64,000 nucleotides of DNA from Bacteroidia bacterium. GTDB taxonomy: Bacteria > Bacteroidota > Bacteroidia > Chitinophagales > UBA2359. The stretch covers positions 62,001-126,000 of the forward strand of contig JAUHXA010000008.1 in the NCBI GenBank assembly GCA_030427245.1, in the 5' to 3' direction. Shown piece after piece: positions 1 through 64,000 of this stretch; the stretch's first letter is position 1; each line of letters starts with the position of its first letter. Made by a program: the position numbers and the translations under genes. Under the pieces are notes generated by a model, which ran no database searches, was not told where the DNA came from, and saw only the letters and a list, made by a program, of their open reading frames with translations.

Positions 1-164
1 CTTTTTCCTTCAATTTTTATATTCTTATAGCAACTTGATGTTAATTTATTAGGAATTTATTGAAGGTATTGATATATGGGGAAACTTTAAAAAGTTCGTC
101 TGTTTAAGTGTTTAGTTATGTTTTAACACTCAATTAGTTAAGAGTTTCCGTTCAAGCACTAAAT

Positions 165-281
165 ACGAGAGAAACGGGCTTGTTCTTGACCGAACAAGAT
201 AAGACGGATTTGGTAAATTTCTTAAAAACCTTGACGGATGATACCTTTTTGAACAATCCAGAATATGATTCGCCTTTTTAG
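165..281 (+). pseudogene. 3' remnant of a di-haem cytochrome c peroxidase gene
   Basis: Translation of the frame ending at the TAG at 279-281 gives about 38 residues resembling the C-terminal tail of the MauG/cytochrome c peroxidase family: a GL-x-LTEQDK segment, then [11 protein letters not shown], then an NPEYDSPF ending. Nothing upstream in 1-164 continues this similarity in any frame, and neither CxxCH haem motif is present, so it is a truncated relic. Bases 282-448 hold only an AT-rich leader ahead of the copper operon, with no gene visible. Confidence 0.55.
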
Positions 282-448
282 ATTGTTTTTATCAATAAAC
301 ATGAACTTATATCAAATATACTCGTTATAATATCCCTAATTGCAAAAGAGTATATTTTTAATATCAGCAATGGGCTATTGATATTAGTCAGTTATCAGAC
401 ATAATGTAATCAGCAAGCCCAATAATTTTAACTCTAAAAAAATAATAT

Positions 449-2929
449 ATGAAAAATTTCATAATTTTTCTTATTACCTTCCTATGTGCCTATCAAGTGC
501 TATTTAGCCAAAATGAGAATACACAAAAGAATGTAGTCGAATATACGCTTACCATTGAAGAAGCAGTAGTGGACATCACAGGTAAAAAAGTGATGGGCAT
601 GACTGTCAATGGTGGCATACCTGGCCCCACGCTTACTTTTACGGAAGGGGATTATGCAGTGATTTATGTCAAAAACAATATGGATGTGGAAACATCTGTT
701 CACTGGCATGGGCTGATTCTACCGAATTTTCAAGACGGAGTCCCTTACCTAACGACTCCTCCAATACTATCTGGTACGACTTTCAAGTATGAATTTCCGA
801 TAGTACAATCGGGCACTTATTGGTACCATTCCCATACCATGCTACAAGAGCAAAGTGGAGTCTATGGTTCGATTGTCATCCACCCAAAAGAAAAGCCATT
901 TGAATACGATAAAGATTTGGTCTTGGTGCTTTCAGATTGGACAAACGAAAAGCCGATGGACGTACTGCGAACATTGAAGCGAGGGAGTGAATGGTACAAC
1001 ATCAAAAAGGGAACTGCCACACCACTTAACAAAGTAATTACACGAGGTGGATTGGGCGCACAAATCAATTTTTGGAGGCAGCGAATGGAGGGGGCAGACA
1101 TTGCCGATATCTATTATGCTGCTTTTTTGACAAATGGGCAAACCATACAAGACTATCCAGATTACAAGCCTGGTGAGCGAGTCAGAGTCCGATTCATCAA
1201 TGCCGCAGCTTCGACTTACTTTTGGATTACTTTTGGAGGTGAACCCCCTCTATTGGTTGCTTCTGATGGCTTAGATGTAGTTCCTATTCCTCGCAATAAA
1301 ACGCTGATAGGCATTGCAGAAACCTACGATTTTATTGTGACGATTCCCGACAATGGGAAATTGGAAATAAGAGGTACGGCACAAGATGGTTCTGGCAAAA
1401 CGAGTGCCTTTCTTGGCAAAGGAGAGGTTTTGGCTGCAACCGATGTCATGCGTCCTGATAAGATTGGGATGATGATGGAAATGGCAAAAATGGACATGAA
1501 AATGGGTGCGCCTGCAATGAAAGCCCATCCTGATAAGGATACTCGCTATGAAATGAAAGCGGAATATGGAATGAAGATGGACATGAATCACTCCAAAATG
1601 GACATGACCAAAAAAGACATGGAAGACATGAATCAATCCAAAATGGACATGACCAAAAAAGACATGGAAGGCATGAATCAATCCAAAATGGACATGACCA
1701 AAAAAGACATGGAAGGTATGAATCAATCCAAAATGGACATGACTAAAAAAGACATGGAAGGTATGAATCAATCCAAAATGGACATGACCAAAAAAGACAT
1801 GGAAGGTATGAATCAATCCAAAATGGACATGACCAAAAAAGACATGGAAGGTATGAATCACTCACAAATGGACATGACCAAAAAAGACATGGATATGGGA
1901 AGCATGAAAGAGATGGGAATGTATGCAGAGTTCAACTATGACTATTTGAAGTCGCCAAAGCCCACTGATTTTGAAGACAGTAAATCTGTAAAGAAAATCC
2001 TCTTAAATCTCACAGGAAATATGTGGCGATATGTGTGGAGTATGAACGGTGTACCTATATCCGAAACCGACAAAATAAAAATCAACAAGGGAGAGGTGAC
2101 CAGAATGGTACTCAACAACCTCACCATGATGCACCACCCGATGCACTTGCATGGACACTTTTTTAGGGTGTTGAATGAAAATGGAGAATATTCACCCTTG
2201 AAGCATACGGTCAATGTCGCTCCAATGCAGCAAGTTGTAATTGAATTTGATGGCACAGAATACGGTGATTGGTTTTTCCATTGTCACGTATTATACCACA
2301 TGATGAGTGGAATGGCAAGGGTATTCAGCTATGACACGCCTCGTGACGAAAGAATGAAGGGTTTTCCTGCTTCAAAAATCATCAATGAAGGCAATCACTA
2401 CTATCAGTGGGGCATGTTGGACATTGCTTCCCATACAGCCGAGCTTAACTTGGTATCCTCCAATACCAGAAACCAATGGAACTTGGGCGCAGAATATGGC
2501 TGGAACGAAAACCTCGAAGCCGAATTTAGCTATGAACGTTATATACAGGACTATTTCAGAGTTTTTGCAGGAGTAAATGTGGAAAACGAAGAGGAAGGAA
2601 GTTTGGAAGAACTTAGCACAACTGCCATTGCAGGAATTCGATTTTTCACCCCTTATATGTTTGACCTTGATATCAGAATTGATAATCAACTCCGACCGCA
2701 AATTAGTTTGGGACGAGAAATCATGATTTTTCCACGAACCATGATTTTCGGAAGCTATGAATACCAAGCTGATTTTGGATGGGTCAATGACTTCAAAGAA
2801 GACGAAACTTATCGAGACGAAAAAGTGTGGAATGTAGGATTGGAGTATATGTTGTCCAAAAATGTCTCATTGATGGGAAGTTATGACAATCGCTTTGGTG
2901 GAGGTGGTGGATTGTCAGTTAGGTTTTAA
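449..2929 (+). CDS. Multicopper oxidase (CopA-like) fused to a CopB-like outer-membrane barrel
   Basis: Probable copper-resistance oxidase acting outside the cytoplasm. After an N-terminal signal peptide (about residues 1-20) come the cupredoxin copper motifs: HWHG at 85-88, WYHSH at 125-129, HPMHLHGHFF near 563, and the type-1/trinuclear motif HCH-x3-H-x4-M near 610. A Met-rich insert with seven 15-residue repeats lies between the second and last cupredoxin domains (about residues 379-483). From about residue 650 the sequence becomes beta-strand-rich, resembles CopB/PcoB barrels (the segment around FFTPYMFDLDIRID) and ends in an aromatic residue, as outer-membrane proteins do. CopA and CopB are normally separate proteins; here one 826-residue chain seems to hold both, which could tether the oxidase to the outer membrane. 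The next two genes (DUF3347, DUF305) are also copper-linked families, so a copper operon is likely. The oxidase assignment is firm; the CopB part is judged from pattern only. Confidence 0.88.
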   Translation: MKNFIIFLITFLCAYQVLFSQNENTQKNVVEYTLTIEEAVVDITGKKVMGMTVNGGIPGPTLTFTEGDYAVIYVKNNMDVETSVHWHGLILPNFQDGVPYLTTPPILSGTTFKYEFPIVQSGTYWYHSHTMLQEQSGVYGSIVIHPKEKPFEYDKDLVLVLSDWTNEKPMDVLRTLKRGSEWYNIKKGTATPLNKVITRGGLGAQINFWRQRMEGADIADIYYAAFLTNGQTIQDYPDYKPGERVRVRFINAAASTYFWITFGGEPPLLVASDGLDVVPIPRNKTLIGIAETYDFIVTIPDNGKLEIRGTAQDGSGKTSAFLGKGEVLAATDVMRPDKIGMMMEMAKMDMKMGAPAMKAHPDKDTRYEMKAEYGMKMDMNHSKMDMTKKDMEDMNQSKMDMTKKDMEGMNQSKMDMTKKDMEGMNQSKMDMTKKDMEGMNQSKMDMTKKDMEGMNQSKMDMTKKDMEGMNHSQMDMTKKDMDMGSMKEMGMYAEFNYDYLKSPKPTDFEDSKSVKKILLNLTGNMWRYVWSMNGVPISETDKIKINKGEVTRMVLNNLTMMHHPMHLHGHFFRVLNENGEYSPLKHTVNVAPMQQVVIEFDGTEYGDWFFHCHVLYHMMSGMARVFSYDTPRDERMKGFPASKIINEGNHYYQWGMLDIASHTAELNLVSSNTRNQWNLGAEYGWNENLEAEFSYERYIQDYFRVFAGVNVENEEEGSLEELSTTAIAGIRFFTPYMFDLDIRIDNQLRPQISLGREIMIFPRTMIFGSYEYQADFGWVNDFKEDETYRDEKVWNVGLEYMLSKNVSLMGSYDNRFGGGGGLSVRF
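1583..1897 (+). repeat. Seven 45-bp in-frame repeats encoding Met-rich copper-binding units
   Basis: Seven head-to-tail 45-bp units encode variants of MNQSKMDMTKKDMEG. The five central units are identical in protein; the first and last have His at position 3 (MNHS). Each unit carries four Met, giving a flexible methionine-rich segment of the kind that binds Cu(I) in CopA/PcoA-type oxidases. The near-identical DNA suggests recent expansion and possible copy-number variation without frameshift. Confidence 0.95.
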
Positions 2930-2969
2930 ATAAAACCCAATATTTTTTTAATTTTTTAAATAGAATCAC

Positions 2970-3518
2970 ATGAGAAATGTAAAATTCATTCAGGGAATCA
3001 CCCTATTTTTTTTGGTAGCCCTAATCGTTGTGTCTTGCAGTGAGAACAAACAAACTGCAAAAATAAACACACCCGAAGAGGTAAAAGAAATGAAAAAAGA
3101 GACGGCAGATATTGCAGATGCCTCATTTATAGATGGAATGACGGGTAAAGTATTTCACAATTACCTGCAAATAAAAGATGCTTTGGTCAATTCAGATGCG
3201 GACGGTGTGCAAACAGCAGCAGGAAATTTGGCTGAAAGTTTTACTGAAGAACGAGCAGCTATGAAAAACCTTGCTGTTCAACTATCGAAAACGGAAGACT
3301 TGGAAAAACAACGAGAACTATTTTTCCAATTTACAAAAGAAGTAGAATCACTCTTCAAAGGCTCAATATCGGGCGGTACTATCTACAAGCAATATTGCCC
3401 GATGGCATTTGACAACACTGGTGCTTCTTGGTTCTCTGACATATCCGAAATTAGAAACCCCTATTTTGGTGATAAAATGCTGAAATGTGGAAAAGTAGAA
3501 GAAACGATTCAGAAGTAA
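2970..3518 (+). CDS. DUF3347 copper-linked lipoprotein
   Basis: A 182-residue predicted lipoprotein: a hydrophobic leader (residues about 6-22) ends in a VVSCS lipobox with Cys23, followed by a Lys/Glu-rich linker. The body matches the DUF3347 pattern found in Bacteroidota periplasmic proteins and at the C-terminus of some CusB-type efflux adaptors. Its signature is a CPM motif followed by a Trp, then NPYFG, KML and a CG near the C-terminus. The Cys/Met residues could bind copper, which is inference. It lies 40 bp after the multicopper oxidase in the same direction and so is probably co-transcribed. The start is the only ATG ahead of the signal peptide. Confidence 0.8.
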   Translation: MRNVKFIQGITLFFLVALIVVSCSENKQTAKINTPEEVKEMKKETADIADASFIDGMTGKVFHNYLQIKDALVNSDADGVQTAAGNLAESFTEERAAMKNLAVQLSKTEDLEKQRELFFQFTKEVESLFKGSISGGTIYKQYCPMAFDNTGASWFSDISEIRNPYFGDKMLKCGKVEETIQK

Positions 3519-3567
3519 ACAATCATCACATAATATTTTTTCATAACTAAAAAAACAATCAAAAATC

Positions 3568-4053
3568 ATGGAGAACAATAAAAACATGGACAAGGATAAG
3601 AACAAAAACTATAAGAAATTTGGCATAATGATGTTCACCTCATTTGTCATCATGTATGCAGTCATGTTCCTAAATGCAGACCAACTTGACCACATTATGT
3701 TGAGCAACACCCGTACCTATATGACCATTCTGATGATTGCACCAATGGCAGTTTCTATGCTGCTATTCATGCAGTCAATGTATCAAAACAAAAAGCTGAA
3801 TGCCATTATTTTGGTCAGCGCCGTAGTCATATTTTTTGATACTTTTGCGATGCTTCGCAACCAAACCTTCATCAAAGATGTGCAGTACATGAAAGCAATG
3901 ATTCCACACCATTCTTCGGCGATTATGGTCAGTCAGAAAGCTACTTTTGAAGACCCTGAACTCAAGAAATTGGCAGAAGAAATCATTGAAGCTCAAAAGC
4001 GAGAAATTGCTCAGATGAAGAAAATTATTTACCGATTGGAGAACAAAGATTAG
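3568..4053 (+). CDS. DUF305 family membrane protein
   Basis: A 161-residue protein with a charged N-terminus and three predicted transmembrane helices (about residues 17-36, 48-66 and 75-93). These are followed by a soluble DUF305 helix bundle with the family motif M-x-HH (MIPHHSSAIMVS) and a long Glu/Lys-rich helix ending EIAQMKKII. DUF305 proteins have a ferritin-like fold and often sit beside copper or heavy-metal resistance genes; their biochemical role is not settled. It follows the DUF3347 gene by 49 bp in the same direction. A metal-handling role at the membrane is inferred from this context. Confidence 0.8.
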   Translation: MENNKNMDKDKNKNYKKFGIMMFTSFVIMYAVMFLNADQLDHIMLSNTRTYMTILMIAPMAVSMLLFMQSMYQNKKLNAIILVSAVVIFFDTFAMLRNQTFIKDVQYMKAMIPHHSSAIMVSQKATFEDPELKKLAEEIIEAQKREIAQMKKIIYRLENKD

Positions 4054-4093
4054 AACTCTTTGGATTATTTTAAAGAAATAACTTTATATTTTG

Positions 4094-4125
4094 CCCCCTT
4101 ATTTTCTAAAAAGAGAAGTAGGGGG
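4094..4125 (+). terminator. Imperfect hairpin after the copper operon
   Basis: CCCCCTT near 4094 pairs with a G-run at 4121-4125 across an AT-rich imperfect stem. It lies about 40 bp past the DUF305 stop and before the next gene. There is no clear T-run, so function as a terminator is uncertain. Confidence 0.35.
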
Positions 4126-4162
4126 GAGTTAGTTTCTTTCACTACTTATAAAATATAGTTTA

Positions 4163-5584
4163 ATGAAATTTAATTACTTTTTACTGATTTTCTTACTCTT
4201 AGTAAATGTTTTCAGTCTTCAAGCCCAAGACACTCCTTTCTCCAAGTTTTTTGGTGAAAATAATTTGCAAGAAAAAGGCATTGCTTCCCTTCAATTGGAG
4301 GACGGTTCTATCCTGATGCTCGGCAATGTCGCTTCAACGGAGACCGAAAACGGCAATATTTCGTTGTCCAAACTTTCGCCCGCAGGAGATTTACGCTGGA
4401 CAAAAACATACGGCACAGATGAGAATGATTCTGCCAACAATATGACTTGGATGGAAGACGGAAACATCGCTATTGTAGCAGAAAGCCATACTACCAACGG
4501 TTCAGATGCCAATGGTTTGGTATTGAAAGTAGATACAGAAGGCAATGTAATTTGGGCAACTTCGTATGGGTTGGCAAATCGAACAGAATCTTTTTACAGT
4601 ATTGACCAAACAACGGAGAATGGGTTAATCATTGCAGGGTTTGTAACGGGAAGTGGGTTTGGAAATGATCATTATGCGGTGCGGTTGGATGGCAATGGAA
4701 ATGTGATTTGGGCGAAAGCCTATGGCGGAGAGACCAATGAAGTCGGTGTAGCTATTCGACAAACGGCAGATGGGTCATATATTTTGGTCGGTGATAAGCA
4801 AAATGGGGTCAATGGGCCTTATGGTATTGAAGTGCTGCGATTGGATGTGGATGGAAAAAAAGTTTGGGAATTGGATGTCAATGGATTTGAGAATGGAGGT
4901 TGCAAAAACATGATTTTGGACTCGAATGGCGATGTAGTAATTGTAGGAGAAGCGTTTCCCACCAAAAACGAGGCGTTTGATGTTTTGCTGGCGAAGGTAA
5001 GCTCGGAAGGGGAGATTATCTGGCAAAAATTTATTGATGGTACTCCAAATGGAGATGCGGGTTTTGACCTAATGGAATTAGAAATGGGTGGCTATATGGT
5101 GGTGGGTTATGGCTTCAATCCAAGCAGTGAACAGACCGATGTTTTGGTGAGTCAGGTAGATGTGAATGGCGAAGAAATCGAAACTCGCTATTTGGGAGGG
5201 GATGCTTTTGACATCGCTTACGATATCATTCCTACATTGGATGGCGGTTTTTTGATTACAGGCTTTGGCTTTGTAGGTGAGGACAGTCAGTATTTTTTGG
5301 CGTATGATTTTCCGACTGTGGTAGGAATTGAAGAGAGCGAGCTATTTTTGAAATCCACAATAGGAGTCTTTCCGAACCCAATTGCAGCAGGTCAATTGTT
5401 GCAGACTTCTTACTCCGATGGCGGAACAGTAGAATTTTTTGATTTACACGGGCGTTTGTTAGATGCTTTCGTTTATACGTCTTTGAAGGAAATTGAAGTA
5501 CCTTATTCTTTAATTGAAGGGATTTATATTTTGAAGTTGACAACAAAAGAGGGTATTTTTGGGCAAAAGGTGACTGTTTTTTGA
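4163..5584 (+). CDS. Secreted beta-propeller-like protein with T9SS sorting domain
   Basis: A 473-residue exported protein. A signal peptide (residues about 1-21, ending LQAQ) is followed by repeats of about 50 residues of the form G-x-V/I-x-W-x-K-x-Y-G...GG-x-I/L-x-G-x. This is the bacterial SBBP/delta-60-like pattern that folds as a beta-propeller. The last 80 residues form a type A T9SS C-terminal sorting domain (GVFPNP near 407, then a strand-rich tail ending GIYILKLTTKEGIFGQKVTVF-like). It is therefore expected to be exported by the type IX system and released or surface-anchored. No catalytic motif was seen. It stands alone after the copper operon and is not obviously part of the downstream catabolic operon, which starts 73 bp later. 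Confidence 0.8.
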   Translation: MKFNYFLLIFLLLVNVFSLQAQDTPFSKFFGENNLQEKGIASLQLEDGSILMLGNVASTETENGNISLSKLSPAGDLRWTKTYGTDENDSANNMTWMEDGNIAIVAESHTTNGSDANGLVLKVDTEGNVIWATSYGLANRTESFYSIDQTTENGLIIAGFVTGSGFGNDHYAVRLDGNGNVIWAKAYGGETNEVGVAIRQTADGSYILVGDKQNGVNGPYGIEVLRLDVDGKKVWELDVNGFENGGCKNMILDSNGDVVIVGEAFPTKNEAFDVLLAKVSSEGEIIWQKFIDGTPNGDAGFDLMELEMGGYMVVGYGFNPSSEQTDVLVSQVDVNGEEIETRYLGGDAFDIAYDIIPTLDGGFLITGFGFVGEDSQYFLAYDFPTVVGIEESELFLKSTIGVFPNPIAAGQLLQTSYSDGGTVEFFDLHGRLLDAFVYTSLKEIEVPYSLIEGIYILKLTTKEGIFGQKVTVF

Positions 5585-5657
5585 AGAGGACGAAAAATCT
5601 ATTGATTTAAGCGATCTACAAATTCAGGCCTTGTTCTAAAAATAAATCAACTTTCAA

Positions 5658-6443
5658 ATGTCAAAAAACAACATAGAAGCTGCTGCAAAAAGATTGTGGG
5701 ATGCTTCAAATCAAGGAGTTACCTGCAAACCTATTCGAGATTTAATCGGTGAAACGGATGTCGAAACTGCCTACCAAGTACAGGAAATCAATACGACTCG
5801 ACGGATAGCAGAAGGCGCAAGGGTCATAGGAAGCAAAATTGGTTTGACAACGCCTGTGGTTCAACAGCGTTTTGGGATTGCACAACCCGATTTTGGAATG
5901 CTTTGGAATGACAGAGAAGTGTGGAATAATGGTGAAATCTCGGTCAAAGAAATCATGCAGCCCAAAGCGGAAGCCGAAATTGCTTTTGTATTAGGTAAGG
6001 ATTTGAACTCTACTACGCTTACTTCCATAGATATTATTTCTGCTATCGAATATGCACTGGCTTCAATTGAGATTGTGGGCAGCCGCATTGAAGGTTGGGA
6101 TATTCGCATTACGGATACGATTGCAGACAATGCTTCAGCGAGTCATTTTGTAGTGGGGCATAGACCTGTTAAGTTGAAGAATTTGGATTTGATCAATTGC
6201 GGAATGGTGATGTATAAGAATGGTGAAAAGGTTTCGGAAGGAAAAGGTGGGGAATGTTTGGGCTCACCTATCAATGCGATGCTTTGGTTGGCAAACACAA
6301 TGGCAGGATTGGGAAAACCGATGCGGGCTGGTGATGTGATTTTGACAGGAGCTTTGGGACCGATGATTGATGTAACTGCGGGGGATTCTTTTAAAGCAGA
6401 GATTGAAGGATTGGGCGAGGTTTTGGTGAATTTCACAAATTGA
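5658..6443 (+). CDS. mhpD: 2-keto-4-pentenoate hydratase (2-hydroxypentadienoate hydratase)
   Basis: A 261-residue member of the MhpD/DmpE/XylJ hydratase family, close to the usual 260. It adds water to 2-hydroxypenta-2,4-dienoate to give 4-hydroxy-2-oxovalerate, using a divalent metal. Family landmarks are GSKIGLT near residue 57, the QPKAEAEIAFVLGKDL block near 100 with the metal-binding Glu residues, and the RAGDVILTGALGP block near 227. It opens a lower meta-cleavage pathway run with the acylating acetaldehyde dehydrogenase and the aldolase downstream. Its stop overlaps the region just before the next gene, so translational coupling is likely. The ring-cleavage dioxygenase and hydrolase of the pathway are not in the window. 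Confidence 0.9.
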   Translation: MSKNNIEAAAKRLWDASNQGVTCKPIRDLIGETDVETAYQVQEINTTRRIAEGARVIGSKIGLTTPVVQQRFGIAQPDFGMLWNDREVWNNGEISVKEIMQPKAEAEIAFVLGKDLNSTTLTSIDIISAIEYALASIEIVGSRIEGWDIRITDTIADNASASHFVVGHRPVKLKNLDLINCGMVMYKNGEKVSEGKGGECLGSPINAMLWLANTMAGLGKPMRAGDVILTGALGPMIDVTAGDSFKAEIEGLGEVLVNFTN

Positions 6444-6448
6444 AAAGT

Positions 6449-7051
6449 ATGACCAAAAGATTAGCTATCATTGAAGGCAAGTTGAAACGTTTGAAGCAAT
6501 TAGATCCTCACTACAAGATTTTTGGTTCTAAGCGGCATCACTATGAATTAAATGCACCATTGCCTTTAGAGAAGGTGGAGGCATTTGAAGCAAAATATAA
6601 AGTGAAACTTCCAGAAGCGTATGTTCAATTTCTAACTCAGATGGGCAACGGTGGCGCAGGGCCTTACTATGGACTTGAATCATTTGAAAAGGCCTTATTT
6701 AACGATCTGAGTTTTAAAAGTGCAGAAATTAATCCTTCAAAGCCATTTCGGTTTATCGAACAATGGAACATGAATGTTTATCACGAGGACAAGGAAGTAG
6801 AAGACAAATTAGAGGATGAATATTTTGATGACAAACAGCTCGACGGAGCGATTCAGTTGAGTAACTTTGGATGTGGGATTAGTTTACTTCTGGTCGTCAA
6901 TGGGGATGAATATGGGCATGTTTGGATGGATCATAGATGCAATGATGGAGGCATTTGTCCTGCTTATCAATATACTAAGACCAATCGAGTTGATTTTTTA
7001 GATTGGTATGAAGCTTGGTTGGAAGATGCGATAGATGAAATCAACAATTAA
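6449..7051 (+). CDS. SMI1/KNR4 (SUKH) domain protein
   Basis: A 200-residue soluble protein whose N-terminal half matches the SMI1/KNR4 fold: the LPEAYVQFLTQMGNGGAG segment is the typical LPxxY-x-x-FL...GNGG motif, followed by acidic patches and a late Trp-rich strand (HVWMDHRCNDGG). SUKH proteins often serve as immunity proteins against polymorphic toxins, but many stand-alone members have no known role. ATG 6449 is preferred over the in-frame TTG at 6440, which would overlap the hydratase stop. The position inside a catabolic operon, directly between hydratase and dehydrogenase, is unusual, and no toxin gene is adjacent. Confidence 0.75.
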   Translation: MTKRLAIIEGKLKRLKQLDPHYKIFGSKRHHYELNAPLPLEKVEAFEAKYKVKLPEAYVQFLTQMGNGGAGPYYGLESFEKALFNDLSFKSAEINPSKPFRFIEQWNMNVYHEDKEVEDKLEDEYFDDKQLDGAIQLSNFGCGISLLLVVNGDEYGHVWMDHRCNDGGICPAYQYTKTNRVDFLDWYEAWLEDAIDEINN

Positions 7052-7066
7052 CAAATCAAAGATACT

Positions 7067-8002
7067 ATGCAAAAAATAAAAGTGGCAATCATTGGTTCAG
7101 GTAATATCGGTACAGATTTGATGATAAAAATCCTTCGTATGTCCGATATTTTGGAAATGGCTGCAATGGTTGGTATAGACCCCGAGTCAGATGGTTTGGC
7201 GCGGGCAAAAAGAATGGGAGTTGCGACTACTCACAAAGGCATTACAGGTTTGATAGATATGCCTGAATGGGAGGACATCAAAATCATTTTCGATGCCACT
7301 TCTGTAAAAGCCCATCACTACAATTGGAAATATGTGCAGCAATATCCCGACAAACGCATCATTGACCTGACTCCTGCTGCAATTGGTCCTTATCTCGTTC
7401 CTCCTGTGAATTTTGATTCCAATATGGATGTCAAAAACGTAAATATGGTGACTTGTGGTGGTCAGGCTACGATTCCGATGGTGGCTGCTGTGAATCGAAT
7501 CGCAAAGGTGCATTATGGAGAGATTGTGGCTTCGATTGCGAGTAAGTCGGCAGGGCCTGGTACTCGTGCTAATATTGATGAATTCACCGAAACGACTGCT
7601 AATGCGATTGAAAAAGTGGGGGGAGCGGACAAAGGCAAGGCGATCATCGTCCTCAACCCTGCTGACCCTCCTTTGGTGATGCGCGATACGGTGTTTACGC
7701 TAAGTGAGCAAGCGGATCGGGAGGTGGTTAGAGAGAGTATACACCAGATGGTGGCAGAAGTCCAAAAATATGTGCCAGGTTATTCGCTTCATCAAGAAGT
7801 ACAGTTTGAAGATATTCCTGAGGATAGCCCCGTTTTTATTGAAGGTTTGGGATATCGGCATGGCTTGAAAACTACGGTTTTATTAAAGGTTCGTGGAGCA
7901 GGTCATTATTTGCCTGAATATGCTGGGAATTTGGATATCATGACGAGTGCTGCGTTGGCTACGGGAGAAAAGCTTTGTCAGCTTCAAAAGCACTTGGCTT
8001 AG
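7067..8002 (+). CDS. mhpF: Acetaldehyde dehydrogenase (acylating)
   Basis: A 311-residue MhpF/DmpF/BphJ family enzyme. It converts acetaldehyde, CoA and NAD+ to acetyl-CoA, and in known systems it channels acetaldehyde from its partner aldolase. The N-terminal Rossmann motif GSGNIGTD (near residues 10-17) binds NAD; the probable catalytic cysteine is Cys130 in MVTCGGQAT. The C-terminal half carries the [22 protein letters not shown] block typical of the family. It lies 16 bp after the SUKH gene. The partner aldolase, normally adjacent, is displaced about 1 kb downstream by repeat arrays and a broken gene. Confidence 0.92.
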
Positions 8003-8150
8003 GAACTTCAAACTCAATGTTCAAATACAGCTTCAACACTTGATTTGGAAACTCAAATTCAATGTTCAAATACAGCTTCAACACTTGATTTTGGAAACTC
8101 AAATTCAATGTTCAAAATCAACTTCAAAAGTTGATTTAGGAACGTCAAAT
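8003..8150 (+). repeat. Left tandem array, about three 45-46-bp units
   Basis: Three consecutive units of about 45-46 bp begin at the mhpF stop. Each contains CAATGTTCAAA (8015, 8060 and 8106) and, in the first two, a shared CAGCTTCAACACTTGATTT segment. The unit length and the TTCAAA/CTCAAA texture resemble the reverse complement of the larger array at 8532-9035. The two arrays thus flank the intervening gene in inverted orientation. Confidence 0.85.
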
Positions 8151-8155
8151 GCAAA

Positions 8156-8521
8156 ATGATTATGAGCAAACCTATTTATGATTTAGAAGATAGATTGGTG
8201 AAATTTGCTGGGGATGTGATTTTATTTGCGAATGAACTACCAAAAGATAAAGCAGGAGTGCATTTGTCGGGACAGGTGATTCGGTCTTCAACGAGTGCTG
8301 CTTTGAACTATGGAGAGGCGTAAGGGGCGGAATCAATAAGAGATAAAATTCATAAATTGGGGATTGTATTGAAGGAGTTGAAAGAGACACGAGTTGCTTT
8401 GAAAATATTGAATTATGTCAAATATGGAATTCCTACACAAATAATCTATCTTTTGAACGAATGTAATGAATTGGTTGCGATTGTAGCATCAATGATAAAG
8501 AACAAAAAAAAGCAACTTTGA
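8156..8521 (+). pseudogene. Four-helix-bundle (23S rRNA intervening-sequence type) protein gene with nonsense codon
   Basis: The frame from ATG 8156 to TGA 8519-8521 encodes a 121-codon protein of the four-helix-bundle family first described from 23S rRNA intervening sequences. Landmarks are the opening YDLEDRLVKFA, the motif VIRSSTSAALNYGEA, and the C-terminal helix with LKETRVALKIL. Codon 56 is TAA (8321-8323), exactly where the family usually has Gln in NYGEAQ; one C-to-T change would explain it. The rest of the frame is intact, so inactivation is recent or it is a sequencing error. The gene sits between two arrays of about 46-bp repeats inside the catabolic operon. Confidence 0.85.
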
Positions 8522-8531
8522 CCTTACAATT

Positions 8532-9035
8532 GAATTTCCAAAGCAGTGAGTTGAATTTGAGCTTTGAGTTTGCATTTGAATTTCCAAAGCAGTGAGTTGA
8601 ATTTGAGCTTTGAGTTTGCATTTGAAGTTCCAAAGCAGTGAGTTGAATTTGAGCTTTGGGTTTGCATTTGAAGTTCCAAAGCATTGAGTTGAATTTGGGC
8701 TTTGTGTTTGCATTTGAAGTTCCAAAGCAGTGAGTTGAATTTGGGCTTTGGGTTTGCATTTGAAGTTCCAAAGCAGTGAGTTGAATTTGAGCTTTGAGTT
8801 TGCATTTGAAGTTCCAAAGCAGTGAGTTGAATTTGAGCTTTGGGTTTGCATTTGAAGTTCCAAAGCATTGAGTTGAATTTGGGCTTTGTGTTTGCATTTG
8901 AAGTTCCAAAGCAGTGAGTTGAATTTGGGCTTTGGGTTTGCATTTGAAGTTCCAAAGCATTGAGTTGAATTTGAGCTTTGGGTTTGCATTTGAAGTTCCA
9001 AAACAGTGAGTTGTTGAGCTTTGAGTTTTAATTTT
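8532..9035 (+). repeat. Right tandem array, eleven 46-bp units
   Basis: Units begin at 8532, 8578, 8624, 8670, 8716, 8762, 8808, 8854, 8900, 8946 and 8992 (the last degenerate). The core is GAAGTTCCAAAGCAGTGAG followed by TTGAATTTGAGC; variation is mainly CAG/CAT and GAG/GGG. Two four-unit blocks look duplicated. The 46-bp period is not a multiple of three, so it opens long spurious frames on the minus strand. There are no unique spacers, so it is not CRISPR. Confidence 0.95.
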
Positions 9036-9050
9036 AAAAACAATATCAAA

Positions 9051-10061
9051 ATGAGTAAAATATACATACAAGACGTAACTCTTCGAGACGGAATGCACGC
9101 CATTCGTCATCAATACACCAAGCAGCAAATCGCCGATATAGCGATAGCATTGGACAAAGCCAAAATAGATGCCATCGAAATATCACATGGCGATGGACTC
9201 ACTGGCGGAAGCTTCAACTATGGATTTGGAGCACATACCGATTGGGAATGGTTGGAAGGGATTGCCGAAAAACTAACCCATGCAAAGCTAACGACTCTTT
9301 TGTTGCCAGGCATCGGAACGATTCACGATTTGAAGAGGGCCAGAGATTTGGGCGTCGAATCTGTGAGAGTTGCCACACACTGTACCGAAGCAGATATTTC
9401 AGCCCAGCACATTGAAGCCGCCAAAAATATGGGCATGGATGTGGGTGGATTTTTGATGATGGCACACATGAACGAACCTAAAAAGCTGGCAGAACAAGCC
9501 AAGTTGATGGAATCTTATGGAGCAGATTGTGTCTATATCACCGATTCGGCAGGTGCATTGATGATGGATGGAATCATAGACCGAGTCAAAGCCTACAAAG
9601 ACGTATTGAAGCCCGAAACAGAAATAGGAATACACTGCCATCACAATCTTTCCTTGGGAGTGGCCAATACCATTGTCGCAATGCAACATGGAGCAACTCG
9701 TTTGGATGCTTCCCTTGCAGGAATGGGCGCAGGTGCGGGCAATGCCCCTTTGGAGGTATTGATTGCCTGTTTGAACAAAATGGACGTACATCCAAATTGT
9801 GATTTGTATCAATTGATGGACTTGGCAGATGATGTGATTCGCCCCTTGCAGACCCGACCAGTACAAGTAGATAGAGAGACGCTTTCTTTGGGATATGCGG
9901 GCGTTTATTCGAGTTTTTTACTCCATTCCGAAAGAGCTGCTAAACGTTATGGCTTGGATACAAGAGCCATTTTGCAGGAACTGGGCAAACGCAAAATGGT
10001 GGGTGGTCAAGAAGACATGATCATTGATGTGGCATTGGATATGTTGGAGAAACAGAAATAA
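9051..10061 (+). CDS. mhpE: 4-hydroxy-2-oxovalerate aldolase
   Basis: A 336-residue class II pyruvate aldolase of the MhpE/DmpG/BphI family (HMGL-like TIM barrel plus a C-terminal communication domain). It cleaves 4-hydroxy-2-oxovalerate to pyruvate and acetaldehyde. The N-terminal [14 protein letters not shown] motif holds the metal-binding Asp and active-site Arg/His; the metal-binding HxH lies in [14 protein letters not shown] 9051 is chosen over an upstream in-frame TTG (9021) because family members begin just before this motif and the extra residues derive from the repeat array. It should complex with the acetaldehyde dehydrogenase encoded about 1 kb upstream; the arrays between them may weaken co-transcription. 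Confidence 0.92.
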
Positions 10062-10064
10062 TCA

Positions 10065-12104
10065 TCACATTCCCAAAGTCCGCATCAAAAACCGCATTTC
10101 ATAGTCCAAATCCTCAATGGTTTTTTGGACGGATTTACCCGTTCCATGCCCACTATCATAATCCATATAGAGCATAATCGGGTTGATTTGTCCCGTGTTG
10201 TTTTGGAGGGCCGCCACCATTTTTTTGGCGTGAAGCGGGTCCACACGGGTATCGTTTTCACCTGCAATAAACATAGTCGTTGGTAAGTCCACACCCATAC
10301 GAATATTGTGGTAAGGAGAGTAGGAGAGGAGGTAGCGAAAGTCGGCTTCTACATCAGGATTGCCGTATTCTGGAATCCAATAGCGGGCAATCAAAAATTT
10401 GTGGTAGCGAATCATGTCCAATAGTGGAACGGCACAAATTGCAGCTTGAAACAGGTCGGGGCGTTGGGTGATGACTGCGCCAATCAATAAGCCCCCATTG
10501 CTACCTCCTTCAATGCCCAATTTTTTTGTATTCGTATATTGTTCTTCAATCAGATATTCACCTGCTGCAATGAAGTCGTCAAAGCAATTTTGTTTCTTAA
10601 ACATCATACCATCGGTGTGCCAATTCTCACCATATTCATCTCCTCCTCTGATACACGCCAAAGCAAAAACACCTCCTCGGTTGATAAATGGAGCATAAGC
10701 ACCCACAAAAAACGGATAGCGACCAACATTGAAGCCACCATACGCAGTGAGTCGTACAGGATTGTTGCCATCCAATTGAAGGTCTTTTCGATGCACCAAA
10801 AACAAAGGTATTTTAGTGCCGTCTTTTGAAGGATAAAACACCAATTTGGATTCTACATTACGCATATCCACAGGCGTATCTTGCTGATGAAAAAACGACC
10901 ATTCCAAAGTGCTTCCATCCAATTTGTAGATAATAGATGGGTTGGTGAAAGTGGAAAAGCTCACAAAAACGGTATTGGAATAGTGGTGAAAACCCAAAGC
11001 GGATACGTTTCCTTCAATGGGCAGAGGCAATTCCTTCAATAGCTCGCCCTCTTTGGTATAGACAAACAAGCGGCTCAGAACATCTTTTTTTTCTTGGGTG
11101 ATGATGTAGTCTTTGGTCACCTGATACCCTTGCAACACTACATCCTCTTTTTCGCCAATCAATTCTCGCCAATGCTCAAAAGTAGCTTGTAATTTATTAG
11201 CCACCATCAACTTGAAATTAGGGGCTTCGTGATTGGTGAAGAAGTAAATCGTATCGTCAATAGCATTGGGATGCGCTCTTGACGTTTTGCTGCTGAACAA
11301 TTCGATTACTGGAGATGCTTCGGCCTTCCGAAAGGGCAACATTTGAATGGTATTCGAATTGAAATCTGCTTCCGAGATAAAACTCACATCGCTGAATTTG
11401 GCATCCCAGATGCTGGTAAAATCCTTGGCATCTTTGGGCGCAATAAGGAAGGTATCTTGCTCGTGAGGAGTACCGAGTTGGTGGCGATAAGTGCGAAGAG
11501 GCGTTTGGTTTTCGAGCATTTCCATGCTGCCTTTGGTGATGTAGGCGTGTCTGCCATCTCTGCACCAATTGAAGCCTCGAAGATTGGGAATGGCATCAAA
11601 CAGTTGGTCGCCTGATTCGATGTCTAATACGTAATAAGTTTGTATTTCAGCCCCTTTTGTTTGACAGCCAATGGCTATCTTATCGTTTTGATGGCTGACC
11701 GACATATCCAAAATAGCGGTTTGACCTTCGGGGTCAATGACTGTTGGGTCGAACAATAATTTTTCTTCTCCATTAAGGATGGTAAACAATTTGAACTGAG
11801 GGTCGCCTTTTTTGCGGCGTTGAAAAAACTGTTTGTCTCCTCGAAAAAAGATGGGCGTGGTAATATCTCGGTTGATATATGCTTCGAGTTCTTCTTGCAG
11901 ACCTTCAATGGGTGGGCAATTGGCATCCAAATACGCAATCGTAGCATCGTGTTGACTGGCAGTCCACTCGATAACGGTTTCATCGTTTTTGTTTTCGAGC
12001 CACTGATAACAATCGGTTAATTGTAGGCCATGTAAGTTGTCAATGACTGCTTGTGAAGGAGTATTAGGAGGATTGAAGGTATTGGAGTCTATTGGATTTA
12101 TCAT
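10065..12104 (-). CDS. Prolyl oligopeptidase family serine peptidase (S9A)
   Basis: A 679-residue prolyl endopeptidase, near the family's usual 700. An N-terminal segment (including YQWLEN) and a seven-bladed propeller precede the alpha/beta-hydrolase domain. The catalytic triad can be placed at Ser535 (GGSNGGL), Asp618 (ENDTRVDP) and His653 (DSGHGTG). It cleaves short peptides after proline. No signal peptide is present, so it is predicted to be cytoplasmic, consistent with a peptide-recycling role. It converges on the aldolase gene with only 3 bp between stops. A Bacteroidota-type promoter lies about 125 bp upstream of the start. Confidence 0.93.
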   Translation of the reverse strand: MINPIDSNTFNPPNTPSQAVIDNLHGLQLTDCYQWLENKNDETVIEWTASQHDATIAYLDANCPPIEGLQEELEAYINRDITTPIFFRGDKQFFQRRKKGDPQFKLFTILNGEEKLLFDPTVIDPEGQTAILDMSVSHQNDKIAIGCQTKGAEIQTYYVLDIESGDQLFDAIPNLRGFNWCRDGRHAYITKGSMEMLENQTPLRTYRHQLGTPHEQDTFLIAPKDAKDFTSIWDAKFSDVSFISEADFNSNTIQMLPFRKAEASPVIELFSSKTSRAHPNAIDDTIYFFTNHEAPNFKLMVANKLQATFEHWRELIGEKEDVVLQGYQVTKDYIITQEKKDVLSRLFVYTKEGELLKELPLPIEGNVSALGFHHYSNTVFVSFSTFTNPSIIYKLDGSTLEWSFFHQQDTPVDMRNVESKLVFYPSKDGTKIPLFLVHRKDLQLDGNNPVRLTAYGGFNVGRYPFFVGAYAPFINRGGVFALACIRGGDEYGENWHTDGMMFKKQNCFDDFIAAGEYLIEEQYTNTKKLGIEGGSNGGLLIGAVITQRPDLFQAAICAVPLLDMIRYHKFLIARYWIPEYGNPDVEADFRYLLSYSPYHNIRMGVDLPTTMFIAGENDTRVDPLHAKKMVAALQNNTGQINPIMLYMDYDSGHGTGKSVQKTIEDLDYEMRFLMRTLGM

Positions 12105-12228
12105 ATTGAATGTATCAAATTTGATGATGGTGGATTGCTTTAAGCAAATTCAAACAATACTTTGTGTGCGAGCTGATTAAGTTTTAGAAATGCCCAATTT
12201 AATATCTTTCTTTTGCTTTAAACGTCTG

Positions 12229-12236
12229 CAAAAGTA
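12229..12236 (-). promoter_or_regulatory. Possible -7 element (TACTTTTG) for the prolyl oligopeptidase gene
   Basis: On the minus strand this reads TACTTTTG, matching the Bacteroidota consensus TAnnTTTG. It implies a leader of about 120 nt. An odd palindrome TTGCTT-T-AAGCAA lies in that leader at 12135-12147. Confidence 0.4.
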
Positions 12237-12344
12237 CGATTATTACAGGTAATTTAGGAGTTTGCTTCCTAAGTAAATATGGGAAGACAATAGAAAGTAA
12301 ACATTTCACAAAAAGCAGTGTTGAAATTTGAACTTGCGTTTTAC

Positions 12345-15300
12345 TTATTGCTTCACCACTTCTTCAACCCAGACCCCTTGCTCACCCGTCAATCTGACCA
12401 AATAAACGCCAGTGGCTAAACTGGACAAATTCAGTGTCGTCTGTCCTTGATGGATTAATTGTCTTTGAAGGAGTTTGCCTTGAAGGTCAAACAATTGAAG
12501 CGTAAGCGTTTCGTTTTCAGACACCTCAATTTGCAGTTGGTTATGAGTGGGATTGGGGTACATTTTTATCACTCCACCTTCCCAAAGGTCAGCAATTGAA
12601 GTGCTGCCCTGAATGATGGGAAGCGAAACCCGATTGTTGTCATGGCAGTCTTCTTCAAGCGCACTACTGACTTTGACCTCCAATTCGTATTCCTCCAAAG
12701 TATTGGCTACTTCAATAGGAGAGGTGAATTCATAGACCATTTCGTAAGTAGGAGAAGTGACCGTTTCGGTGGTTAGAATGGTTTCAGTTCCATCGCTTTC
12801 GACTTTCACCACTGCAATATCCATGTTGTCCTCAACTGCTTTGCCCAAATTGGTCACTCGCACCTTCAAAGCCACTTCTTCCATGCCCGTCACTTCGTAG
12901 CGTCCGTCCACCAATTGCAGAGCCTCGCCTGTTATTGCATCTAAAAGAGTGACATCATTTCGGATTTCGGTTTTGACGGTATAAGCATCTTCTACGTCAA
13001 TAAATGAATATTCATAGTCATTGCTAATGACATATTCTGGCTTCGCAAAACTGCCACCAATCACCAACGCAGGGTCGCCTTCAAAACTATGCTGTTCGAT
13101 AGCTGCTCGAAATTGATGGTAAAATGGGTCGTTTTCATCTGCAATGTAGAGTGCTTCAATGGTTTCCTTCAATGCCTTTCCAAGTGGTGCATTGTAGTTG
13201 GTTTGACTGATTTGGCGGTAGAGTTCGGTGTAAAAAACGTCCTCTGCTTGTTTCCAATGAAAACTGACATTGCCCAAAAACCCAATCGCACCTTTGTTTG
13301 GAGCCAAAACCCAATCTTCCTCCATTGAAGGCTCGCTGTTGGGGGATTTGAAGACATTTCCTGTAAAAGAGGAACTGGAAAAAATAATGGGAAAACGGGG
13401 CGTAACTTGTTGATAACCATTTAGGTTTTTCAATACATCCGATTTCCAAATTTGCCCTGTGCTGTGTCCAAAAAAGTGCAAGAGTCCAATGCCTTCTTCA
13501 ATAAATGGCGTGGTATTGAAAAGTGGGTCATAATTTAGTCCTGCTTGAAGGTCTAATACAATTCCACCAAAATTGTTGCCTTCTAAAATGGATTCATAGC
13601 CCTCTAAGTAGTTCTTTGTGAGCGTATATTCAGCTTCATCATTGCCTACTGTTTGAAACAATGCTTCTTTGCGCCATGCTCGTTCTTCCATGCTGCAACC
13701 TGCAATATCTTCGTATCCTTGAATTTTATTCAAGTAGTTTTTGACATCTTCAGGTGTGCGTGCGCTCAACCTCCCCACTGCAATCTGCGGGCGATAATCA
13801 TTGAAGCCTCTTGCTGTTAAGAAAACATCAGATGGTTGGTGTCCGAAAGTGGGAATAAAATTGGCATTGAAGGTAGAAGGAGTAGAGGTGACTCTATAGT
13901 CTAATCCTTTTCCCATCAAAAACAAATATTCGGGTTTTGCAGCCCAATTGTCCACTGCAAAATGGATGAAATGACGGATGCTCAAAGGATGGTTTTGAAT
14001 GCCATGTGCAAATTGGTCGTAGAGTTCTTGAATGTCTGCAATGACTACATTGTAATTGCCTCCCACTTCACTGCTTCGGTAATCAGCATAAGCCTGTACC
14101 CAATCGGTTTCACCATCATGCAAGGTAGGATGGGAAAGCAAAATGTAGTCGCCTTGATTGGCGATTGCAGCGTAGTTTGTAAACTGTATAGGTTGAAGAG
14201 ATTCAATTCTTTGGATAGTACCGTTTTCTTGGTTTACCAAAAATAAGGAGCGGGTTTCAGTACTCATTGAAGGGCTGGGTAGCAAGTGAATTTTATACAA
14301 ATTTTCTTCTGCTTCAATTTGGTAGCGTTGCGAATTGCTTACATCGTACAATACTGCCCAATTGCCGCCATTGAAGTTGCTCACTTCAAAATAGGCTTCA
14401 TCAGCGTGCTGCAATTCAAAGTAAAATTCATCGGCATTCACTACTTCACCTGCCGAATAAGTTCTGAAATCAAATTGGCGAGGATAAATCAAAAAGGTGT
14501 AAGATATGGACTGCCAATCTTCGATAGCGGTAGTAAATAAGTCGCCTACTGATTGATAAGTTACTCCTGTACGAACATCACTAAGCTCAGAAACCTCTAA
14601 GGTCGCTTCGTATATGGGCGTATCATGACCTTCGTAAGTGCCATCAATGTAGAGATTATCGTTGATGCGAACTTGAAGGTGGTGGTCGATTTCTACCATT
14701 AAATCATCGTTTTGTCCAACCACTTTTGTTTGTAAAGTGGCCAAGGGTGCGTTTTCACCTCGATAGGCTCCCAAAGTAGGAATTTGATACGTTTTCGTGG
14801 TTTCTCCCACAATGATAGAAGATACAAAACCTTCCCCTTTTTCCATTTTAGCAAAATTGCTGTTGATACCATCGGGGCGTTCGAGGGAAGTGATTCGGGT
14901 AGGTTCACCTGGCATAAAAATATTGCGATAGATTTGACCCGATTCATATAGGAAATATTCCTCTTGTTCGGGCAGTTCCCCACTCAAATCATTTGCCACC
15001 GTTTCTATTCTTTTTCCCTCAAAGCTATCATCCCACATTAGATAGTAGGCAGCTTTGGGCGTATATAAGCTTCGGCGGTCGGTCAACTGCCACTCTGGAT
15101 TTTCAAACATTTGGGTATCAAAACTGCCATCATTTTTGGTGGCGTAAAATTCGATATATACATCCTCTAAAACATCGCTTAGAGGAGAAATATAAATGGG
15201 AATTTCTTGCCCACGGCTATATAGGTGAAACCCTTCTAATGGCATTGTTCCCAAGCCTATTTCATCTAAAACATTCAGTGTAATTCGGTAAATTCCATCT

Positions 15301-15431
15301 TCTTCAATGTAGAATTTGTGGTATGTTTTTTCATAATCAATCCACTCATTGAAGTAGGTGGATTCTTGGGCGAAGAGCTGAAAACTGAAACTGATAAATA
15401 AGCATGAGATGATTGTGAATAAGGATTTCAT
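12345..15431 (-). CDS. C25 (gingipain/PorU-like) peptidase homologue with Cys-to-Ser active site, T9SS cargo
   Basis: A 1028-residue secreted protein: signal peptide (residues 1-21, ending LFAQ), a PorU2-like N-terminal beta domain opening YFNEWIDYEKTYHKFYI, a C25 caspase-like peptidase domain (about residues 430-790), Ig-like strands and a T9SS type A sorting domain (MYPNPTHNQLQI, ending VVKQ). The catalytic His is kept (His656, FFGHS). The residue aligned with the catalytic Cys is Ser688 (FSSSSF versus FASSCF in the paralogue at 37381-42489); the codon is TCT where TGT would give Cys. It may therefore be a non-peptidase scaffold or a serine variant. Sequence order and length otherwise match the family, and no frameshift is present. 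Confidence 0.85.
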   Translation of the reverse strand: MKSLFTIISCLFISFSFQLFAQESTYFNEWIDYEKTYHKFYIEEDGIYRITLNVLDEIGLGTMPLEGFHLYSRGQEIPIYISPLSDVLEDVYIEFYATKNDGSFDTQMFENPEWQLTDRRSLYTPKAAYYLMWDDSFEGKRIETVANDLSGELPEQEEYFLYESGQIYRNIFMPGEPTRITSLERPDGINSNFAKMEKGEGFVSSIIVGETTKTYQIPTLGAYRGENAPLATLQTKVVGQNDDLMVEIDHHLQVRINDNLYIDGTYEGHDTPIYEATLEVSELSDVRTGVTYQSVGDLFTTAIEDWQSISYTFLIYPRQFDFRTYSAGEVVNADEFYFELQHADEAYFEVSNFNGGNWAVLYDVSNSQRYQIEAEENLYKIHLLPSPSMSTETRSLFLVNQENGTIQRIESLQPIQFTNYAAIANQGDYILLSHPTLHDGETDWVQAYADYRSSEVGGNYNVVIADIQELYDQFAHGIQNHPLSIRHFIHFAVDNWAAKPEYLFLMGKGLDYRVTSTPSTFNANFIPTFGHQPSDVFLTARGFNDYRPQIAVGRLSARTPEDVKNYLNKIQGYEDIAGCSMEERAWRKEALFQTVGNDEAEYTLTKNYLEGYESILEGNNFGGIVLDLQAGLNYDPLFNTTPFIEEGIGLLHFFGHSTGQIWKSDVLKNLNGYQQVTPRFPIIFSSSSFTGNVFKSPNSEPSMEEDWVLAPNKGAIGFLGNVSFHWKQAEDVFYTELYRQISQTNYNAPLGKALKETIEALYIADENDPFYHQFRAAIEQHSFEGDPALVIGGSFAKPEYVISNDYEYSFIDVEDAYTVKTEIRNDVTLLDAITGEALQLVDGRYEVTGMEEVALKVRVTNLGKAVEDNMDIAVVKVESDGTETILTTETVTSPTYEMVYEFTSPIEVANTLEEYELEVKVSSALEEDCHDNNRVSLPIIQGSTSIADLWEGGVIKMYPNPTHNQLQIEVSENETLTLQLFDLQGKLLQRQLIHQGQTTLNLSSLATGVYLVRLTGEQGVWVEEVVKQ

Positions 15432-15548
15432 ATTTTTTCTTTTTGTGTTAAAAATTTGCTTGTCATAATAGTAAAACGAAAAGACAAAAAAAGGTAAACC
15501 GATTTTTCGGTTTTTTGAGGAAAAATATTCTTAAATGCATAAAAAAAC

Positions 15549-15579
15549 TTGATAGACAAGTCTTTTTTATGTATATTTG
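15549..15579 (+). promoter_or_regulatory. Bacteroidota-type promoter upstream of the small secreted protein gene
   Basis: A -33-like TTG (15549-15551) is followed after 20 bp by TATATTTG (15572-15579), matching TAnnTTTG. The start codon at 15613 is 33 bp downstream. A hairpin with T-run (AAACCGA..TCGGTTT, 15496-15516) lies just upstream in this divergent intergenic region. Confidence 0.55.
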
Positions 15580-15612
15580 ATAATCTATAAAATGTAAAAT
15601 AGATAAACGTAG

Positions 15613-16137
15613 ATGAAAAAAAAGAATGAAAAAATAACGTATGTATTTCAGATAATTTTTTTTATGGGGATTCTGCTTACCTCTTCAAATCTATCTGCAC
15701 AATCTTTATTAGATAAAATAGGAGGTATTCCCACCCAGTTTGTTATTACTACTAACAGCATACCTATAGAAGTAGAAAATCAGGTGTTGTTCCAAAAAGA
15801 TATGACAAATCACAAATACGTGTATAATCTTAGGGGAAATATAGATGAGGTTTTTCATGGAAACAAGAAAAGTGTATTCTATTTAGAATTTATTGCTTCT
15901 GATAAAATCAGTAATGGAATGGATAAACCAAATAAGAAAAAAAATATAGCTGTAAGAGTGTATGACCAAGATAACAATGAACTCAATCTCACAAGTTCAA
16001 TAGATTATCGTCCTCTGTATAAAATAGCTACTATGAATGTTTCTGATAATTACGTATATACAATTGACTTTGAAGATGCGCCACTTTTATTATTGAGCAA
16101 AGTAAATAGAATTGACATTGAGGGAGTCACTCAGTAA
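15613..16137 (+). CDS. Secreted protein of unknown function
   Basis: I do not recognise this 174-residue protein. It begins with a Lys-rich stretch and a hydrophobic signal peptide (about residues 10-30, cleavage near LSAQS). The mature part, about 145 residues, alternates short strands and charged loops with no Cys and no repeat or sorting domain, so release to the periplasm is more likely than T9SS export. A good Bacteroidota promoter lies 33 bp upstream. It is transcribed divergently from the C25 homologue and converges on the next gene 10 bp away, so it is probably monocistronic. Confidence 0.65.
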   Translation: MKKKNEKITYVFQIIFFMGILLTSSNLSAQSLLDKIGGIPTQFVITTNSIPIEVENQVLFQKDMTNHKYVYNLRGNIDEVFHGNKKSVFYLEFIASDKISNGMDKPNKKKNIAVRVYDQDNNELNLTSSIDYRPLYKIATMNVSDNYVYTIDFEDAPLLLLSKVNRIDIEGVTQ

Positions 16138-16147
16138 TAAGATTTTC

Positions 16148-16555
16148 TCATGATTGATAACCTCGTTGTAGTTCTATGATGTTTTCTATAAACACTTTAT
16201 TTTCATTTAAATAGCGATTCGCCTCAAACTGCAAAAAAACATCTTGCGCTTCAATGCGAAACTCAGGCTGTATCACAATTTGAAGGTCAGTGTAGGGAAT
16301 CAACCATATAAATTGACGGAGTCGCTTATTGAAGTGAACAAGGATGCCTTTGGGACGAAGTTCGATATTGGCATAAGTCAAGTCTTCCGTCATGCTCAAG
16401 TAGGTGTCAAAATGAGGACTTGCTTTTTCGACCATCATGCGCTTAGAACCAATGCCACCCATTTTGATTCTTTGCCAGAACGAATAAGGAGAACCTACAT
16501 TAGTGTTGATTAATTGAAGCGTTTCTTTTTCTTGGAGTGTTGTTTCGAGAATCAT
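16148..16555 (-). CDS. Conserved-type cytoplasmic protein of unknown function
   Basis: A 135-residue soluble protein with no signal peptide or membrane segment. It is rich in beta-strand-like segments (YANIELRPKGILVHF, QFIWLIPYTDLQIVI) and ends in an amphipathic helix (LNENKVFIENIIELQRGY). The pattern resembles small PH-like or uncharacterised Bacteroidota proteins, but I cannot name the family. The even codon use and the intact 5' and 3' ends support a real gene. It lies downstream of, and in the same direction as, the symporter gene (about 90 bp apart on the minus strand is upstream, so it is read separately). Confidence 0.6.
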   Translation of the reverse strand: MILETTLQEKETLQLINTNVGSPYSFWQRIKMGGIGSKRMMVEKASPHFDTYLSMTEDLTYANIELRPKGILVHFNKRLRQFIWLIPYTDLQIVIQPEFRIEAQDVFLQFEANRYLNENKVFIENIIELQRGYQS

Positions 16556-16646
16556 GTTGAAGTTTGTTGAATTGCGTTTGAAACAGGAAGGAGTAAGTAT
16601 TGTTTAGGGTGAATAGACAAAGAGGGGACAGACAAGAATGTCTGTG

Positions 16647-18068
16647 TTACTTTGTCTTAGATAAACTCCCGCCAACTGCAATCACCCCCGCCAATGCCAC
16701 AATCGGTAAAACAGGCTCAAAACCCAACAAAACCGTTTGTGGAATCCAGCCCAATAAAAGCCCTACCAAAAAAGCTTCCCCTATTGCAATTGACAGGAAA
16801 CAAGCCATTGGATTGGGGTTTTTGAAGTGCAAGACAACGAAAGTAGCGGGAAAGAGGATGGACAAGCCTGTGAACGCATTTTTGACAATCACAAAAATGG
16901 TGGCAGGTGGTTGGAAGGCAATGGTTAAACCGATAATTGCCAAGACAATCACCAATATCCGCCCCATCCAAATTTGCTGCCCAAAACCTGCTTTGGGACG
17001 TACAAAAGAAACGTATAAATCACGTGTAAGCATCGTACTCAATGCCAACAATTGCGAATCCAAAGTCGACATAAAAGCCGCCAATGCGCCTGTCATAATC
17101 AAGGCTGCAAGCCACTGAGGAGCGTGAAGATTGAGCATCATAGGAAGAATATTGTCGGCTTCTCTACCTACCAAATCGGGAAAAGATAAATGCCCCCAAA
17201 CGCCAATCATTACCGGACAAATAAACAAAACCAATGGCACTGCGGCATACATCACCGTAGCGAATTTGAAGGCTTTGAGGTCTTTGGAAACGTAGAAGCG
17301 CATGAACATTTGCGGAAACATTGGCACACAAAACACCCACAAAAGCATCAAACTCATCCATTTTTGCCAAGTGAAATAACCATCACCTCCTGCTCGGCTG
17401 AACAAGTCTGGTTTGAGTGCATATACTTGTTCGTTGGCTGCGGTGATGCCACCCAAACTATCCGCTACGACCCAAACTGCCCCAAACATCAATCCGAACA
17501 TCAACACGCCCTGTATCATATCCGTAATCGCTACGGTTCTCATCCCTCCAATAAACACATAAAACACAATGAAAATGGTCAATCCCATTGCGCCCCAAAA
17601 GTAGGGAATCTGCCCGTCTGTGAGTGCCTCCAAAATGATGCCTGCGCCAATCGGTTGGACTGCCATGTAAGGTAAGGTGAAAAAGACCATCACCAACAAA
17701 TAAAGGAGCTTCAATGAGCTACTACCCGTTTTGTCGCCTATCATTTCGGCAGGAGTGATATAGGAATTTCGCTTGCCTTCTTGCCAAGCTTTGAAGCCGA
17801 TGAGATAGAAAGACAAAGCTGCAAAGGCAGTTCCGAATCCCATCATGGCATAGTAGCTGTATCCCGTTCGATATCCTTCTCCCGCAAATCCCAAAAAGAA
17901 AAAGGCACTGAAATTGGTGGCAATGAAGGTAAAAAATACGACCATACTGCCCAATCCCCTATTTGCCAAAAAATAGTCTTCGGGTGTTGCAGCACTTTGT
18001 CGGTAGCCGATGAAGCCGCTTAAGAGGGTAAGTAAGAGATAAATGGAGAGTATCAGGTAAACGGTCAT
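16647..18068 (-). CDS. Sodium:solute symporter (SSS family)
   Basis: A 473-residue inner-membrane transporter with about 13 hydrophobic helices, the LeuT-like fold of the SSS family (PutP, SglT, PanF relatives). Landmarks are the early DYFLANRGLGSMVVFFTFIATNFSAF region (TM2, with the Na+-site Ser/Ala), YMAVQPIGAGIILEAL, and GALAAFMSTLDSQLLALSTMLTRDLY in TM8, which carries the conserved Na2-site serines. The solute cannot be told from sequence alone. The ATG at 18066-18068 places TM1 directly after the start; an upstream in-frame ATG would add 37 low-complexity residues that come from intergenic repeat DNA. No obvious operon partner. Confidence 0.88.
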   Translation of the reverse strand: MTVYLILSIYLLLTLLSGFIGYRQSAATPEDYFLANRGLGSMVVFFTFIATNFSAFFFLGFAGEGYRTGYSYYAMMGFGTAFAALSFYLIGFKAWQEGKRNSYITPAEMIGDKTGSSSLKLLYLLVMVFFTLPYMAVQPIGAGIILEALTDGQIPYFWGAMGLTIFIVFYVFIGGMRTVAITDMIQGVLMFGLMFGAVWVVADSLGGITAANEQVYALKPDLFSRAGGDGYFTWQKWMSLMLLWVFCVPMFPQMFMRFYVSKDLKAFKFATVMYAAVPLVLFICPVMIGVWGHLSFPDLVGREADNILPMMLNLHAPQWLAALIMTGALAAFMSTLDSQLLALSTMLTRDLYVSFVRPKAGFGQQIWMGRILVIVLAIIGLTIAFQPPATIFVIVKNAFTGLSILFPATFVVLHFKNPNPMACFLSIAIGEAFLVGLLLGWIPQTVLLGFEPVLPIVALAGVIAVGGSLSKTK

Positions 18069-18126
18069 TGAAAATTGAGAATGGTAAATTGAAAATTCAA
18101 AATGGAAATTTATGGAAATTATTTGA

Positions 18127-18177
18127 GATGAAAAGGTGTAATCTTCGGAAGAATGGAGAAGATTACGCCTTTTCATC
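18127..18177. repeat. Long hairpin sharing its stem with the element at 57.5 kb
   Basis: A 19-bp stem (GATGAAAAGGTGTAATCTT with AAGATTACGCCTTTTCATC, one G.U pair) encloses a 13-nt loop. The core AAAAGGTGTAATC recurs as the stem of the hairpin at 57511-57554. It lies between divergent genes, where no terminator is needed, and is flanked by low-complexity ATTGAAAATT-type DNA that fills much of 18069-18417. Confidence 0.8.
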
Positions 18178-18417
18178 AAATTTGTTTGGATATTGTACTT
18201 CCAAACCTTTGATTTTTCAAAACATCCAATCGAAACATTGTTTTTCTATCGAAGAATTGATATTTTTGTAAAGAACGTTTGTTTACAAAGAAGCCATCAT
18301 TGTTATTAAGAATCAGAACCTTTGGTACAATCCACTATTTTTAATTTTCAATTCAATATGATGTCTTTCCTTTCTTCAAACGCTCGTGCAGCCCGTCAAA
18401 TACAGCACTCACCCACA

Positions 18418-18852
18418 ATGAACTCAAAGACTATGAATACTTTCAAAATCCTTTTGGTAGAAGACGATTTATTGTTTCGGACAATGCTCGAAGACCATCT
18501 TTCACAAAATCCCAACTACGATGTAATGATGGTTTCGTGCGGGGAAGAGTGTATTGCCAACCTTGCAGTCGAGCCGAATCTGATTATCATGGACTACAAT
18601 ATGAACAGCTTCAATCGGGATGCTGCTAACGGCTTGACCACTTTGAAGATTATCAAACGATTGAAGCCCAATATTCCCGTCATTATGCTTTCAGGTGAAG
18701 ATGATACAAGCACGCTTGCAAAGGCTTTGTTTAGTGGGGCTTACAACTATATAGTCAAAGGTGACGATTCTTTTGACAAGGTCAGCACCATCATTGAAGA
18801 ATTACGGAAAGATGCGAGTATTGAAGCGAGTTTTAGAGAAAATTTTGAGTGA
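18418..18852 (+). CDS. Receiver-only response regulator (CheY-like)
   Basis: A receiver domain of about 125 residues with no output domain. Hallmarks present are the acidic pair in LLVEDD, the phospho-acceptor Asp in LIIMDYN, the conserved Ser in VIMLSGEDD and the Lys in NYIVKGDD. It probably relays phosphate between a histidine kinase and a partner or acts by direct binding; no kinase gene is nearby. The start is uncertain: ATGs at 18358, 18418 and 18433 are all in frame, and the domain begins right after the last. A strong terminator follows about 50 bp after the stop, so this is a single-gene unit. Confidence 0.85.
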   Translation: MNSKTMNTFKILLVEDDLLFRTMLEDHLSQNPNYDVMMVSCGEECIANLAVEPNLIIMDYNMNSFNRDAANGLTTLKIIKRLKPNIPVIMLSGEDDTSTLAKALFSGAYNYIVKGDDSFDKVSTIIEELRKDASIEASFRENFE

Positions 18853-18903
18853 AGATTGGAAGAAAATAGTTCATTTATAAAAAGAAGATGTTTAACTTTT
18901 CAC

Positions 18904-18944
18904 AAAAAAGCGTTCACATTATCAAAATGTTGAACGCTTTTTTT
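18904..18944 (+). terminator. Rho-independent terminator after the response regulator
   Basis: An A-run and GCGTTCA pair across a 14-nt loop with TGAACGC followed by seven T. The A/T runs make it potentially bidirectional. Confidence 0.85.
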
Positions 18945-19004
18945 AGTTTTATAGAAATTTTGGACAAAAACTTCAATCAATCATTCAATCGAATTGACAA
19001 TACT

Positions 19005-20021
19005 ATGAAACAAACAAGACGTATTTTTATCAAACGAACCAGTCAAATCACTATGGGTTTGGGCTTGGTAACAGGTATTCCATTATTGACAGGCTGCGGC
19101 AGTCCTCCTGCAAATACAACAGACGAAAAAAAAGAAACGACAGACAATCAAGCAGAAAAGAAAAGTGCGGAGAATCTGTTCTTCAAAATCTCTTTGGCAC
19201 AATGGTCGCTTCACAAATCTTTCTTTGACGGAAAACTGGACAACCTCGATTTTGCTGCAAAAGCCAAGAACGACTTTGGGATTGGAGCAATAGAGTACGT
19301 CAATCAGTTTTTCAAAGACAAAGCCGAAGACCAAACCTACCTTGCAGAAATGCGGAAACGAGCTACTGAAAATGGCGTGGAAAGCTTGTTGATTATGATT
19401 GATGGGGAAGGCGGATTGGGTGATACAGACGATGCAAAGCGCAAAGAAGCCGTTGAGAATCATTACAAATGGGTGGAAGCAGCCAAGTTTTTGGGCTGCC
19501 ATTCGATTCGGGTGAATGCCTATGGAGAAGGAACGGCTGCGGATGTGGGTAAGGCTGCAATTGACGGTTTGGGGAGTTTGGCAGAGTTTGCGGCAAAGTC
19601 GAATATCAATGTACTTGTAGAAAATCATGGGGGTTATTCTTCCAATGGTATGTGGCTCTCTAATGTGATGAAGGAAATCAACTTACCCAACTGTGGAACG
19701 CTCCCCGATTTTGGTAATTTCTGTTTGAAGCAAACGGACGAGGAAAAATGGGAAGACCGCAAATGTTTGGACGAATACGACCGCTACAAAGGAGTGGAGG
19801 AATTAATGAAACACGCCAAAGCTGTAAGTGCCAAAAGCCACAATTTTGACGAAAACGGCAACGAAACAAAGACGGACTACAAACGGATGCTTCAAATCGT
19901 AAAAGATTCGGGCTATGTAGGTTACATAGGAGTAGAATATGAAGGGAGTGCCTTATCAGAGGATGAAGGAATTAAGACAACGAAGGCATTGTTGGAGCGA
20001 GCAGGAAGGGAGGTGAGTTGA
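19005..20021 (+). CDS. Sugar phosphate isomerase/epimerase-like TIM-barrel lipoprotein (Tat)
   Basis: A 338-residue protein. The N-terminus has a twin-arginine-like motif (RRIFIKR), a hydrophobic stretch and a lipobox (LLTGCG, Cys about residue 28), suggesting Tat export followed by lipidation. The body (about residues 60-335) is a xylose-isomerase-like TIM barrel (AP endonuclease family 2). Strand ends carry the expected Glu/His/Asp metal ligands, e.g. [28 protein letters not shown] and YIGVEYEG. Such secreted family members are common in Bacteroidota that use sugars or inositols; the substrate is unknown. ATG 19005 is chosen because the signal starts there; the frame upstream runs through the preceding terminator. 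Confidence 0.85.
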
Positions 20022-20170
20022 AATACAATTTCAAATGTTGAATCTATTTTTTCCGTATTACAATGGAGATAAAAGACTTTTCTTTTTGGCATAAAATTCG
20101 CAGGTTTTTAAGAAGAAGTTTCACTTCAATACCCACCTACCAAGATACTTTCAACATATTTATAAAAGTA

Positions 20171-20203
20171 AGACTACAAAAGTTTTCAAAACTTTTGTAG
20201 TCT
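20171..20203. terminator. Perfect 16-bp inverted repeat
   Basis: AGACTACAAAAGTTTT and its exact reverse complement are separated by one base, about 150 bp after the TIM-barrel stop and 14 bp before the acyltransferase start. It could act as a bidirectional terminator or a cruciform/regulatory site at the start of the downstream transcript. There is no long T-run. Confidence 0.5.
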
Positions 20204-20216
20204 ATTTTAACTGCGA

Positions 20217-20897
20217 ATGATGATTCAAAAAATAAAATCTTTGGCGAAAGAGAACCCAAAATTGAAGGGCTTTTTACTGCGAATGTTGATTCCCAAAAAC
20301 GATTTTCGACCTCGATGGTGGGTGCGAAATTTGCTAAATCCATTGAAGCACAAACGGGGCAAAGGTGTGATTATCAGAAGCAATACCCGCATGGATGTTT
20401 TGCCCTTCAATCAATTCACCATTGACGACCGCTCCTTAATAGAATCCTTTGCAGTGGTCAACAACGGTTTGGGAGATGTGCATATCGGCAAAGATACCTT
20501 GATAGGATTGTCCAATTCCTTGATTGGTCCGCTTCGAGTCGGCAACGATGTCATGTTTGCTCAGAATGTGATTTTGTCGGGATTGAACCACGGTTATGAA
20601 GACATCACAACTCCGATTCGTCAGCAAAAATGCACAACCAGCGAAATAGTCATTGAAGACAATGTTTGGATTGGAGCAAATGCAATTGTTACGGCAGGAG
20701 TTCGAGTAGGTAAAAATTCCATTGTTGCGGCAGGAAGTGTTGTCACCAAAGACGTACCACCTTATACAATTGCAGCAGGAAATCCCGCAAAACCAATAAA
20801 GCAGTATAATTTTGAGACAGAAACTTGGGAAAAAATCCATCGTACTAAAACCCATTCAAGCGAAAAGTCAAATTTTAGTTTAAAAACGGAGCATTAG
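20217..20897 (+). CDS. Left-handed beta-helix acyltransferase (hexapeptide repeat family)
   Basis: A 226-residue cytoplasmic enzyme. After a Lys-rich N-terminus, residues about 75-200 carry imperfect hexapeptide repeats (IGKDTLIGLSNSLIGPLRVG, then IEDNVWIGANAIVTAGVRVG, NSIVAAGSVVTKDVPPYTIAAGNPAK). This is the left-handed parallel beta-helix of the LacA/CysE/WbbJ acetyltransferases. The catalytic His is probably that in LSGLNHGYED. It transfers an acyl group, usually acetyl from acetyl-CoA, to a sugar or surface-polysaccharide intermediate; the acceptor is unknown. Two adjacent ATGs (20217 and 20220) are possible starts. Confidence 0.85.
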   Translation: MMIQKIKSLAKENPKLKGFLLRMLIPKNDFRPRWWVRNLLNPLKHKRGKGVIIRSNTRMDVLPFNQFTIDDRSLIESFAVVNNGLGDVHIGKDTLIGLSNSLIGPLRVGNDVMFAQNVILSGLNHGYEDITTPIRQQKCTTSEIVIEDNVWIGANAIVTAGVRVGKNSIVAAGSVVTKDVPPYTIAAGNPAKPIKQYNFETETWEKIHRTKTHSSEKSNFSLKTEH

Positions 20898-20971
20898 ATA
20901 AATTGTTGAATATTTTGGTTTTCCTCTTTTTGCTATCATATTTTCAATACAAACCTTAAAGTCTTTTAGCC

Positions 20972-20979
20972 TATCTTTG
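20972..20979 (+). promoter_or_regulatory. Possible -7 element (TATCTTTG) for the WS/DGAT gene
   Basis: TATCTTTG fits TAnnTTTG and lies 30 bp before the ATG at 21010. No clear -33 TTG was found. Confidence 0.5.
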
Positions 20980-21009
20980 TGTTCCAAAAAATTAAACAAC
21001 ACTTCCAAT

Positions 21010-22791
21010 ATGCTAAATAAAATTATCCAACAATTCAACTCTCCAAACATTGAAGCCATCTCAGGTTTAGATGCCACATTTTTGTATGGTGAAACCCCCA
21101 CCAGCCCTATGCACGTAGGTAGTGTAGTTATCATTGAAGACTCGCTAAAGTTTGAAACTTTCCGCAAAATCATTCTTTCTCGCATTCACCAAATTCCCAA
21201 AATGCGCCAAAGATTGGTGTCCGTACCTTTGAGTTTGGACTACCCTTATTGGGTAGACGATCCCGATTTTGACATCAATATGCACATGAACCACATTGCC
21301 TTACCTCAACCTGGTGGATGGCAAGAACTACGGAAAACAGCCTCTCAGATATTCAGCGAGCATTTAGACCGTTCTCGTCCTTTGTGGTCCTTTACTTTTG
21401 TAGAAGGATTGAACACCATTCCACAAGTTCCAAAAGGTTCGGTAGCGATTATCGCCAAAATTCATCATGTAGCTATTGATGGTGTAGCAGGTGCAGGAAT
21501 TTTGAGTGTGATATATGATATGAGCCCCAAGGTCAGGGAGATTCCCGAACCCAGGCCTTATAAGCCTGCGCCATTGCCCAATGAGTTGTCGTTGATAGCC
21601 AAAAGTACGGTGAGTTTTGCGACCAATCCTTTAAAGTTTCCCAAGCTGATTTCCAATACTTTGACTGCAACGGTCAAGGCAGGCGTACTTTCTCGTGTTC
21701 AACGATTAGAACCGCCTCCAACACCCTTTACAGCCCCTTCTACGCCCTTGAATGGCATCATTTCCTCAAGACGCAAATGGAATGCTTCAATTTTGTCTTT
21801 GGAGCGAATCAAAACCTTGAAAAACATCATGCAAACAACCGTCAATGATGTAATGTTGGCGATTTGTGCGGGCGCATTGCGACGGTATTTGTTGGAAAAA
21901 AACAAGTTACCGAAAAAATCATTGGTAGCGCTTGTTCCGCTTTCGACTCGTACAAAAGAAGAAGCCAATCAAGGCGGCAATCAAATTTCTTCGATGTTGC
22001 TGCAATTGGCAACCCATATTGAAGACCCCATAGAACGTTTGGAGGTCATTCATGAAAATGCCATGCGAGCAAAAGCCTATCAGAAAGCTTTGGGCGCAAA
22101 AACTTTGGGCAATTTGGCAGAAATGGTGCCTTTTGGTTTGGCCAATCAAGCAGCTCGTTTGTACTCTCGCTTTCATTTGGCGGAGAATCACAAACCCGTT
22201 TTCAATGTATTGATTACCAATGTTCCTGGCCCTAATTTTCCGTTGTATATCAATGGGCACAAAGTCTTGTCCATCATGGGAATGGCTCCTGTCATTGACG
22301 GTATGGGGTTGATTATCACGATTTTTAGCTACAATGGATTGGTAATGCTTTGTCCAACAGCGGACGCTAAATCTATGCCCGATTTGGATACTTTTTCTCG
22401 TTATCTAAGAGAATCGTCTAATGAAATGGAGGAGGTGATATTGAAGTTGGCAAAAGAAAAAGCAGCCGCAGAAGCGACTAAAATTACTAATGAAAGCCCT
22501 GCTCAGTTCTTCGAAAAATTGCAGAATCATTTGAACGAAAATCCTATTGAAGCGAAGGGATTGATTCAAATCAATGTGACAGGTTCGGTAGCTGCAAAGT
22601 GGAGTGTAGATTTAACTGCTTCTCCTGCAACGGTTGTAGAAGGTCAAGTGGAAAATCCCGATTTGACACTGACTATTCGCAATGACCACTTGAAGAAAAT
22701 TGCCGAAGGGGAATTAGATATGCAAATGGCAATTGTTCAAGGGCGATTGAAGGTAGAGGGTGATAAGAGTTTGTTGGAGATTTTTAAATAG
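21010..22791 (+). CDS. Wax ester synthase/diacylglycerol acyltransferase with C-terminal SCP2 domain
   Basis: A 593-residue WS/DGAT enzyme that would acylate diacylglycerol or a fatty alcohol with acyl-CoA to make storage lipid. It starts with the family's LDATFLYGETPTSPMHVG block, carries the catalytic HHxxxDG motif at 152-158 (HHVAIDG), and has the later PLSTR and NVPGP motifs. Family members usually end near 460-480 residues; here the last 105 or so residues form an SCP2-like sterol/lipid carrier domain (GLIQINVTGSVAAKW, ending EGDKSLLEIFK). The fused carrier could present or shuttle the lipid substrate, which is inference. The 3' end overlaps by 8 bp that of the convergent acyltransferase fusion, whose product could feed it. 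ATG 21010 is the first true start. Confidence 0.9.
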   Translation: MLNKIIQQFNSPNIEAISGLDATFLYGETPTSPMHVGSVVIIEDSLKFETFRKIILSRIHQIPKMRQRLVSVPLSLDYPYWVDDPDFDINMHMNHIALPQPGGWQELRKTASQIFSEHLDRSRPLWSFTFVEGLNTIPQVPKGSVAIIAKIHHVAIDGVAGAGILSVIYDMSPKVREIPEPRPYKPAPLPNELSLIAKSTVSFATNPLKFPKLISNTLTATVKAGVLSRVQRLEPPPTPFTAPSTPLNGIISSRRKWNASILSLERIKTLKNIMQTTVNDVMLAICAGALRRYLLEKNKLPKKSLVALVPLSTRTKEEANQGGNQISSMLLQLATHIEDPIERLEVIHENAMRAKAYQKALGAKTLGNLAEMVPFGLANQAARLYSRFHLAENHKPVFNVLITNVPGPNFPLYINGHKVLSIMGMAPVIDGMGLIITIFSYNGLVMLCPTADAKSMPDLDTFSRYLRESSNEMEEVILKLAKEKAAAEATKITNESPAQFFEKLQNHLNENPIEAKGLIQINVTGSVAAKWSVDLTASPATVVEGQVENPDLTLTIRNDHLKKIAEGELDMQMAIVQGRLKVEGDKSLLEIFK

Positions 22792-25700
22792 CTTGCCCCA
22801 ACTCCTCCAAAAACAAATTTCGCACTCCTTCAATACGTTCTTCTAAATCCTCCAAAACCCAATCATGCGTAGAAATAGGGGGGAGAACGGTGATTTTGAC
22901 CAAAGCAGGACGGAAAACAATTGCTCCTTTGGGCATCGCATCATAGGCATTCTTGATGACAATCGGCACCAAAGGCACACCCGCTTGCATGGCGATTCGG
23001 AAAGCCCCTTTTTTGAATGTGCCCAAAGAATAGTCTTTGCTGCGTGTCCCCTCTGGAAAAATCATGATGGATTTTCCTTTTAGCAAAGCATCCTGAGCCG
23101 GCTTCAAGGCTTCAATGGACTTTTTGCGATTACCTCTATCCAAAAAGATGGTGTTGCCTGCTATCAACATAGGTCCAATCAAAGGATGGTTTCGCAATTC
23201 TTTTTTGGCGACTCCAACAATATCTCTCCTCAATAATTTGGCGACAATCAGCAAATCTGCACTGCTCTGGTGATTCATAATGAATACAGCAGGGCGATTC
23301 TCCAAATATTCTTCTCCTTTGACTGCCAAACTGATGCCCGCCATTGAAGTAGCCAAATCCCCAAAAACTGCCGTCATAGAATTGACCCCGCTTGAGCGAG
23401 AAAGGGTAAGTGCGCTTTTGGACAAACCCGATACCACTGCTGGAAAAAGCGTGCCTGTTGCCAAGGCCGTACGCACCACATTGGCAATGCCCGTTTTGGG
23501 TCTTTCACCAAAGTTCTCTACCTGCCAACCTCTCTGAAATGCCAAAGCCGCCAATTTGTTGTCTGGATTCATTGGTCGAGGTTTCCCCACCGATTCCAAC
23601 AAGGGTAAATCCTCAATGCTGTCTGTATAAAAATAACTTTTGGACATATCCAATTGATATTCTTCCGCCAGTTGATGAGCATAATAAGCTTTGCCTTCGC
23701 CCCAACAAGTCGGTTCAATCATCTTACCTGTGAACTTACCATCTTTCACTTCTACCCTCGTACACATCACATGCTCAATGCCCAAATCCCTTGCAATCGG
23801 GTTGACTTGGTAGGGTGTTGCAGCCGAAATAATGGCGACGGTATGTCCTTTAGCTTGATGTGCGGCAACCAAAGCACGAGATTCGGAATAGATGGAATGA
23901 GCCAAATATTTGAGGTAAACATCTTCGCCAACTTCTGCAAAACCATGTTCTTCCATACCTTTGATTCCTAAAGTGCTGACCGAAATCAAACCCGCAAAAT
24001 TGCGATTGCCGATGGCATAAACCAATACGCCCATGAACTGTGCAATGGCTTCTTTGGGCGACATTTTGCCGCCTAAAATGCGAGAACGGAAAAACTCAGT
24101 AGCAGAATAACCACTGATAAGCGTTCTGTCCAAGTCGAAAAATGCACCAATATGTGCGCCTGATTCGCCTTCAAGAATGGGTGCAACGATGTTTTCTGTT
24201 CTCGACCCTGGCACAATGCTTCTTTCGATTGGAACTGCCATTGCAGGCGTTTCTAAGGCATTTTCCAAAGTCACCTTTTGCATCAGCTGAATAGAATTTG
24301 CCAATTGCTCCAGTTCCTCCAAAAAGGCATGGATGGCTTCTTTTTTATCATCCAAAATAGTCGGAATCAATCCTCGGTGTTTTACCAAACGAATACCGTT
24401 TTGCAGAAAAGGTTTGGAAACGGCTTCGATTCGGCGAATCTGCCCTTGCCATTCCATTTCTTCTCCTTTTACAAAACAAAAATCTGCAAATTGTTGGTCG
24501 TCAAATTCTTGCATGATATCCCATTGCAGTAAGGCTTGTCCAACAACTTGATAAGCTTCAATGTAGTTGAACAGTACTACAGGTGAAATCAACACTTCTT
24601 TTTTCTTCATCAAATCCACCAAATCCGTTTCGGGATTGAAGAGGAAAGACCGCCAATTTGGGTCTAAAAAATTCAAGTCTGCTTCAATTTCGTCTGTAAA
24701 ATCCGCACGATTGGAGTAGAAAAATTCAAACTTAAACAAATCCCTTAAAGACATGATTTTGGTCCAAAAAGCCAGCTCCCTGTTTTCCGCATCGGTTTCT
24801 GCAATGTGCAAGAGCGCCAACTCGATAAAGGAAGGATGGTAAAAGTGATGCACCGCCATGTTTGCATAGTAGGTGTTTTGCATATAGTGTGCTTTGGAGA
24901 TGGTGTATTTCGCATTTTGACCTTCTCCTTGCAGTACAAAAAGTTTTTGTTTGACCAACAAATTCAAAGCCGACTGTACGCTTTCTCCGATTGGTTTGCC
25001 TCGATCTATCAAGGCGTGTTTGTGATGACTTTCGATGAACCGCATCAAAGTAGATACATAGTTTTCCAGAGCTCGCTTGTTGAGCGAAAACTTGCTCAAC
25101 AAGGTGATACAGAGCAGTGAAGTAGTGGTGATGGGAGTGATTTGATTGATGTTTCGCACCAAGTCAAAGGCAAAATTGGGGATATTTTTTTTCAGTAAAC
25201 TCGCATCATCCATCTCAATATCCGCATCTCCTTTCTCCAGTTCGCTTGCTGCAACAGGTTCTCCAAAACGTATGGAAATCTTACCCAATTTTGTCCCCAT
25301 TTTGCGAACATAGTCTATCATCCATGTCAGGCTTTCCGCTTTCTTTTTCTTTCCTCGACCTTCTGCGGTCATTTCTGTTACATCGGGAATCAAATCATAG
25401 ACCACCGAAACGGGTATATATTTGACGGTTTCTTTTGAAGAATATTCCCCTTCCATGATGTATTTCAAAATACCCATCTGAGGCCACACCAGTTTGCCAG
25501 TGCGGGAACGTGTACCTTCAATCGCCCACATAAAACTCGCTTTTTCGTCCACCAAAGTAGCAATGTAATGCCGCAAAGTAGCCTTATAAACCAAGTTGTC
25601 TTTGAAAGAACGGCGAATGAAAATCACCCCTGCCTGTCGCCCCAATTGACCCATTCCTGCAAAGCTCAAATTAATACCACCAAAAGTGTAAGGCAAAGGC

Positions 25701-26029
25701 AGCCCATAACGAGCCAAAACAGCCATCAAAACGGGCATATCCAAATAGGTTTTGTGGGTCATCACAAAAGCTATCGGATGTCGGCGCATGAGCTTGGTGA
25801 GTTTTTTGATTTGTGCCGAATTGGTGTCGATTTCTTTGTCATAGGCACGAGACAAAGCGTATTCTATGCCTTGTACAGCCACCATATTGCCGATAGGATG
25901 CTGTTCGCTATATAGTTCTTTGAGGTATTTTTTGGCTTCTTTGTTGACCTTCCGAATGGTCTGATTTTGTTGTTCCGCTATTGCAGCTAAGGTATCTTGA
26001 AATTTTGGGTCTTCGAGAAAGTGTTTCAT
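22784..26029 (-). CDS. Three-domain fusion: PlsB-like acyltransferase, HAD phosphatase, PlsC-like acyltransferase
   Basis: A 1081-residue protein with three modules. Residues about 1-590 are a PlsB-like glycerol-3-phosphate acyltransferase (HX4D at His92-Asp97, THKTYLD; EGTRSR near 170). Residues about 620-840 are a HAD-IB/SerB-like hydrolase (FDLDRTL near 628). Residues about 880-1081 are a PlsC-like lysophosphatidate acyltransferase (NHQSSAD, His920-Asp925; FPEGTRSKD). Chemically it could take glycerol-3-phosphate to phosphatidate and possibly dephosphorylate it to diacylglycerol. A HAD-PlsC fusion is known in mycobacteria; adding PlsB is rarer. Its stop overlaps the convergent WS/DGAT, the enzyme that would use the diacylglycerol. 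The ATG at 26027-26029 is preferred to an upstream TTG. Confidence 0.9.
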   Translation of the reverse strand: MKHFLEDPKFQDTLAAIAEQQNQTIRKVNKEAKKYLKELYSEQHPIGNMVAVQGIEYALSRAYDKEIDTNSAQIKKLTKLMRRHPIAFVMTHKTYLDMPVLMAVLARYGLPLPYTFGGINLSFAGMGQLGRQAGVIFIRRSFKDNLVYKATLRHYIATLVDEKASFMWAIEGTRSRTGKLVWPQMGILKYIMEGEYSSKETVKYIPVSVVYDLIPDVTEMTAEGRGKKKKAESLTWMIDYVRKMGTKLGKISIRFGEPVAASELEKGDADIEMDDASLLKKNIPNFAFDLVRNINQITPITTTSLLCITLLSKFSLNKRALENYVSTLMRFIESHHKHALIDRGKPIGESVQSALNLLVKQKLFVLQGEGQNAKYTISKAHYMQNTYYANMAVHHFYHPSFIELALLHIAETDAENRELAFWTKIMSLRDLFKFEFFYSNRADFTDEIEADLNFLDPNWRSFLFNPETDLVDLMKKKEVLISPVVLFNYIEAYQVVGQALLQWDIMQEFDDQQFADFCFVKGEEMEWQGQIRRIEAVSKPFLQNGIRLVKHRGLIPTILDDKKEAIHAFLEELEQLANSIQLMQKVTLENALETPAMAVPIERSIVPGSRTENIVAPILEGESGAHIGAFFDLDRTLISGYSATEFFRSRILGGKMSPKEAIAQFMGVLVYAIGNRNFAGLISVSTLGIKGMEEHGFAEVGEDVYLKYLAHSIYSESRALVAAHQAKGHTVAIISAATPYQVNPIARDLGIEHVMCTRVEVKDGKFTGKMIEPTCWGEGKAYYAHQLAEEYQLDMSKSYFYTDSIEDLPLLESVGKPRPMNPDNKLAALAFQRGWQVENFGERPKTGIANVVRTALATGTLFPAVVSGLSKSALTLSRSSGVNSMTAVFGDLATSMAGISLAVKGEEYLENRPAVFIMNHQSSADLLIVAKLLRRDIVGVAKKELRNHPLIGPMLIAGNTIFLDRGNRKKSIEALKPAQDALLKGKSIMIFPEGTRSKDYSLGTFKKGAFRIAMQAGVPLVPIVIKNAYDAMPKGAIVFRPALVKITVLPPISTHDWVLEDLEERIEGVRNLFLEELGQAI

Positions 26030-26047
26030 TTGCTTACGTTGTTTGTG

Positions 26048-26055
26048 CAAATTTA
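26048..26055 (-). promoter_or_regulatory. Likely -7 element (TAAATTTG) for the acyltransferase fusion
   Basis: On the minus strand TAAATTTG matches TAnnTTTG and lies 18 bp before the ATG at 26029. The implied leader is very short. Confidence 0.55.
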
Positions 26056-26170
26056 AGGTATTGCTTGGGAATAATCGTTTTTAGAGTGCTTTGTCTTAGT
26101 TTTTTAGTTCACTAAAATATGATATAATGGTATCTTGCCTTTTGATTCTCAAATTTCAAAACCAATCTTC

Positions 26171-26839
26171 ATGTCACAATCTTACGTCCAAAAAATTGAT
26201 AAATATTTCAGACCACAGACTAACACCCAAAATGCTCCTGCAATGTCAAAGTACATGTGAAACTTGTTTCCCTATTTGGGCATCAAATCTCCCCAACGAA
26301 AAGAACTCACCAAATCTTTCATTGCAGAAAATGGACTTCCTTCAAAGGTGGAGTTAGAGAAAGTGGTGAAGGGGCTTTGGGATTTACCCGAGCGAGAATT
26401 TCACTACATAGCGATTGATTTGGTAGGCAAGTGGGCGAAAAAATTGGAGGAGAAAGACCTTGAATTGTTGGAATATATGATTGTCAACAAATCGTGGTGG
26501 GATACGGTGGACACGACTGCAAAATATGTAGGCGTTTTCTTCAAAAAACATCCTGAGCTCACCAAACCGACTACTCTCCGTTGGATTACCTCCGACAACA
26601 TGTGGCTGCAACGAATGGCAATCATCTTTCAGTTGGCGTACAAAAAAGATACAGATGTCGACTTGTTGTTTGAATATGTCTTGCGAAAAGCCGACTCGGA
26701 GGAATTTTTCATTCAAAAGGCGATTGGCTGGGCTTTGCGACAATATGCTAAAATAGATGCTGCGGAGGTGAAACGTTTTGTGGAGGTGACGGATTTGAAG
26801 CCTTTGAGTAGGAGGGAGGCTTTGAAGCATTTTAAATAG
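26171..26839 (+). pseudogene. DNA alkylation repair (AlkD-type HEAT) protein gene with in-frame TGA
   Basis: The 223-codon frame from ATG 26171 encodes an AlkD-like HEAT-repeat DNA glycosylase: an opening YVQKIDKYFRP helix, the motif LFPYLGIKSPQRKEL, WDLPEREFHYIAID, and a C-terminal WALRQYAK helix. AlkD enzymes excise bulky N3/N7-alkylated bases. Codon 30 is TGA (26258-26260) within YM-stop-NLFPYLGI; family members usually have Arg or Lys there, so CGA-to-TGA is the simplest cause. The downstream 192 codons are undamaged, and a shortened product from TTG 26264 would lack the first helix. Recent inactivation or sequencing error are both possible. Confidence 0.8.
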
Positions 26840-26982
26840 CAGAGATTTTTTTATAGTATTCTTGAGTTTTTGAGAAAGTTTTGTTATCTTGCAAAAGAAT
26901 GGGGATTCAACACTGAAAAATAAATGTTTAAACCTATTTCTTAACCACTCAAAAAAACACAATTAACTGAACTTAAAAGGAA

Positions 26983-27047
26983 CCTTTCCTTTCCTTTCCT
27001 TTCCTTTCCTTTCCTTTCCTTTCCTTTCCTTTCCTTTCCTTTCCTTT
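26983..27047 (+). repeat. Pentanucleotide microsatellite (CCTTT)13
   Basis: Thirteen perfect CCTTT copies lie in the 398-bp gap before the surface-protein island, 190 bp upstream of the first gene's ATG. The stretch continues with a further near-copy. No frame runs through it. The rest of the gap holds the palindrome ATTGCTT-T-AAGCAAT (27103-27117) and AT-rich leader. Confidence 0.97.
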
Positions 27048-27237
27048 TCCCAAATTTCTGGGGCAAGCTATTTTCCTAAACTCTTGGGAAAACTCTTGTT
27101 AAATTGCTTTAAGCAATGATTGGGAATGGTCTATCAATATAGGAAGTGTAACAATTTGCTTTATTCAAAGGATGAATGAAGGTAGGGAAGGTATAGGTAT
27201 TTAATTGTAAAAAATAAATTGTTAAATATTGAAACGT

Positions 27238-28806
27238 ATGAAATACAATTTTCGACTTTTTTTGAAATGGCAATTTTTAGGATTGCTGATTTGCTTGATA
27301 GCGAGCGAAGAAGTTTTCGCTTTTGTGGTGGATGCAGGGGAGGATAGAGTAGTTTGTATGGGAGGGAGTACGACTCTTGGAGGAAATCCAACTGCTCAAA
27401 ATCCCGATAATTCCAATATGACCTTTACTTATTCGTGGCAACCTACTGGTGATTTGAGCTGTTCAGACTGTCCTAATCCCGTTTTGTCAAATATCAATGA
27501 ATCAATGGATTACACCATAACAGTTGTTGATGAAGGAGGTTTTACTTGCACCGAGACTGTTCGAGTTGAAGCAACATCGGTTAGTGCCTTGGAAGTAAAT
27601 TTTTCGGGGGAACACAACCATACAATTGTCAAAGATGATGGCGAGGTGGAATACACTGCACCGCATTGGAGAGACAATTCGATACCTTTGGACGGAGATG
27701 CAGATGATATTCCTACAGACATCAAACATCCGATTTGCTATGAAAGTGGTAAAAGTTTGGTGGTTTCTGCAAAGTTTAAGGTTCACGAATTGACTGTTCC
27801 TTTTACGGCTAGAGTGCGAGCTGCCTGTTCGGATGGCATACATCTACCTATCAAAACTGCTGTCTATAACCTTGCTACCCAAACAATTGATTTGTCGAAT
27901 GTTGTTTCAACTCCTTTGGCTTCGAGTAAAGTGAATTATTACAATCCTTTTGAAATCCAATGGGAAATTTCTTTTGATGGTGGAAGCACTTGGTGTTCGG
28001 CAGGGGTGACTAAAAATCCCTTGTATGTGACTTTAGGGAAGCCGATACAGCCTTATACGCCTCCTACAATCCCTGGAGAAACCGCTTTTGAGGAAGTCAA
28101 GTTGTTTCATACCTTGGTACATCATGGATGTACAAATGCAAAAGATGTGACAAGTCTAACACAGGTATTGAACAATGTTTGGCAAGACTTTACGGATAGA
28201 GAGGTTCGTAGAGTAGATGGTACTCAAATGACTTATTATGCCAATTATCAATGTACGAGTACAACGACCAATACAATTTTAGAAACTGGGGATGGACAAT
28301 GTGGTTCTTGGTCTCGACTATTTTTAGATATATTAAAGGCACAAGGAATTGACTATCAGAATGAGTATATTATCATAGGAGTTGACCCTAACGTAACAAA
28401 TGGATCAAGAATTTTATTTATTAAAGAATGGATTTTTAATGCAAATGGAGGTACGAGTGGAGATAGCAATCTCCCCTTTTTAAATACTTTTTTAGGAGGA
28501 GATCCTCCTATCTCTAATAACACTTATAATTGGACTTATGCCGAAGTAAATGATATGGAAGGTGAGTCTGGACAAGGAACTCCAAATCCTGCATCTATAT
28601 TTGGAAATCATCAGATTGTACTGATAAATGGAACTTATTATGATCCTTCTTATGGACAAAATTATAGTAGTTTATTAGACTTTGATGTGATTGCTATTGA
28701 TGCTTTTGTACAATTAGTTATTATGGGCAACGAAAAATCATATTTGATTAAGAAAAATGAAAGCACTACTGGTCAAAATGTATTTGAAAATAAATATAAT
28801 TATTAG
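27238..28806 (+). CDS. Secreted protein with PKD-like domain and transglutaminase-like domain
   Basis: A 522-residue exported protein. A signal peptide (residues about 1-29, ending VFAF) precedes a PKD/Ig-like domain (about 30-115: VDAGED, YSWQP, LSCSDCPNPV, YTITVVD). The same domain opens the product of 29709-31493, at roughly 45% identity by eye. After a middle region of about 200 residues comes a segment like a transglutaminase/cysteine-protease core: Cys355 in DGQCGSWSRLF, His458 in FGNHQIVL and Asp469 in YYDPSYG, in the right order and with plausible spacing. Cross-linking or proteolysis of surface proteins is inferred. ATG 27238 is preferred over a TTG at 27229. No T9SS sorting domain was seen at the C-terminus. 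A lipoprotein gene follows after 17 bp. Confidence 0.75.
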   Translation: MKYNFRLFLKWQFLGLLICLIASEEVFAFVVDAGEDRVVCMGGSTTLGGNPTAQNPDNSNMTFTYSWQPTGDLSCSDCPNPVLSNINESMDYTITVVDEGGFTCTETVRVEATSVSALEVNFSGEHNHTIVKDDGEVEYTAPHWRDNSIPLDGDADDIPTDIKHPICYESGKSLVVSAKFKVHELTVPFTARVRAACSDGIHLPIKTAVYNLATQTIDLSNVVSTPLASSKVNYYNPFEIQWEISFDGGSTWCSAGVTKNPLYVTLGKPIQPYTPPTIPGETAFEEVKLFHTLVHHGCTNAKDVTSLTQVLNNVWQDFTDREVRRVDGTQMTYYANYQCTSTTTNTILETGDGQCGSWSRLFLDILKAQGIDYQNEYIIIGVDPNVTNGSRILFIKEWIFNANGGTSGDSNLPFLNTFLGGDPPISNNTYNWTYAEVNDMEGESGQGTPNPASIFGNHQIVLINGTYYDPSYGQNYSSLLDFDVIAIDAFVQLVIMGNEKSYLIKKNESTTGQNVFENKYNY

Positions 28807-28823
28807 TATAAAATAAATTCAAA

Positions 28824-29672
28824 ATGAAAAAAATCTCAATAATTCTATTTTTGTTATCCTTCTATATTTTTAGTTGTGGTCAGGTTGTAGTAAATGAAAT
28901 TTCATTTGCTTATAAAAATCAATTGTATAGTGTTAATATAAAAGATGAATATGAAGGCTTTGTAGAACAGAAGGATTTGCTTAACAAAAGGTATCAAAGC
29001 CGTATGTTCAATGTGCCTTTTTATATAGCTCCTGATTATTTAAATAATAGGCTAGTTTGGGATGTTTTTGATGGTCATATATATGGTGTAACAATCATAA
29101 ATTCTAAAATACAACCTTTTGTAGGACTTAAGTACATTACAAAAACTCCTTTAAAAGAACTAAATAATATAAAACCAATAAATAGTAATTTTTTAAAATA
29201 TTTACCTAAGCAAGAATACATATTTTCTGCAAGTATTCCTCTATTTAACATTTCTATTTCAAATTTTCAAAGTAAGAATTACTTTTTCGACATTTCTGTT
29301 TCAGCAGAAGATAGTTTATTGCTATTTGTTCAATATGACTATCAGCTGCACTTATCTTCTTACAATGGCAAAACTTGGACTGATATCGCCTGCTACGATA
29401 CCGAATTCAACGACATCTTCAATGCCATTCAACTGAATGGAAAAGTGTATATCATCGACAACAATGGAATCACCTACTTTTTAGAAAATGACAAATTGGT
29501 CAAACAAAAAACCAAACAATTGAAGAATCGGGCGGAGAATGTATTGGTGATAGACAAAGACGAACAGAGCTTGTCTTATATCTCTAAAAACAATTTACAA
29601 CAAAAAAGCGGACGGCAACTAAAGGCTTTGATAGAACGGAATCGGGTGATATTACCTCCTAATAAAAACTAA
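28824..29672 (+). CDS. Predicted lipoprotein, unknown function
   Basis: A 282-residue protein not recognised as any family. The leader (residues 1-17) ends in FSCG, a good lipobox, so an outer-membrane lipoprotein is likely. The C-terminal half (from about residue 170) alternates short strands with motifs like SYNGKTWTDIACYDTEF and KVYIIDNNGITYFLENDK, suggestive of propeller-like repeats. The first half is distinctly AT-rich, whereas the last 110 codons look like the genome average, so the gene may be mosaic. It lies 17 bp after the transglutaminase-like gene, so co-transcription is likely, perhaps as its surface partner. Confidence 0.65.
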   Translation: MKKISIILFLLSFYIFSCGQVVVNEISFAYKNQLYSVNIKDEYEGFVEQKDLLNKRYQSRMFNVPFYIAPDYLNNRLVWDVFDGHIYGVTIINSKIQPFVGLKYITKTPLKELNNIKPINSNFLKYLPKQEYIFSASIPLFNISISNFQSKNYFFDISVSAEDSLLLFVQYDYQLHLSSYNGKTWTDIACYDTEFNDIFNAIQLNGKVYIIDNNGITYFLENDKLVKQKTKQLKNRAENVLVIDKDEQSLSYISKNNLQQKSGRQLKALIERNRVILPPNKN

Positions 29673-29708
29673 ATCACCTATTTTTTAACTGTTAAAATTC
29701 AATAAACT

Positions 29709-31493
29709 ATGACCTTAAACTTATTTTTTGACAAAAGAGTCTTGGTGACTTTACTGCTCTTTTATTGGGGAATTTCCCTAAATGCTTTTAATGTAGATGC
29801 AGGGGAAGACCAAATTATCTGCAATGGCAATGTGGCGAGTATGGAGATTGGAGGAAGTCCTACTGCTTCGGGGAGTAGCGCACCTACTTATGTTTATTCA
29901 TGGAATCATGAAGAAACTTTGAGTTGTTCGGACTGCCCTAACCCTATAGCAAGCCCTACGGAAACAACTATTTATACTGTCACAGTGACAGATGGAGGTG
30001 GTTTTGTATGTACGGATGAAGTGGAAGTGGCTGTATTAACCATGGTTGTGCATCCTCAAAATAGTGATTTTGTAAGTGGTAAAGAAGGAAGGGTATTGAT
30101 TTCTACCTTTCAAGATGCCTCTTATTATACTGTTACTCCTTCTGCTATTGGTAATTTACCTGCACAACATGAAGGACTTGAAGTACCTTACTCTCCTCCC
30201 CTTAGTGACGGCAAATGCAATCGGGTAAAAATTACAGCACATCTAAACCCTGGAGCAATTAACAAGACAGTGTATTTTAGGTTGGTTTATCCAGATCCTG
30301 ACGACCCTTCTCCCTATGAAAAAGCAGGAACGTCAAATTTACCAGATTTAAATGGCGGAGATAATAAAGATACTAATATTAAACACGGACAACTAAATGG
30401 CAACGGTTCAATTGGAGCGGTAGTGACTGCAACTACTAGCCTTCATACAATTAACGGAAATCCAGTAGCAGCAGCAGAGGTAGAACTTACGATTACTGAT
30501 ACAAACGCAGGAGATAATTATCAAGTAGAAGCGGCTTTAGATCCAACTTTTAGTACCTGTTTTGGCAAAACAGCTATTTTGACAGCTTGGAAACGAGCGT
30601 ATGTGAGATTAGGAGGGATGATACCTAATAGTACTGCCTTATCAATGGCTTTTTCACATGACTCAAATAGCTCTGATGATTTTGTTTTTGTACAGGATAT
30701 TAGTGTTCTTAATATAGGAGATGACATAGATATTTTCTTTCCTGACCCTGCTAATAATTATACCATAAATAGTATTTCAAGAAAGATTATCGACATTCAA
30801 GCAAATAGGATTACGGTAGCGGATATTCCCCATAGTATTCCTTTACTTGGCGGTGTAAAAATTGCAGGAAGTACAGGTATCTATATGCCAATAAATTTCA
30901 ATACAGTTAATACCAATGGTTTAGAAGAAGCTTATGGGCAAAATACAAATGGAAGTGACGGAGGGTGTTTTATAGAATTTAAACTATCAAGTAAGCCCAT
31001 TTTTCATACTCCTAAAGTAGAATATTTAATAAATGATGCAGCTCGAGCACAGTATATGGGGGTATGGCGTGATGCAACCCCACATGATAAAGATAATGAA
31101 TTTTTAGTTATATCTGCATATAATTCAGAAATTAGTGGTCAAAAAAACTTGGGTGGAAGTGTGACGCTTCTTAATAACACTATTATTTTTCAAGATGCAA
31201 TTATACACACTCAAAACAATTTTAGTTTTAATTCCCCAACACATTACATAAATGCTTTGTCTGAAATAATTGCCCATGAATTTGGACATCATTTTGGTGT
31301 TGTTCCGAGTAGTTATTCTTATGTAGATCAACCACCAAATACTACTACTTATGTTGATAAGAATCATGAAGGAAATGATTATGGTATTATGACTTATGTT
31401 ATAGGAACTGCAACATCTCAGCTATTTAACGTTAAAACAGAGTTTAAGTTATCAACTATTACTCATATTAGAAAAGAAGTTGATCCTCAATAA
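29709..31493 (+). CDS. Secreted PKD-like domain protein with HExxH metallopeptidase motif
   Basis: A 594-residue exported protein: a signal peptide (about residues 1-25), then the same PKD-like domain as in the gene at 27238 (VDAGEDQIICNG, YSWNHEETLSCSDCPNP). A long strand-rich middle follows, then a zinc-peptidase core near the C-terminus. HEFGHHFG starts at residue 523, preceded by a helix (NALSEIIA), and a possible Met-turn (YGIMTYV) lies about 40 residues later, in the metzincin order. The usual third His of HExxHxxGxxH is not at the expected position (VVP follows), so the third ligand is unclear. It sits 36 bp after the first lipoprotein and 12 bp before the second. The role is unknown; processing of surface proteins is a guess. 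Confidence 0.72.
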   Translation: MTLNLFFDKRVLVTLLLFYWGISLNAFNVDAGEDQIICNGNVASMEIGGSPTASGSSAPTYVYSWNHEETLSCSDCPNPIASPTETTIYTVTVTDGGGFVCTDEVEVAVLTMVVHPQNSDFVSGKEGRVLISTFQDASYYTVTPSAIGNLPAQHEGLEVPYSPPLSDGKCNRVKITAHLNPGAINKTVYFRLVYPDPDDPSPYEKAGTSNLPDLNGGDNKDTNIKHGQLNGNGSIGAVVTATTSLHTINGNPVAAAEVELTITDTNAGDNYQVEAALDPTFSTCFGKTAILTAWKRAYVRLGGMIPNSTALSMAFSHDSNSSDDFVFVQDISVLNIGDDIDIFFPDPANNYTINSISRKIIDIQANRITVADIPHSIPLLGGVKIAGSTGIYMPINFNTVNTNGLEEAYGQNTNGSDGGCFIEFKLSSKPIFHTPKVEYLINDAARAQYMGVWRDATPHDKDNEFLVISAYNSEISGQKNLGGSVTLLNNTIIFQDAIIHTQNNFSFNSPTHYINALSEIIAHEFGHHFGVVPSSYSYVDQPPNTTTYVDKNHEGNDYGIMTYVIGTATSQLFNVKTEFKLSTITHIRKEVDPQ

Positions 31494-31505
31494 AAATAAA
31501 AAAAA

Positions 31506-32162
31506 ATGAAATTCAAAATAATATATTTTAAGGCAATAATTTTACTATTTATAATAAGTGCTTGTATAACACAAAAACCTTCAAAGGAATTGTTAGCAGA
31601 AGATAAAACAACCTCTCAAAATGATACTACTTTTAAAGGTCTCAAAATAAAACATAATCTGAATTGTTATACAGAAAATGAAGATTTTATAATTAGTATA
31701 AATAGGATAGATTCCAATCAACTTGCATTAAGGGTATCTTGCAAAAATAAAAGTGCAATTTTCACTTATCCTTTTGATCTTTACCATGAAAATAATACAA
31801 TCAAAATTATTAACCCGAAGCAACAAGAGAGATTTCTATATTCTTTTCTTCTTGACGGTTATACAGGATTCACCCCTGCTAGGCATAGTAAAAAGTTAAA
31901 AGAGAAAGAGTCGATTGAAGAAAATTATAACTTTAGAGAACATCATTTCAATATATTAGAAGGAGGTATAGATTATGAAAATATGGGACTAGAGGATGAA
32001 AATAAAAAAATAAATTTCTTTGAGCCAGATGGAATTTATCAATTGATATGGATAGTGAAATATAAGGTAGGAGATAAGGAAAAGGAAATTCAAACTCCTC
32101 CTTTTAATTATTATTATTCACTTGTTCCTATACCGCTTTTTTCCCCCACAGATACTCAATAA
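31506..32162 (+). CDS. Predicted lipoprotein, unknown function
   Basis: A 218-residue predicted lipoprotein with a hydrophobic leader and lipobox (ISAC, Cys about residue 19). The remainder is rich in Lys, Asn and Ile, in line with the high AT content of the DNA, and has no motif I recognise. It follows the metallopeptidase gene by 12 bp. This repeats the arrangement of the previous pair (exported enzyme-like protein, then lipoprotein). The adhesin gene starts 77 bp later. Confidence 0.6.
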   Translation: MKFKIIYFKAIILLFIISACITQKPSKELLAEDKTTSQNDTTFKGLKIKHNLNCYTENEDFIISINRIDSNQLALRVSCKNKSAIFTYPFDLYHENNTIKIINPKQQERFLYSFLLDGYTGFTPARHSKKLKEKESIEENYNFREHHFNILEGGIDYENMGLEDENKKINFFEPDGIYQLIWIVKYKVGDKEKEIQTPPFNYYYSLVPIPLFSPTDTQ

Positions 32163-32239
32163 TGCCATCTCTCAAGACTCATTAAAAGTCTTAGACAGCT
32201 TTAGGTAATCTATTTTTAAAAACTCAAAAAACAATCACA

Positions 32240-32593
32240 ATGAAAAAATATATATTCAAATACACAATTCTATTCCTTTCTTTTCCATTGCTTTTTTTAT
32301 GGACTCAGTCTGTTTTTGGTCAAAATGACCCTCCACCTGGTATAGACTTTACAACGAATACGGTTTGTAGGGGAGATTCAGATGGATTTATTGATATGGA
32401 CTTTAATGGGGGATGTCCGCCTTATACTATTTATTTAGATGATGGGAATGGTTATCAAGACCAACTTACCACCAATACTACTGATGGCATTTTCAATGAT
32501 TTAAAGTCAGGCAAATATGAAATTATTATAAAAGACAATAGTGAATGTACTCAGTACAGGACAAAACTATATTTGAAGCCAAAGACCTTATAG
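32240..32593 (+). pseudogene. 5' part of a T9SS adhesin gene, cut by an insertion element
   Basis: The frame opens with a signal peptide (about 28 residues, ending VFGQ) and one SprB-like repeat (GFIDMDFNGGCPPYTIYLDDG to SGKYEIIIKDNSECTQY). After codon Tyr106 (TAC 32555-32557) it runs into a non-coding element and stops. Removing 142 bp (the 138-bp element plus one GTAC copy) joins TQY directly to KGEC in the next piece and keeps frame. A second excision of 220 bp at 33211-33430 joins the third piece. The repaired gene (32240-36285 minus 362 bp) is exactly 1228 codons. SprB-type repeats occur in gliding-motility and surface adhesins of Bacteroidota. Confidence 0.82.
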
Positions 32594-32695
32594 GTTTAAC
32601 CTCTAAAAGTATGTACAGATTTGATAATCTGCTTAAATTACATAAACAAAAACCTATAAGGTTTGAGATTCATGCTCAATAAAACGTTTTGTCTT
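32558..32695. mobile_element. 138-bp MITE-like insertion with GTAC target duplication
   Basis: A non-coding element flanked by GTAC (32554-32557 and 32696-32699). Its ends are inverted repeats (AGGACAAAAC against GTTTTGTCTT, 9 of 10), and an inner perfect inverted repeat (ACCTTATAGGTTT at 32585-32597, AAACCTATAAGGT at 32650-32662) can form a large hairpin. Excision with one GTAC restores the adhesin frame. There is no transposase, so movement in trans is inferred. Confidence 0.8.
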
Positions 32696-33239
32696 GTACA
32701 AAGGTGAATGTAAATTATCTGGAATAGCAAATATAGGTGGTTCTTGGGTTGATGTGGGTTTTACTGGAATTACTCCTGCAATTATTGATGGGGAAAAGGG
32801 AAGCATTACAATAAGAATAACAGCTAAAGATGAACCTTACAATATAGTATGGACTGATGAAACAGGAGAAGTGATAGCTAACCAAACACTTACTGAAGCA
32901 GGAGAAACTTCCATATCTGGATTAGATCCTGGGGAATATTGTGCAGAAGTGACCAATGAAAATGGGTGTGTTAAAAAAATATGTACACCTATAGATTCCA
33001 GCCCTGGGAATTGTATTTGTTCTAACAATGAATTGTCCGATGCTTTAGAAGAAATGTATGCTACTGGAAATGGATTTACTGTTTTGGGAGCATCGGGAAT
33101 AGGTATTACAGACGCTTCTATAAGCCTCAATGAGACATTTTTGCCTTGTACTGGACCTTTCACCTATCTATGGGAAGAAGTAGGTGTTTTTGTGGAGGTT
33201 ATCAGCATATTCCTACGTTTCGGTAACTTCATTTGGTGA
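32694..33239 (+). pseudogene. Middle part of the interrupted T9SS adhesin gene
   Basis: Adhesin coding sequence between the two insertions, in frame from TAC 32697 to 33210. It encodes SprB-like repeat material (GSITIRITAKDEPYNIVWTDE, SGLDPGEYCAEVTNENGCVKK) and the start of another repeat (FLPCTGPFTYLWEE). It has no start signal of its own; the TTG at 32694 lies in the insertion end. The last 10 codons read into the second element. With both elements removed, EVISI joins FPLDIEISL downstream. Confidence 0.78.
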
Positions 33240-33427
33240 TAAAAAAAATAGTGTATAATTTTAAATATCAAGAATAAATGAGTTTAAAAATAAGATTATT
33301 CTATTTTTTAAAATTTATTCAAAAAACGTTATGTAATGAAATGGTCTTTCGATTGCGAGTTATTCAATAAAAGTCCATTTTTGTTATTGCAAAGTGCTCT
33401 GAAATGCAATATTACCGAAACGTAGGA
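33211..33427. mobile_element. 217-bp MITE-like insertion with TAT target duplication
   Basis: Perfect 16-bp terminal inverted repeats (TCCTACGTTTCGGTAA at 33211-33226 and its complement at 33412-33427) enclose AT-rich non-coding DNA. TAT flanks both sides (33208-33210 and 33428-33430). Deleting 220 bp restores the adhesin frame across the junction. Its ends are unrelated to those of the 32558 element, so it is a separate family. Confidence 0.85.
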
Positions 33428-33435
33428 TATTTCCT

Positions 33436-36285
33436 TTGGATATTGAAATAAGTCTAACACAGACTTTAGATGTGCCTGCTTCAAGTTCTTATGTGAATGG
33501 CATTACATCGGGAATCTATATATTGACAGTAACAGATGTTTGTGGTGACCAAGGGCAACTAACTGTATTTGTTCCAAATGGTATCTGTTTGGTGGATGGA
33601 AATGGTATTCCTGTGGGGGTGCAAGGAGCGGGTATTGTAGAATCTGCTTATTGTGAAGAAAATTCTGGTCATATATCCCCTTACATTCATGGTTACAACG
33701 AACCCATTACTTACCAGTGGAGCAATGGTGCAACTACTAAAAATCTTTATGATTTGGGAACAGGTAGTTACTGCCTTACTGTTACATCGGCAGATGACTG
33801 TACAGACAGTGAGTGTTTTGATATTTCTTCGGAAGGTGGCTTGCATATAGAATTGGATGCAAGAGATAATCATTGTGAGGGTTCGATTGACACAAACGGA
33901 GATGGTATTGAAGAATCTATTGAACACCTTGGATTTTTGAGGGTAGAAGTAGAAAAGAAAGGGGGAACATTTCCTGCAGGAGATATTATAATTAAGTGGA
34001 AAGATTCTGAAAATGGAAATACCGTAGCAACAGGTAATGAAATACATGATTTAGTAGAAGGAAGATATTGGGTAGAAGCAAGTATAGAAAATAGTAATTA
34101 TTGTAAGACTACCACATATTTTGATATAATTAAAACTTCACCTGAATTTCTTTATTGGACAAGTGCTTGTACTTTACCTTACGTTTGTGGTGCTGTTACT
34201 GGTCATATTGACGGCGAAAAAGATTATAAGTTTCCAAGTGGAAATTGTTCTAATGGACATGAGATTTGTATTTCATCAGGAGAAACAATCTCAGAAAATT
34301 TTACAGGAATAGAAGGAGATATAGTTGACTTGAATACAAATCCTACTGACTGTCAAGGCTTGCAACTTGAGTGTTATGTGCCAGGTCGAGCTATTCCTTA
34401 TTATGCTGATATTCCCAATAATCAAGTTATTGACTATATTGGGTGGTACACAGTAGAAGTATCTTATGATAATGATTTTATAAATGAGTTAGCAGTACAA
34501 GAGGATTATTGTTATTGGGTGCATTACTGTGAAGGGCCACAAGGGGAACCCATTTTACAGATTGATTGGGATATTGAACCGTTTGAGCACACTGGCTATC
34601 AAGATTATGTGGCTGCTGAAGATAGATGTTATGAACACTATTATTGTGAAGGACCAGCTGGTGATCGTACATATATGGGGTCTAAATTGATTCAAGTTGG
34701 AATATGTCCAGGAAAAAAAGTTCGAGACCTCCCCATCGAAATATCTTCCATCGCTTATACCAACACACTCCTCAATTACATAGGAAGCAACTCCATCTTC
34801 AACAATGCTTATTCTGTCAGCCAGTTTAACCCAAGCCTTGAACCTATATGGGAAGAATCTCTATCTGGAGCAGGAAATATTTGGGGAACAGACATCGTCA
34901 ATTTATACAATGGAAGTGTCTTGTCTGTTGGATATTTTACAGAAGACATTCGGACAGCAGATCATTGGTTGTATGCTTCGGAGGGAGCGGAAGATATTTT
35001 CTTTGTCAAACACGATGTGGAGGGGAATCGACAATGGCTCAAAACCATTGGTGGAATAGGTGCTGATAAATGCCAAAGTATTGCAGTAGATAAGCTACAA
35101 GGAGTTTGGCTTACAGGCAGTTTTACAGACGAAATGGATATTGAAAACATTCGACTTACAGGAACAGGGCAGGACACCTATTTTGCCAAATACAATGGCT
35201 TGGGTTATCTATTGTGGGCAAAAGCATTGGAGGGAACGGGAAGGAATACAGGACTTGCCATAGAAACCGACAATGAACACAATGCCTACTTATTGGGCAG
35301 CTTTCAAGACGACATTCAATTTGGCAGCAAAACTTCCCAAAACAACGACGATTATTCCGATATGTTTTTGGCGAAATACGATAAAGACGGCAACTTTATT
35401 TGGAGGAAACACGCAAGAAGCATTGCTACTCATTTTGAAAAAGCAGATATGGCTGTAGATAATGAGGGGAATATATTGATCTATGGTGCTTTTAGAAATG
35501 GATTTAGTTTTACTCCTTATTCCGAAGATGCCATCTATACTACAAGCTTCAAAGAGGATTTATTCTTGGTCAAATACAACTCCAATGGAGATTTATTGTG
35601 GACACGACAGTTGGGAAATACCGAAGATGCGATGCATTTAGGGGGAATAGAAACGGATAGATATGGGAATATTTTGGTCAATGGAGGTTTTGAAGGAAGA
35701 GCAGAGTTTGAAGGAGTCAGTTTGACGGCAGATGGTGAGAGCAGCATTTTTGTGGCGCAATACCGCAGTGACGGGCAGTTGGATTGGGTGAAAAAAGAAG
35801 GAGGAGCGAACAAAGATGCCGCTACTTGTATAGCAGTCAATCCTGTGCATGGAAATACCTACTATGCAGGGTTTCACTATGGCGATGCCCAAATTGAAGG
35901 AGAGGAGTTCACAAGTAGTCCGAATGTTCACAATGGTTTCATTGTAGAATTGGGCGGACAATCCAATCCCGCCAAAAACGAAGAAACAATTGAAGTCGTG
36001 GAAACGGTTTCCGAATCTGCCATGCTCGTTGAAAAGATTTATCCCAATCCCTTCAATAAAGTGATACAAGTCGATATTCAATCTCCTCGAAAAGAACAAA
36101 TCACTTTTGATGTGTACAATATGATGGGAGAAAAAGCCTTGTCTGAGAAACATCAACTGACAGAAGGCAAGAATACGATTTCTCTAACATTGAAGGAAAA
36201 AATGCCCAATGGAGTTTATTTATTGAAGATTATTGATGGCAAAAAGCAAGTGACTACTCATAAGATAGTGAAGACGAGTAAATAA
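33436..36285 (+). pseudogene. 3' part of the interrupted adhesin gene: SprB repeats, propeller and T9SS sorting domain
   Basis: The largest remaining piece, 949 codons, with no ATG near its 5' end; the TTG at 33436 is an internal Leu codon of the repaired gene. It encodes further SprB-like repeats (TYQWSNGATTKNLYDLGTGSYCLTVTSADDC-type), then a Cys-rich stretch with duplicated blocks (DYCYWVHYCEGPQG and DRCYEHYYCEGPAG). From about codon 470 it encodes SBBP-like propeller repeats (GNRQWLKTIGG, GNFIWRKHARS, GDLLWTRQLGN) and a type A sorting domain (KIYPNPFNK, GVYLLKI, ending KTSK). In the intact form it would be a T9SS-exported surface protein of 1227 residues. The first 1.3 kb is AT-rich; the propeller part is closer to the genome average. 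It is probably not translated now, though a downstream start cannot be excluded. Confidence 0.8.
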
Positions 36286-36304
36286 TTGAAGTATTGAGTG
36301 ATAA

Positions 36305-36346
36305 AACAAATGGGCAAGTTTCGGAATAGAAATTTGCCCATTTGTT
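36305..36346 (+). terminator. Strong hairpin after the adhesin gene
   Basis: AACAAATGGGCAA pairs with TTGCCCATTTGTT, with further pairing GTTTC/GAAAT toward the loop. It lies 20 bp after the adhesin stop and would end the island's transcript. The T-run is weak. Confidence 0.75.
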
Positions 36347-36511
36347 ATTAAAGATGGAGGTAAGAAAAATTTTTTACTGAAAAATTTAATAAATGTCATT
36401 GTAAAGTAAAATTAAATATAAAAACTCCTCCTTTCTGTTTATCAGCACCTTACTGTTAAAAAATGGCTCGATTCTTGATGATAAGATAGTCAAGCATGGC
36501 TTCCAACACTC

Positions 36512-36519
36512 TAAATTTG
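36512..36519 (+). promoter_or_regulatory. Possible -7 element (TAAATTTG) for the small secreted protein
   Basis: It matches TAnnTTTG about 100 bp before ATG 36621. Nothing else was seen in the 275 bp between the adhesin terminator and that gene. Confidence 0.4.
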
Positions 36520-36620
36520 ATACCTTTTCATAACATTTTTTGAAACACTGCCGTATAATCAATTGCAAGCACGTTACAAAAAACATTAAACATTCTGAAC
36601 AAATTAAAGTCCAACAAGCC

Positions 36621-36869
36621 ATGAAACAATTAATGATAATAGCAATAATGATTTTCGCCAGTATGACGATGGTTGCCCAAAATGGAAACAACACAATTAC
36701 TGTAAACAACTCTGACGAACAAAAAAAGGAACAAACAACGACAACCAAAGAAGTTGAAGCCCAAAAGAAAATCACTCCAGCTCAAGAAGAGGAAGTGAGT
36801 ATATTTGACAACAATATTTTGCATCCAGAAGTGATAGCAAAAACAGATAAAAACAAAGAAGACAAATAA
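36621..36869 (+). CDS. Small secreted protein of unknown function
   Basis: An 82-residue protein. The signal peptide (residues 1-20, MKQLMIIAI then ending MVAQ) is well formed. The mature part is short, hydrophilic and rich in Lys, Glu, Thr and Gln (EQKKEQTTTTKEVEAQKK), probably disordered, ending in a small hydrophobic patch (VSIFDNNILHPEVIA). No family is recognised. ATG 36621 is preferred because the 27 upstream codons in frame are unlike a signal peptide. It is monocistronic; repeats and a terminator follow. Confidence 0.6.
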   Translation: MKQLMIIAIMIFASMTMVAQNGNNTITVNNSDEQKKEQTTTTKEVEAQKKITPAQEEEVSIFDNNILHPEVIAKTDKNKEDK

Positions 36870-36894
36870 AACAATCCATTTAACAAATACAAAA

Positions 36895-37109
36895 AGATTA
36901 ATCCCGAAATTTTAAGTACAAGCGTCCATTCCATTTTTCAAATACATAGAATTAATCCCAGATTTCAGATACAGAAAGATTAATCCCGAAATTTAAGTAC
37001 AAGCGTCCATTCCATTTTTCAAATACATAGAATTAATCCCAGATTTCAGATACAGAAAGATTAATCCCGAAATTTAAGTACAAGCGTTCATCCCATTTTT
37101 CAAATACAA
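36895..37109. repeat. About 2.7 copies of an 81-82-bp direct repeat
   Basis: AGATTAATCCCG recurs at 36895, 36977 and 37058. Each unit itself contains two related halves of about 40 bp (AATACATAGAATTAATCCCAG and a GATACAGAAAGATTAATCCCG-like half). It lies between a small secreted-protein gene and a terminator, with no coding frame. The remainder of 37157-37349 shows nothing further. Confidence 0.9.
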
Positions 37110-37116
37110 ACAACCT

Positions 37117-37156
37117 AAGCCGTATCGACAGCCTAATGTCTGATAGGGCTTTTTGG
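37117..37156 (+). terminator. Imperfect terminator hairpin with T-run
   Basis: AAGCC/TATC/GACA pair with TGTC/GATA/GGCTT around a short loop, followed by TTTTTGGTTTTT. It probably ends transcription from the small secreted-protein gene. Confidence 0.6.
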
Positions 37157-37349
37157 TTTTTATGGGTATGGTGATTTGTGATTGAGAATCCAACTTCAAA
37201 AATCATGTAATCATACATCTCAAATCCCTCATGCATTTACCTTTTCTCACCATTTCCGTTAACCTTATCAGAAGACAAAAAAGTAGGAGGTACGACCAAG
37301 TGAATAAGTGAATGTCCCCTACCCAATAAACTTCTATTGTTATCTTCCT

Positions 37350-37357
37350 TATATTTG
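37350..37357 (+). promoter_or_regulatory. Likely -7 element (TATATTTG) of the PorU2-like gene
   Basis: TATATTTG matches TAnnTTTG and ends 23 bp before the ATG at 37381. No convincing -33 TTG at standard spacing. Confidence 0.5.
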
Positions 37358-37380
37358 TAGCTTCAAAAAATGAGAGAACT

Positions 37381-40300
37381 ATGCAGCGAATTATAGTAGC
37401 ATTGCTAACACTTGTTACCAGCGTTTATGTTTATGGCCAGGGAATTCCAACCACTTATCACAATGAATGGATAGATTTTGAACAGACCTATTATAAGGTA
37501 AAACTGAATCAAGCAGGACTGTATCGCATCAATCAATCCGTACTCCAATCAGCAGGAATTGAAGCCAAAGGCGCAGATTTGAAGCTGTATTACAAAGGCA
37601 AGGAAGTGCCTATGTATGTAAGCAATGAGGGAGATTTGGGCAGCAACGACTATATAGAATTTTTTGGAGAAGAAAACGATGGAGAATTTGATACCCAACT
37701 TTTTCAACAAGCGAGTTGGCAATTAACGCCCCTAAAAAGCCTATTTTCAGACACCTCGTCCTATTTCATCACCATAAAAAGTGGAGAAAACCACTTGCGG
37801 TATGCCTCAACAACAAACGACATCAGTAATCCCCCTGCAAAAGAAACGTCTTATTTACGTACAAGCGAAAACGTATTCAACAACATACATACGCCAGGGA
37901 AACGAATCAATGTAGGTGGATTGCCCACTTCTTTTGCGGATTTTGATGAAAACGAAGGATTTACAAGTATAAGCGTGCCTACTGGTGGCACAAGTTTCGA
38001 CCGAGAATTAGAGACTCCTTCTATCTTCTTCAATGGAGGTGAAGCCCTTATTCAAACCAAATTGGTGGGCAGCAACAACGATCCTTTTACCTTCAAAGAC
38101 CATCCCGTAGCCATTTCCTTCAATGGAACGGTCTATCACGAAACCAATTTTGAAGGCTTTGACAAGACAATAGAAACCTTCAATGTACCTTTGGGTGAGT
38201 TGACCAATCTCAAAACACCCGTTACTTTTACCGCTTTAGAAACAGAAAATCCCACGGCAACCAACAATTTTGTGGTGTCTTATATGCACATCACCTATCC
38301 AAGTAGCTTTGATTTTGAAGGAAATAGAAGTCGAGTTTTTGAAATAGACAACAATGGAAACAAATACATTGAAGTAAGCAATTTTGACGGCGGTTCACAG
38401 CCCATTCTTTACGACCTCACCAATCGCCAAAGAATCATTCCTATTGTAGAAAACGGAGTGTATAAATTTTTACTCAAACAAGTATTTGGCGGTGCTGCAA
38501 AACGAAAGCTCATCCTCGCCAATACTTCGAGTACTTTGGCCACAAGGCGTATCAATAAAGTCGCAACGGTAAATTTTACCGATTACAGTCAGCCCGAAAA
38601 CCAAGGAGATTACATCATCATTTCCCATCCTTTATTGATGCAAGGAAGTGTCAATCAAGTAGAACGCTACCGTCAATATCGGAGCAGTGTAGCAGGAAGA
38701 AACTACAAAGTAGTCTTGGTTAATATCGAAGAACTGTACGACCAATTTGCTTGGGGCATCCAAAAACATCCTCGATCCATTCGCAATTTTGTCAACTTTG
38801 CGGTTGACAAATGGGGCGGACAAGCCGAACAGTTGCTGCTTTTAGGCAAATCCATCGAATACCGAGTCGCTACTGTCACTCCATCGGCTTTTCGGGATTG
38901 TTTGATACCTACCTATGGTCATTCAGGCTCGGACGTATTGTTGACTGCCCGAACTCCTTTCACCTATACCAATCAGATAGCAGTCGGTCGGGTGCCTGCT
39001 CGAACAGCCGCTGAGGTCAAAATTTATTTGGACAAAATCATTGAATACGAGACCTTTCCAGAACCTTGTAGCGCCGAAGATATTTTTTGGAGAAAAGATG
39101 CTTTGCACATTGCAGGAGGAACAAACTTGGCAGAAGCAGCCGATTTTGTCGAGACCTTGTCGGTTTACAAAGACATTTTTGAAGACATTCACTATGGCGG
39201 CAAAGTCATTCACACCTACAACAAGTTTTCGGACGATCCAGTAGAAGAAGCCGACCTCAGCAATTTTATCAATCCAGGCTTGGGAGTCATCAATTTTGTG
39301 GGACACGCCTCTAACAATTCGCTGAACGTCAATATTGAAGCACTCGAACAGAAAAATTTTGGACGGTATCCCTTTATTTTTGCAAGCTCTTGTTTTGTGG
39401 GCGACATCCACAACTCCAACAGCATTGAAGTCGGAATGGCACATGAATTTGTCTTAGCTCCCAATCTCGGTTCAATCGGTTTTTTGGCAAGTAGTGCGGT
39501 AGGATTTCCCGTTTTGCTCGACCAATATGTACAAGGTTTGTATCAAAACTTTACCTTAGATCTTTACAATCAACCCATTGGATTGGCGATAAAAGACAAT
39601 ATTCAAGACCTTAGCCAACAATACAACGACCCAAACAGTCCCTTTTATACAGGCGTGAAATTCAACGCCATCTTTTTTACCCTTGTTGGCGACCCTGCTG
39701 TCGTTCTCAATCCTTTGCCGATTCCAGACTATCGGGTAGAAGAAGCGGGGATTTCCTTTGATCCTCCACAGATTACCACCGACTTGGATTCCTTTGCGGT
39801 GAACATCGTTCTTCAAAACTTGGGCAAAGCCATTGTCGACCCCATTCAAGTAGTGGTCAATCGCAGACTGCCCGATGGAACGGTCCAAACGGTTTTTAAT
39901 CAAAGTGTTGCTTCTCCCAAATATGCCGACACGCTGCAAGTCTATGTACAAACAGGTGAGGCAGAACTCATTGGTGGAAACAATATCTTTGAAGTCACCA
40001 TTGACGAACAAAATGGTGTGGAAGAACTTTGCGAAAGCAATAATGCGATTAGCATAGAAACGACCATCTTTTCGAATCAAATTATCCCGATTTTTCCCTG
40101 TGAATTTGCCATTGTTTCAGAACCCAACGTGACATTGAAAGCTTCAACAGGACAACCCATTTTGGATGCTCACGACTATGATTTTCAAATAGATACCACA
40201 GCTTTGTTCAACAGCCCTTTGCTGCAATCGGCAAGAATCAACAGTGGTGCAGGAGTCATAGAGTGGCAGCCTTCAATGAACTATCAAAACAACAGGGTCT

Positions 40301-42489
40301 ATTATTGGAGAAGCAGTCAAGTGCCAGAAGATGTGGACGAAATCCCTTCTTGGGCGGTCAGTTCCTTTGTTTTTGAAGCCAACGGCACCAATGGTTGGAA
40401 TCAGTCACACTATTACCAATTCGGACGCAACACTTTCAACGATTTGTTGCTGGAAGAAGAAAGCCGAAAATTCAACTACGGTTTTGTGTCAAACAATGTG
40501 AAAGTCGTCAACAATCGGATGCAGCCCGACAATATTTCTATTGAACTCAACGGACAAATCCTACACGATTTGAATACCTCTCCAAGTACTCGTGCAACCT
40601 GTTTGGAGGTGGGCGCATGTGCGGGTGGCTTAGGCTTTGTGGTTTTCAAACCCCAACCCATCTTAGAACCGATTGTATCTCCTGCAAGCGAAAGAAGCGG
40701 CACACTCGACTGTGGAGGAACGGGCAAATACGGAAACAATCACTGTGAATTGAATGATATGTATGCCATCGAATTCAGTACGGTGGACAACAACCGCCTG
40801 CAAAACATGCAAACGTTTATGAGTGAAACCATTGAGGATGGTGATTACGTGTTGATTTACAGCCTGATGAATCACCACCTTTCCAATCCTTTGCCCAATG
40901 AAGCGATTTTTCCATACATCAATTTTATCGAAGATTTCATGCAAAACATGGGCTTGGCAACTTTGGACGGCCTCAACAACAACCGAGCCTTTGTTGCTTT
41001 TGGACGAAAAGGCGTACCCGAATATCCTGCAAGTATTCAACTGAGTGCAGGAAACTTGAGTGAAGACAATCTGGCAGTGGATTTGGAAGTAGATGTTCGA
41101 GCCGACAATGGCAGTTTATCCTCTCCTCCTATTGGCCCTGCAAAAAGCTGGCAAACGCTCAATTGGGCAAAAGACAATTTGCCGACGGATAACACCAACT
41201 TGCGGGTTTATGGGATTGGCGAACAAGGTAGTGAATTGATAAATGGCAATTTAGCAGTAGGGGAGGTGGACATCAGCAGCATTGACGCTGCAAAATACCC
41301 TTTCCTTCGATTGGAACTGAAATCGAGCGATGAGGAAGAACGCACCCCTCCGCAATTGGATTTTTGGAAAGTATATTTTGAAGGGGCAGGAGAATTGGCA
41401 TTGAACCTTCAATCGGCGTTTAGCTTTGAATCGGACACCCTTTTTGAAGGACAAACTGCAAAGGTTTCTTTTGCGTTTACCAATGCAGGCGATGTGGATA
41501 TGGACAGCGTTTTGGTTCATTACACGTTGGTCAATCGCAACAACCAGAGTACCTTGGCTCATGCTCCTCGGTACAAGCCCTTGGCAGTGGGTGAAAGCTA
41601 TACGGCTGATTTTTCTTTTGAAACCAATGGAATGGAAGGCAATAACATTTTGCTTATTCAACTCAATCCGAATGGTGACCAATTGGAAAAGCGAGACTTC
41701 AACAATGTTTTGGTAATTCCGTTTACGGTCATTTCCGATAAAATAAATCCAATCGTGGATGTGACTTATGATGGGCGACACATTATGGATGGCGACATCG
41801 TTTCGGCAGCACCCAATATTTTGATTCGGGTCAAAGACGACAACCCATTTTTTGCGCTCAACGATACGTCTGACTACGAAATCATCCTGACTTATCCCGA
41901 CGACAATGGCAATCCCATCACTGAACGCACGATTCCATTCAGCGATCCTATGGTCACTTTTCGTCCTGCTACTCAATTACAAGCTGCTGCAGGTAACAAT
42001 ACTTCCGAAATAGAATTGCAGCCCAATTTCACCCAAAATGGTACTTATGAAATTGCCATTGATGCGAAAGACCGAAGCGGCAATGATTTTGCGAGAAGAG
42101 CCTACAAAGGTAGTTTTGAAGTGGTGACAGAATCTATGATTTCCAATGTGTTGAACTATCCCAATCCTTTCACTACTTCTACCCGTTTTTTACTGACCAT
42201 CACAGGTTCGGAAGTACCCGAATACCTCAAAATCCAAATCATGACGGTATCGGGTAAGGTCGTGCGAGAAATTACACAAGCGGAATTGGGCGCACTGCAC
42301 ATTGGCGAAAATCTTACAGAATTTGCTTGGGATGGTACGGACGAGTTTGGAGACAAATTGGCGAATGGCGTTTATTTGTATCGAGTTGTCAGTCGCCTCA
42401 ATGGACAGGCAATCGAACAGTTAGAAACCAATGAATTGGTGGATGGTACGTTTAAGAATGGCTGGGGAAAGATGTATTTGATGCGTTGA
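37381..42489 (+). CDS. porU2: PorU2-like C25 (gingipain family) peptidase, 1702 residues
   Basis: A large secreted peptidase of the C25 family, of the type annotated as putative T9SS sortase PorU2. The signal peptide (about residues 1-20, ending VYGQ) is followed by the N-terminal domain (YHNEWIDFEQTYYKVKL), like that in the paralogue at 12345-15431. The caspase-like C25 domain (about 420-790) has the catalytic dyad His642 (NFVGHASNN) and Cys671 (FASSCFVGD). Long Ig-like/CARDB regions with paired Cys come next, then a FlgD-like Ig plus C-terminal sorting region (NYPNPFTTSTRF, DGTDEFGDKLANGVYLYRV). T9SS sortases cleave the sorting domain from cargo and attach the protein to A-LPS; PorU2's exact role is less defined. 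It has its own promoter and a terminator and is not in an operon. Confidence 0.88.
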   Translation: MQRIIVALLTLVTSVYVYGQGIPTTYHNEWIDFEQTYYKVKLNQAGLYRINQSVLQSAGIEAKGADLKLYYKGKEVPMYVSNEGDLGSNDYIEFFGEENDGEFDTQLFQQASWQLTPLKSLFSDTSSYFITIKSGENHLRYASTTNDISNPPAKETSYLRTSENVFNNIHTPGKRINVGGLPTSFADFDENEGFTSISVPTGGTSFDRELETPSIFFNGGEALIQTKLVGSNNDPFTFKDHPVAISFNGTVYHETNFEGFDKTIETFNVPLGELTNLKTPVTFTALETENPTATNNFVVSYMHITYPSSFDFEGNRSRVFEIDNNGNKYIEVSNFDGGSQPILYDLTNRQRIIPIVENGVYKFLLKQVFGGAAKRKLILANTSSTLATRRINKVATVNFTDYSQPENQGDYIIISHPLLMQGSVNQVERYRQYRSSVAGRNYKVVLVNIEELYDQFAWGIQKHPRSIRNFVNFAVDKWGGQAEQLLLLGKSIEYRVATVTPSAFRDCLIPTYGHSGSDVLLTARTPFTYTNQIAVGRVPARTAAEVKIYLDKIIEYETFPEPCSAEDIFWRKDALHIAGGTNLAEAADFVETLSVYKDIFEDIHYGGKVIHTYNKFSDDPVEEADLSNFINPGLGVINFVGHASNNSLNVNIEALEQKNFGRYPFIFASSCFVGDIHNSNSIEVGMAHEFVLAPNLGSIGFLASSAVGFPVLLDQYVQGLYQNFTLDLYNQPIGLAIKDNIQDLSQQYNDPNSPFYTGVKFNAIFFTLVGDPAVVLNPLPIPDYRVEEAGISFDPPQITTDLDSFAVNIVLQNLGKAIVDPIQVVVNRRLPDGTVQTVFNQSVASPKYADTLQVYVQTGEAELIGGNNIFEVTIDEQNGVEELCESNNAISIETTIFSNQIIPIFPCEFAIVSEPNVTLKASTGQPILDAHDYDFQIDTTALFNSPLLQSARINSGAGVIEWQPSMNYQNNRVYYWRSSQVPEDVDEIPSWAVSSFVFEANGTNGWNQSHYYQFGRNTFNDLLLEEESRKFNYGFVSNNVKVVNNRMQPDNISIELNGQILHDLNTSPSTRATCLEVGACAGGLGFVVFKPQPILEPIVSPASERSGTLDCGGTGKYGNNHCELNDMYAIEFSTVDNNRLQNMQTFMSETIEDGDYVLIYSLMNHHLSNPLPNEAIFPYINFIEDFMQNMGLATLDGLNNNRAFVAFGRKGVPEYPASIQLSAGNLSEDNLAVDLEVDVRADNGSLSSPPIGPAKSWQTLNWAKDNLPTDNTNLRVYGIGEQGSELINGNLAVGEVDISSIDAAKYPFLRLELKSSDEEERTPPQLDFWKVYFEGAGELALNLQSAFSFESDTLFEGQTAKVSFAFTNAGDVDMDSVLVHYTLVNRNNQSTLAHAPRYKPLAVGESYTADFSFETNGMEGNNILLIQLNPNGDQLEKRDFNNVLVIPFTVISDKINPIVDVTYDGRHIMDGDIVSAAPNILIRVKDDNPFFALNDTSDYEIILTYPDDNGNPITERTIPFSDPMVTFRPATQLQAAAGNNTSEIELQPNFTQNGTYEIAIDAKDRSGNDFARRAYKGSFEVVTESMISNVLNYPNPFTTSTRFLLTITGSEVPEYLKIQIMTVSGKVVREITQAELGALHIGENLTEFAWDGTDEFGDKLANGVYLYRVVSRLNGQAIEQLETNELVDGTFKNGWGKMYLMR

Positions 42490-42494
42490 TAAAG

Positions 42495-42531
42495 CTTGAT
42501 TGTTCTCCTTCCTGAAAGGGGAGCAATCAAG
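42495..42531 (+). terminator. Terminator hairpin after the PorU2-like gene
   Basis: CTTGATTG pairs with CAATCAAG, with inner TCTCC/GGGGA pairing. It begins 5 bp after the stop and lies close to the convergent fragment, so it may serve both strands. Confidence 0.75.
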
Positions 42532-42548
42532 TTCTTGGGTTTTCTCGA

Positions 42549-42761
42549 TTAATACCTCACCTCCTCCACCCCAATCACACTTGCATTCGGCACATACAAA
42601 TTGTAGTCCGCCACCGTCACCCCTCTGTCCATATTTGCATCGCTTGAAGCGTAGCCGTTGATGTTCGCCAATTCTGCTGTAAACAAATTGAAGTCGTCCA
42701 CATTCACCACACCTTCGCTGTTGAAATCTCCTGCAAACAAGCCATGAGCAAATATTGTCAT
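42549..42761 (-). pseudogene. 3' fragment duplicating the dockerin end of the HzsA-like gene (copy A)
   Basis: The 62 C-terminal codons (LFAGDFNSEGVVNVDDFNLF onward to GVEEVRY, stop TAA) match the end of the gene at 48910-52395 with a single amino-acid change (Glu for Asp). The DNA differs at a dozen or more mostly synonymous positions. The seven residues before the match are unrelated, so this is a truncated paralogue or relic, although ATG 42761 could express a 70-residue peptide lacking a signal sequence. It has two dockerin-like Ca-binding loops (D-x-N-x-D/E-G). It sits just upstream of mcrB. Confidence 0.8.
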
Positions 42762-42876
42762 TTTTCCAATTCTAAGCTAAGTACTTTCTCCTCTTGAAAT
42801 ATCTGAAAAATAAGCCTTAACTTTGGGTGCAATACATATCGAAAACTATAATGACCATTCAAATTTCTATAAGCAA

Positions 42877-45800
42877 ATGCCCTTAGCCAAAGACCCAAAC
42901 AAGACAGCCTCAATTTCAAAAGATAAGCTCTACTCTTGGATTCCTTTTTTTGAAGAAATGGCTGAAAAACTGCTGCAATATGAAGACCGTCAATTAGAGC
43001 TTATACAGATGTTGAAAGACATTGGTATTACATCGGGTTTGTCTGATAAAGATGAAACTGGGAAGATAGAATTGACAGAAATAGACCCTTTTTCCTTCTT
43101 TTGTTTTTTCACCAAATTTGGCGAGGATAAAAGAACAGAATTACTTTCAAAAGTCAAGCCTCTTTTGAATATTGAAGCAGCTGTTCCACATCATTTTGGA
43201 GGAGTACCTACTGCACAAGCTCAAAATGTAAAGTTGTTTTCCTATAAAAATAAAAGAACTAAGCAAGACATTCCACTTCTATGGGAACTCTTCAAGAAGG
43301 CATTGCAGCAAAATATTGATGATGACCTATTTGATAAAGTCTTAAAGATTAATGGAGTAGGCAAAGTCAGTATTACCCAAAACCTTTTTTACATAAAGCC
43401 CGACATTTACTTTCCTATTGATTCGCAGACAGCTTATTTTCTCAAATCAAAAAATATTCCTACATCCTTTCATACTTTCCAAGAATATCAATCAATCTTA
43501 GAACAAGTCAAAACAAGTTTTGATGAATCATTTTATGAACTATCTTATCGTGCATGGTTCGAGAATCAGAAACCGATAGAAAATTATTGGATATTTCAAG
43601 CAAATCCTGAATTATACGACATTGAAAAAGCCTTAAAAGATAATGTTTTGAAAACATGGTCAGTATCATCTCATAAAAAAAGTATCAAAAAGGGGGATAA
43701 GGCCATTTTATGGGTAACAGGTAAAGAAGGAGGATGCTTTGGATTGCTTGAAGTTACTTCTAAAGTAGAAAAAAGAAAGAATAATCAAGTAGAACTTCCC
43801 TATTATACAAAAGATTACAAAAACCAAAATAAGGATAGAGTTTCCGTTGAAGTTATTCATGACTTCTCAATAAATCCCATTTCAAAAAAGCATATAAAGG
43901 ATTTAGTAGAGTTTGATAATTTTAATGCAGGGAATCAAGGTACTAACTTCAAAGCAACCCAAGAACAATATGAAAGTTTTCTTCAACTATTTCAAAAAAC
44001 ACAACAACAAATAAGATTCTGGAAATTCTCTCCAGGAAAAGATGCTTATAAATGGAATGAGTTTTATCAAAAAGGAATCATAGCACTGAATTTCGGCAAT
44101 TTGGAAATGGGCGACATTCAACATTTTCAATCTTACCAAGAAATTGCAGAAATTGCATTTGATAAAGGGAAAATCAAAACAAAAAACTCAAATGAACCTA
44201 AGAATCTCTTTTATTTCAAGGATGCCAATATTGGAGACATTGTTTTTGCCAATAAAGGAACTAAAACATGTATTGGTGTTGGAGTTATTGAAGGAGAATA
44301 CGAATACCACAAAGATGAAGATTTTGCCTATCGAAGAAAAATAAACTGGATTACGGATAAGGTTTTGGAATACACTGCAAATGATATTGAAGGGAAAAAA
44401 TCGTTATTTCGGTCAGATACTTTTTCTCCCACCAAACAGGGTAAATACATCATTGAATCTTATTTAAAAACCTACCCTGAATTGAGAGAAGTATTTGAAA
44501 AACATGGTTTAATCAAATCCTCCTCCATATTTCAAGAACCTGCTCCTCCAGTTTACATCACTCCAACAGTGCAGTCCAAAAAAACGATAGATACAGACCT
44601 CAATACCATTCTCTACGGACCTCCAGGAACTGGAAAAACCTACCACACCATTGATTTAGCAGCAAAAATTGTAGGTTTTGACAAAGGCAATCACCAACAA
44701 AACTTAGCTACCTTCAATCAGCTTTTAGGCAATCAAATTGAGTTCATTACCTTTCATCAATCATTTGCCTATGAAGATTTTGTAGAGGGTATTAAGCCTC
44801 AAACAGTGAGCAACAAAAATGGGGATAAAACCGTCACTTACGATATTGAAGACGGTGTTTTTAAACGCATTGTGAAAAGAGCCTTGCAAAATACGGGAGA
44901 CAAAGACAGTCAAGACCAAACCGAATTTGAACGAGTGTTTGACTTATTAAAGGACGAATGGGAAGCATCGGATGAAAATGAAGTGGAGATTCCTATGTCA
45001 AGAGTCTCATTTCATGTTACGGATATCACAAAAACCTATATTGCATTTAGAAAAGCAAGCGGAGGAACTGCACATAATTTAGCCATTGATACATTGAAGA
45101 AAATCTACAATAAAAAGATAGAATTCAAGTCAGGATTGGCAGCTTATTACAATCCAATGGTTAATTACTTAAAAAGGCAGGTAGACAAACTTCCCAAACA
45201 GAACAAATCTCAAGCCCAAAACTACGTACTCATAATTGATGAAATCAACCGAGGCAATATCTCTAATATTTTTGGTGAATTGATTACCCTCATCGAACCC
45301 GACAAACGAATGGGTGGCAATCACTCTCTCAGTGTTACACTTCCCTACTCCAAAGCAGACTTTTCGATTCCCTCCAATCTGTACATCATCGGAACGATGA
45401 ACACCGCAGATAGAAGTGTTGAAGCCTTGGATAGTGCATTGAGGCGGCGATTTTCGTTTATTCCCAAATATCCAGAGGCTCATTTATTGAAGGCTTTAAG
45501 TGAAAAATTTGAAGGCGAATTGGACATAGAAAAGCTGCTCACAACCCTCAACAATAGAATCGAGAAGCTACTCAATATAGATTATGGAATCGGACATTCT
45601 TATTTCATGGTTTTAGAGAAAGCAACAAAACCATTGAAGGCTCTTCGGCTTATTTTTGACCAAAAAATCCTTCCATTGCTCCAAGAATACTTTTATGGTG
45701 ACTACGAAAAAATCGGGATGGTATTGGGAAGCGGTTTTGTCGTTCCCAAATACAAGGATTCAAAGGAGGCTTTTCACTTCGGCAAAGGTTTTACCAATGC

Positions 45801-45891
45801 TCAGTACGATTTTGAAGAGAAGGAAATCTATGAATTTACAAAACGCAATACTTGGTCAATAGAAACTTTCCGTTCCATCTATGAAAACTAA
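42877..45891 (+). CDS. mcrB: McrB-type GTPase/AAA+ with two base-reading (EVE/PUA-like) domains
   Basis: A motor subunit of a type IV (McrBC-like) modification-dependent restriction system, 1004 residues from ATG 42877 (a TTG at 42823 would add 18). The N-terminal helical region (about 1-235) is followed by an EVE-like domain (about 236-385, NYWIFQANPELYDIEKAL) and a second PUA/EVE-like domain (about 388-550, IRFWKFSPGKDAYKW). The AAA+ GTPase domain has Walker A GPPGTGKT at 581-588, Walker B LIIDEINRGN with Asp788-Glu789, and the McrB signature GTMNTADRS followed by LRRRFSF. EVE/PUA folds read modified cytosine or other bases, so the target is probably modified phage DNA. It overlaps mcrC by 11 bp. 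Confidence 0.9.
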   Translation: MPLAKDPNKTASISKDKLYSWIPFFEEMAEKLLQYEDRQLELIQMLKDIGITSGLSDKDETGKIELTEIDPFSFFCFFTKFGEDKRTELLSKVKPLLNIEAAVPHHFGGVPTAQAQNVKLFSYKNKRTKQDIPLLWELFKKALQQNIDDDLFDKVLKINGVGKVSITQNLFYIKPDIYFPIDSQTAYFLKSKNIPTSFHTFQEYQSILEQVKTSFDESFYELSYRAWFENQKPIENYWIFQANPELYDIEKALKDNVLKTWSVSSHKKSIKKGDKAILWVTGKEGGCFGLLEVTSKVEKRKNNQVELPYYTKDYKNQNKDRVSVEVIHDFSINPISKKHIKDLVEFDNFNAGNQGTNFKATQEQYESFLQLFQKTQQQIRFWKFSPGKDAYKWNEFYQKGIIALNFGNLEMGDIQHFQSYQEIAEIAFDKGKIKTKNSNEPKNLFYFKDANIGDIVFANKGTKTCIGVGVIEGEYEYHKDEDFAYRRKINWITDKVLEYTANDIEGKKSLFRSDTFSPTKQGKYIIESYLKTYPELREVFEKHGLIKSSSIFQEPAPPVYITPTVQSKKTIDTDLNTILYGPPGTGKTYHTIDLAAKIVGFDKGNHQQNLATFNQLLGNQIEFITFHQSFAYEDFVEGIKPQTVSNKNGDKTVTYDIEDGVFKRIVKRALQNTGDKDSQDQTEFERVFDLLKDEWEASDENEVEIPMSRVSFHVTDITKTYIAFRKASGGTAHNLAIDTLKKIYNKKIEFKSGLAAYYNPMVNYLKRQVDKLPKQNKSQAQNYVLIIDEINRGNISNIFGELITLIEPDKRMGGNHSLSVTLPYSKADFSIPSNLYIIGTMNTADRSVEALDSALRRRFSFIPKYPEAHLLKALSEKFEGELDIEKLLTTLNNRIEKLLNIDYGIGHSYFMVLEKATKPLKALRLIFDQKILPLLQEYFYGDYEKIGMVLGSGFVVPKYKDSKEAFHFGKGFTNAQYDFEEKEIYEFTKRNTWSIETFRSIYEN

Positions 45892-47140
45892 AACCATACA
45901 AGTTTTTGAACATGAGGCTTTAGCAATTGATGGAAGACATTTTAAGGAAAACCATTTCAATCAATTGGTAGCCTACAATGAGAAGCACAAGGACCAGTTT
46001 TTTACGGTGGGATACAAAAAAATCACCTTCAAAAGTTATGTAGGTGTTCTGCAAATCGGAAAACTCACCATCGAAATACTTCCCAAAGCGGACAAAACAT
46101 CGCATACTTCCAACAAACGCAAATGGCACAATGCGCTCCTCAATCTGCTAAAAGCCTGCAAATACATACGACTGAAATCTTTTAGCAATGCCCATTTGAA
46201 ATTGCGTTCTTCCTCCTTGATAGACTTGTATTTTCATGCTTTTTTGAATGAAGTAGAAACACTTGTTCACAAAGGCTTGGTCAAAAACTATCAATTGAAG
46301 GAAGGGAATGTGTCTAAATTGAAGGGTAAAATATTGTTTCAGCAGCAGATTACCCAAAACCTTGTTCGCAAAGAACGTTTTTATACCCGTCATCAGACCT
46401 ACAACAAAAACCATATTTACAATCAAATCCTCAAAAAAGCCCTTTCTATTTTGACACAGATTGCCGCCAACTCACACATTCACAGTAGGGCTTGTCAATA
46501 CAGTTTGGATTTTGAGAAAATAAGCGATGCTCCTATTCAAGCAGCTACTTTTGAAAGACTCAGCTTCAATCGGAAAAACGAGCATTATCAATATGCTTTG
46601 AAATTGGCAAAATTAATCATCTTGCAGTATTCACCAGATTTGCAAGGCGGAAACAATGAAATATTGGCAATCCTTTTTGATATGAATCGCTTGTATGAAG
46701 AATTTATTTTGGGGCAATTGAAGAAGTCAGCAGCCAATTACTCTTCTATCAATCTGCAAGCATTGGGGCAGGTTCGCAGCCTTTTTTGGCAGGGCAAAAC
46801 GATTCGCCCAGACATTGTATTGACCTACGAACGAGGCGGACAACAACATAAAATCATATTGGATACCAAATGGAAAGTACTTACCAGCCCCCAGCCATCA
46901 GACAATGATTTGAAGCAAATTTATACCTACAATTTGCATTTAGGAGCGCAAAAAGGAGCATTGTTATATCCCAAAAGTAGTTTTGAAAATTCAGGTTTTC
47001 AGTCATTTGAGGATTCTGACTTTTCAACAAATCTTCACAGTTGTCAAATTTATTTCACTACCATCTTTGATGAAGAAGGCGATATATTGAAGGATGTAGG
47101 AGATAGAATTTTGAAGGATTTGTTGGAGTTTAACGAATAA
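45881..47140 (+). CDS. mcrC: McrC-type nuclease subunit
   Basis: A 419-residue McrC homologue. The N-terminal part (FKSYVGVLQIGKLTIEILPK) is the domain that docks on the McrB ring. The C-terminal PD-(D/E)XK nuclease shows RPDIVL followed about 15 residues later by IILDTKWK, the D...DxK catalytic set. The start codon lies inside the end of mcrB in another frame, which indicates translational coupling and fixed stoichiometry. It cleaves DNA once McrB has bound modified sites and translocated. Eight bases after its stop lies copy B of the dockerin 3' end on the other strand. Confidence 0.9.
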   Translation: MKTKTIQVFEHEALAIDGRHFKENHFNQLVAYNEKHKDQFFTVGYKKITFKSYVGVLQIGKLTIEILPKADKTSHTSNKRKWHNALLNLLKACKYIRLKSFSNAHLKLRSSSLIDLYFHAFLNEVETLVHKGLVKNYQLKEGNVSKLKGKILFQQQITQNLVRKERFYTRHQTYNKNHIYNQILKKALSILTQIAANSHIHSRACQYSLDFEKISDAPIQAATFERLSFNRKNEHYQYALKLAKLIILQYSPDLQGGNNEILAILFDMNRLYEEFILGQLKKSAANYSSINLQALGQVRSLFWQGKTIRPDIVLTYERGGQQHKIILDTKWKVLTSPQPSDNDLKQIYTYNLHLGAQKGALLYPKSSFENSGFQSFEDSDFSTNLHSCQIYFTTIFDEEGDILKDVGDRILKDLLEFNE

Positions 47141-47147
47141 AACTACT

Positions 47148-47201
47148 TCAATACCGAACCTCCTCCACACCAATCACACTCACATTCGGCACATACAAAT
47201 T
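47148..47201 (-). repeat. 54-bp copy of the dockerin gene 3' end (copy B)
   Basis: Reads as the last 17 codons plus stop of the gene at 48910 (NLYVPN-V-SVIGVEEVRY, TGA), with one residue change. It separates mcrC from the AAA/PD-(D/E)XK gene. It has no frame upstream and so is a bare 3'-end relic. Confidence 0.85.
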
Positions 47202-47241
47202 GCAAAGTGGTTTTCATTCACTGCAAGGTCAATTTAGTGAT

Positions 47242-48858
47242 TTATTTATGTTGTTTCAACTCTCCTTCAATGGTCAAAATATGCTTCTTCAACTTTTTAT
47301 CTTCTTTCACCAAAAAACCAACTCCAAACAACCATATCTCCTTATCCGTTCCCTCAAAAGGCTCAAAATATTTGTGGCTGCTGATTTGGTTCATGGCTTG
47401 TTTCAATAAATTCGCCATCGTTCCTTTTTCTCCATACTTAAACTCAATGATATACACCTTATCGTTCATTTCCAAAATACAATCAATTCGCCCTTTGTCT
47501 GTTGAACCTTCCAAAGTAGAATGTACGCCCAAAAGCGATAAAACCAAATAAAACAAACCGTGATAGTAGGCTTCACTTGCTTGTTTGCGGTGTTGATAGG
47601 GTAATGCGCCAAAAAGAGAGCGCAAAATTTTTAAAAAGCCTTCTTTGTCTTGGGTTTGCAAAGCAGTTCTTAGTTTGATGGCTTTGTAGTTGATATTCGT
47701 ATTGGAGACTTGCGAAAAAGCCCCTAAAATAAAGGCATTGAAGGATTGACGGACTTCTGAATTAGGGTAGTTGAGGGTATATAAATCTCCAATTTCCGTT
47801 TCTAATATGTGAGTTATCGTCAAATACCCCGTTTCATACAATAGTTTCAACAAAGGAATCGGCTCTCTCAAATCATAACTACTATCCAACATGACCGTTT
47901 CTGCATTCTCAAACTCCTCCATCGTCGGCACTTCCTTTCGTTCTTTGGCATACTTTTCTTTTATCAATTTTACTAAAATGGCAGGAGTACCTGTTTCAAA
48001 CCAATAATTGTTGAATTTTTGGTCTTGCAATACATTGACAATCGAATAGGGGTTAAACAACCTATTTTCGCCATTCCATGAATAACCATCGTACCAAGAA
48101 GTAATTTTCTCCAATAGCTCTGTTTCGGTTTGCTTTTCTTTCTCAGCAAATTGGCGAATATACGCTCCAAAATTCTGCTGCAATTCCTTCATCGTAAAAC
48201 CCAAAATATTCACAAATTGTGGCTTCAAACTCACATCTTTCATCAAATTGACCACCGAAAAAATGGACATTTTGGCAAACTTGGAAATGCCAGTCAAAAA
48301 AACAAATTTGAGTTGGTGGTTGCGAGCCTTTAATACGCTGTAAAAATCCCGAAGAGAATCTTGGTAATCTTCTGCCACTTTTAAATCGGTAATATTGCGA
48401 GCAATTGGCGCATCGTATTCATCTATCAGAATCACTATCTCTTTTCCTGTTTTATCATAAATATCCAGTATCAATTGCCTTATATTGCTTACATAGTGCG
48501 AGGAACGCAATTCAATATCATATTGAGCAGCATATCTCCTTAAAAGGTCAGACATTTGTTCCTCAAAAAACTCCAACGTTTTGTAATTCATATCCCCAAA
48601 ATCAATCCGAATCACGGGATATTCCTTCCATTCTATCTTGTCTTCTATCCACAAACCTTTGAACAATTCCTTTTTGCCTTGAAACATTGCCTCCAAAGTA
48701 CTCAACATCAAAGACTTTCCAAATCTACGTGGACGAGATAGGAAAGCATAAGGGCTGTAATTGATTAAGTCGTATATCTCTTTGGTTTTATCCACATAGA
48801 TAAATCCTTCTTCAATGATTTTTTCAAAACTTGACTTGGCTATTGGTAATTTTTTCAT
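47242..48858 (-). CDS. AAA-ATPase-like protein with C-terminal PD-(D/E)XK nuclease domain
   Basis: A 538-residue protein of the widespread AAA-ATPase-like (PF09820) plus PD-(D/E)XK (PF08011) family. N-terminal landmarks are the KLPIAKSSFEKIIEEGFIYVDKT opening, a Walker A-like RPRRFGKSL (near 41-49), Walker B-like IVILIDEYDAPI (near 141) and LTGISKFAKMSIFS. The C-terminal nuclease-like core has RIDCILEMNDKVYIIEFKYG, a D...ExK set. The family is often multicopy in Bacteroidota and is suspected to be linked to mobile elements or defence, but no function is established. It is transcribed toward mcrC, between copies B and C of the dockerin 3' end. Confidence 0.85.
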   Translation of the reverse strand: MKKLPIAKSSFEKIIEEGFIYVDKTKEIYDLINYSPYAFLSRPRRFGKSLMLSTLEAMFQGKKELFKGLWIEDKIEWKEYPVIRIDFGDMNYKTLEFFEEQMSDLLRRYAAQYDIELRSSHYVSNIRQLILDIYDKTGKEIVILIDEYDAPIARNITDLKVAEDYQDSLRDFYSVLKARNHQLKFVFLTGISKFAKMSIFSVVNLMKDVSLKPQFVNILGFTMKELQQNFGAYIRQFAEKEKQTETELLEKITSWYDGYSWNGENRLFNPYSIVNVLQDQKFNNYWFETGTPAILVKLIKEKYAKERKEVPTMEEFENAETVMLDSSYDLREPIPLLKLLYETGYLTITHILETEIGDLYTLNYPNSEVRQSFNAFILGAFSQVSNTNINYKAIKLRTALQTQDKEGFLKILRSLFGALPYQHRKQASEAYYHGLFYLVLSLLGVHSTLEGSTDKGRIDCILEMNDKVYIIEFKYGEKGTMANLLKQAMNQISSHKYFEPFEGTDKEIWLFGVGFLVKEDKKLKKHILTIEGELKQHK

Positions 48859-48909
48859 GCGTTTCTATTCTTTTGAAGGAAAACATAAGGTAAGATACAA
48901 AAGTTTCCT

Positions 48910-51900
48910 TCAATACCTCACCTCCTCAACCCCAATCACACTTGCATTCGGCACATACAAATTGTAGTCTGCCACCGTCACACCTCTATCCATATTCGCA
49001 TCACTCGAAGCATAGCCATTGATGTTTGCTAGTTCTGCTGTAAACAAATTGAAGTCGTCCACATTCACCACGCCATCGCTATTGAAATCTCCTGCAAATA
49101 AGCCAAAAGTATTGCCATTGTCCAAAAGCTGCAATTGATTCGTTCCCATCACATTTTCGGGAAGGGTAAAGTCGTAGGGAGTCGAATTTTGGAGGTTGGT
49201 AGCCGTTGAAGACATGACTGCAAGGTGGTGTCGGGTTCGTATGACAACAAAGTAATTTTCATTTTCTGCAATGTCAAAAAAGTTGATGCCATTCGTTTGA
49301 CCATCCACATCTACGACCAAGCCATTTTGCAGTAAAATTCCTGCTCGACTTGCAATGATTTGACTGTTATCATTGGCATCTCGAAGCTCGACCAATACCC
49401 AATCGACTGCATCCAAAGGCATTGAAGTGAGCGATTCCGAGCCATTGTAGTTCCACGGAGCTTGATTGAAGGGCTGTTGAAGGGGAATCAAATTGCGGAA
49501 AGCATCACTGACTTCCATAAGGTTTGTTGAAGTATTGTAAACGCCTTTCAGCCATACTTTTGCACGAAGTATGATGGGCGCACTTCCCTCAACTTTCACA
49601 TTGTCCAAGTACAAGCGATTGCCAAAACCACCCACATTTTCAAAAACCAAACTGACCTTTTCCCCATCAAAAGCCGACAAATCCACCGTTTCGCTGCGCC
49701 AATCATTGCAGCTTGAAGGAACGAAGTTGCCCGAATTGTCGTCTGCTACGGTTGCCAAATCAGAACCTGATTTGTGAAAAACTTGGTGGCTGTTTCCATC
49801 ACAATCTATGATATGCACCTTCAATTCGTCCGACAAATTGGCATTGAAGCGAGCATAAGCAATGTCGAAGGTCAAGCTGCTGTTGGAGAAATCGGTCAAG
49901 TCCAAATCGTGTATCAATTGGTCGGTTGTATTTGTGTTGTCTTCAAAGCGGTTGTTGATGCTCATGACCTGTTCATTGCAGTTTTCGTCTGTGCTGATTT
50001 TCCAAGCCACACCATCTGAATCGCCATTCACAATCCGCCAATCGTCTGTATTCCCTTCAAAATTTTCGCTGAAAAGAGTCGGTTGTTCTTCCGTCAAAGT
50101 TGCATCGTGTGGAAAAGCATCGTCTAAATCAACCGTTCCATCTCCATCGCTGTCAATCGTTTTGAGGTGTTGGAGCAAGTCGGTTAGGGCATTTGGCGTA
50201 TTTTGAGGAGAAGGCAGTTCCGCTTGGTTCAGACTGTTTTCGCCATGACAAGAACTACATACCCGAACCTCTCCTTTTTTGAAGCTCAACCAAACCCGTT
50301 CTCGCACCACCGCATCACCGTCGTCTTCGGTCAATTGCCAAGACAAAGATCGACCTGCAGGCACCAAAGCTGCCATCGAACCATCGGCTGCAATCGTTAC
50401 ACTTCCTGTTGGTCCTGTATTGAAGGGATTGTAGCGCATCGCATTGGAGTCATGAAGCGGTTGGGCAATCACTCGTCTGCCGCTATTTGGGTCGTCTATT
50501 CCTCCAATTCCCCGCACTTGGTCGCCTTGAAAGATTTGAAAATGAGCGACTTCATACACCTTGTCACTCGACTGAAAATTACTTGACACTGTCTGCGTTT
50601 CGCTTCCAAACACTTTCAAATTGAAGGGCTGTTGACGGTCAGCATCGTCTCGACTCGTCACATTTCGACTCACTATCAAAGCCAAATTGTTCTTTTCCAA
50701 AAAACTTTTGAAGGAGCTTATCTCCACATTTTCGGCTGCAAAAACATTGGCTTCAATACTCGGCAAATTTTCCGCAGTCATATTGGGTTTGGTACGTACC
50801 CGTACTTCAACGGGAAAAGTTTCCCATAAATCACCATCATATTGCACAAGGTTATCGGGGTCGTAATAGGAAATCGCTTTGGTAATTGGGGTTGAAAACA
50901 AAGACGTATCTGGAATCCAATAACCGTTTTCCTCCTTCAATACCTTCAATCGGAAATCGTAACGACTTTCGGTATAAGGTGCAGTACCTTCTTCGTCATC
51001 GTAGCGGGTTTCGGAGGTATGAACTGCAATCAGTGTTCCGTTGGACAAGACTAAAGGGTCTCGATATAATCCCGAATGATTGGCAGAAGGGTCATCGGTC
51101 GGTTCGGCAGTATCGGGATGGGTCAAGTCAATCACCTGAATCGCATCAGCTTCCAAAGTAGGCGGTGCATACAGTTTGACCAACTGCCCTCCTGCATGTG
51201 TGCCAAATTCGGGCGCATTGGTGCCGTAGTAAGTGCCTAATTCTGTCGGGCTTTCAACCATGTGAAAGAGATTGGTAATCGAATTTGGATTCGTGGAAAT
51301 ATCATCGTAATGGTCACCCAAAGCGGGGTCATTGTTGAAGTTCGGTTCAAAATAACTCGATAATTCATGTCGTCCAATGTGGTTGAGGGTTTCCAATTCT
51401 GTTCCATCTTCGTTCAGTTGCCAAGGTTGGAACACGTTGATTCGCAAGCCATTTTCGTGGGCTTGCAGCAAATCGGTGCGAACAGGTCGGGGTTCGGGGA
51501 AATATTCTACCGTTTGATTTAATTTGGCCGCATCCGCACATTCATCGCTGAAATCAAAGGTGCCATAACTTGTTCCCGAAACAGCATCTGCATCCGCTTG
51601 TTGGTCTCGCTGCAAATGGTCCCAACGGGTGAAAACGATGCGTCCGTAGCTGTCTATGATGGGCGTAAAATCTCCAGAGGGTGCATGGGTCAATAGCTCC
51701 AATGTGTTTTCGCAACTATAGGGGTCGAGTCGCCAAAGTCCTGTTACGGTAGGCGAAGATTCGTATTCGTCGTGTTGAGGGTAAAGGTGTCGTTGTCCAT
51801 TTCGAGGGCGGTCGGTGGTGAAAATGATGCGGTCGTCTGTGCCGTAAATTGGGGTGATGTTGTTGTAATTTTCGGGTTGATTCGCAACTTTTGTGATAAC

Positions 51901-52395
51901 GGGTGTATCGTCCTCTCCCAAACCTGTGATTTCGTAAATCTGCCAAAAGTAGGGTCGGCGCACATATCGTTGTATGGCATGACCAATGACCATACTGAAC
52001 AACGCTTTTTCTCCATCCCAATGTACGTGTGGGTCACGCACTGCAATGGAGTTTGCGCCTTGCTCGAAGGCATCTCCAAAGGAATCACCTGTATTCCCAA
52101 AGCCTGCTGCTTGGGTCAAATTCTTCAATGTGCCATCGGGATACAAAATCCACAAATCACCGCCTCTTGGTGCACTTTCTACAGAGGGTAGGTGATTGCC
52201 AAAGGTGGACATCAAAGTGGTGAAATCATCGGGTTGGGGTACTTGTGTGCAGAAGATAATGGGATTGGGAAGGGTGGTTTCTTGGGCATGAGCTATTGAA
52301 GGGAAAGTAAAAAGGAATGATAAAACAAAAACATGAAAGGGTAAGTCATATTTTTGTTTGACAACGATTTTAGAGGAAGTAATTAGATTGTTCAT
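48910..52395 (-). CDS. HzsA-like propeller protein with c-type haem motif and dockerin-like C-terminus
   Basis: A secreted multidomain protein of 1161 residues from ATG 52395 (an upstream frame would add 36 basic residues before the signal). The signal peptide ends SIAHAQ. Residues about 50-690 resemble the TolB-like propeller related to the hydrazine synthase alpha-subunit middle domain (PRGGDLWILYPDGTL, SGDFTPIIDSYGRIVFTRWDHLQRDQ). A haem c motif CSSCH begins at Cys713. Then come a Ca-binding-type DSDGDGTVDLDDAFP segment, a jelly-roll-like domain (LFSENFEGNTDDW to NRLYLDNVKV) and a C-terminal pair of dockerin-like loops (GDFNSDGVVNVDDF, DANMDRGVTVADY). The substrate is unknown; hydrazine synthesis is not implied. 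Fragments of its 3' end lie at 42.6 and 47.2 kb. Confidence 0.75.
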   Translation of the reverse strand: MNNLITSSKIVVKQKYDLPFHVFVLSFLFTFPSIAHAQETTLPNPIIFCTQVPQPDDFTTLMSTFGNHLPSVESAPRGGDLWILYPDGTLKNLTQAAGFGNTGDSFGDAFEQGANSIAVRDPHVHWDGEKALFSMVIGHAIQRYVRRPYFWQIYEITGLGEDDTPVITKVANQPENYNNITPIYGTDDRIIFTTDRPRNGQRHLYPQHDEYESSPTVTGLWRLDPYSCENTLELLTHAPSGDFTPIIDSYGRIVFTRWDHLQRDQQADADAVSGTSYGTFDFSDECADAAKLNQTVEYFPEPRPVRTDLLQAHENGLRINVFQPWQLNEDGTELETLNHIGRHELSSYFEPNFNNDPALGDHYDDISTNPNSITNLFHMVESPTELGTYYGTNAPEFGTHAGGQLVKLYAPPTLEADAIQVIDLTHPDTAEPTDDPSANHSGLYRDPLVLSNGTLIAVHTSETRYDDEEGTAPYTESRYDFRLKVLKEENGYWIPDTSLFSTPITKAISYYDPDNLVQYDGDLWETFPVEVRVRTKPNMTAENLPSIEANVFAAENVEISSFKSFLEKNNLALIVSRNVTSRDDADRQQPFNLKVFGSETQTVSSNFQSSDKVYEVAHFQIFQGDQVRGIGGIDDPNSGRRVIAQPLHDSNAMRYNPFNTGPTGSVTIAADGSMAALVPAGRSLSWQLTEDDGDAVVRERVWLSFKKGEVRVCSSCHGENSLNQAELPSPQNTPNALTDLLQHLKTIDSDGDGTVDLDDAFPHDATLTEEQPTLFSENFEGNTDDWRIVNGDSDGVAWKISTDENCNEQVMSINNRFEDNTNTTDQLIHDLDLTDFSNSSLTFDIAYARFNANLSDELKVHIIDCDGNSHQVFHKSGSDLATVADDNSGNFVPSSCNDWRSETVDLSAFDGEKVSLVFENVGGFGNRLYLDNVKVEGSAPIILRAKVWLKGVYNTSTNLMEVSDAFRNLIPLQQPFNQAPWNYNGSESLTSMPLDAVDWVLVELRDANDNSQIIASRAGILLQNGLVVDVDGQTNGINFFDIAENENYFVVIRTRHHLAVMSSTATNLQNSTPYDFTLPENVMGTNQLQLLDNGNTFGLFAGDFNSDGVVNVDDFNLFTAELANINGYASSDANMDRGVTVADYNLYVPNASVIGVEEVRY

Positions 52396-52558
52396 ATTTG
52401 ATTTTTTAGGTTTTGGAGTTCTAACAAATATTTGATTTCTTGTATTGACGTAGGTTCTTTTGCCTGTTCTTTTTCCCCGAGAAATCCCTGTTTCACGTTC
52501 CAAGAACTTGTCAAAAAGTTAAAGGCACACCCTGAATGAATTTGACAATATAGAACTT

Positions 52559-52574
52559 ACCATTTTCAAATGGT
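52559..52574. promoter_or_regulatory. Inverted repeat in a divergent promoter region
   Basis: ACCATTT-TC-AAATGGT lies between the HzsA-like gene and the DoxX gene. A further TTACCATTT half-site lies near 52599. It could be an operator; there is no direct evidence. Confidence 0.35.
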
Positions 52575-52683
52575 TAATGAATTGAAAATACAAAATGTTA
52601 CCATTTCCGCTGATTCTTTGTGGTTTTTTGGCAATTTTTGTAAAAGTGTTAACTTTCCATAGTTGAATTAAAAACAAACAAAA

Positions 52684-53106
52684 ATGAATAGACTCGAAAA
52701 CTACTTTCAACCTAAATGGCATATCGGAATTTTATTGCTGCGAATATTTGTTGGATTGCGATTGTTGTATGGCGTAATTGATAACATTATCAGTTGGGAA
52801 AAAATGTTGGAGTTTGCTTCTTTTTTGGAGGTTCATCACTTTCCTTTGCCAATAGTTAGTGCCGTTTCTTCCGTTGCCGTTCAGTTTATCTGCGGACTAT
52901 TCGTTTTGATTGGTTTCAAGATAAGAATGACTTCTATTTTATTGGTTATCAATTTTATCGTTGCCTTATTGTTCGTCCATATCAGAAGTGGTGATACGGT
53001 TGAAGGAATGACCCCTGCCTTAGCTATATTGTTTATCAGTCTTGCATTTGTTTTTACAGGAGCAGGCCGAATCTCTGTTGATAAATCACACAACACAGGC
53101 CTGTGA
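52684..53106 (+). CDS. DoxX-like small membrane protein
   Basis: A 140-residue integral membrane protein with four hydrophobic helices (about residues 15-35, 55-78, 83-102 and 107-127) and the DoxX family pattern: an early LLLRIFVGLRLLYGVIDNI, a central Gln/Cys-containing helix (VAVQFICGLFVLIG), and a C-terminal FVFTGAGRISVDK, where family members have a GxGxxSLD ending. DoxX proteins are quinone- or redox-linked in some systems, but most members are uncharacterised. It is transcribed divergently from the HzsA-like gene, which carries a haem motif; a functional link is possible but unproven. Confidence 0.8.
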   Translation: MNRLENYFQPKWHIGILLLRIFVGLRLLYGVIDNIISWEKMLEFASFLEVHHFPLPIVSAVSSVAVQFICGLFVLIGFKIRMTSILLVINFIVALLFVHIRSGDTVEGMTPALAILFISLAFVFTGAGRISVDKSHNTGL

Positions 53107-53515
53107 AAAATGCAATTTTTACAAATCATAACGAACTGTAAATGAGTATTGAAGAAATTCGGTAATCAACAAAATTAGACATTTTTGAGAGTTACTTTTT
53201 ACTCTATCGGAATTAGTTGGAGTGTTCATGTTTATTATTAGGTTTTTGGAAAAGTTGGTTTAGGTTTAATAAATTGAAAATGTAAACATTCCTGTTTTCA
53301 AGAGATATTTTATTCTTTAGATGAAAAGAGTAAACCTTTTTGGAATTTTTTTTTCGATAAAATTTGACTTTAATACTATGAGATAATAGGCTTTGAATCA
53401 GGTACTTAATTTGAAAGTGGAAAGTCTAAAATGTATAAAATCACTAAACAAATCAAGAAAAATGTTTTTGTTTCTAATTTAGGAAACCATTAAATTGCTT
53501 GAAAAATAGTTATTT
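53107..53515. other. Intergenic region without recognisable feature
   Basis: 409 bp of AT-rich DNA. No coding frame of note, no repeat, no clear TAnnTTTG promoter and no strong hairpin were found. Confidence 0.6.
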
Positions 53516-55267
53516 ATGAAAAACTCATTCGCTGTTATTTTTGTATTATTCCTTGCTTCAAATTGTACGATTGCACAAATTCCTTTGGTAGAAAGAACCT
53601 TTAATCATGCCTATCAAACAGAATGTGCGGATTTTGAACGGTACAATAGTGAACATTGGTTGATTGGCTACACCGCCTATTATCCTGATATGATTCCTTA
53701 TTGGAGTGGAGCTTTTAGTTCTGAAGTCATGGTGGTGGACAATGAAGGAGAAATTGTATGGAAAACTTTTTTGTCTTTAGGGTACGAAGAGCTAAAAGAT
53801 ATTCTATTAGTGAATGAAGATATGATTCTGGCTTTAATGGTTTTTGAAGGTCATTTGGATGTTTTTGATTGTGAATACTATTTGTATATATTAGACAAAG
53901 AAGGAGAGGTCTTGAAAACAATTCCATTATTAGACAATCTTCCTGCTATAGAGGACTTTTGTTTTCCAAAAGAAAATGTTTTTTTGAAAATGTTGGCTAT
54001 CAATGAAGGTAATATTTGGGTAGTTTACAATGGAGGAGAACAAACGAGTTGGACTAACAAAAGAAGTGGCATTCTTCAATTGGATTTAGAAACTGAGGAG
54101 GTAACTACTGTAAAAGAATGGGATAGCCAAACACTTTTGATTTATGATGCCTTTCTACAAAGTGATGGCAAAATATGGTTGACGACCAATGAGGGTGTTT
54201 GGAAGATAAATCAAGAAACTGAAATAGAGGAACTGTACGAAGCTGAAACTCCTATATTGAAGGTAAAAAGCGATTATTCTATTACGAAAACTCATTTACT
54301 TCAATTTGATACCGATTTGAATATTACCCAAAGTACTGATTTTTCAAGTCGCTTCGATAGTTTGATAAATTTTTATATTTCAGACGATTACTTATGGGTA
54401 ATTGGAAAAACATCTAATATCAATACATTTCACTTCGAAAAAATTCTTCTTACGGAAGTTAATGAACCTCCTCTCCTTACTATTGATATTCTTGGAACTC
54501 AAAATAATCCAATTGGTTTGCAGCTTTTTGAAGATAAAGTACTGGTATTGGGTAATGAACAAATTCCTTTTACCCCACGAACTTTCTTCAAAACCTACGA
54601 TGCCAATAATGGAAGCACTCAACAATTTGACACAGATATTGGCATTGAAAAAATAGATATGTGGGATTTTCAACAATCGGAACTTTTTACTGGTTTCTAC
54701 TTCTTGGGTAGCTTAACCGTTAAAAACCACGGCATGGATACTATCCATCAATTTTACATCAATTATCAAGATAAATTTGCGGGGCATGTACATGCCTCCT
54801 ATCCATACGCCAATTCCAATGATACACTCAATTTAGCTCCGAATGAAAGCATTACGGTTGGACCTTTGGGTTTTTTGATTTATGGAGGTACGGGAAATGA
54901 AAAAGAAATCTGCTTTTGGGTAACAGGGCCCAATGACCACATTGACCGAAACCAAAGCAACAACAGCAGTTGTGAACTGGTTGTGCTTGCAGATATTTCC
55001 GCACCTATTGCAGACTCCAATGACATGGCTATCTTTCCCAATCCTTTCCACCAAAAAATCGAAATCCACACACAAAACAGTTTTCCCAAGGATGCCCAAA
55101 TTTCTGTATTCAATACATTGGGGCAGGTCGTTTACCAAAGTTCGTTGAAATCCAATCAAACACAAACGGTTTTGGACTTGGCAGGTTTGCAGCAGGGAGT
55201 CTATATCTTGGAGGTGAAAAGTGAGCAAGAGCAAACTCGCTGGATGGAAAGGGTGGTGAAGTATTGA
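53516..55267 (+). CDS. Secreted protein with propeller-like body and T9SS sorting domain
   Basis: A 583-residue exported protein: a signal peptide (about residues 1-20, ending TIAQ), then a body of about 470 residues with strand-rich, roughly 45-residue repeating segments (GEIVWKTFLSLGYEELKDILL, GKIWLTTNEGVWKINQETEIEELY) suggesting a beta-propeller. An Ig-like stretch (CFWVTGPNDHIDRNQSNNSS) precedes the type A sorting domain (AIFPNPFHQKIEI, ending MERVVKY). No catalytic residues were seen. It is probably surface-attached or released by the T9SS. It is the only gene between the DoxX gene and the convergent subtilase. Confidence 0.8.
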   Translation: MKNSFAVIFVLFLASNCTIAQIPLVERTFNHAYQTECADFERYNSEHWLIGYTAYYPDMIPYWSGAFSSEVMVVDNEGEIVWKTFLSLGYEELKDILLVNEDMILALMVFEGHLDVFDCEYYLYILDKEGEVLKTIPLLDNLPAIEDFCFPKENVFLKMLAINEGNIWVVYNGGEQTSWTNKRSGILQLDLETEEVTTVKEWDSQTLLIYDAFLQSDGKIWLTTNEGVWKINQETEIEELYEAETPILKVKSDYSITKTHLLQFDTDLNITQSTDFSSRFDSLINFYISDDYLWVIGKTSNINTFHFEKILLTEVNEPPLLTIDILGTQNNPIGLQLFEDKVLVLGNEQIPFTPRTFFKTYDANNGSTQQFDTDIGIEKIDMWDFQQSELFTGFYFLGSLTVKNHGMDTIHQFYINYQDKFAGHVHASYPYANSNDTLNLAPNESITVGPLGFLIYGGTGNEKEICFWVTGPNDHIDRNQSNNSSCELVVLADISAPIADSNDMAIFPNPFHQKIEIHTQNSFPKDAQISVFNTLGQVVYQSSLKSNQTQTVLDLAGLQQGVYILEVKSEQEQTRWMERVVKY

Positions 55268-55329
55268 AGGAAAAAGGGGCCTCGTTCAGTTAGCACCTTC
55301 ACTATCAGGTATCTATTGTTTTATTCGCC

Positions 55330-57405
55330 TTACTCCACATTCACCTCCAAATCATAATCCCCTTCGCCTCTAAACGAGTTCACCAACAAAAAATACTCCC
55401 CTGCTTCCAAATTCTCCAATTCCAGTTTTTCATTGGAAGTTTCGGTGATAGAGCGTTTATCATAGTCGTTTTTGGAGGGAATCGCACCTTTTTTGAGGTA
55501 GAGGTCAAAATCCGTTTCCTCTTTATTGCTTTTCATTTCAATGGAGAGTTTTTTACCTACGGAGATTTTATAAATTTTGCTGTCATTGTTGCCTTTCATT
55601 TTTCCTTTGACGAGGGTATTCAGTTTGAGCAACAATACTCCGTCTTCCAATTCAGAAGGTTCGTCCACCTTAGGAGGTGTATCGGTATGGGAGTTCGTGT
55701 CAGTATCGTTTGAAGTATCTCCTGTATCGGTGTCGGTATTCGTATTTTCGTCCTCTTCTTCGGGTAGCAATGCCACTGCTTGTTGAACCGCTTTGAAGGC
55801 ATTCACCTTTCCATAGCCGAACCATTCCGAATGACCATTAGCATCGTAAGTGCCTTTTTGGGTATTGAGCAAAATATCAGGAGTCGTGTCTTCAATTTTG
55901 TCCGTCGAGTCAATGATGATTTGTTTCACTTCCTTTGCAGTGAGGTTGGGGTTTGCAGACCATACCAAACCTGCAAGCCCTGCCACCAAAGGCGTAGCGC
56001 TGGAAGTCCCTCCAAAAAAATGCGTATAACGGCTGTTGGGTGAAAAATACGCTCCTAAACGGAAATTGTCGGTTGTAGTAATGCCTCTACCCTTCAATTT
56101 TTTGCTGAAATCCAAAGGATGGTAATTGTTGCTTGGCGCACAAACGGTTATTTCTTTACCCCAATTGCTGTAAGCTGCTTTTTGGTTGAGGCTCGTTGAA
56201 GCCGAAATCGCCATCACATCGGGATGTGTCGCATTGCCATTCCAAATCGGGTCTCGGTGTTCGTAAATCCGATTGCCTGCCAAATATTTGACTCCTGCCA
56301 CATTTTTCAAGTCCTTCAAAGGCGCATTGAAGTTGTGGGCAGCAAACAAAATCAAACAACCTTTGCCTCTCGGCCCACCTGATTCCGATAATTGGGTCAG
56401 TTTGTCATAGACCAATTGATGCAAAGGCGCATAGACGGGTGGCGGCCCCCAACTGCAAGAAATGACATCGGCGTATTTGCCTACATAGTCAAAAATTTCA
56501 TACAGCAAATTGGCATCTGCTCCAAAAGGAATCCGAACAGGCATAAAAGCACAGCCGGGGGCAATACCCACAACGCCCTCGCCATTGTCTTCTGCAATCG
56601 CTACGCCCGCACAAGGCGTACCGTGAAAATCGGCAGGACCTGGGTTGGGCAATACATCGCCGTCCACAAAATCTTTGGGGTAAACGACTTTACCAACTCC
56701 CTGAAAATCTGGATGCGACATGTCGAAACCATCGTCTAAGACTGCAATCACAATATTTCGATTGCCTTTGGTGATGTCCCATGCTTGAGTGACAGAAATA
56801 TCGGCATCGGCCGCCAATTCTGGACCAGCTTGACTCATCAAATGCCACTGTTGTTGGAATTGGTCGTCGGAAGGAATGTATGCTGTAGAAAAACGGTTAA
56901 TGAGGTTGGGTTCGCAGTAAATTACTTCCTTTTTTTCCATCAAATAGTTGGCTATTTTGACGGGATTGGATTGGGTAGAAGTGGTGATTTGAAGGAGATA
57001 GGTTTGTGGATTGTAGCTTTTGACATAGCGCAGTCGGTATTCCTCCAAATAGTTGTTGATGGTTTCGGTAGAAGTACCTTGTTTGAATTTGACGGTTACT
57101 TTGTCGGTAATGTAATAGCGAGTTTGATTCGTACCCAAAGGTTTGTAGGCATGATGACACACCAAATCAAAGGCTTGTGAGCGAAGGGATGCCATGATTT
57201 GTTCGAGACGGGTATCATCTACTTTGAGTCTATACACCTCATTGAAGGTGTTTTTGACATCCAATACGCCGTCTAATCTTTGAATCAGTTCGAGCTTGCG
57301 AGGCTCATATATATAAACGGTGATGCAATCTGGCTCTTTTTCAAGGTTGATTTTTTTGCCATTTTGCCATAAGTAAGTGCCAATCATTGAAGATTCTAAA
57401 GCCAT
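55330..57405 (-). CDS. Subtilisin-like (S8) serine peptidase with PPC domain, no signal peptide
   Basis: A 691-residue subtilase. Residues about 1-170 form an N-terminal prodomain-like region. The S8 domain follows with Asp224 (IAVLDDGFD), His261 (FHGTPCAG) and Ser468 (GGTSSATP), the canonical triad order. An acidic Asp/Thr-rich linker (about 555-590) leads to a C-terminal PPC domain (about 600-691, KIYKISVGKKLSIEM to GDYDLEVNVE). PPC domains normally occur on secreted proteases, yet the N-terminus (MALESSMIGTYLWQ) has no signal peptide and there is no T9SS sorting domain. Either it acts in the cytoplasm or it leaves by another route. The MITE-like element lies 35 bp upstream of its start. 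Confidence 0.88.
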   Translation of the reverse strand: MALESSMIGTYLWQNGKKINLEKEPDCITVYIYEPRKLELIQRLDGVLDVKNTFNEVYRLKVDDTRLEQIMASLRSQAFDLVCHHAYKPLGTNQTRYYITDKVTVKFKQGTSTETINNYLEEYRLRYVKSYNPQTYLLQITTSTQSNPVKIANYLMEKKEVIYCEPNLINRFSTAYIPSDDQFQQQWHLMSQAGPELAADADISVTQAWDITKGNRNIVIAVLDDGFDMSHPDFQGVGKVVYPKDFVDGDVLPNPGPADFHGTPCAGVAIAEDNGEGVVGIAPGCAFMPVRIPFGADANLLYEIFDYVGKYADVISCSWGPPPVYAPLHQLVYDKLTQLSESGGPRGKGCLILFAAHNFNAPLKDLKNVAGVKYLAGNRIYEHRDPIWNGNATHPDVMAISASTSLNQKAAYSNWGKEITVCAPSNNYHPLDFSKKLKGRGITTTDNFRLGAYFSPNSRYTHFFGGTSSATPLVAGLAGLVWSANPNLTAKEVKQIIIDSTDKIEDTTPDILLNTQKGTYDANGHSEWFGYGKVNAFKAVQQAVALLPEEEDENTNTDTDTGDTSNDTDTNSHTDTPPKVDEPSELEDGVLLLKLNTLVKGKMKGNNDSKIYKISVGKKLSIEMKSNKEETDFDLYLKKGAIPSKNDYDKRSITETSNEKLELENLEAGEYFLLVNSFRGEGDYDLEVNVE

Positions 57406-57440
57406 GCTTGGGTAGTTTAATGTTGATTAGTTGATTAGTG

Positions 57441-57628
57441 ATTACTATTCAGCATCAAGGTAACATCTTTTTCTGCCTTGAAACAAACGTGTTGTAAGGC
57501 AACTATTTAGAAAAGGTGTAATCTTGATGCGGTCGCCTTGCGATTACACCTTTTATTGAAACATTATTGATAATCAACCAATTTTGATTTTTGAAAAGAT
57601 GTCACCTCAAGGCTTGCTGAATAGTAAC
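57441..57628. mobile_element. 188-bp MITE-like palindromic element
   Basis: Long imperfect terminal inverted repeats: TTACTATTCAGCA then TCAAGGTAACATCTTTTT on the left (57441-57472), and the complement AAAAGATGTCACCTCAAGG then TGCTGAATAGTAA on the right (57594-57628). Nested inside are a small hairpin (TGCCTT..AAGGCA) and a 13-bp perfect stem AAAAGGTGTAATC/GATTACACCTTTT (57511-57554), whose core also occurs at 18127-18177. It is non-coding and lies between two minus-strand genes. Confidence 0.75.
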
Positions 57629-57704
57629 GGTTAGTGATTAGTAAACCAGTAGTTAATTTGGACTTTGTTCCTTCGCCCAAAGTCTAAAACTAATTACCAG
57701 TGTA

Positions 57705-60143
57705 CTAATTGTCAAATTCATCATTGAAGTCGTAGGTATCGTCTGTTTCAGTAGAACTTGTATCATCTGGAGAGCCTGGATCTGCTACACTCGGAAGTTT
57801 TTCGGCATATTTACTACAATCCGTTTCGATGCTCATGCGATAAGGTTTTTCAAAACGAGCAGTTTGGAGGATATTCAGCGAACTATCCGCATACACCCGT
57901 TTCATAAACTCCGCAAAAACGGGCAAGGCCATATTCGAGCCCGCTCCCAATCGAGTAGAACGAAAACGAATTTGCTTTTCGTCTCCTCCACTCCATGTTC
58001 CTCCTACCAAATTTGGGGTGAAACCCATGAACCAACCATCCGAGTTGTCGTTGGTTGTTCCCGTTTTACCCGCTATTTCTCCTTCAAATTGGTATTTCCA
58101 TCGCAATCGGCGAGCCGTACCTTTGTCGACTACATCTTTCAAAAGTGAAATCATGGCATAAGCTGTTTGCTCACTCATGACCTCCTCTACGTGAGGTACC
58201 CAAAGCTTCAAAGGCGTGCCACTCTTATCTTCAATGCGAATAATGGGGTAAGGTTGTGTGTAAAAACCCTTGTTGGCGAAGGTGCTATAAGCTCCTACCA
58301 TTTCAAAAACCGAAATATCGGGCGTTCCCAAGCAGATAGAAGGATAAGGATCCATGTGGCTTTCTATGCCCATTTTTCGGGCAAGTTGAATCACCGCATC
58401 GGGACTTGTCATGTATTTCATCAGGTAAGCCGTAATCCGATTGATGGAGTGTGCCAATCCTGTTTTGAGGGTAATCATCCGTCCATTGTAGAGCGAACCC
58501 GCATTTTTAGGAGTCCAATTGTTGAATTTTTCAAAAGTTACCGGCACATTCGGAACTTTACGACAAGGCGACCATCCGCTTTGAACCGCAAGTGTATAAA
58601 CAAATGGTTTGAAAGTCGAACCTACTTGACGTTTGGAAGATATTCGTACATTGTCGTATTTGAAGTGTTTGTGGTTGATACCCCCTACCCAAGCCAAAAT
58701 ATGCCCACTTTGGGGATCAGTGACCATCATTCCTGTATGCAAAAACATTTTGTAGTATTTGATGGAATCAATCGGTGCGAGGGTCGTATCTATTTCGTAG
58801 TAATAATAGCTACTGTCAACGGCCGGAAGTGGATAGGTGATGTGGTGATTGGCGAGATCCTCTTTTCCTTCCCAAGAAAAAATTTCCATATCGGTGGGCG
58901 CATGAAAGATTTTTTCAATTTCCTTTTCTGATAAGTCGGTGTTGTTTTTCAGGTTTTTGTAGCGGTCGCTGTTTTTGATAGCCCTGTAAATCAACTCATT
59001 CGTTCCGTGCCAAGCTTCTCCAGCCTTGACCTGTACGGCCTTCATTCTTGCCCCATCCAGAGTAATTTCCCAAGGCTTGTTGGTTGTCCAATGTTCGTAA
59101 AACTGCTTTTGAAGTTCTCTCATGTGCACCCCCATTGCTACTTCTGCATAGGCTTGCATTTTGGAGTTGACCGTAGTATATATTTTCAAACCATCTCTAA
59201 ATACATCGTAGCTTGTGCCATCTACTTTTACTTGGTTTTTAGACCAGTCCTTCATAGTTGCTTTGATGTATTCCCGAAAATAAGTTCCCAATCCTTCGTT
59301 GTGATCTTGTTGGCGGTAATTGGTTACAAGCGGCAATTGTTGAATAGAATCGGATTCCGCAGAGGAGATTTTGTTGTATTTCGCCATCTGTCCAATGACC
59401 ACATTTCGGCGGCGTTTGGACAACTCGGGATTTCTGATAGGATTGAATTTAGTACTTGCTTTCAACATTCCCACCAAAACGGCGGCTTCTTGAACGTCCA
59501 ATTCGATGGGTTGTTTATTGAAGTAAACCTTTGAGGCAGATTTGATTCCGTGTGCATTGTTGCTGAAAGGAACGGTGTTGAGGTACATGGTCATGATTTC
59601 CTCTTTGGTATAACCTTTTTCCAATCGAACGGCAATGACCCATTCCTTCAATTTTTGTTTGACACGTTCTATCTTATTGCGGGTTTGCACACCGTGAAAT
59701 AAGTTTTTGGCAAGCTGTTGGGTAATCGTACTTGCGCCTCCGTCTTTTCCCATTCTAATGATTGCCCGCACCAAGGAGCGAAAATCTATTCCTGAATGTT
59801 CTTCAAAACGCACATCTTCTGTGGCTACTAAAGCTTTGATAAGGTTGGGTGAAATCTCATCGTAAGATACATTGGAACGATTCTCAATGAAAAATTTCCC
59901 GAGCAACACAGAGTCCGCAGAATACACCTCCGAAGCCAGCGAATTTTTTGGGCTTTCTAACTCTACAAAACTAGGAAGTCTCCCAAACATTCCATTGGAG
60001 ATTCCCCAAAACAACAAAAAGAAAGAAAGTATTCCTATAAAAAAAGCTCCCCAAAGAAAATAAATAATCATTCGGGCAAAGCTCCTTTTTTTTGGCTTAG
60101 TTGCTTTATTGTCAGTAGAATTTGCTTGTTTATTAGAATCCAT
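57705..60143 (-). CDS. Penicillin-binding protein 1A (bifunctional transglycosylase/transpeptidase)
   Basis: An 812-residue class A PBP. A short cytoplasmic tail and TM helix (about residues 25-50) precede a GT51 glycosyltransferase with the catalytic Glu in ATEDVRFEEHSGID and the STITQQLAKNLF motif. The transpeptidase has SxxK in RQVGSTFKPF, SxN-type SINRI in GLAHSINRITAY, and KTGTTNDN. It polymerises and cross-links peptidoglycan at the inner membrane. The C-terminus is acidic and low-complexity (DDTSSTETDDTYDFNDEFDN). It is in the same direction as the MCE and amidase genes, forming an envelope cluster. A hairpin between this gene and the MCE gene suggests at least partly separate transcripts. 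Confidence 0.93.
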   Translation of the reverse strand: MDSNKQANSTDNKATKPKKRSFARMIIYFLWGAFFIGILSFFLLFWGISNGMFGRLPSFVELESPKNSLASEVYSADSVLLGKFFIENRSNVSYDEISPNLIKALVATEDVRFEEHSGIDFRSLVRAIIRMGKDGGASTITQQLAKNLFHGVQTRNKIERVKQKLKEWVIAVRLEKGYTKEEIMTMYLNTVPFSNNAHGIKSASKVYFNKQPIELDVQEAAVLVGMLKASTKFNPIRNPELSKRRRNVVIGQMAKYNKISSAESDSIQQLPLVTNYRQQDHNEGLGTYFREYIKATMKDWSKNQVKVDGTSYDVFRDGLKIYTTVNSKMQAYAEVAMGVHMRELQKQFYEHWTTNKPWEITLDGARMKAVQVKAGEAWHGTNELIYRAIKNSDRYKNLKNNTDLSEKEIEKIFHAPTDMEIFSWEGKEDLANHHITYPLPAVDSSYYYYEIDTTLAPIDSIKYYKMFLHTGMMVTDPQSGHILAWVGGINHKHFKYDNVRISSKRQVGSTFKPFVYTLAVQSGWSPCRKVPNVPVTFEKFNNWTPKNAGSLYNGRMITLKTGLAHSINRITAYLMKYMTSPDAVIQLARKMGIESHMDPYPSICLGTPDISVFEMVGAYSTFANKGFYTQPYPIIRIEDKSGTPLKLWVPHVEEVMSEQTAYAMISLLKDVVDKGTARRLRWKYQFEGEIAGKTGTTNDNSDGWFMGFTPNLVGGTWSGGDEKQIRFRSTRLGAGSNMALPVFAEFMKRVYADSSLNILQTARFEKPYRMSIETDCSKYAEKLPSVADPGSPDDTSSTETDDTYDFNDEFDN

Positions 60144-60164
60144 TGGTGGTCTTTGGTTTAATAA

Positions 60165-60193
60165 GAATCGGATACCTTGGAGGTATCCGATTC
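60165..60193 (-). terminator. 12-bp perfect hairpin between the MCE and PBP1A genes
   Basis: GAATCGGATACC and its complement flank a 5-nt loop; on the minus strand it is followed by TTATT. It lies 44 bp after the MCE stop and 22 bp before the PBP1A start, so it may be an attenuator or terminator. Confidence 0.6.
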
Positions 60194-60236
60194 CTACCTA
60201 TTTAGAATAGCAAAAATAAGGTTTTTTCGTTATTTT

Positions 60237-61352
60237 TTAGTATTTTTCTTTCTCCACAGTTTCATCGTTTCCTTTTTTGCTTTCTTTCTTCTTTCTTTCC
60301 TCTTCCTCCTTTCTTTTTTTCTCTTCTTTTTTCTCTTTCTTATTTCCTCCGCCAATCGAAATCAAAGAAAAGCTTACATAGTCTTTCGGATTTTGTTGAA
60401 AATCAACCAACAAACTATTGAGGCTTTCAGCGGTATCTTCTAAGTTGTCATATAGGGCCTCGTCTTTCATCACCTTTCCTATCGTACCTTGTCCTGCTTC
60501 AATACTGCTCATCATGGCGTTTATTTGTGTCAAAGTTGCCTGAGTTTGTGCAGCCATCTCTTCCAGCTCCAAATTGGAAAACTTCTTGGTGAGTGTATTC
60601 GTATTGTCCAGTACTTGGTCAAATTTTGTCTTCGTTCCATGCAAACCTGCCGTCAATTTCTGTAAATCTCCGCTTGCAGTTTGAAAATTGGTCAAACTCA
60701 CACTGATTTTGTCGAGGTCTCTTTCGGTGAATTGATTGAGGTTAGCCGTCAGACCATTCATATTGTCCAAAGTTCCTTTCAAATCATTGACTACCTCTCC
60801 CATGTTGTTGAAGGCGGTCTTGAACTCATTAGAACGCATCAAAAGTTTGACTTCAATCAAGGTTGAATCCAAAGAAGTCAGCATGTTTTCCACCTTGTCT
60901 TTAATGGGGAGCAATTCTTCTAAAGCCAACTCAGTGATTCCCAATTCAATAATCCCTTGAAGCGTATCGCCAGAAGCTGCATACTGAAGGCCCTTCAATG
61001 TTCGAGCTTCTCCTAAGTCCACATCCATTGCCTTATCGCCCAATAATCCCGAGCTGACAATCTTGACCTTCGTACTCTTGGGCAGATTGACTTCTTTGTC
61101 AACGGTAAACTTGACCACCAACTTGCCTGAACGGTCGGGTTTTAGAAAAATATCTTCTACCATCCCAATTTGAAAGCCATTAATCTGGACAGGATTAGAA
61201 GTCGCCAAACCATCTATGCGGTCATAAACGGCATAGAAAGTATTGTCAGACGAAAAGAGGTCTTTTCCCTTCAAATAATTGTAACCAAAAATGAGAATGA
61301 TAATAGCTGCAATAGCTAATACGCCTACTTTGGCTTCGTTGGAAATCTTCAA
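60237..61352 (-). CDS. MlaD/MCE-family lipid-transport substrate-binding protein
   Basis: A 371-residue protein with one N-terminal TM helix (about residues 8-26) and an MlaD/MCE domain (about 37-115; DRIDGLATSNPVQINGFQIGMVEDI). A long coiled-coil-like region (about 150-310) with repeated Asn/Leu heptads and a highly charged Lys/Glu tail follow. MCE proteins bind phospholipid and connect an inner-membrane ABC transporter (MlaEF type) to the outer membrane; no MlaE or MlaF gene is in the window. The start is TTG (61350-61352), since family members open with MKIS-x-E and no ATG lies near. Its neighbours amidase and LptD support an envelope role. Confidence 0.85.
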   Translation of the reverse strand: MKISNEAKVGVLAIAAIIILIFGYNYLKGKDLFSSDNTFYAVYDRIDGLATSNPVQINGFQIGMVEDIFLKPDRSGKLVVKFTVDKEVNLPKSTKVKIVSSGLLGDKAMDVDLGEARTLKGLQYAASGDTLQGIIELGITELALEELLPIKDKVENMLTSLDSTLIEVKLLMRSNEFKTAFNNMGEVVNDLKGTLDNMNGLTANLNQFTERDLDKISVSLTNFQTASGDLQKLTAGLHGTKTKFDQVLDNTNTLTKKFSNLELEEMAAQTQATLTQINAMMSSIEAGQGTIGKVMKDEALYDNLEDTAESLNSLLVDFQQNPKDYVSFSLISIGGGNKKEKKEEKKRKEEEERKKKESKKGNDETVEKEKY

Positions 61353-61460
61353 AATTTTGGGTTTTATAGTTAGTTAATTCTTCTTAGAAGCAAGAGGTAG
61401 TAAGTAGGAAGCAAGACTCTATCCATTTAAGTCTTACTTCTTGCTTCTTGCCTCTCATCT

Positions 61461-62582
61461 TCAATTGACAATCCGTTTCCCATTGCTATACAGTACGATT
61501 TGTGCATGTTTGAAGCCTGCGCCTTTCATATCCTTCAATGCTGTCAAGGCAGCATTGTAATCGTAAAACTGAGTCGCTAAGATGTATTGTTTGATACCTC
61601 TTGGGTTTTCTTCAATGTCAATTTTGCCTACTCGCTTGAAGTCAGGATTTCCCAAATCCAAGGATTGATAGGCATTGTATAGTTGTACTTTGTATATCAA
61701 ACTGGAAGATTCTTCCTTAGACGATTGAGCCGTATGTCCCATGTCCGTCCTTTTGATTTTGTTCGCTTGTGATAAAGCAACACCTTCCAGCTTGGATTTG
61801 TATTCTTTAAATGCTCTGTAAATAGCCGATGCGATATAGGTTTGACCTTGATCCGACTTCAAAAACGCTTCTTCGGACGAATTGGTCAAAAAACCTGCCT
61901 CGACCAATACACTCGGCATTCCTGTTTTGTAAAGCACCAAGAAACTTTCTTGTTTCACTCCTCGACTGTTTCGTTTGGCTTTGTGTTTGAACTCTTTCTC
62001 AATGGAAGAAGCAAAGTCAATACTTTGGTTCAAAAAAGCATTTTGATACAAAGAAAAAACAATATTACTCTCATAATCGTCCAAGTTGAAGCCATCGTAG
62101 TGATGCTCGTAGTTGTTTTCGAGCAAAATTACTGAATTTTCACGCCTCGATACATCTAAATTTTCAGCCGATTTATCCAAACCCATAATATAGGTTTCGG
62201 TACCGTGAACATTCGTATGGTTTTTAGCAGCATTGCAGTGAATCGAAATAAACAAGTCTGCTTGATTGCGATTCGCTATTGCAGCCCTTTCGTGCAACTC
62301 TATGAAAGTGTCCGTCTTTCGAGTATAAATGACTTTGACCCCTTCAATGTTTTGCTCAATGTAACTTCCCAACTTTAAGGCAATTTTTAACGCAATGTCT
62401 TTTTCTTGGCTGTGTTTACCCAAACAACCTGTGTCTTTTCCACCGTGCCCAGCATCAATAACCACTGTTTTGACGGTATAAAATGGAACATTCAAAAAGG
62501 CCTTAACTCGTCCCGATACTTCGGGAATTATTGACAAACACACTAACAGAACAATTGAACTAAGTAACAGTTTATTTTTCAT
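61461..62582 (-). CDS. N-acetylmuramoyl-L-alanine amidase (Amidase_3)
   Basis: A 373-residue periplasmic zinc amidase that cleaves the amide bond between MurNAc and the stem peptide. The signal/anchor helix (about residues 5-24) is followed by the Amidase_3 domain with zinc ligands and catalytic Glu in VVIDAGHGGKDTG, the ELHERAAIANR block, FISIHCNAA, and the late VLVEAGFLTN. The C-terminal portion (about 300-373, KVQLYNAYQSLDL to ALKDMKGAGFKHAQIVLY) resembles a SPOR-like peptidoglycan-binding domain. It is divergent from the LptD gene across a 252-bp promoter region and upstream of the MCE gene. Confidence 0.92.
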   Translation of the reverse strand: MKNKLLLSSIVLLVCLSIIPEVSGRVKAFLNVPFYTVKTVVIDAGHGGKDTGCLGKHSQEKDIALKIALKLGSYIEQNIEGVKVIYTRKTDTFIELHERAAIANRNQADLFISIHCNAAKNHTNVHGTETYIMGLDKSAENLDVSRRENSVILLENNYEHHYDGFNLDDYESNIVFSLYQNAFLNQSIDFASSIEKEFKHKAKRNSRGVKQESFLVLYKTGMPSVLVEAGFLTNSSEEAFLKSDQGQTYIASAIYRAFKEYKSKLEGVALSQANKIKRTDMGHTAQSSKEESSSLIYKVQLYNAYQSLDLGNPDFKRVGKIDIEENPRGIKQYILATQFYDYNAALTALKDMKGAGFKHAQIVLYSNGKRIVN

Positions 62583-62767
62583 GGCAGTAAATTTTTGTGA
62601 TTCGTGATTAGTTGAATCGTAAAAGGTGATTAGTCGTTTACTTAAACAATTTATTCATCTGATTATTTTTTATCCAGACCAATTACGAGCCTCTAATTAT
62701 CAATCACTCCAATGAGGCATCTTTATCATTAAAAAGTACGTTTCTTTTTTGAAGTCAATTAAAGTTT

Positions 62768-62775
62768 TACATTTG
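62768..62775 (+). promoter_or_regulatory. Possible -7 element (TACATTTG) for the LptD gene
   Basis: Matches TAnnTTTG about 60 bp before the TTG start at 62835; a TTTG at 62748-62751 could be the -33 element, although the spacing is short. Confidence 0.4.
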
Positions 62776-62834
62776 CGAGTGGTAAAATCATTCGCTAATA
62801 TAGGATAATTTGGAATTAAAATTCATAAACATCA

Positions 62835-64000
62835 TTGATAATACGAATTCAAATATATATACTACTTTCTGTTTTTGTAAACCTACCTCTTTTTGCTCAG
62901 ACTGATTCCACTGCAACAAGTTTAAACGAATTTGCAGACAGCCTATTGCAGCAAAAAGCAGATACTTTGTTTACAGACACATTGAGCCAAAGCAAAGACA
63001 GCTTGAAGGTACAAACAGGAGTAAGTTATGATTTGAAAATGGCGAAAGATACATTGGAGGCCATTGTAAAATACAGCGCTTCTGATTCAATGGTTTACGA
63101 CATTGCCAATGAAAGAATCTATCTCTATGGATCGGCACATATAGAGCAAGACAAGCTCAATTTGGATGCCGAGAGAATTACCTTCAATTATACCGCCAGA
63201 ACTGTTAATGCCATTGGTGTGCAAGATTCGTTGGGTAATTGGAAAGGTAAACCCATTTTCAAAGATTCGGGGCAAGAGTTTGAGTCAGATGAAATTACCT
63301 ACAATTTTGACACCAAAAAAGGAAAAATTCGGAAATTGTTGACCCAGCAGGGGGATGGAATTTTGATAGGGGAGCAGGTAAAAAAGAATGAGCGGGATGA
63401 AATGTTTGTCCAAGATGCTTACTATACGACCTGCAATTTAGAACATCCTCACTACAAAATCAAGGTCAATAAACTAAAGGTGATTCCCAAAAAACTGATT
63501 GTATCGGGTCCTGCACAATTGGAAATTGCTGATATTCCCACGCCTTTGGTATTACCGTTTGGCATTTTTCCATTGATGGAAGAACAAACTTCGGGGGTCA
63601 TCTTTCCTTCTTATGGTTATTCACCTGATGCGGGGTATTATTTGCAGCGAGGCGGATGGTATTTTGCCTTGGGCGAATACTTGGATTTGGCGATTACGGG
63701 CGATATTTATTCACAGGGTAGGTGGAGACTCAACGCTGCGAGCCGCTACAAAAAACGCTATCACTATACAGGTAGCTTCAATCTCGAATATGGTGTCATT
63801 CCTTCGGGACGCACGTTTACAGATGCTTTTACGACACGTAACCAATTCTCAGTCAGGTGGTCGCACAGTCAAGATCCTAAATCCATACCTAATAGTACCT
63901 TTTCGAGTAGTGTGAATTTTGGAACGAGTAGCTACAACCGAGAGTTTGAAACCTCCAATGAGCAAGTCCTCACCAACACTCTATCCTCAAGCATCAACTA
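62835..64000 (+). CDS. lptD: LptD-like LPS assembly outer-membrane protein, N-terminal part (runs off the window)
   Basis: An open frame of 388 codons with no stop before the window end. A stop at 62826-62828 and the lack of an ATG make TTG 62835 the likely start. It gives a signal peptide (MIIRIQIYILLSVFVNLPLF, ending AQ) and mature N-terminus TDSTATS. Residues about 70-200 form an OstA/LptD-type beta-jellyroll (DSMVYDIANERIYLYGSAH, DEITYNFDTKKGKI). The following region has the DAYYTTCNLEHPHYKI motif and the start of a barrel (GYYLQRGGWYFALGEYLDLAI, RWRLNAASRYKKRYHY). LptD inserts LPS into the outer membrane. The paired amidase and MCE genes on the other strand fit Bacteroidota synteny. Confidence 0.88.
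   Translation, partial: MIIRIQIYILLSVFVNLPLFAQTDSTATSLNEFADSLLQQKADTLFTDTLSQSKDSLKVQTGVSYDLKMAKDTLEAIVKYSASDSMVYDIANERIYLYGSAHIEQDKLNLDAERITFNYTARTVNAIGVQDSLGNWKGKPIFKDSGQEFESDEITYNFDTKKGKIRKLLTQQGDGILIGEQVKKNERDEMFVQDAYYTTCNLEHPHYKIKVNKLKVIPKKLIVSGPAQLEIADIPTPLVLPFGIFPLMEEQTSGVIFPSYGYSPDAGYYLQRGGWYFALGEYLDLAITGDIYSQGRWRLNAASRYKKRYHYTGSFNLEYGVIPSGRTFTDAFTTRNQFSVRWSHSQDPKSIPNSTFSSSVNFGTSSYNREFETSNEQVLTNTLSSSIN

Follow-up and report, generated by a model that had tools for sequence, protein, structure and literature searches.

Three open reading frames follow one another on the forward strand of the 64,000-nucleotide stretch of Bacteroidia bacterium DNA analysed here (the window), at 32240-32593, 32694-33239 and 33436-36285, and the question raised by this locus is whether they are genes in their own right, the remains of a single gene, or the parts of a gene that can be switched back on. 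A preliminary description had proposed a single gene interrupted by two unlike insertion elements, and either freshly inactivated or reversibly switched by precise excision. The evidence presented here makes it very probable that a T9SS surface-protein gene was recently inactivated through two separate insertions from two unrelated MITE families, one moved by an IS4-family-like transposase and the other, most likely, by an IS1634-family-like transposase. We infer the transposase family of each parent, the recency of the events and that the protein has lost its function.

The 5’ piece of the gene (32240..32549, forward strand) occupies the first of these frames, which runs into a stop within the first element, at 32593. 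This piece carries the only SprB repeat above the Pfam cut-off (PF13573, 28.9 bits with a cut-off of 28) and, as judged by eye, the only signal peptide. The middle piece (32713..33211, forward strand) is in frame with the 5’ piece once the first element and one copy of its target duplication are removed, and its Pfam matches all lie below cut-off (DUF3244, 19.6 of 25; Por_Secre_tail, 16.7 of 27). The 3’ piece (33432..36285, forward strand) consists of a repeat head, an SBBP beta-propeller (PF06739, 29.2 bits, cut-off 20.5) and a C-terminal T9SS type A sorting domain. Both PF18962 (47.6 bits, cut-off 27) and TIGR04183 (54.1 bits, cut-off 23) recognize this sorting tail, above cut-off on this piece only, in agreement with the sorting domain named in the preliminary description. 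Of the SprB-like repeats that the same description attributed to all of the pieces, one in the first piece was the only one to pass the Pfam cut-off; for pieces 1 and 2 and for the head of piece 3, repeat kinship is indicated by weak matches to the repeat proteins of other genomes. From these domains, the joined product looks like a T9SS-secreted SprB-repeat/beta-propeller surface protein, and the label of adhesin is a guess. No known structured RNA family reached the Rfam threshold in positions 30000-38000.

Element 1 spans 154 bp (32550..32703, forward strand) and is flanked by two direct copies of the 9-bp target duplication GTGAATGTA, at 32541..32549 on the left and 32704..32712 on the right, for a total gain of 163 bp of DNA. 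Its ends, CTCAGTACAGGACAAAAC and, on the opposite strand, CTTTGTACAAGACAAAAC, form imperfect terminal inverted repeats of 18 bp with 15/18 positions matching when aligned by eye. An internal inverted repeat is formed by a left arm, AGACCTTATAGGTTT (32583..32597, forward strand), and a right arm, AAACCTTATAGGTTT (32650..32664, reverse strand), with a perfect part of 13 bp at 32585-32597 and 32650-32662. In the covariation analysis of this internal stem, 91.2% of cells were paired and no pair had changed on both sides. All six frames of the element contain stops, and no transposase is encoded. The genome itself holds 28 matches to element 1, this one included, and four of these places (again with this one) are identical over all 154 bp. 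Fifteen copies have definable ends, the remaining 13 matches having been left out of the duplication count with both ends unplaceable. An exact 9-bp duplication was present in 10 of the 15, and every one of these has a different sequence. The five copies with no exact duplication are L004, L005, L016, L017 and L019, although the flanks of L017 and L019 each mismatch, by eye, at one base only. As a short (<300 bp), non-autonomous sequence with inverted ends that is present in multiple copies with target duplications, element 1 is a MITE. It had previously been delimited as 142 bp at 32558-32699. That boundary is rejected here on the 9-bp repeats and the ends of the other copies, and the blastp scores described below also favour removal of 163 bp.

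Element 2 spans 215 bp (33212..33426, forward strand), has perfect 15-bp terminal inverted repeats (CCTACGTTTCGGTAA) and lies between two direct copies of ATATT, at 33207..33211 and 33427..33431. The insertion therefore added 220 bp (215 bp plus the 5-bp ATATT), which is the length given in the preliminary description. Five matches were found in the genome, comprising four full places, including this one, and one partial copy at a contig end. Duplications of 5-6 bp flank all four full places (ATATT, TTTTA, TTAACA and TTTGAG), and 213 of 216 alignment columns are identical between the element in this gene and its three full sisters. All six frames contain stops here as well and no transposase is encoded; short, with inverted ends and several copies bearing duplications, element 2 is likewise a MITE. 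Neither element contained a full match to the promoter consensus TTTG-N17-21-TANNTTTG. Of three -7-like sites found at or close to element 1, one falls beyond its boundary, and none occurs in element 2. Beyond their own genome, only short and weak matches to the DNA of either element were found among 118 other genomes, in two genomes for element 1 and nine for element 2. Both sequences have inverted ends, target duplications and sister copies in the genome that are the same or almost the same, and they bear out the proposal that the gene was split by two different insertion elements.

Removal of both elements, together with one copy of each duplication, leaves a gene of 3.66 kb (3663 bases, or 1220 codons and a stop) with no internal stop. 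Nine combinations of frames were tried across the three pieces; this is the only one open to the end, and the remaining eight contain 14-91 stops, so both removals are frame-preserving as had been claimed. The 142-bp deletion proposed earlier also leaves an open frame because 142 and 163 share a remainder on division by three. The earlier figure of exactly 1228 codons includes the stop and seven extra residues at junction 1, and precise loss of both elements would give 1220 amino acids. The accompanying argument, that two such restorations would hardly arise by chance, is weak. By frame alone the probability is 1 in 9, and a restored frame needs no special explanation, because any target-duplicating insertion in an open frame gives this result.

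Additional support for junction 1 comes from four repeat proteins of other genomes (L117, L119, L123 and L124), whose blastp matches cross this junction. For these four best matches, the 163-bp removal scored 70.1, 69.3, 62.4 and 57.8 bits compared to 66.6, 65.1, 56.6 and 55.1 bits for the 142-bp removal, so that the true empty site was better by 2.7 to 5.8 bits in every case. This preference amounts to modest support, since seven extra residues would lower most scores anyway. No spanning match was seen for junction 2 among the matches listed for a 377-residue repeat region searched against other genomes, and this junction therefore rests on its direct repeats, the other copies of the element and the reading frame.

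These observations bear directly on the idea that the locus holds three genuine genes, each distinct and with boundaries that are conserved, to which we assign next to no probability. Every piece is an open reading frame with a possible start codon, as that idea would have it, but the second would start within element 1 (32694) and the third only five bases beyond the duplication of element 2 (33436). A signal peptide was seen by eye on piece 1 only and an above-cut-off sorting tail on piece 3 only, and matches from other genomes run across junction 1. The intervening DNA is also present in multiple copies with target duplications, and the duplications already contradict separate genes.

A misassembly, in which unrelated reads were joined through the repeated elements, was weighed as a further explanation of the locus and is highly improbable. 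Contigs stop 122-126 bases into an IS of this same genome, which suggests that the assembly used a word length near 127. Identical repeats of 154 bp exceed such a word length, and a misjoin is possible in principle. Copy L004 of element 1, with no duplication, may itself be a misjoin or a recombinant. At both sites in this gene, however, the two flanks of the element carry matching duplications and the protein is read on in the same frame, a combination that an erroneous join would hardly produce; element 2 is moreover distinguishable here from its three full sisters.

In order to find an uninterrupted form of this gene, the joined protein was searched against other genomes. The whole protein had a match in 85 of 119 genomes, its own included, and those listed from other genomes lie over the propeller and the tail, with identities of 25-38%. 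The 377-residue repeat region had a match in 317 of 396 genomes, again including its own, and those listed were weak and mostly to long repeat proteins. A scan of genome contigs in which residues 1-751 of this protein served as the query, and which detects close relatives only and may omit the own genome, returned 23 candidate stretches, of which none was confirmed. Neither the 119-genome search nor the 396-genome repeat-region search, among the matches listed for each, nor the contig scan turned up an uninterrupted orthologue, and therefore no empty allele can be demonstrated. The uninterrupted allele that the preliminary description had suggested seeking in relatives did not emerge from these searches, nor did any relative near enough to reveal an empty site.

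The preliminary description had also raised the possibility of a reversible on/off switch, in which both elements would excise precisely, at rates useful to a population, and restore the protein. IS492 reportedly acts as such a switch of a surface-polysaccharide gene in Pseudoalteromonas atlantica. The resemblance to the present locus is that an element lies within a surface-related gene and that its precise loss would restore function. The differences are that IS492 is autonomous, belongs to the IS110 type and is reported to excise precisely at high frequency, whereas the elements here are non-autonomous and are seen in one assembly only. Precise excision of an IS is known both for IS492 (PMC11208160) and, with an excision enhancer protein, for IS629 (PMC9330008), and in the present genome an unbroken frame is left when the elements are taken out and a full-length IS carrying the end of element 1 is present, all of which would suit a switch. 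Restoring this gene, however, would take two separate precise losses, each with one copy of the duplication, by elements that are non-autonomous, and IS492, being of the IS110 kind, works by another mechanism (PMC11208160).

Element 1 also interrupts two other frames, which further weakens the case for a switch. The frame at copy L008 measures 336 codons when empty and 125 and 227 when filled, and that at copy L009 measures 168 codons when empty and at most 56 when filled. Removal of element 1 restored a frame of at least 150 codons at three of the 15 copies (L001, in this gene, L008 and L009) and at none of the other 12. There is accordingly nothing special to this gene, given the broken frames at L008 and L009 and the 12 of 15 copies at which no long frame returns. 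Reversible switching has no support in these data and is very unlikely. An elaborated form of the idea, a contingency locus with two locks in which the MITEs would often leave and re-enter through parental transposases acting in trans, producing a mixed population of expressing and silent cells, carries an equally slight probability. A restored reading frame by itself is no evidence of a switch. Fresh inactivation of the gene, one of the two readings offered in the preliminary description, is supported by the inverted ends and target duplications, by sister copies in the genome that match exactly or nearly so, and by the presence of no further stop in any of the three coding pieces.

The ends of element 1 point to its likely parent. 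The first 20 bp of the element are exactly identical to the left end of an IS in its own genome, for which seven left ends and six right ends (a CTAAG variant) were found, every one of them at a contig end. Four left-right pairs have a common 9-bp flank and are therefore the two ends of one IS. The interior of this IS is absent from the assembly, its left-end sequence occurring at seven places that are all contig ends; for this reason, neither parent transposase could be read whole. The 18-base left end was found at 15 loci in named genomes, and two of these, in Hydrococcus sp. Prado102 (L080, 1141 bp) and Synechococcaceae cyanobacterium SM1_2_3 (L081, 1160 bp), are complete IS bounded by this 18-bp left end and an exact 9-bp duplication. 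Two similar IS (L073, 1142 bp; L074, 1138 bp) have both ends without a matching duplication. The L080 transposase belongs to the IS4 family (277.7 bits, cut-off 152; PF01609, 44 bits, cut-off 23). The C-terminal 40 amino acids read from the own-genome IS resemble it weakly, with a score of 41 compared to 43 for the best of 1000 shuffles, and because this score lies below the shuffle maximum, the family of the parent rests on the ends and the length of the duplication.

According to Table 1 of PMC2266710, the IS4 subgroups make direct repeats of 7-13 bp, about one helix turn, and the 9-bp duplications of element 1 and of the own-genome IS fall within this range. The IS10 subgroup is listed in the same table with CT ends, 9-bp repeats and lengths of 1200-1350 bp. 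Element 1 shares with it ends that begin with CT and 9-bp direct repeats, and shares with the wider family a left 18 bp found on a complete IS of another genome that encodes an IS4-family transposase. It differs in being only 154 bp long with no transposase, and the 1141-bp IS of L080 is under the length listed for IS10. On this sequence comparison, the parent of element 1 was probably a member of the IS4 family.

For element 2, a related end, CTTATGTTTCGGTAACTTGATT, occurs in identical form at four contig ends and is the sole end found of a putative partner IS. This end appears to align with element 2. It was first noticed in a pattern scan allowing two mismatches, with 28 hits compared to 40 in the control, and because the scan hits are fewer than those of the control, the case for this partner is built on the identity of the four contig ends, the alignment and a peptide. 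This C-terminal peptide, of which 41 amino acids could be read at the four contig ends, scored 71 against L102, a protein of a relative, with the best of 1000 shuffles reaching 46. L102 is an IS1634-family transposase (172.9 bits, cut-off 100), with one stop within its match to the peptide. The peptide had three hits outside its own genome, and the other two (L103 and L104), which by eye are unlike transposases, were taken as chance.

Members of the IS1634 family are listed with ends of the form C-----YT and repeats of 5-6 bp (PMC2266710, Table 1). The ends of element 2, CCTACGTT, fit this form, and its 5-6-bp, mostly AT-rich direct repeats, seen on the MITE itself, agree as well, as does the resemblance of the partner peptide to an IS1634 transposase. 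Element 2 differs from the family in its length of 215 bp and in having no transposase, and its parent can be read at one end only. The parent probably belonged to the IS1634 family on these features. The locus yields two clean MITE families whose boundaries are exact and for which likely parents can be named.

The loss of the gene may then be pictured as two independent insertion events. Element 1 would have been moved by an IS4-family-like transposase acting in trans on the MITE ends, with a 9-bp target duplication, and element 2 most likely by an IS1634-family-like transposase, also in trans, with a duplication of 5-6 bp. In each case, the transposase would cut the target in a staggered fashion and insert the element there, and repair of the gaps would give rise to the direct repeats. 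Both events are likely to be recent, in a genome whose MITEs have themselves been active of late, because element 1 is identical to three sisters, element 2 differs from its three full sisters at 3 of 216 columns, and there is no other stop. Two insertions in one gene would need no selection, to judge from copy numbers. By a rough estimate that takes about 20 young copies spread over 7.58 Mb, two of them would land inside a single gene length of 3.7 kb with a probability of around 5-10%, and the chance of a second hit is, as roughly, higher after a first insertion has lifted constraint.

MITEs with IS parents are well known as a kind, and the loss of a gene in this manner is nothing out of the ordinary. 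A limited search by title found no literature naming these exact elements, and both families are probably undescribed. The nearest comparison considered was MITECca01 of Cardinium, which derives from an IS982-family element (PMC9769881). MITECca01 and the elements described here are short and non-autonomous, carry the ends of a parental IS, occur in many copies and occasionally inactivate genes. They differ in origin, with IS4-like and IS1634-like parents here compared to an IS982-family parent in Cardinium. The locus offers a clear example of surface-protein gene loss through MITE insertion, in this instance with two MITE families lying within one gene.

The 154-bp MITE within the broken T9SS surface-protein gene (element 1) carries an internal inverted repeat, AAACCTTATAGGTTT, with arms at positions 32583-32597 and 32650-32664 of the window. 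In old copies of the element with decayed ends this inner repeat is nearly unchanged, in a sample biased towards such conservation by the fact that some copies were located via AAACCTTATAGGTTT itself. Counted as a 15-mer, AAACCTTATAGGTTT has 37 occurrences in the own genome, 23 in the relative G011 and 14 in the relative G018; the reversed control was found once in the own genome and in neither relative. In all, 6 of 60 genomes contain the 15-mer. Across G011 and G018 combined, 28 of the 37 sites are arranged as tight inverted pairs whose two members are separated by 3-4 bases, and examination of 13 stretches containing the repeat in these two relatives (L130-L142) revealed no transposon ends nearby. 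In this inner repeat the MITE may have captured a functional hairpin, terminator-like or of another kind. At the RNA level, the segment at 32570-32715, covering the right part of element 1 and its border, has a predicted folding energy of -31.9 kcal/mol (z -4.03), more stable than every one of 200 shuffled sequences; none of three further stretches subjected to this folding test stood out from their shuffles.

Two other long reading frames are also interrupted by copies of element 1 elsewhere in the own genome, at C84:92431-92584 (a frame of 336 codons when empty) and at C81:69654-69807 (168 codons when empty).

The 18-base end of the probable IS4-family parent of element 1, CTCAGTACAGGACAAAAC, was found at 15 loci in the genome collection, ten of which are cyanobacterial by record title (two from a single genome) and two of which belong to Competibacter-type bacteria. 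By our estimate, a few matches to an 18-base sequence would be expected by chance in that amount of DNA; nevertheless, because several of the CTCAGTACAGGACAAAAC loci form the boundary of an IS, these sequence matches hint that this IS4-like element has spread across phyla.

Upstream of the broken surface-protein gene, two neighbouring secreted-looking proteins (27229-28806 and 29709-31493) have, by eye, a similar start, with VDAGED followed by a PTA motif. One has a weak transglutaminase-like match below the cut-off, and the other has weak reprolysin-like metallopeptidase matches, all below the cut-off. Downstream, the product of the next long gene (37381-42489) is 1702 aa long and includes a peptidase C25 (gingipain-type) domain, which scores 180.9 bits with a cut-off of 23.
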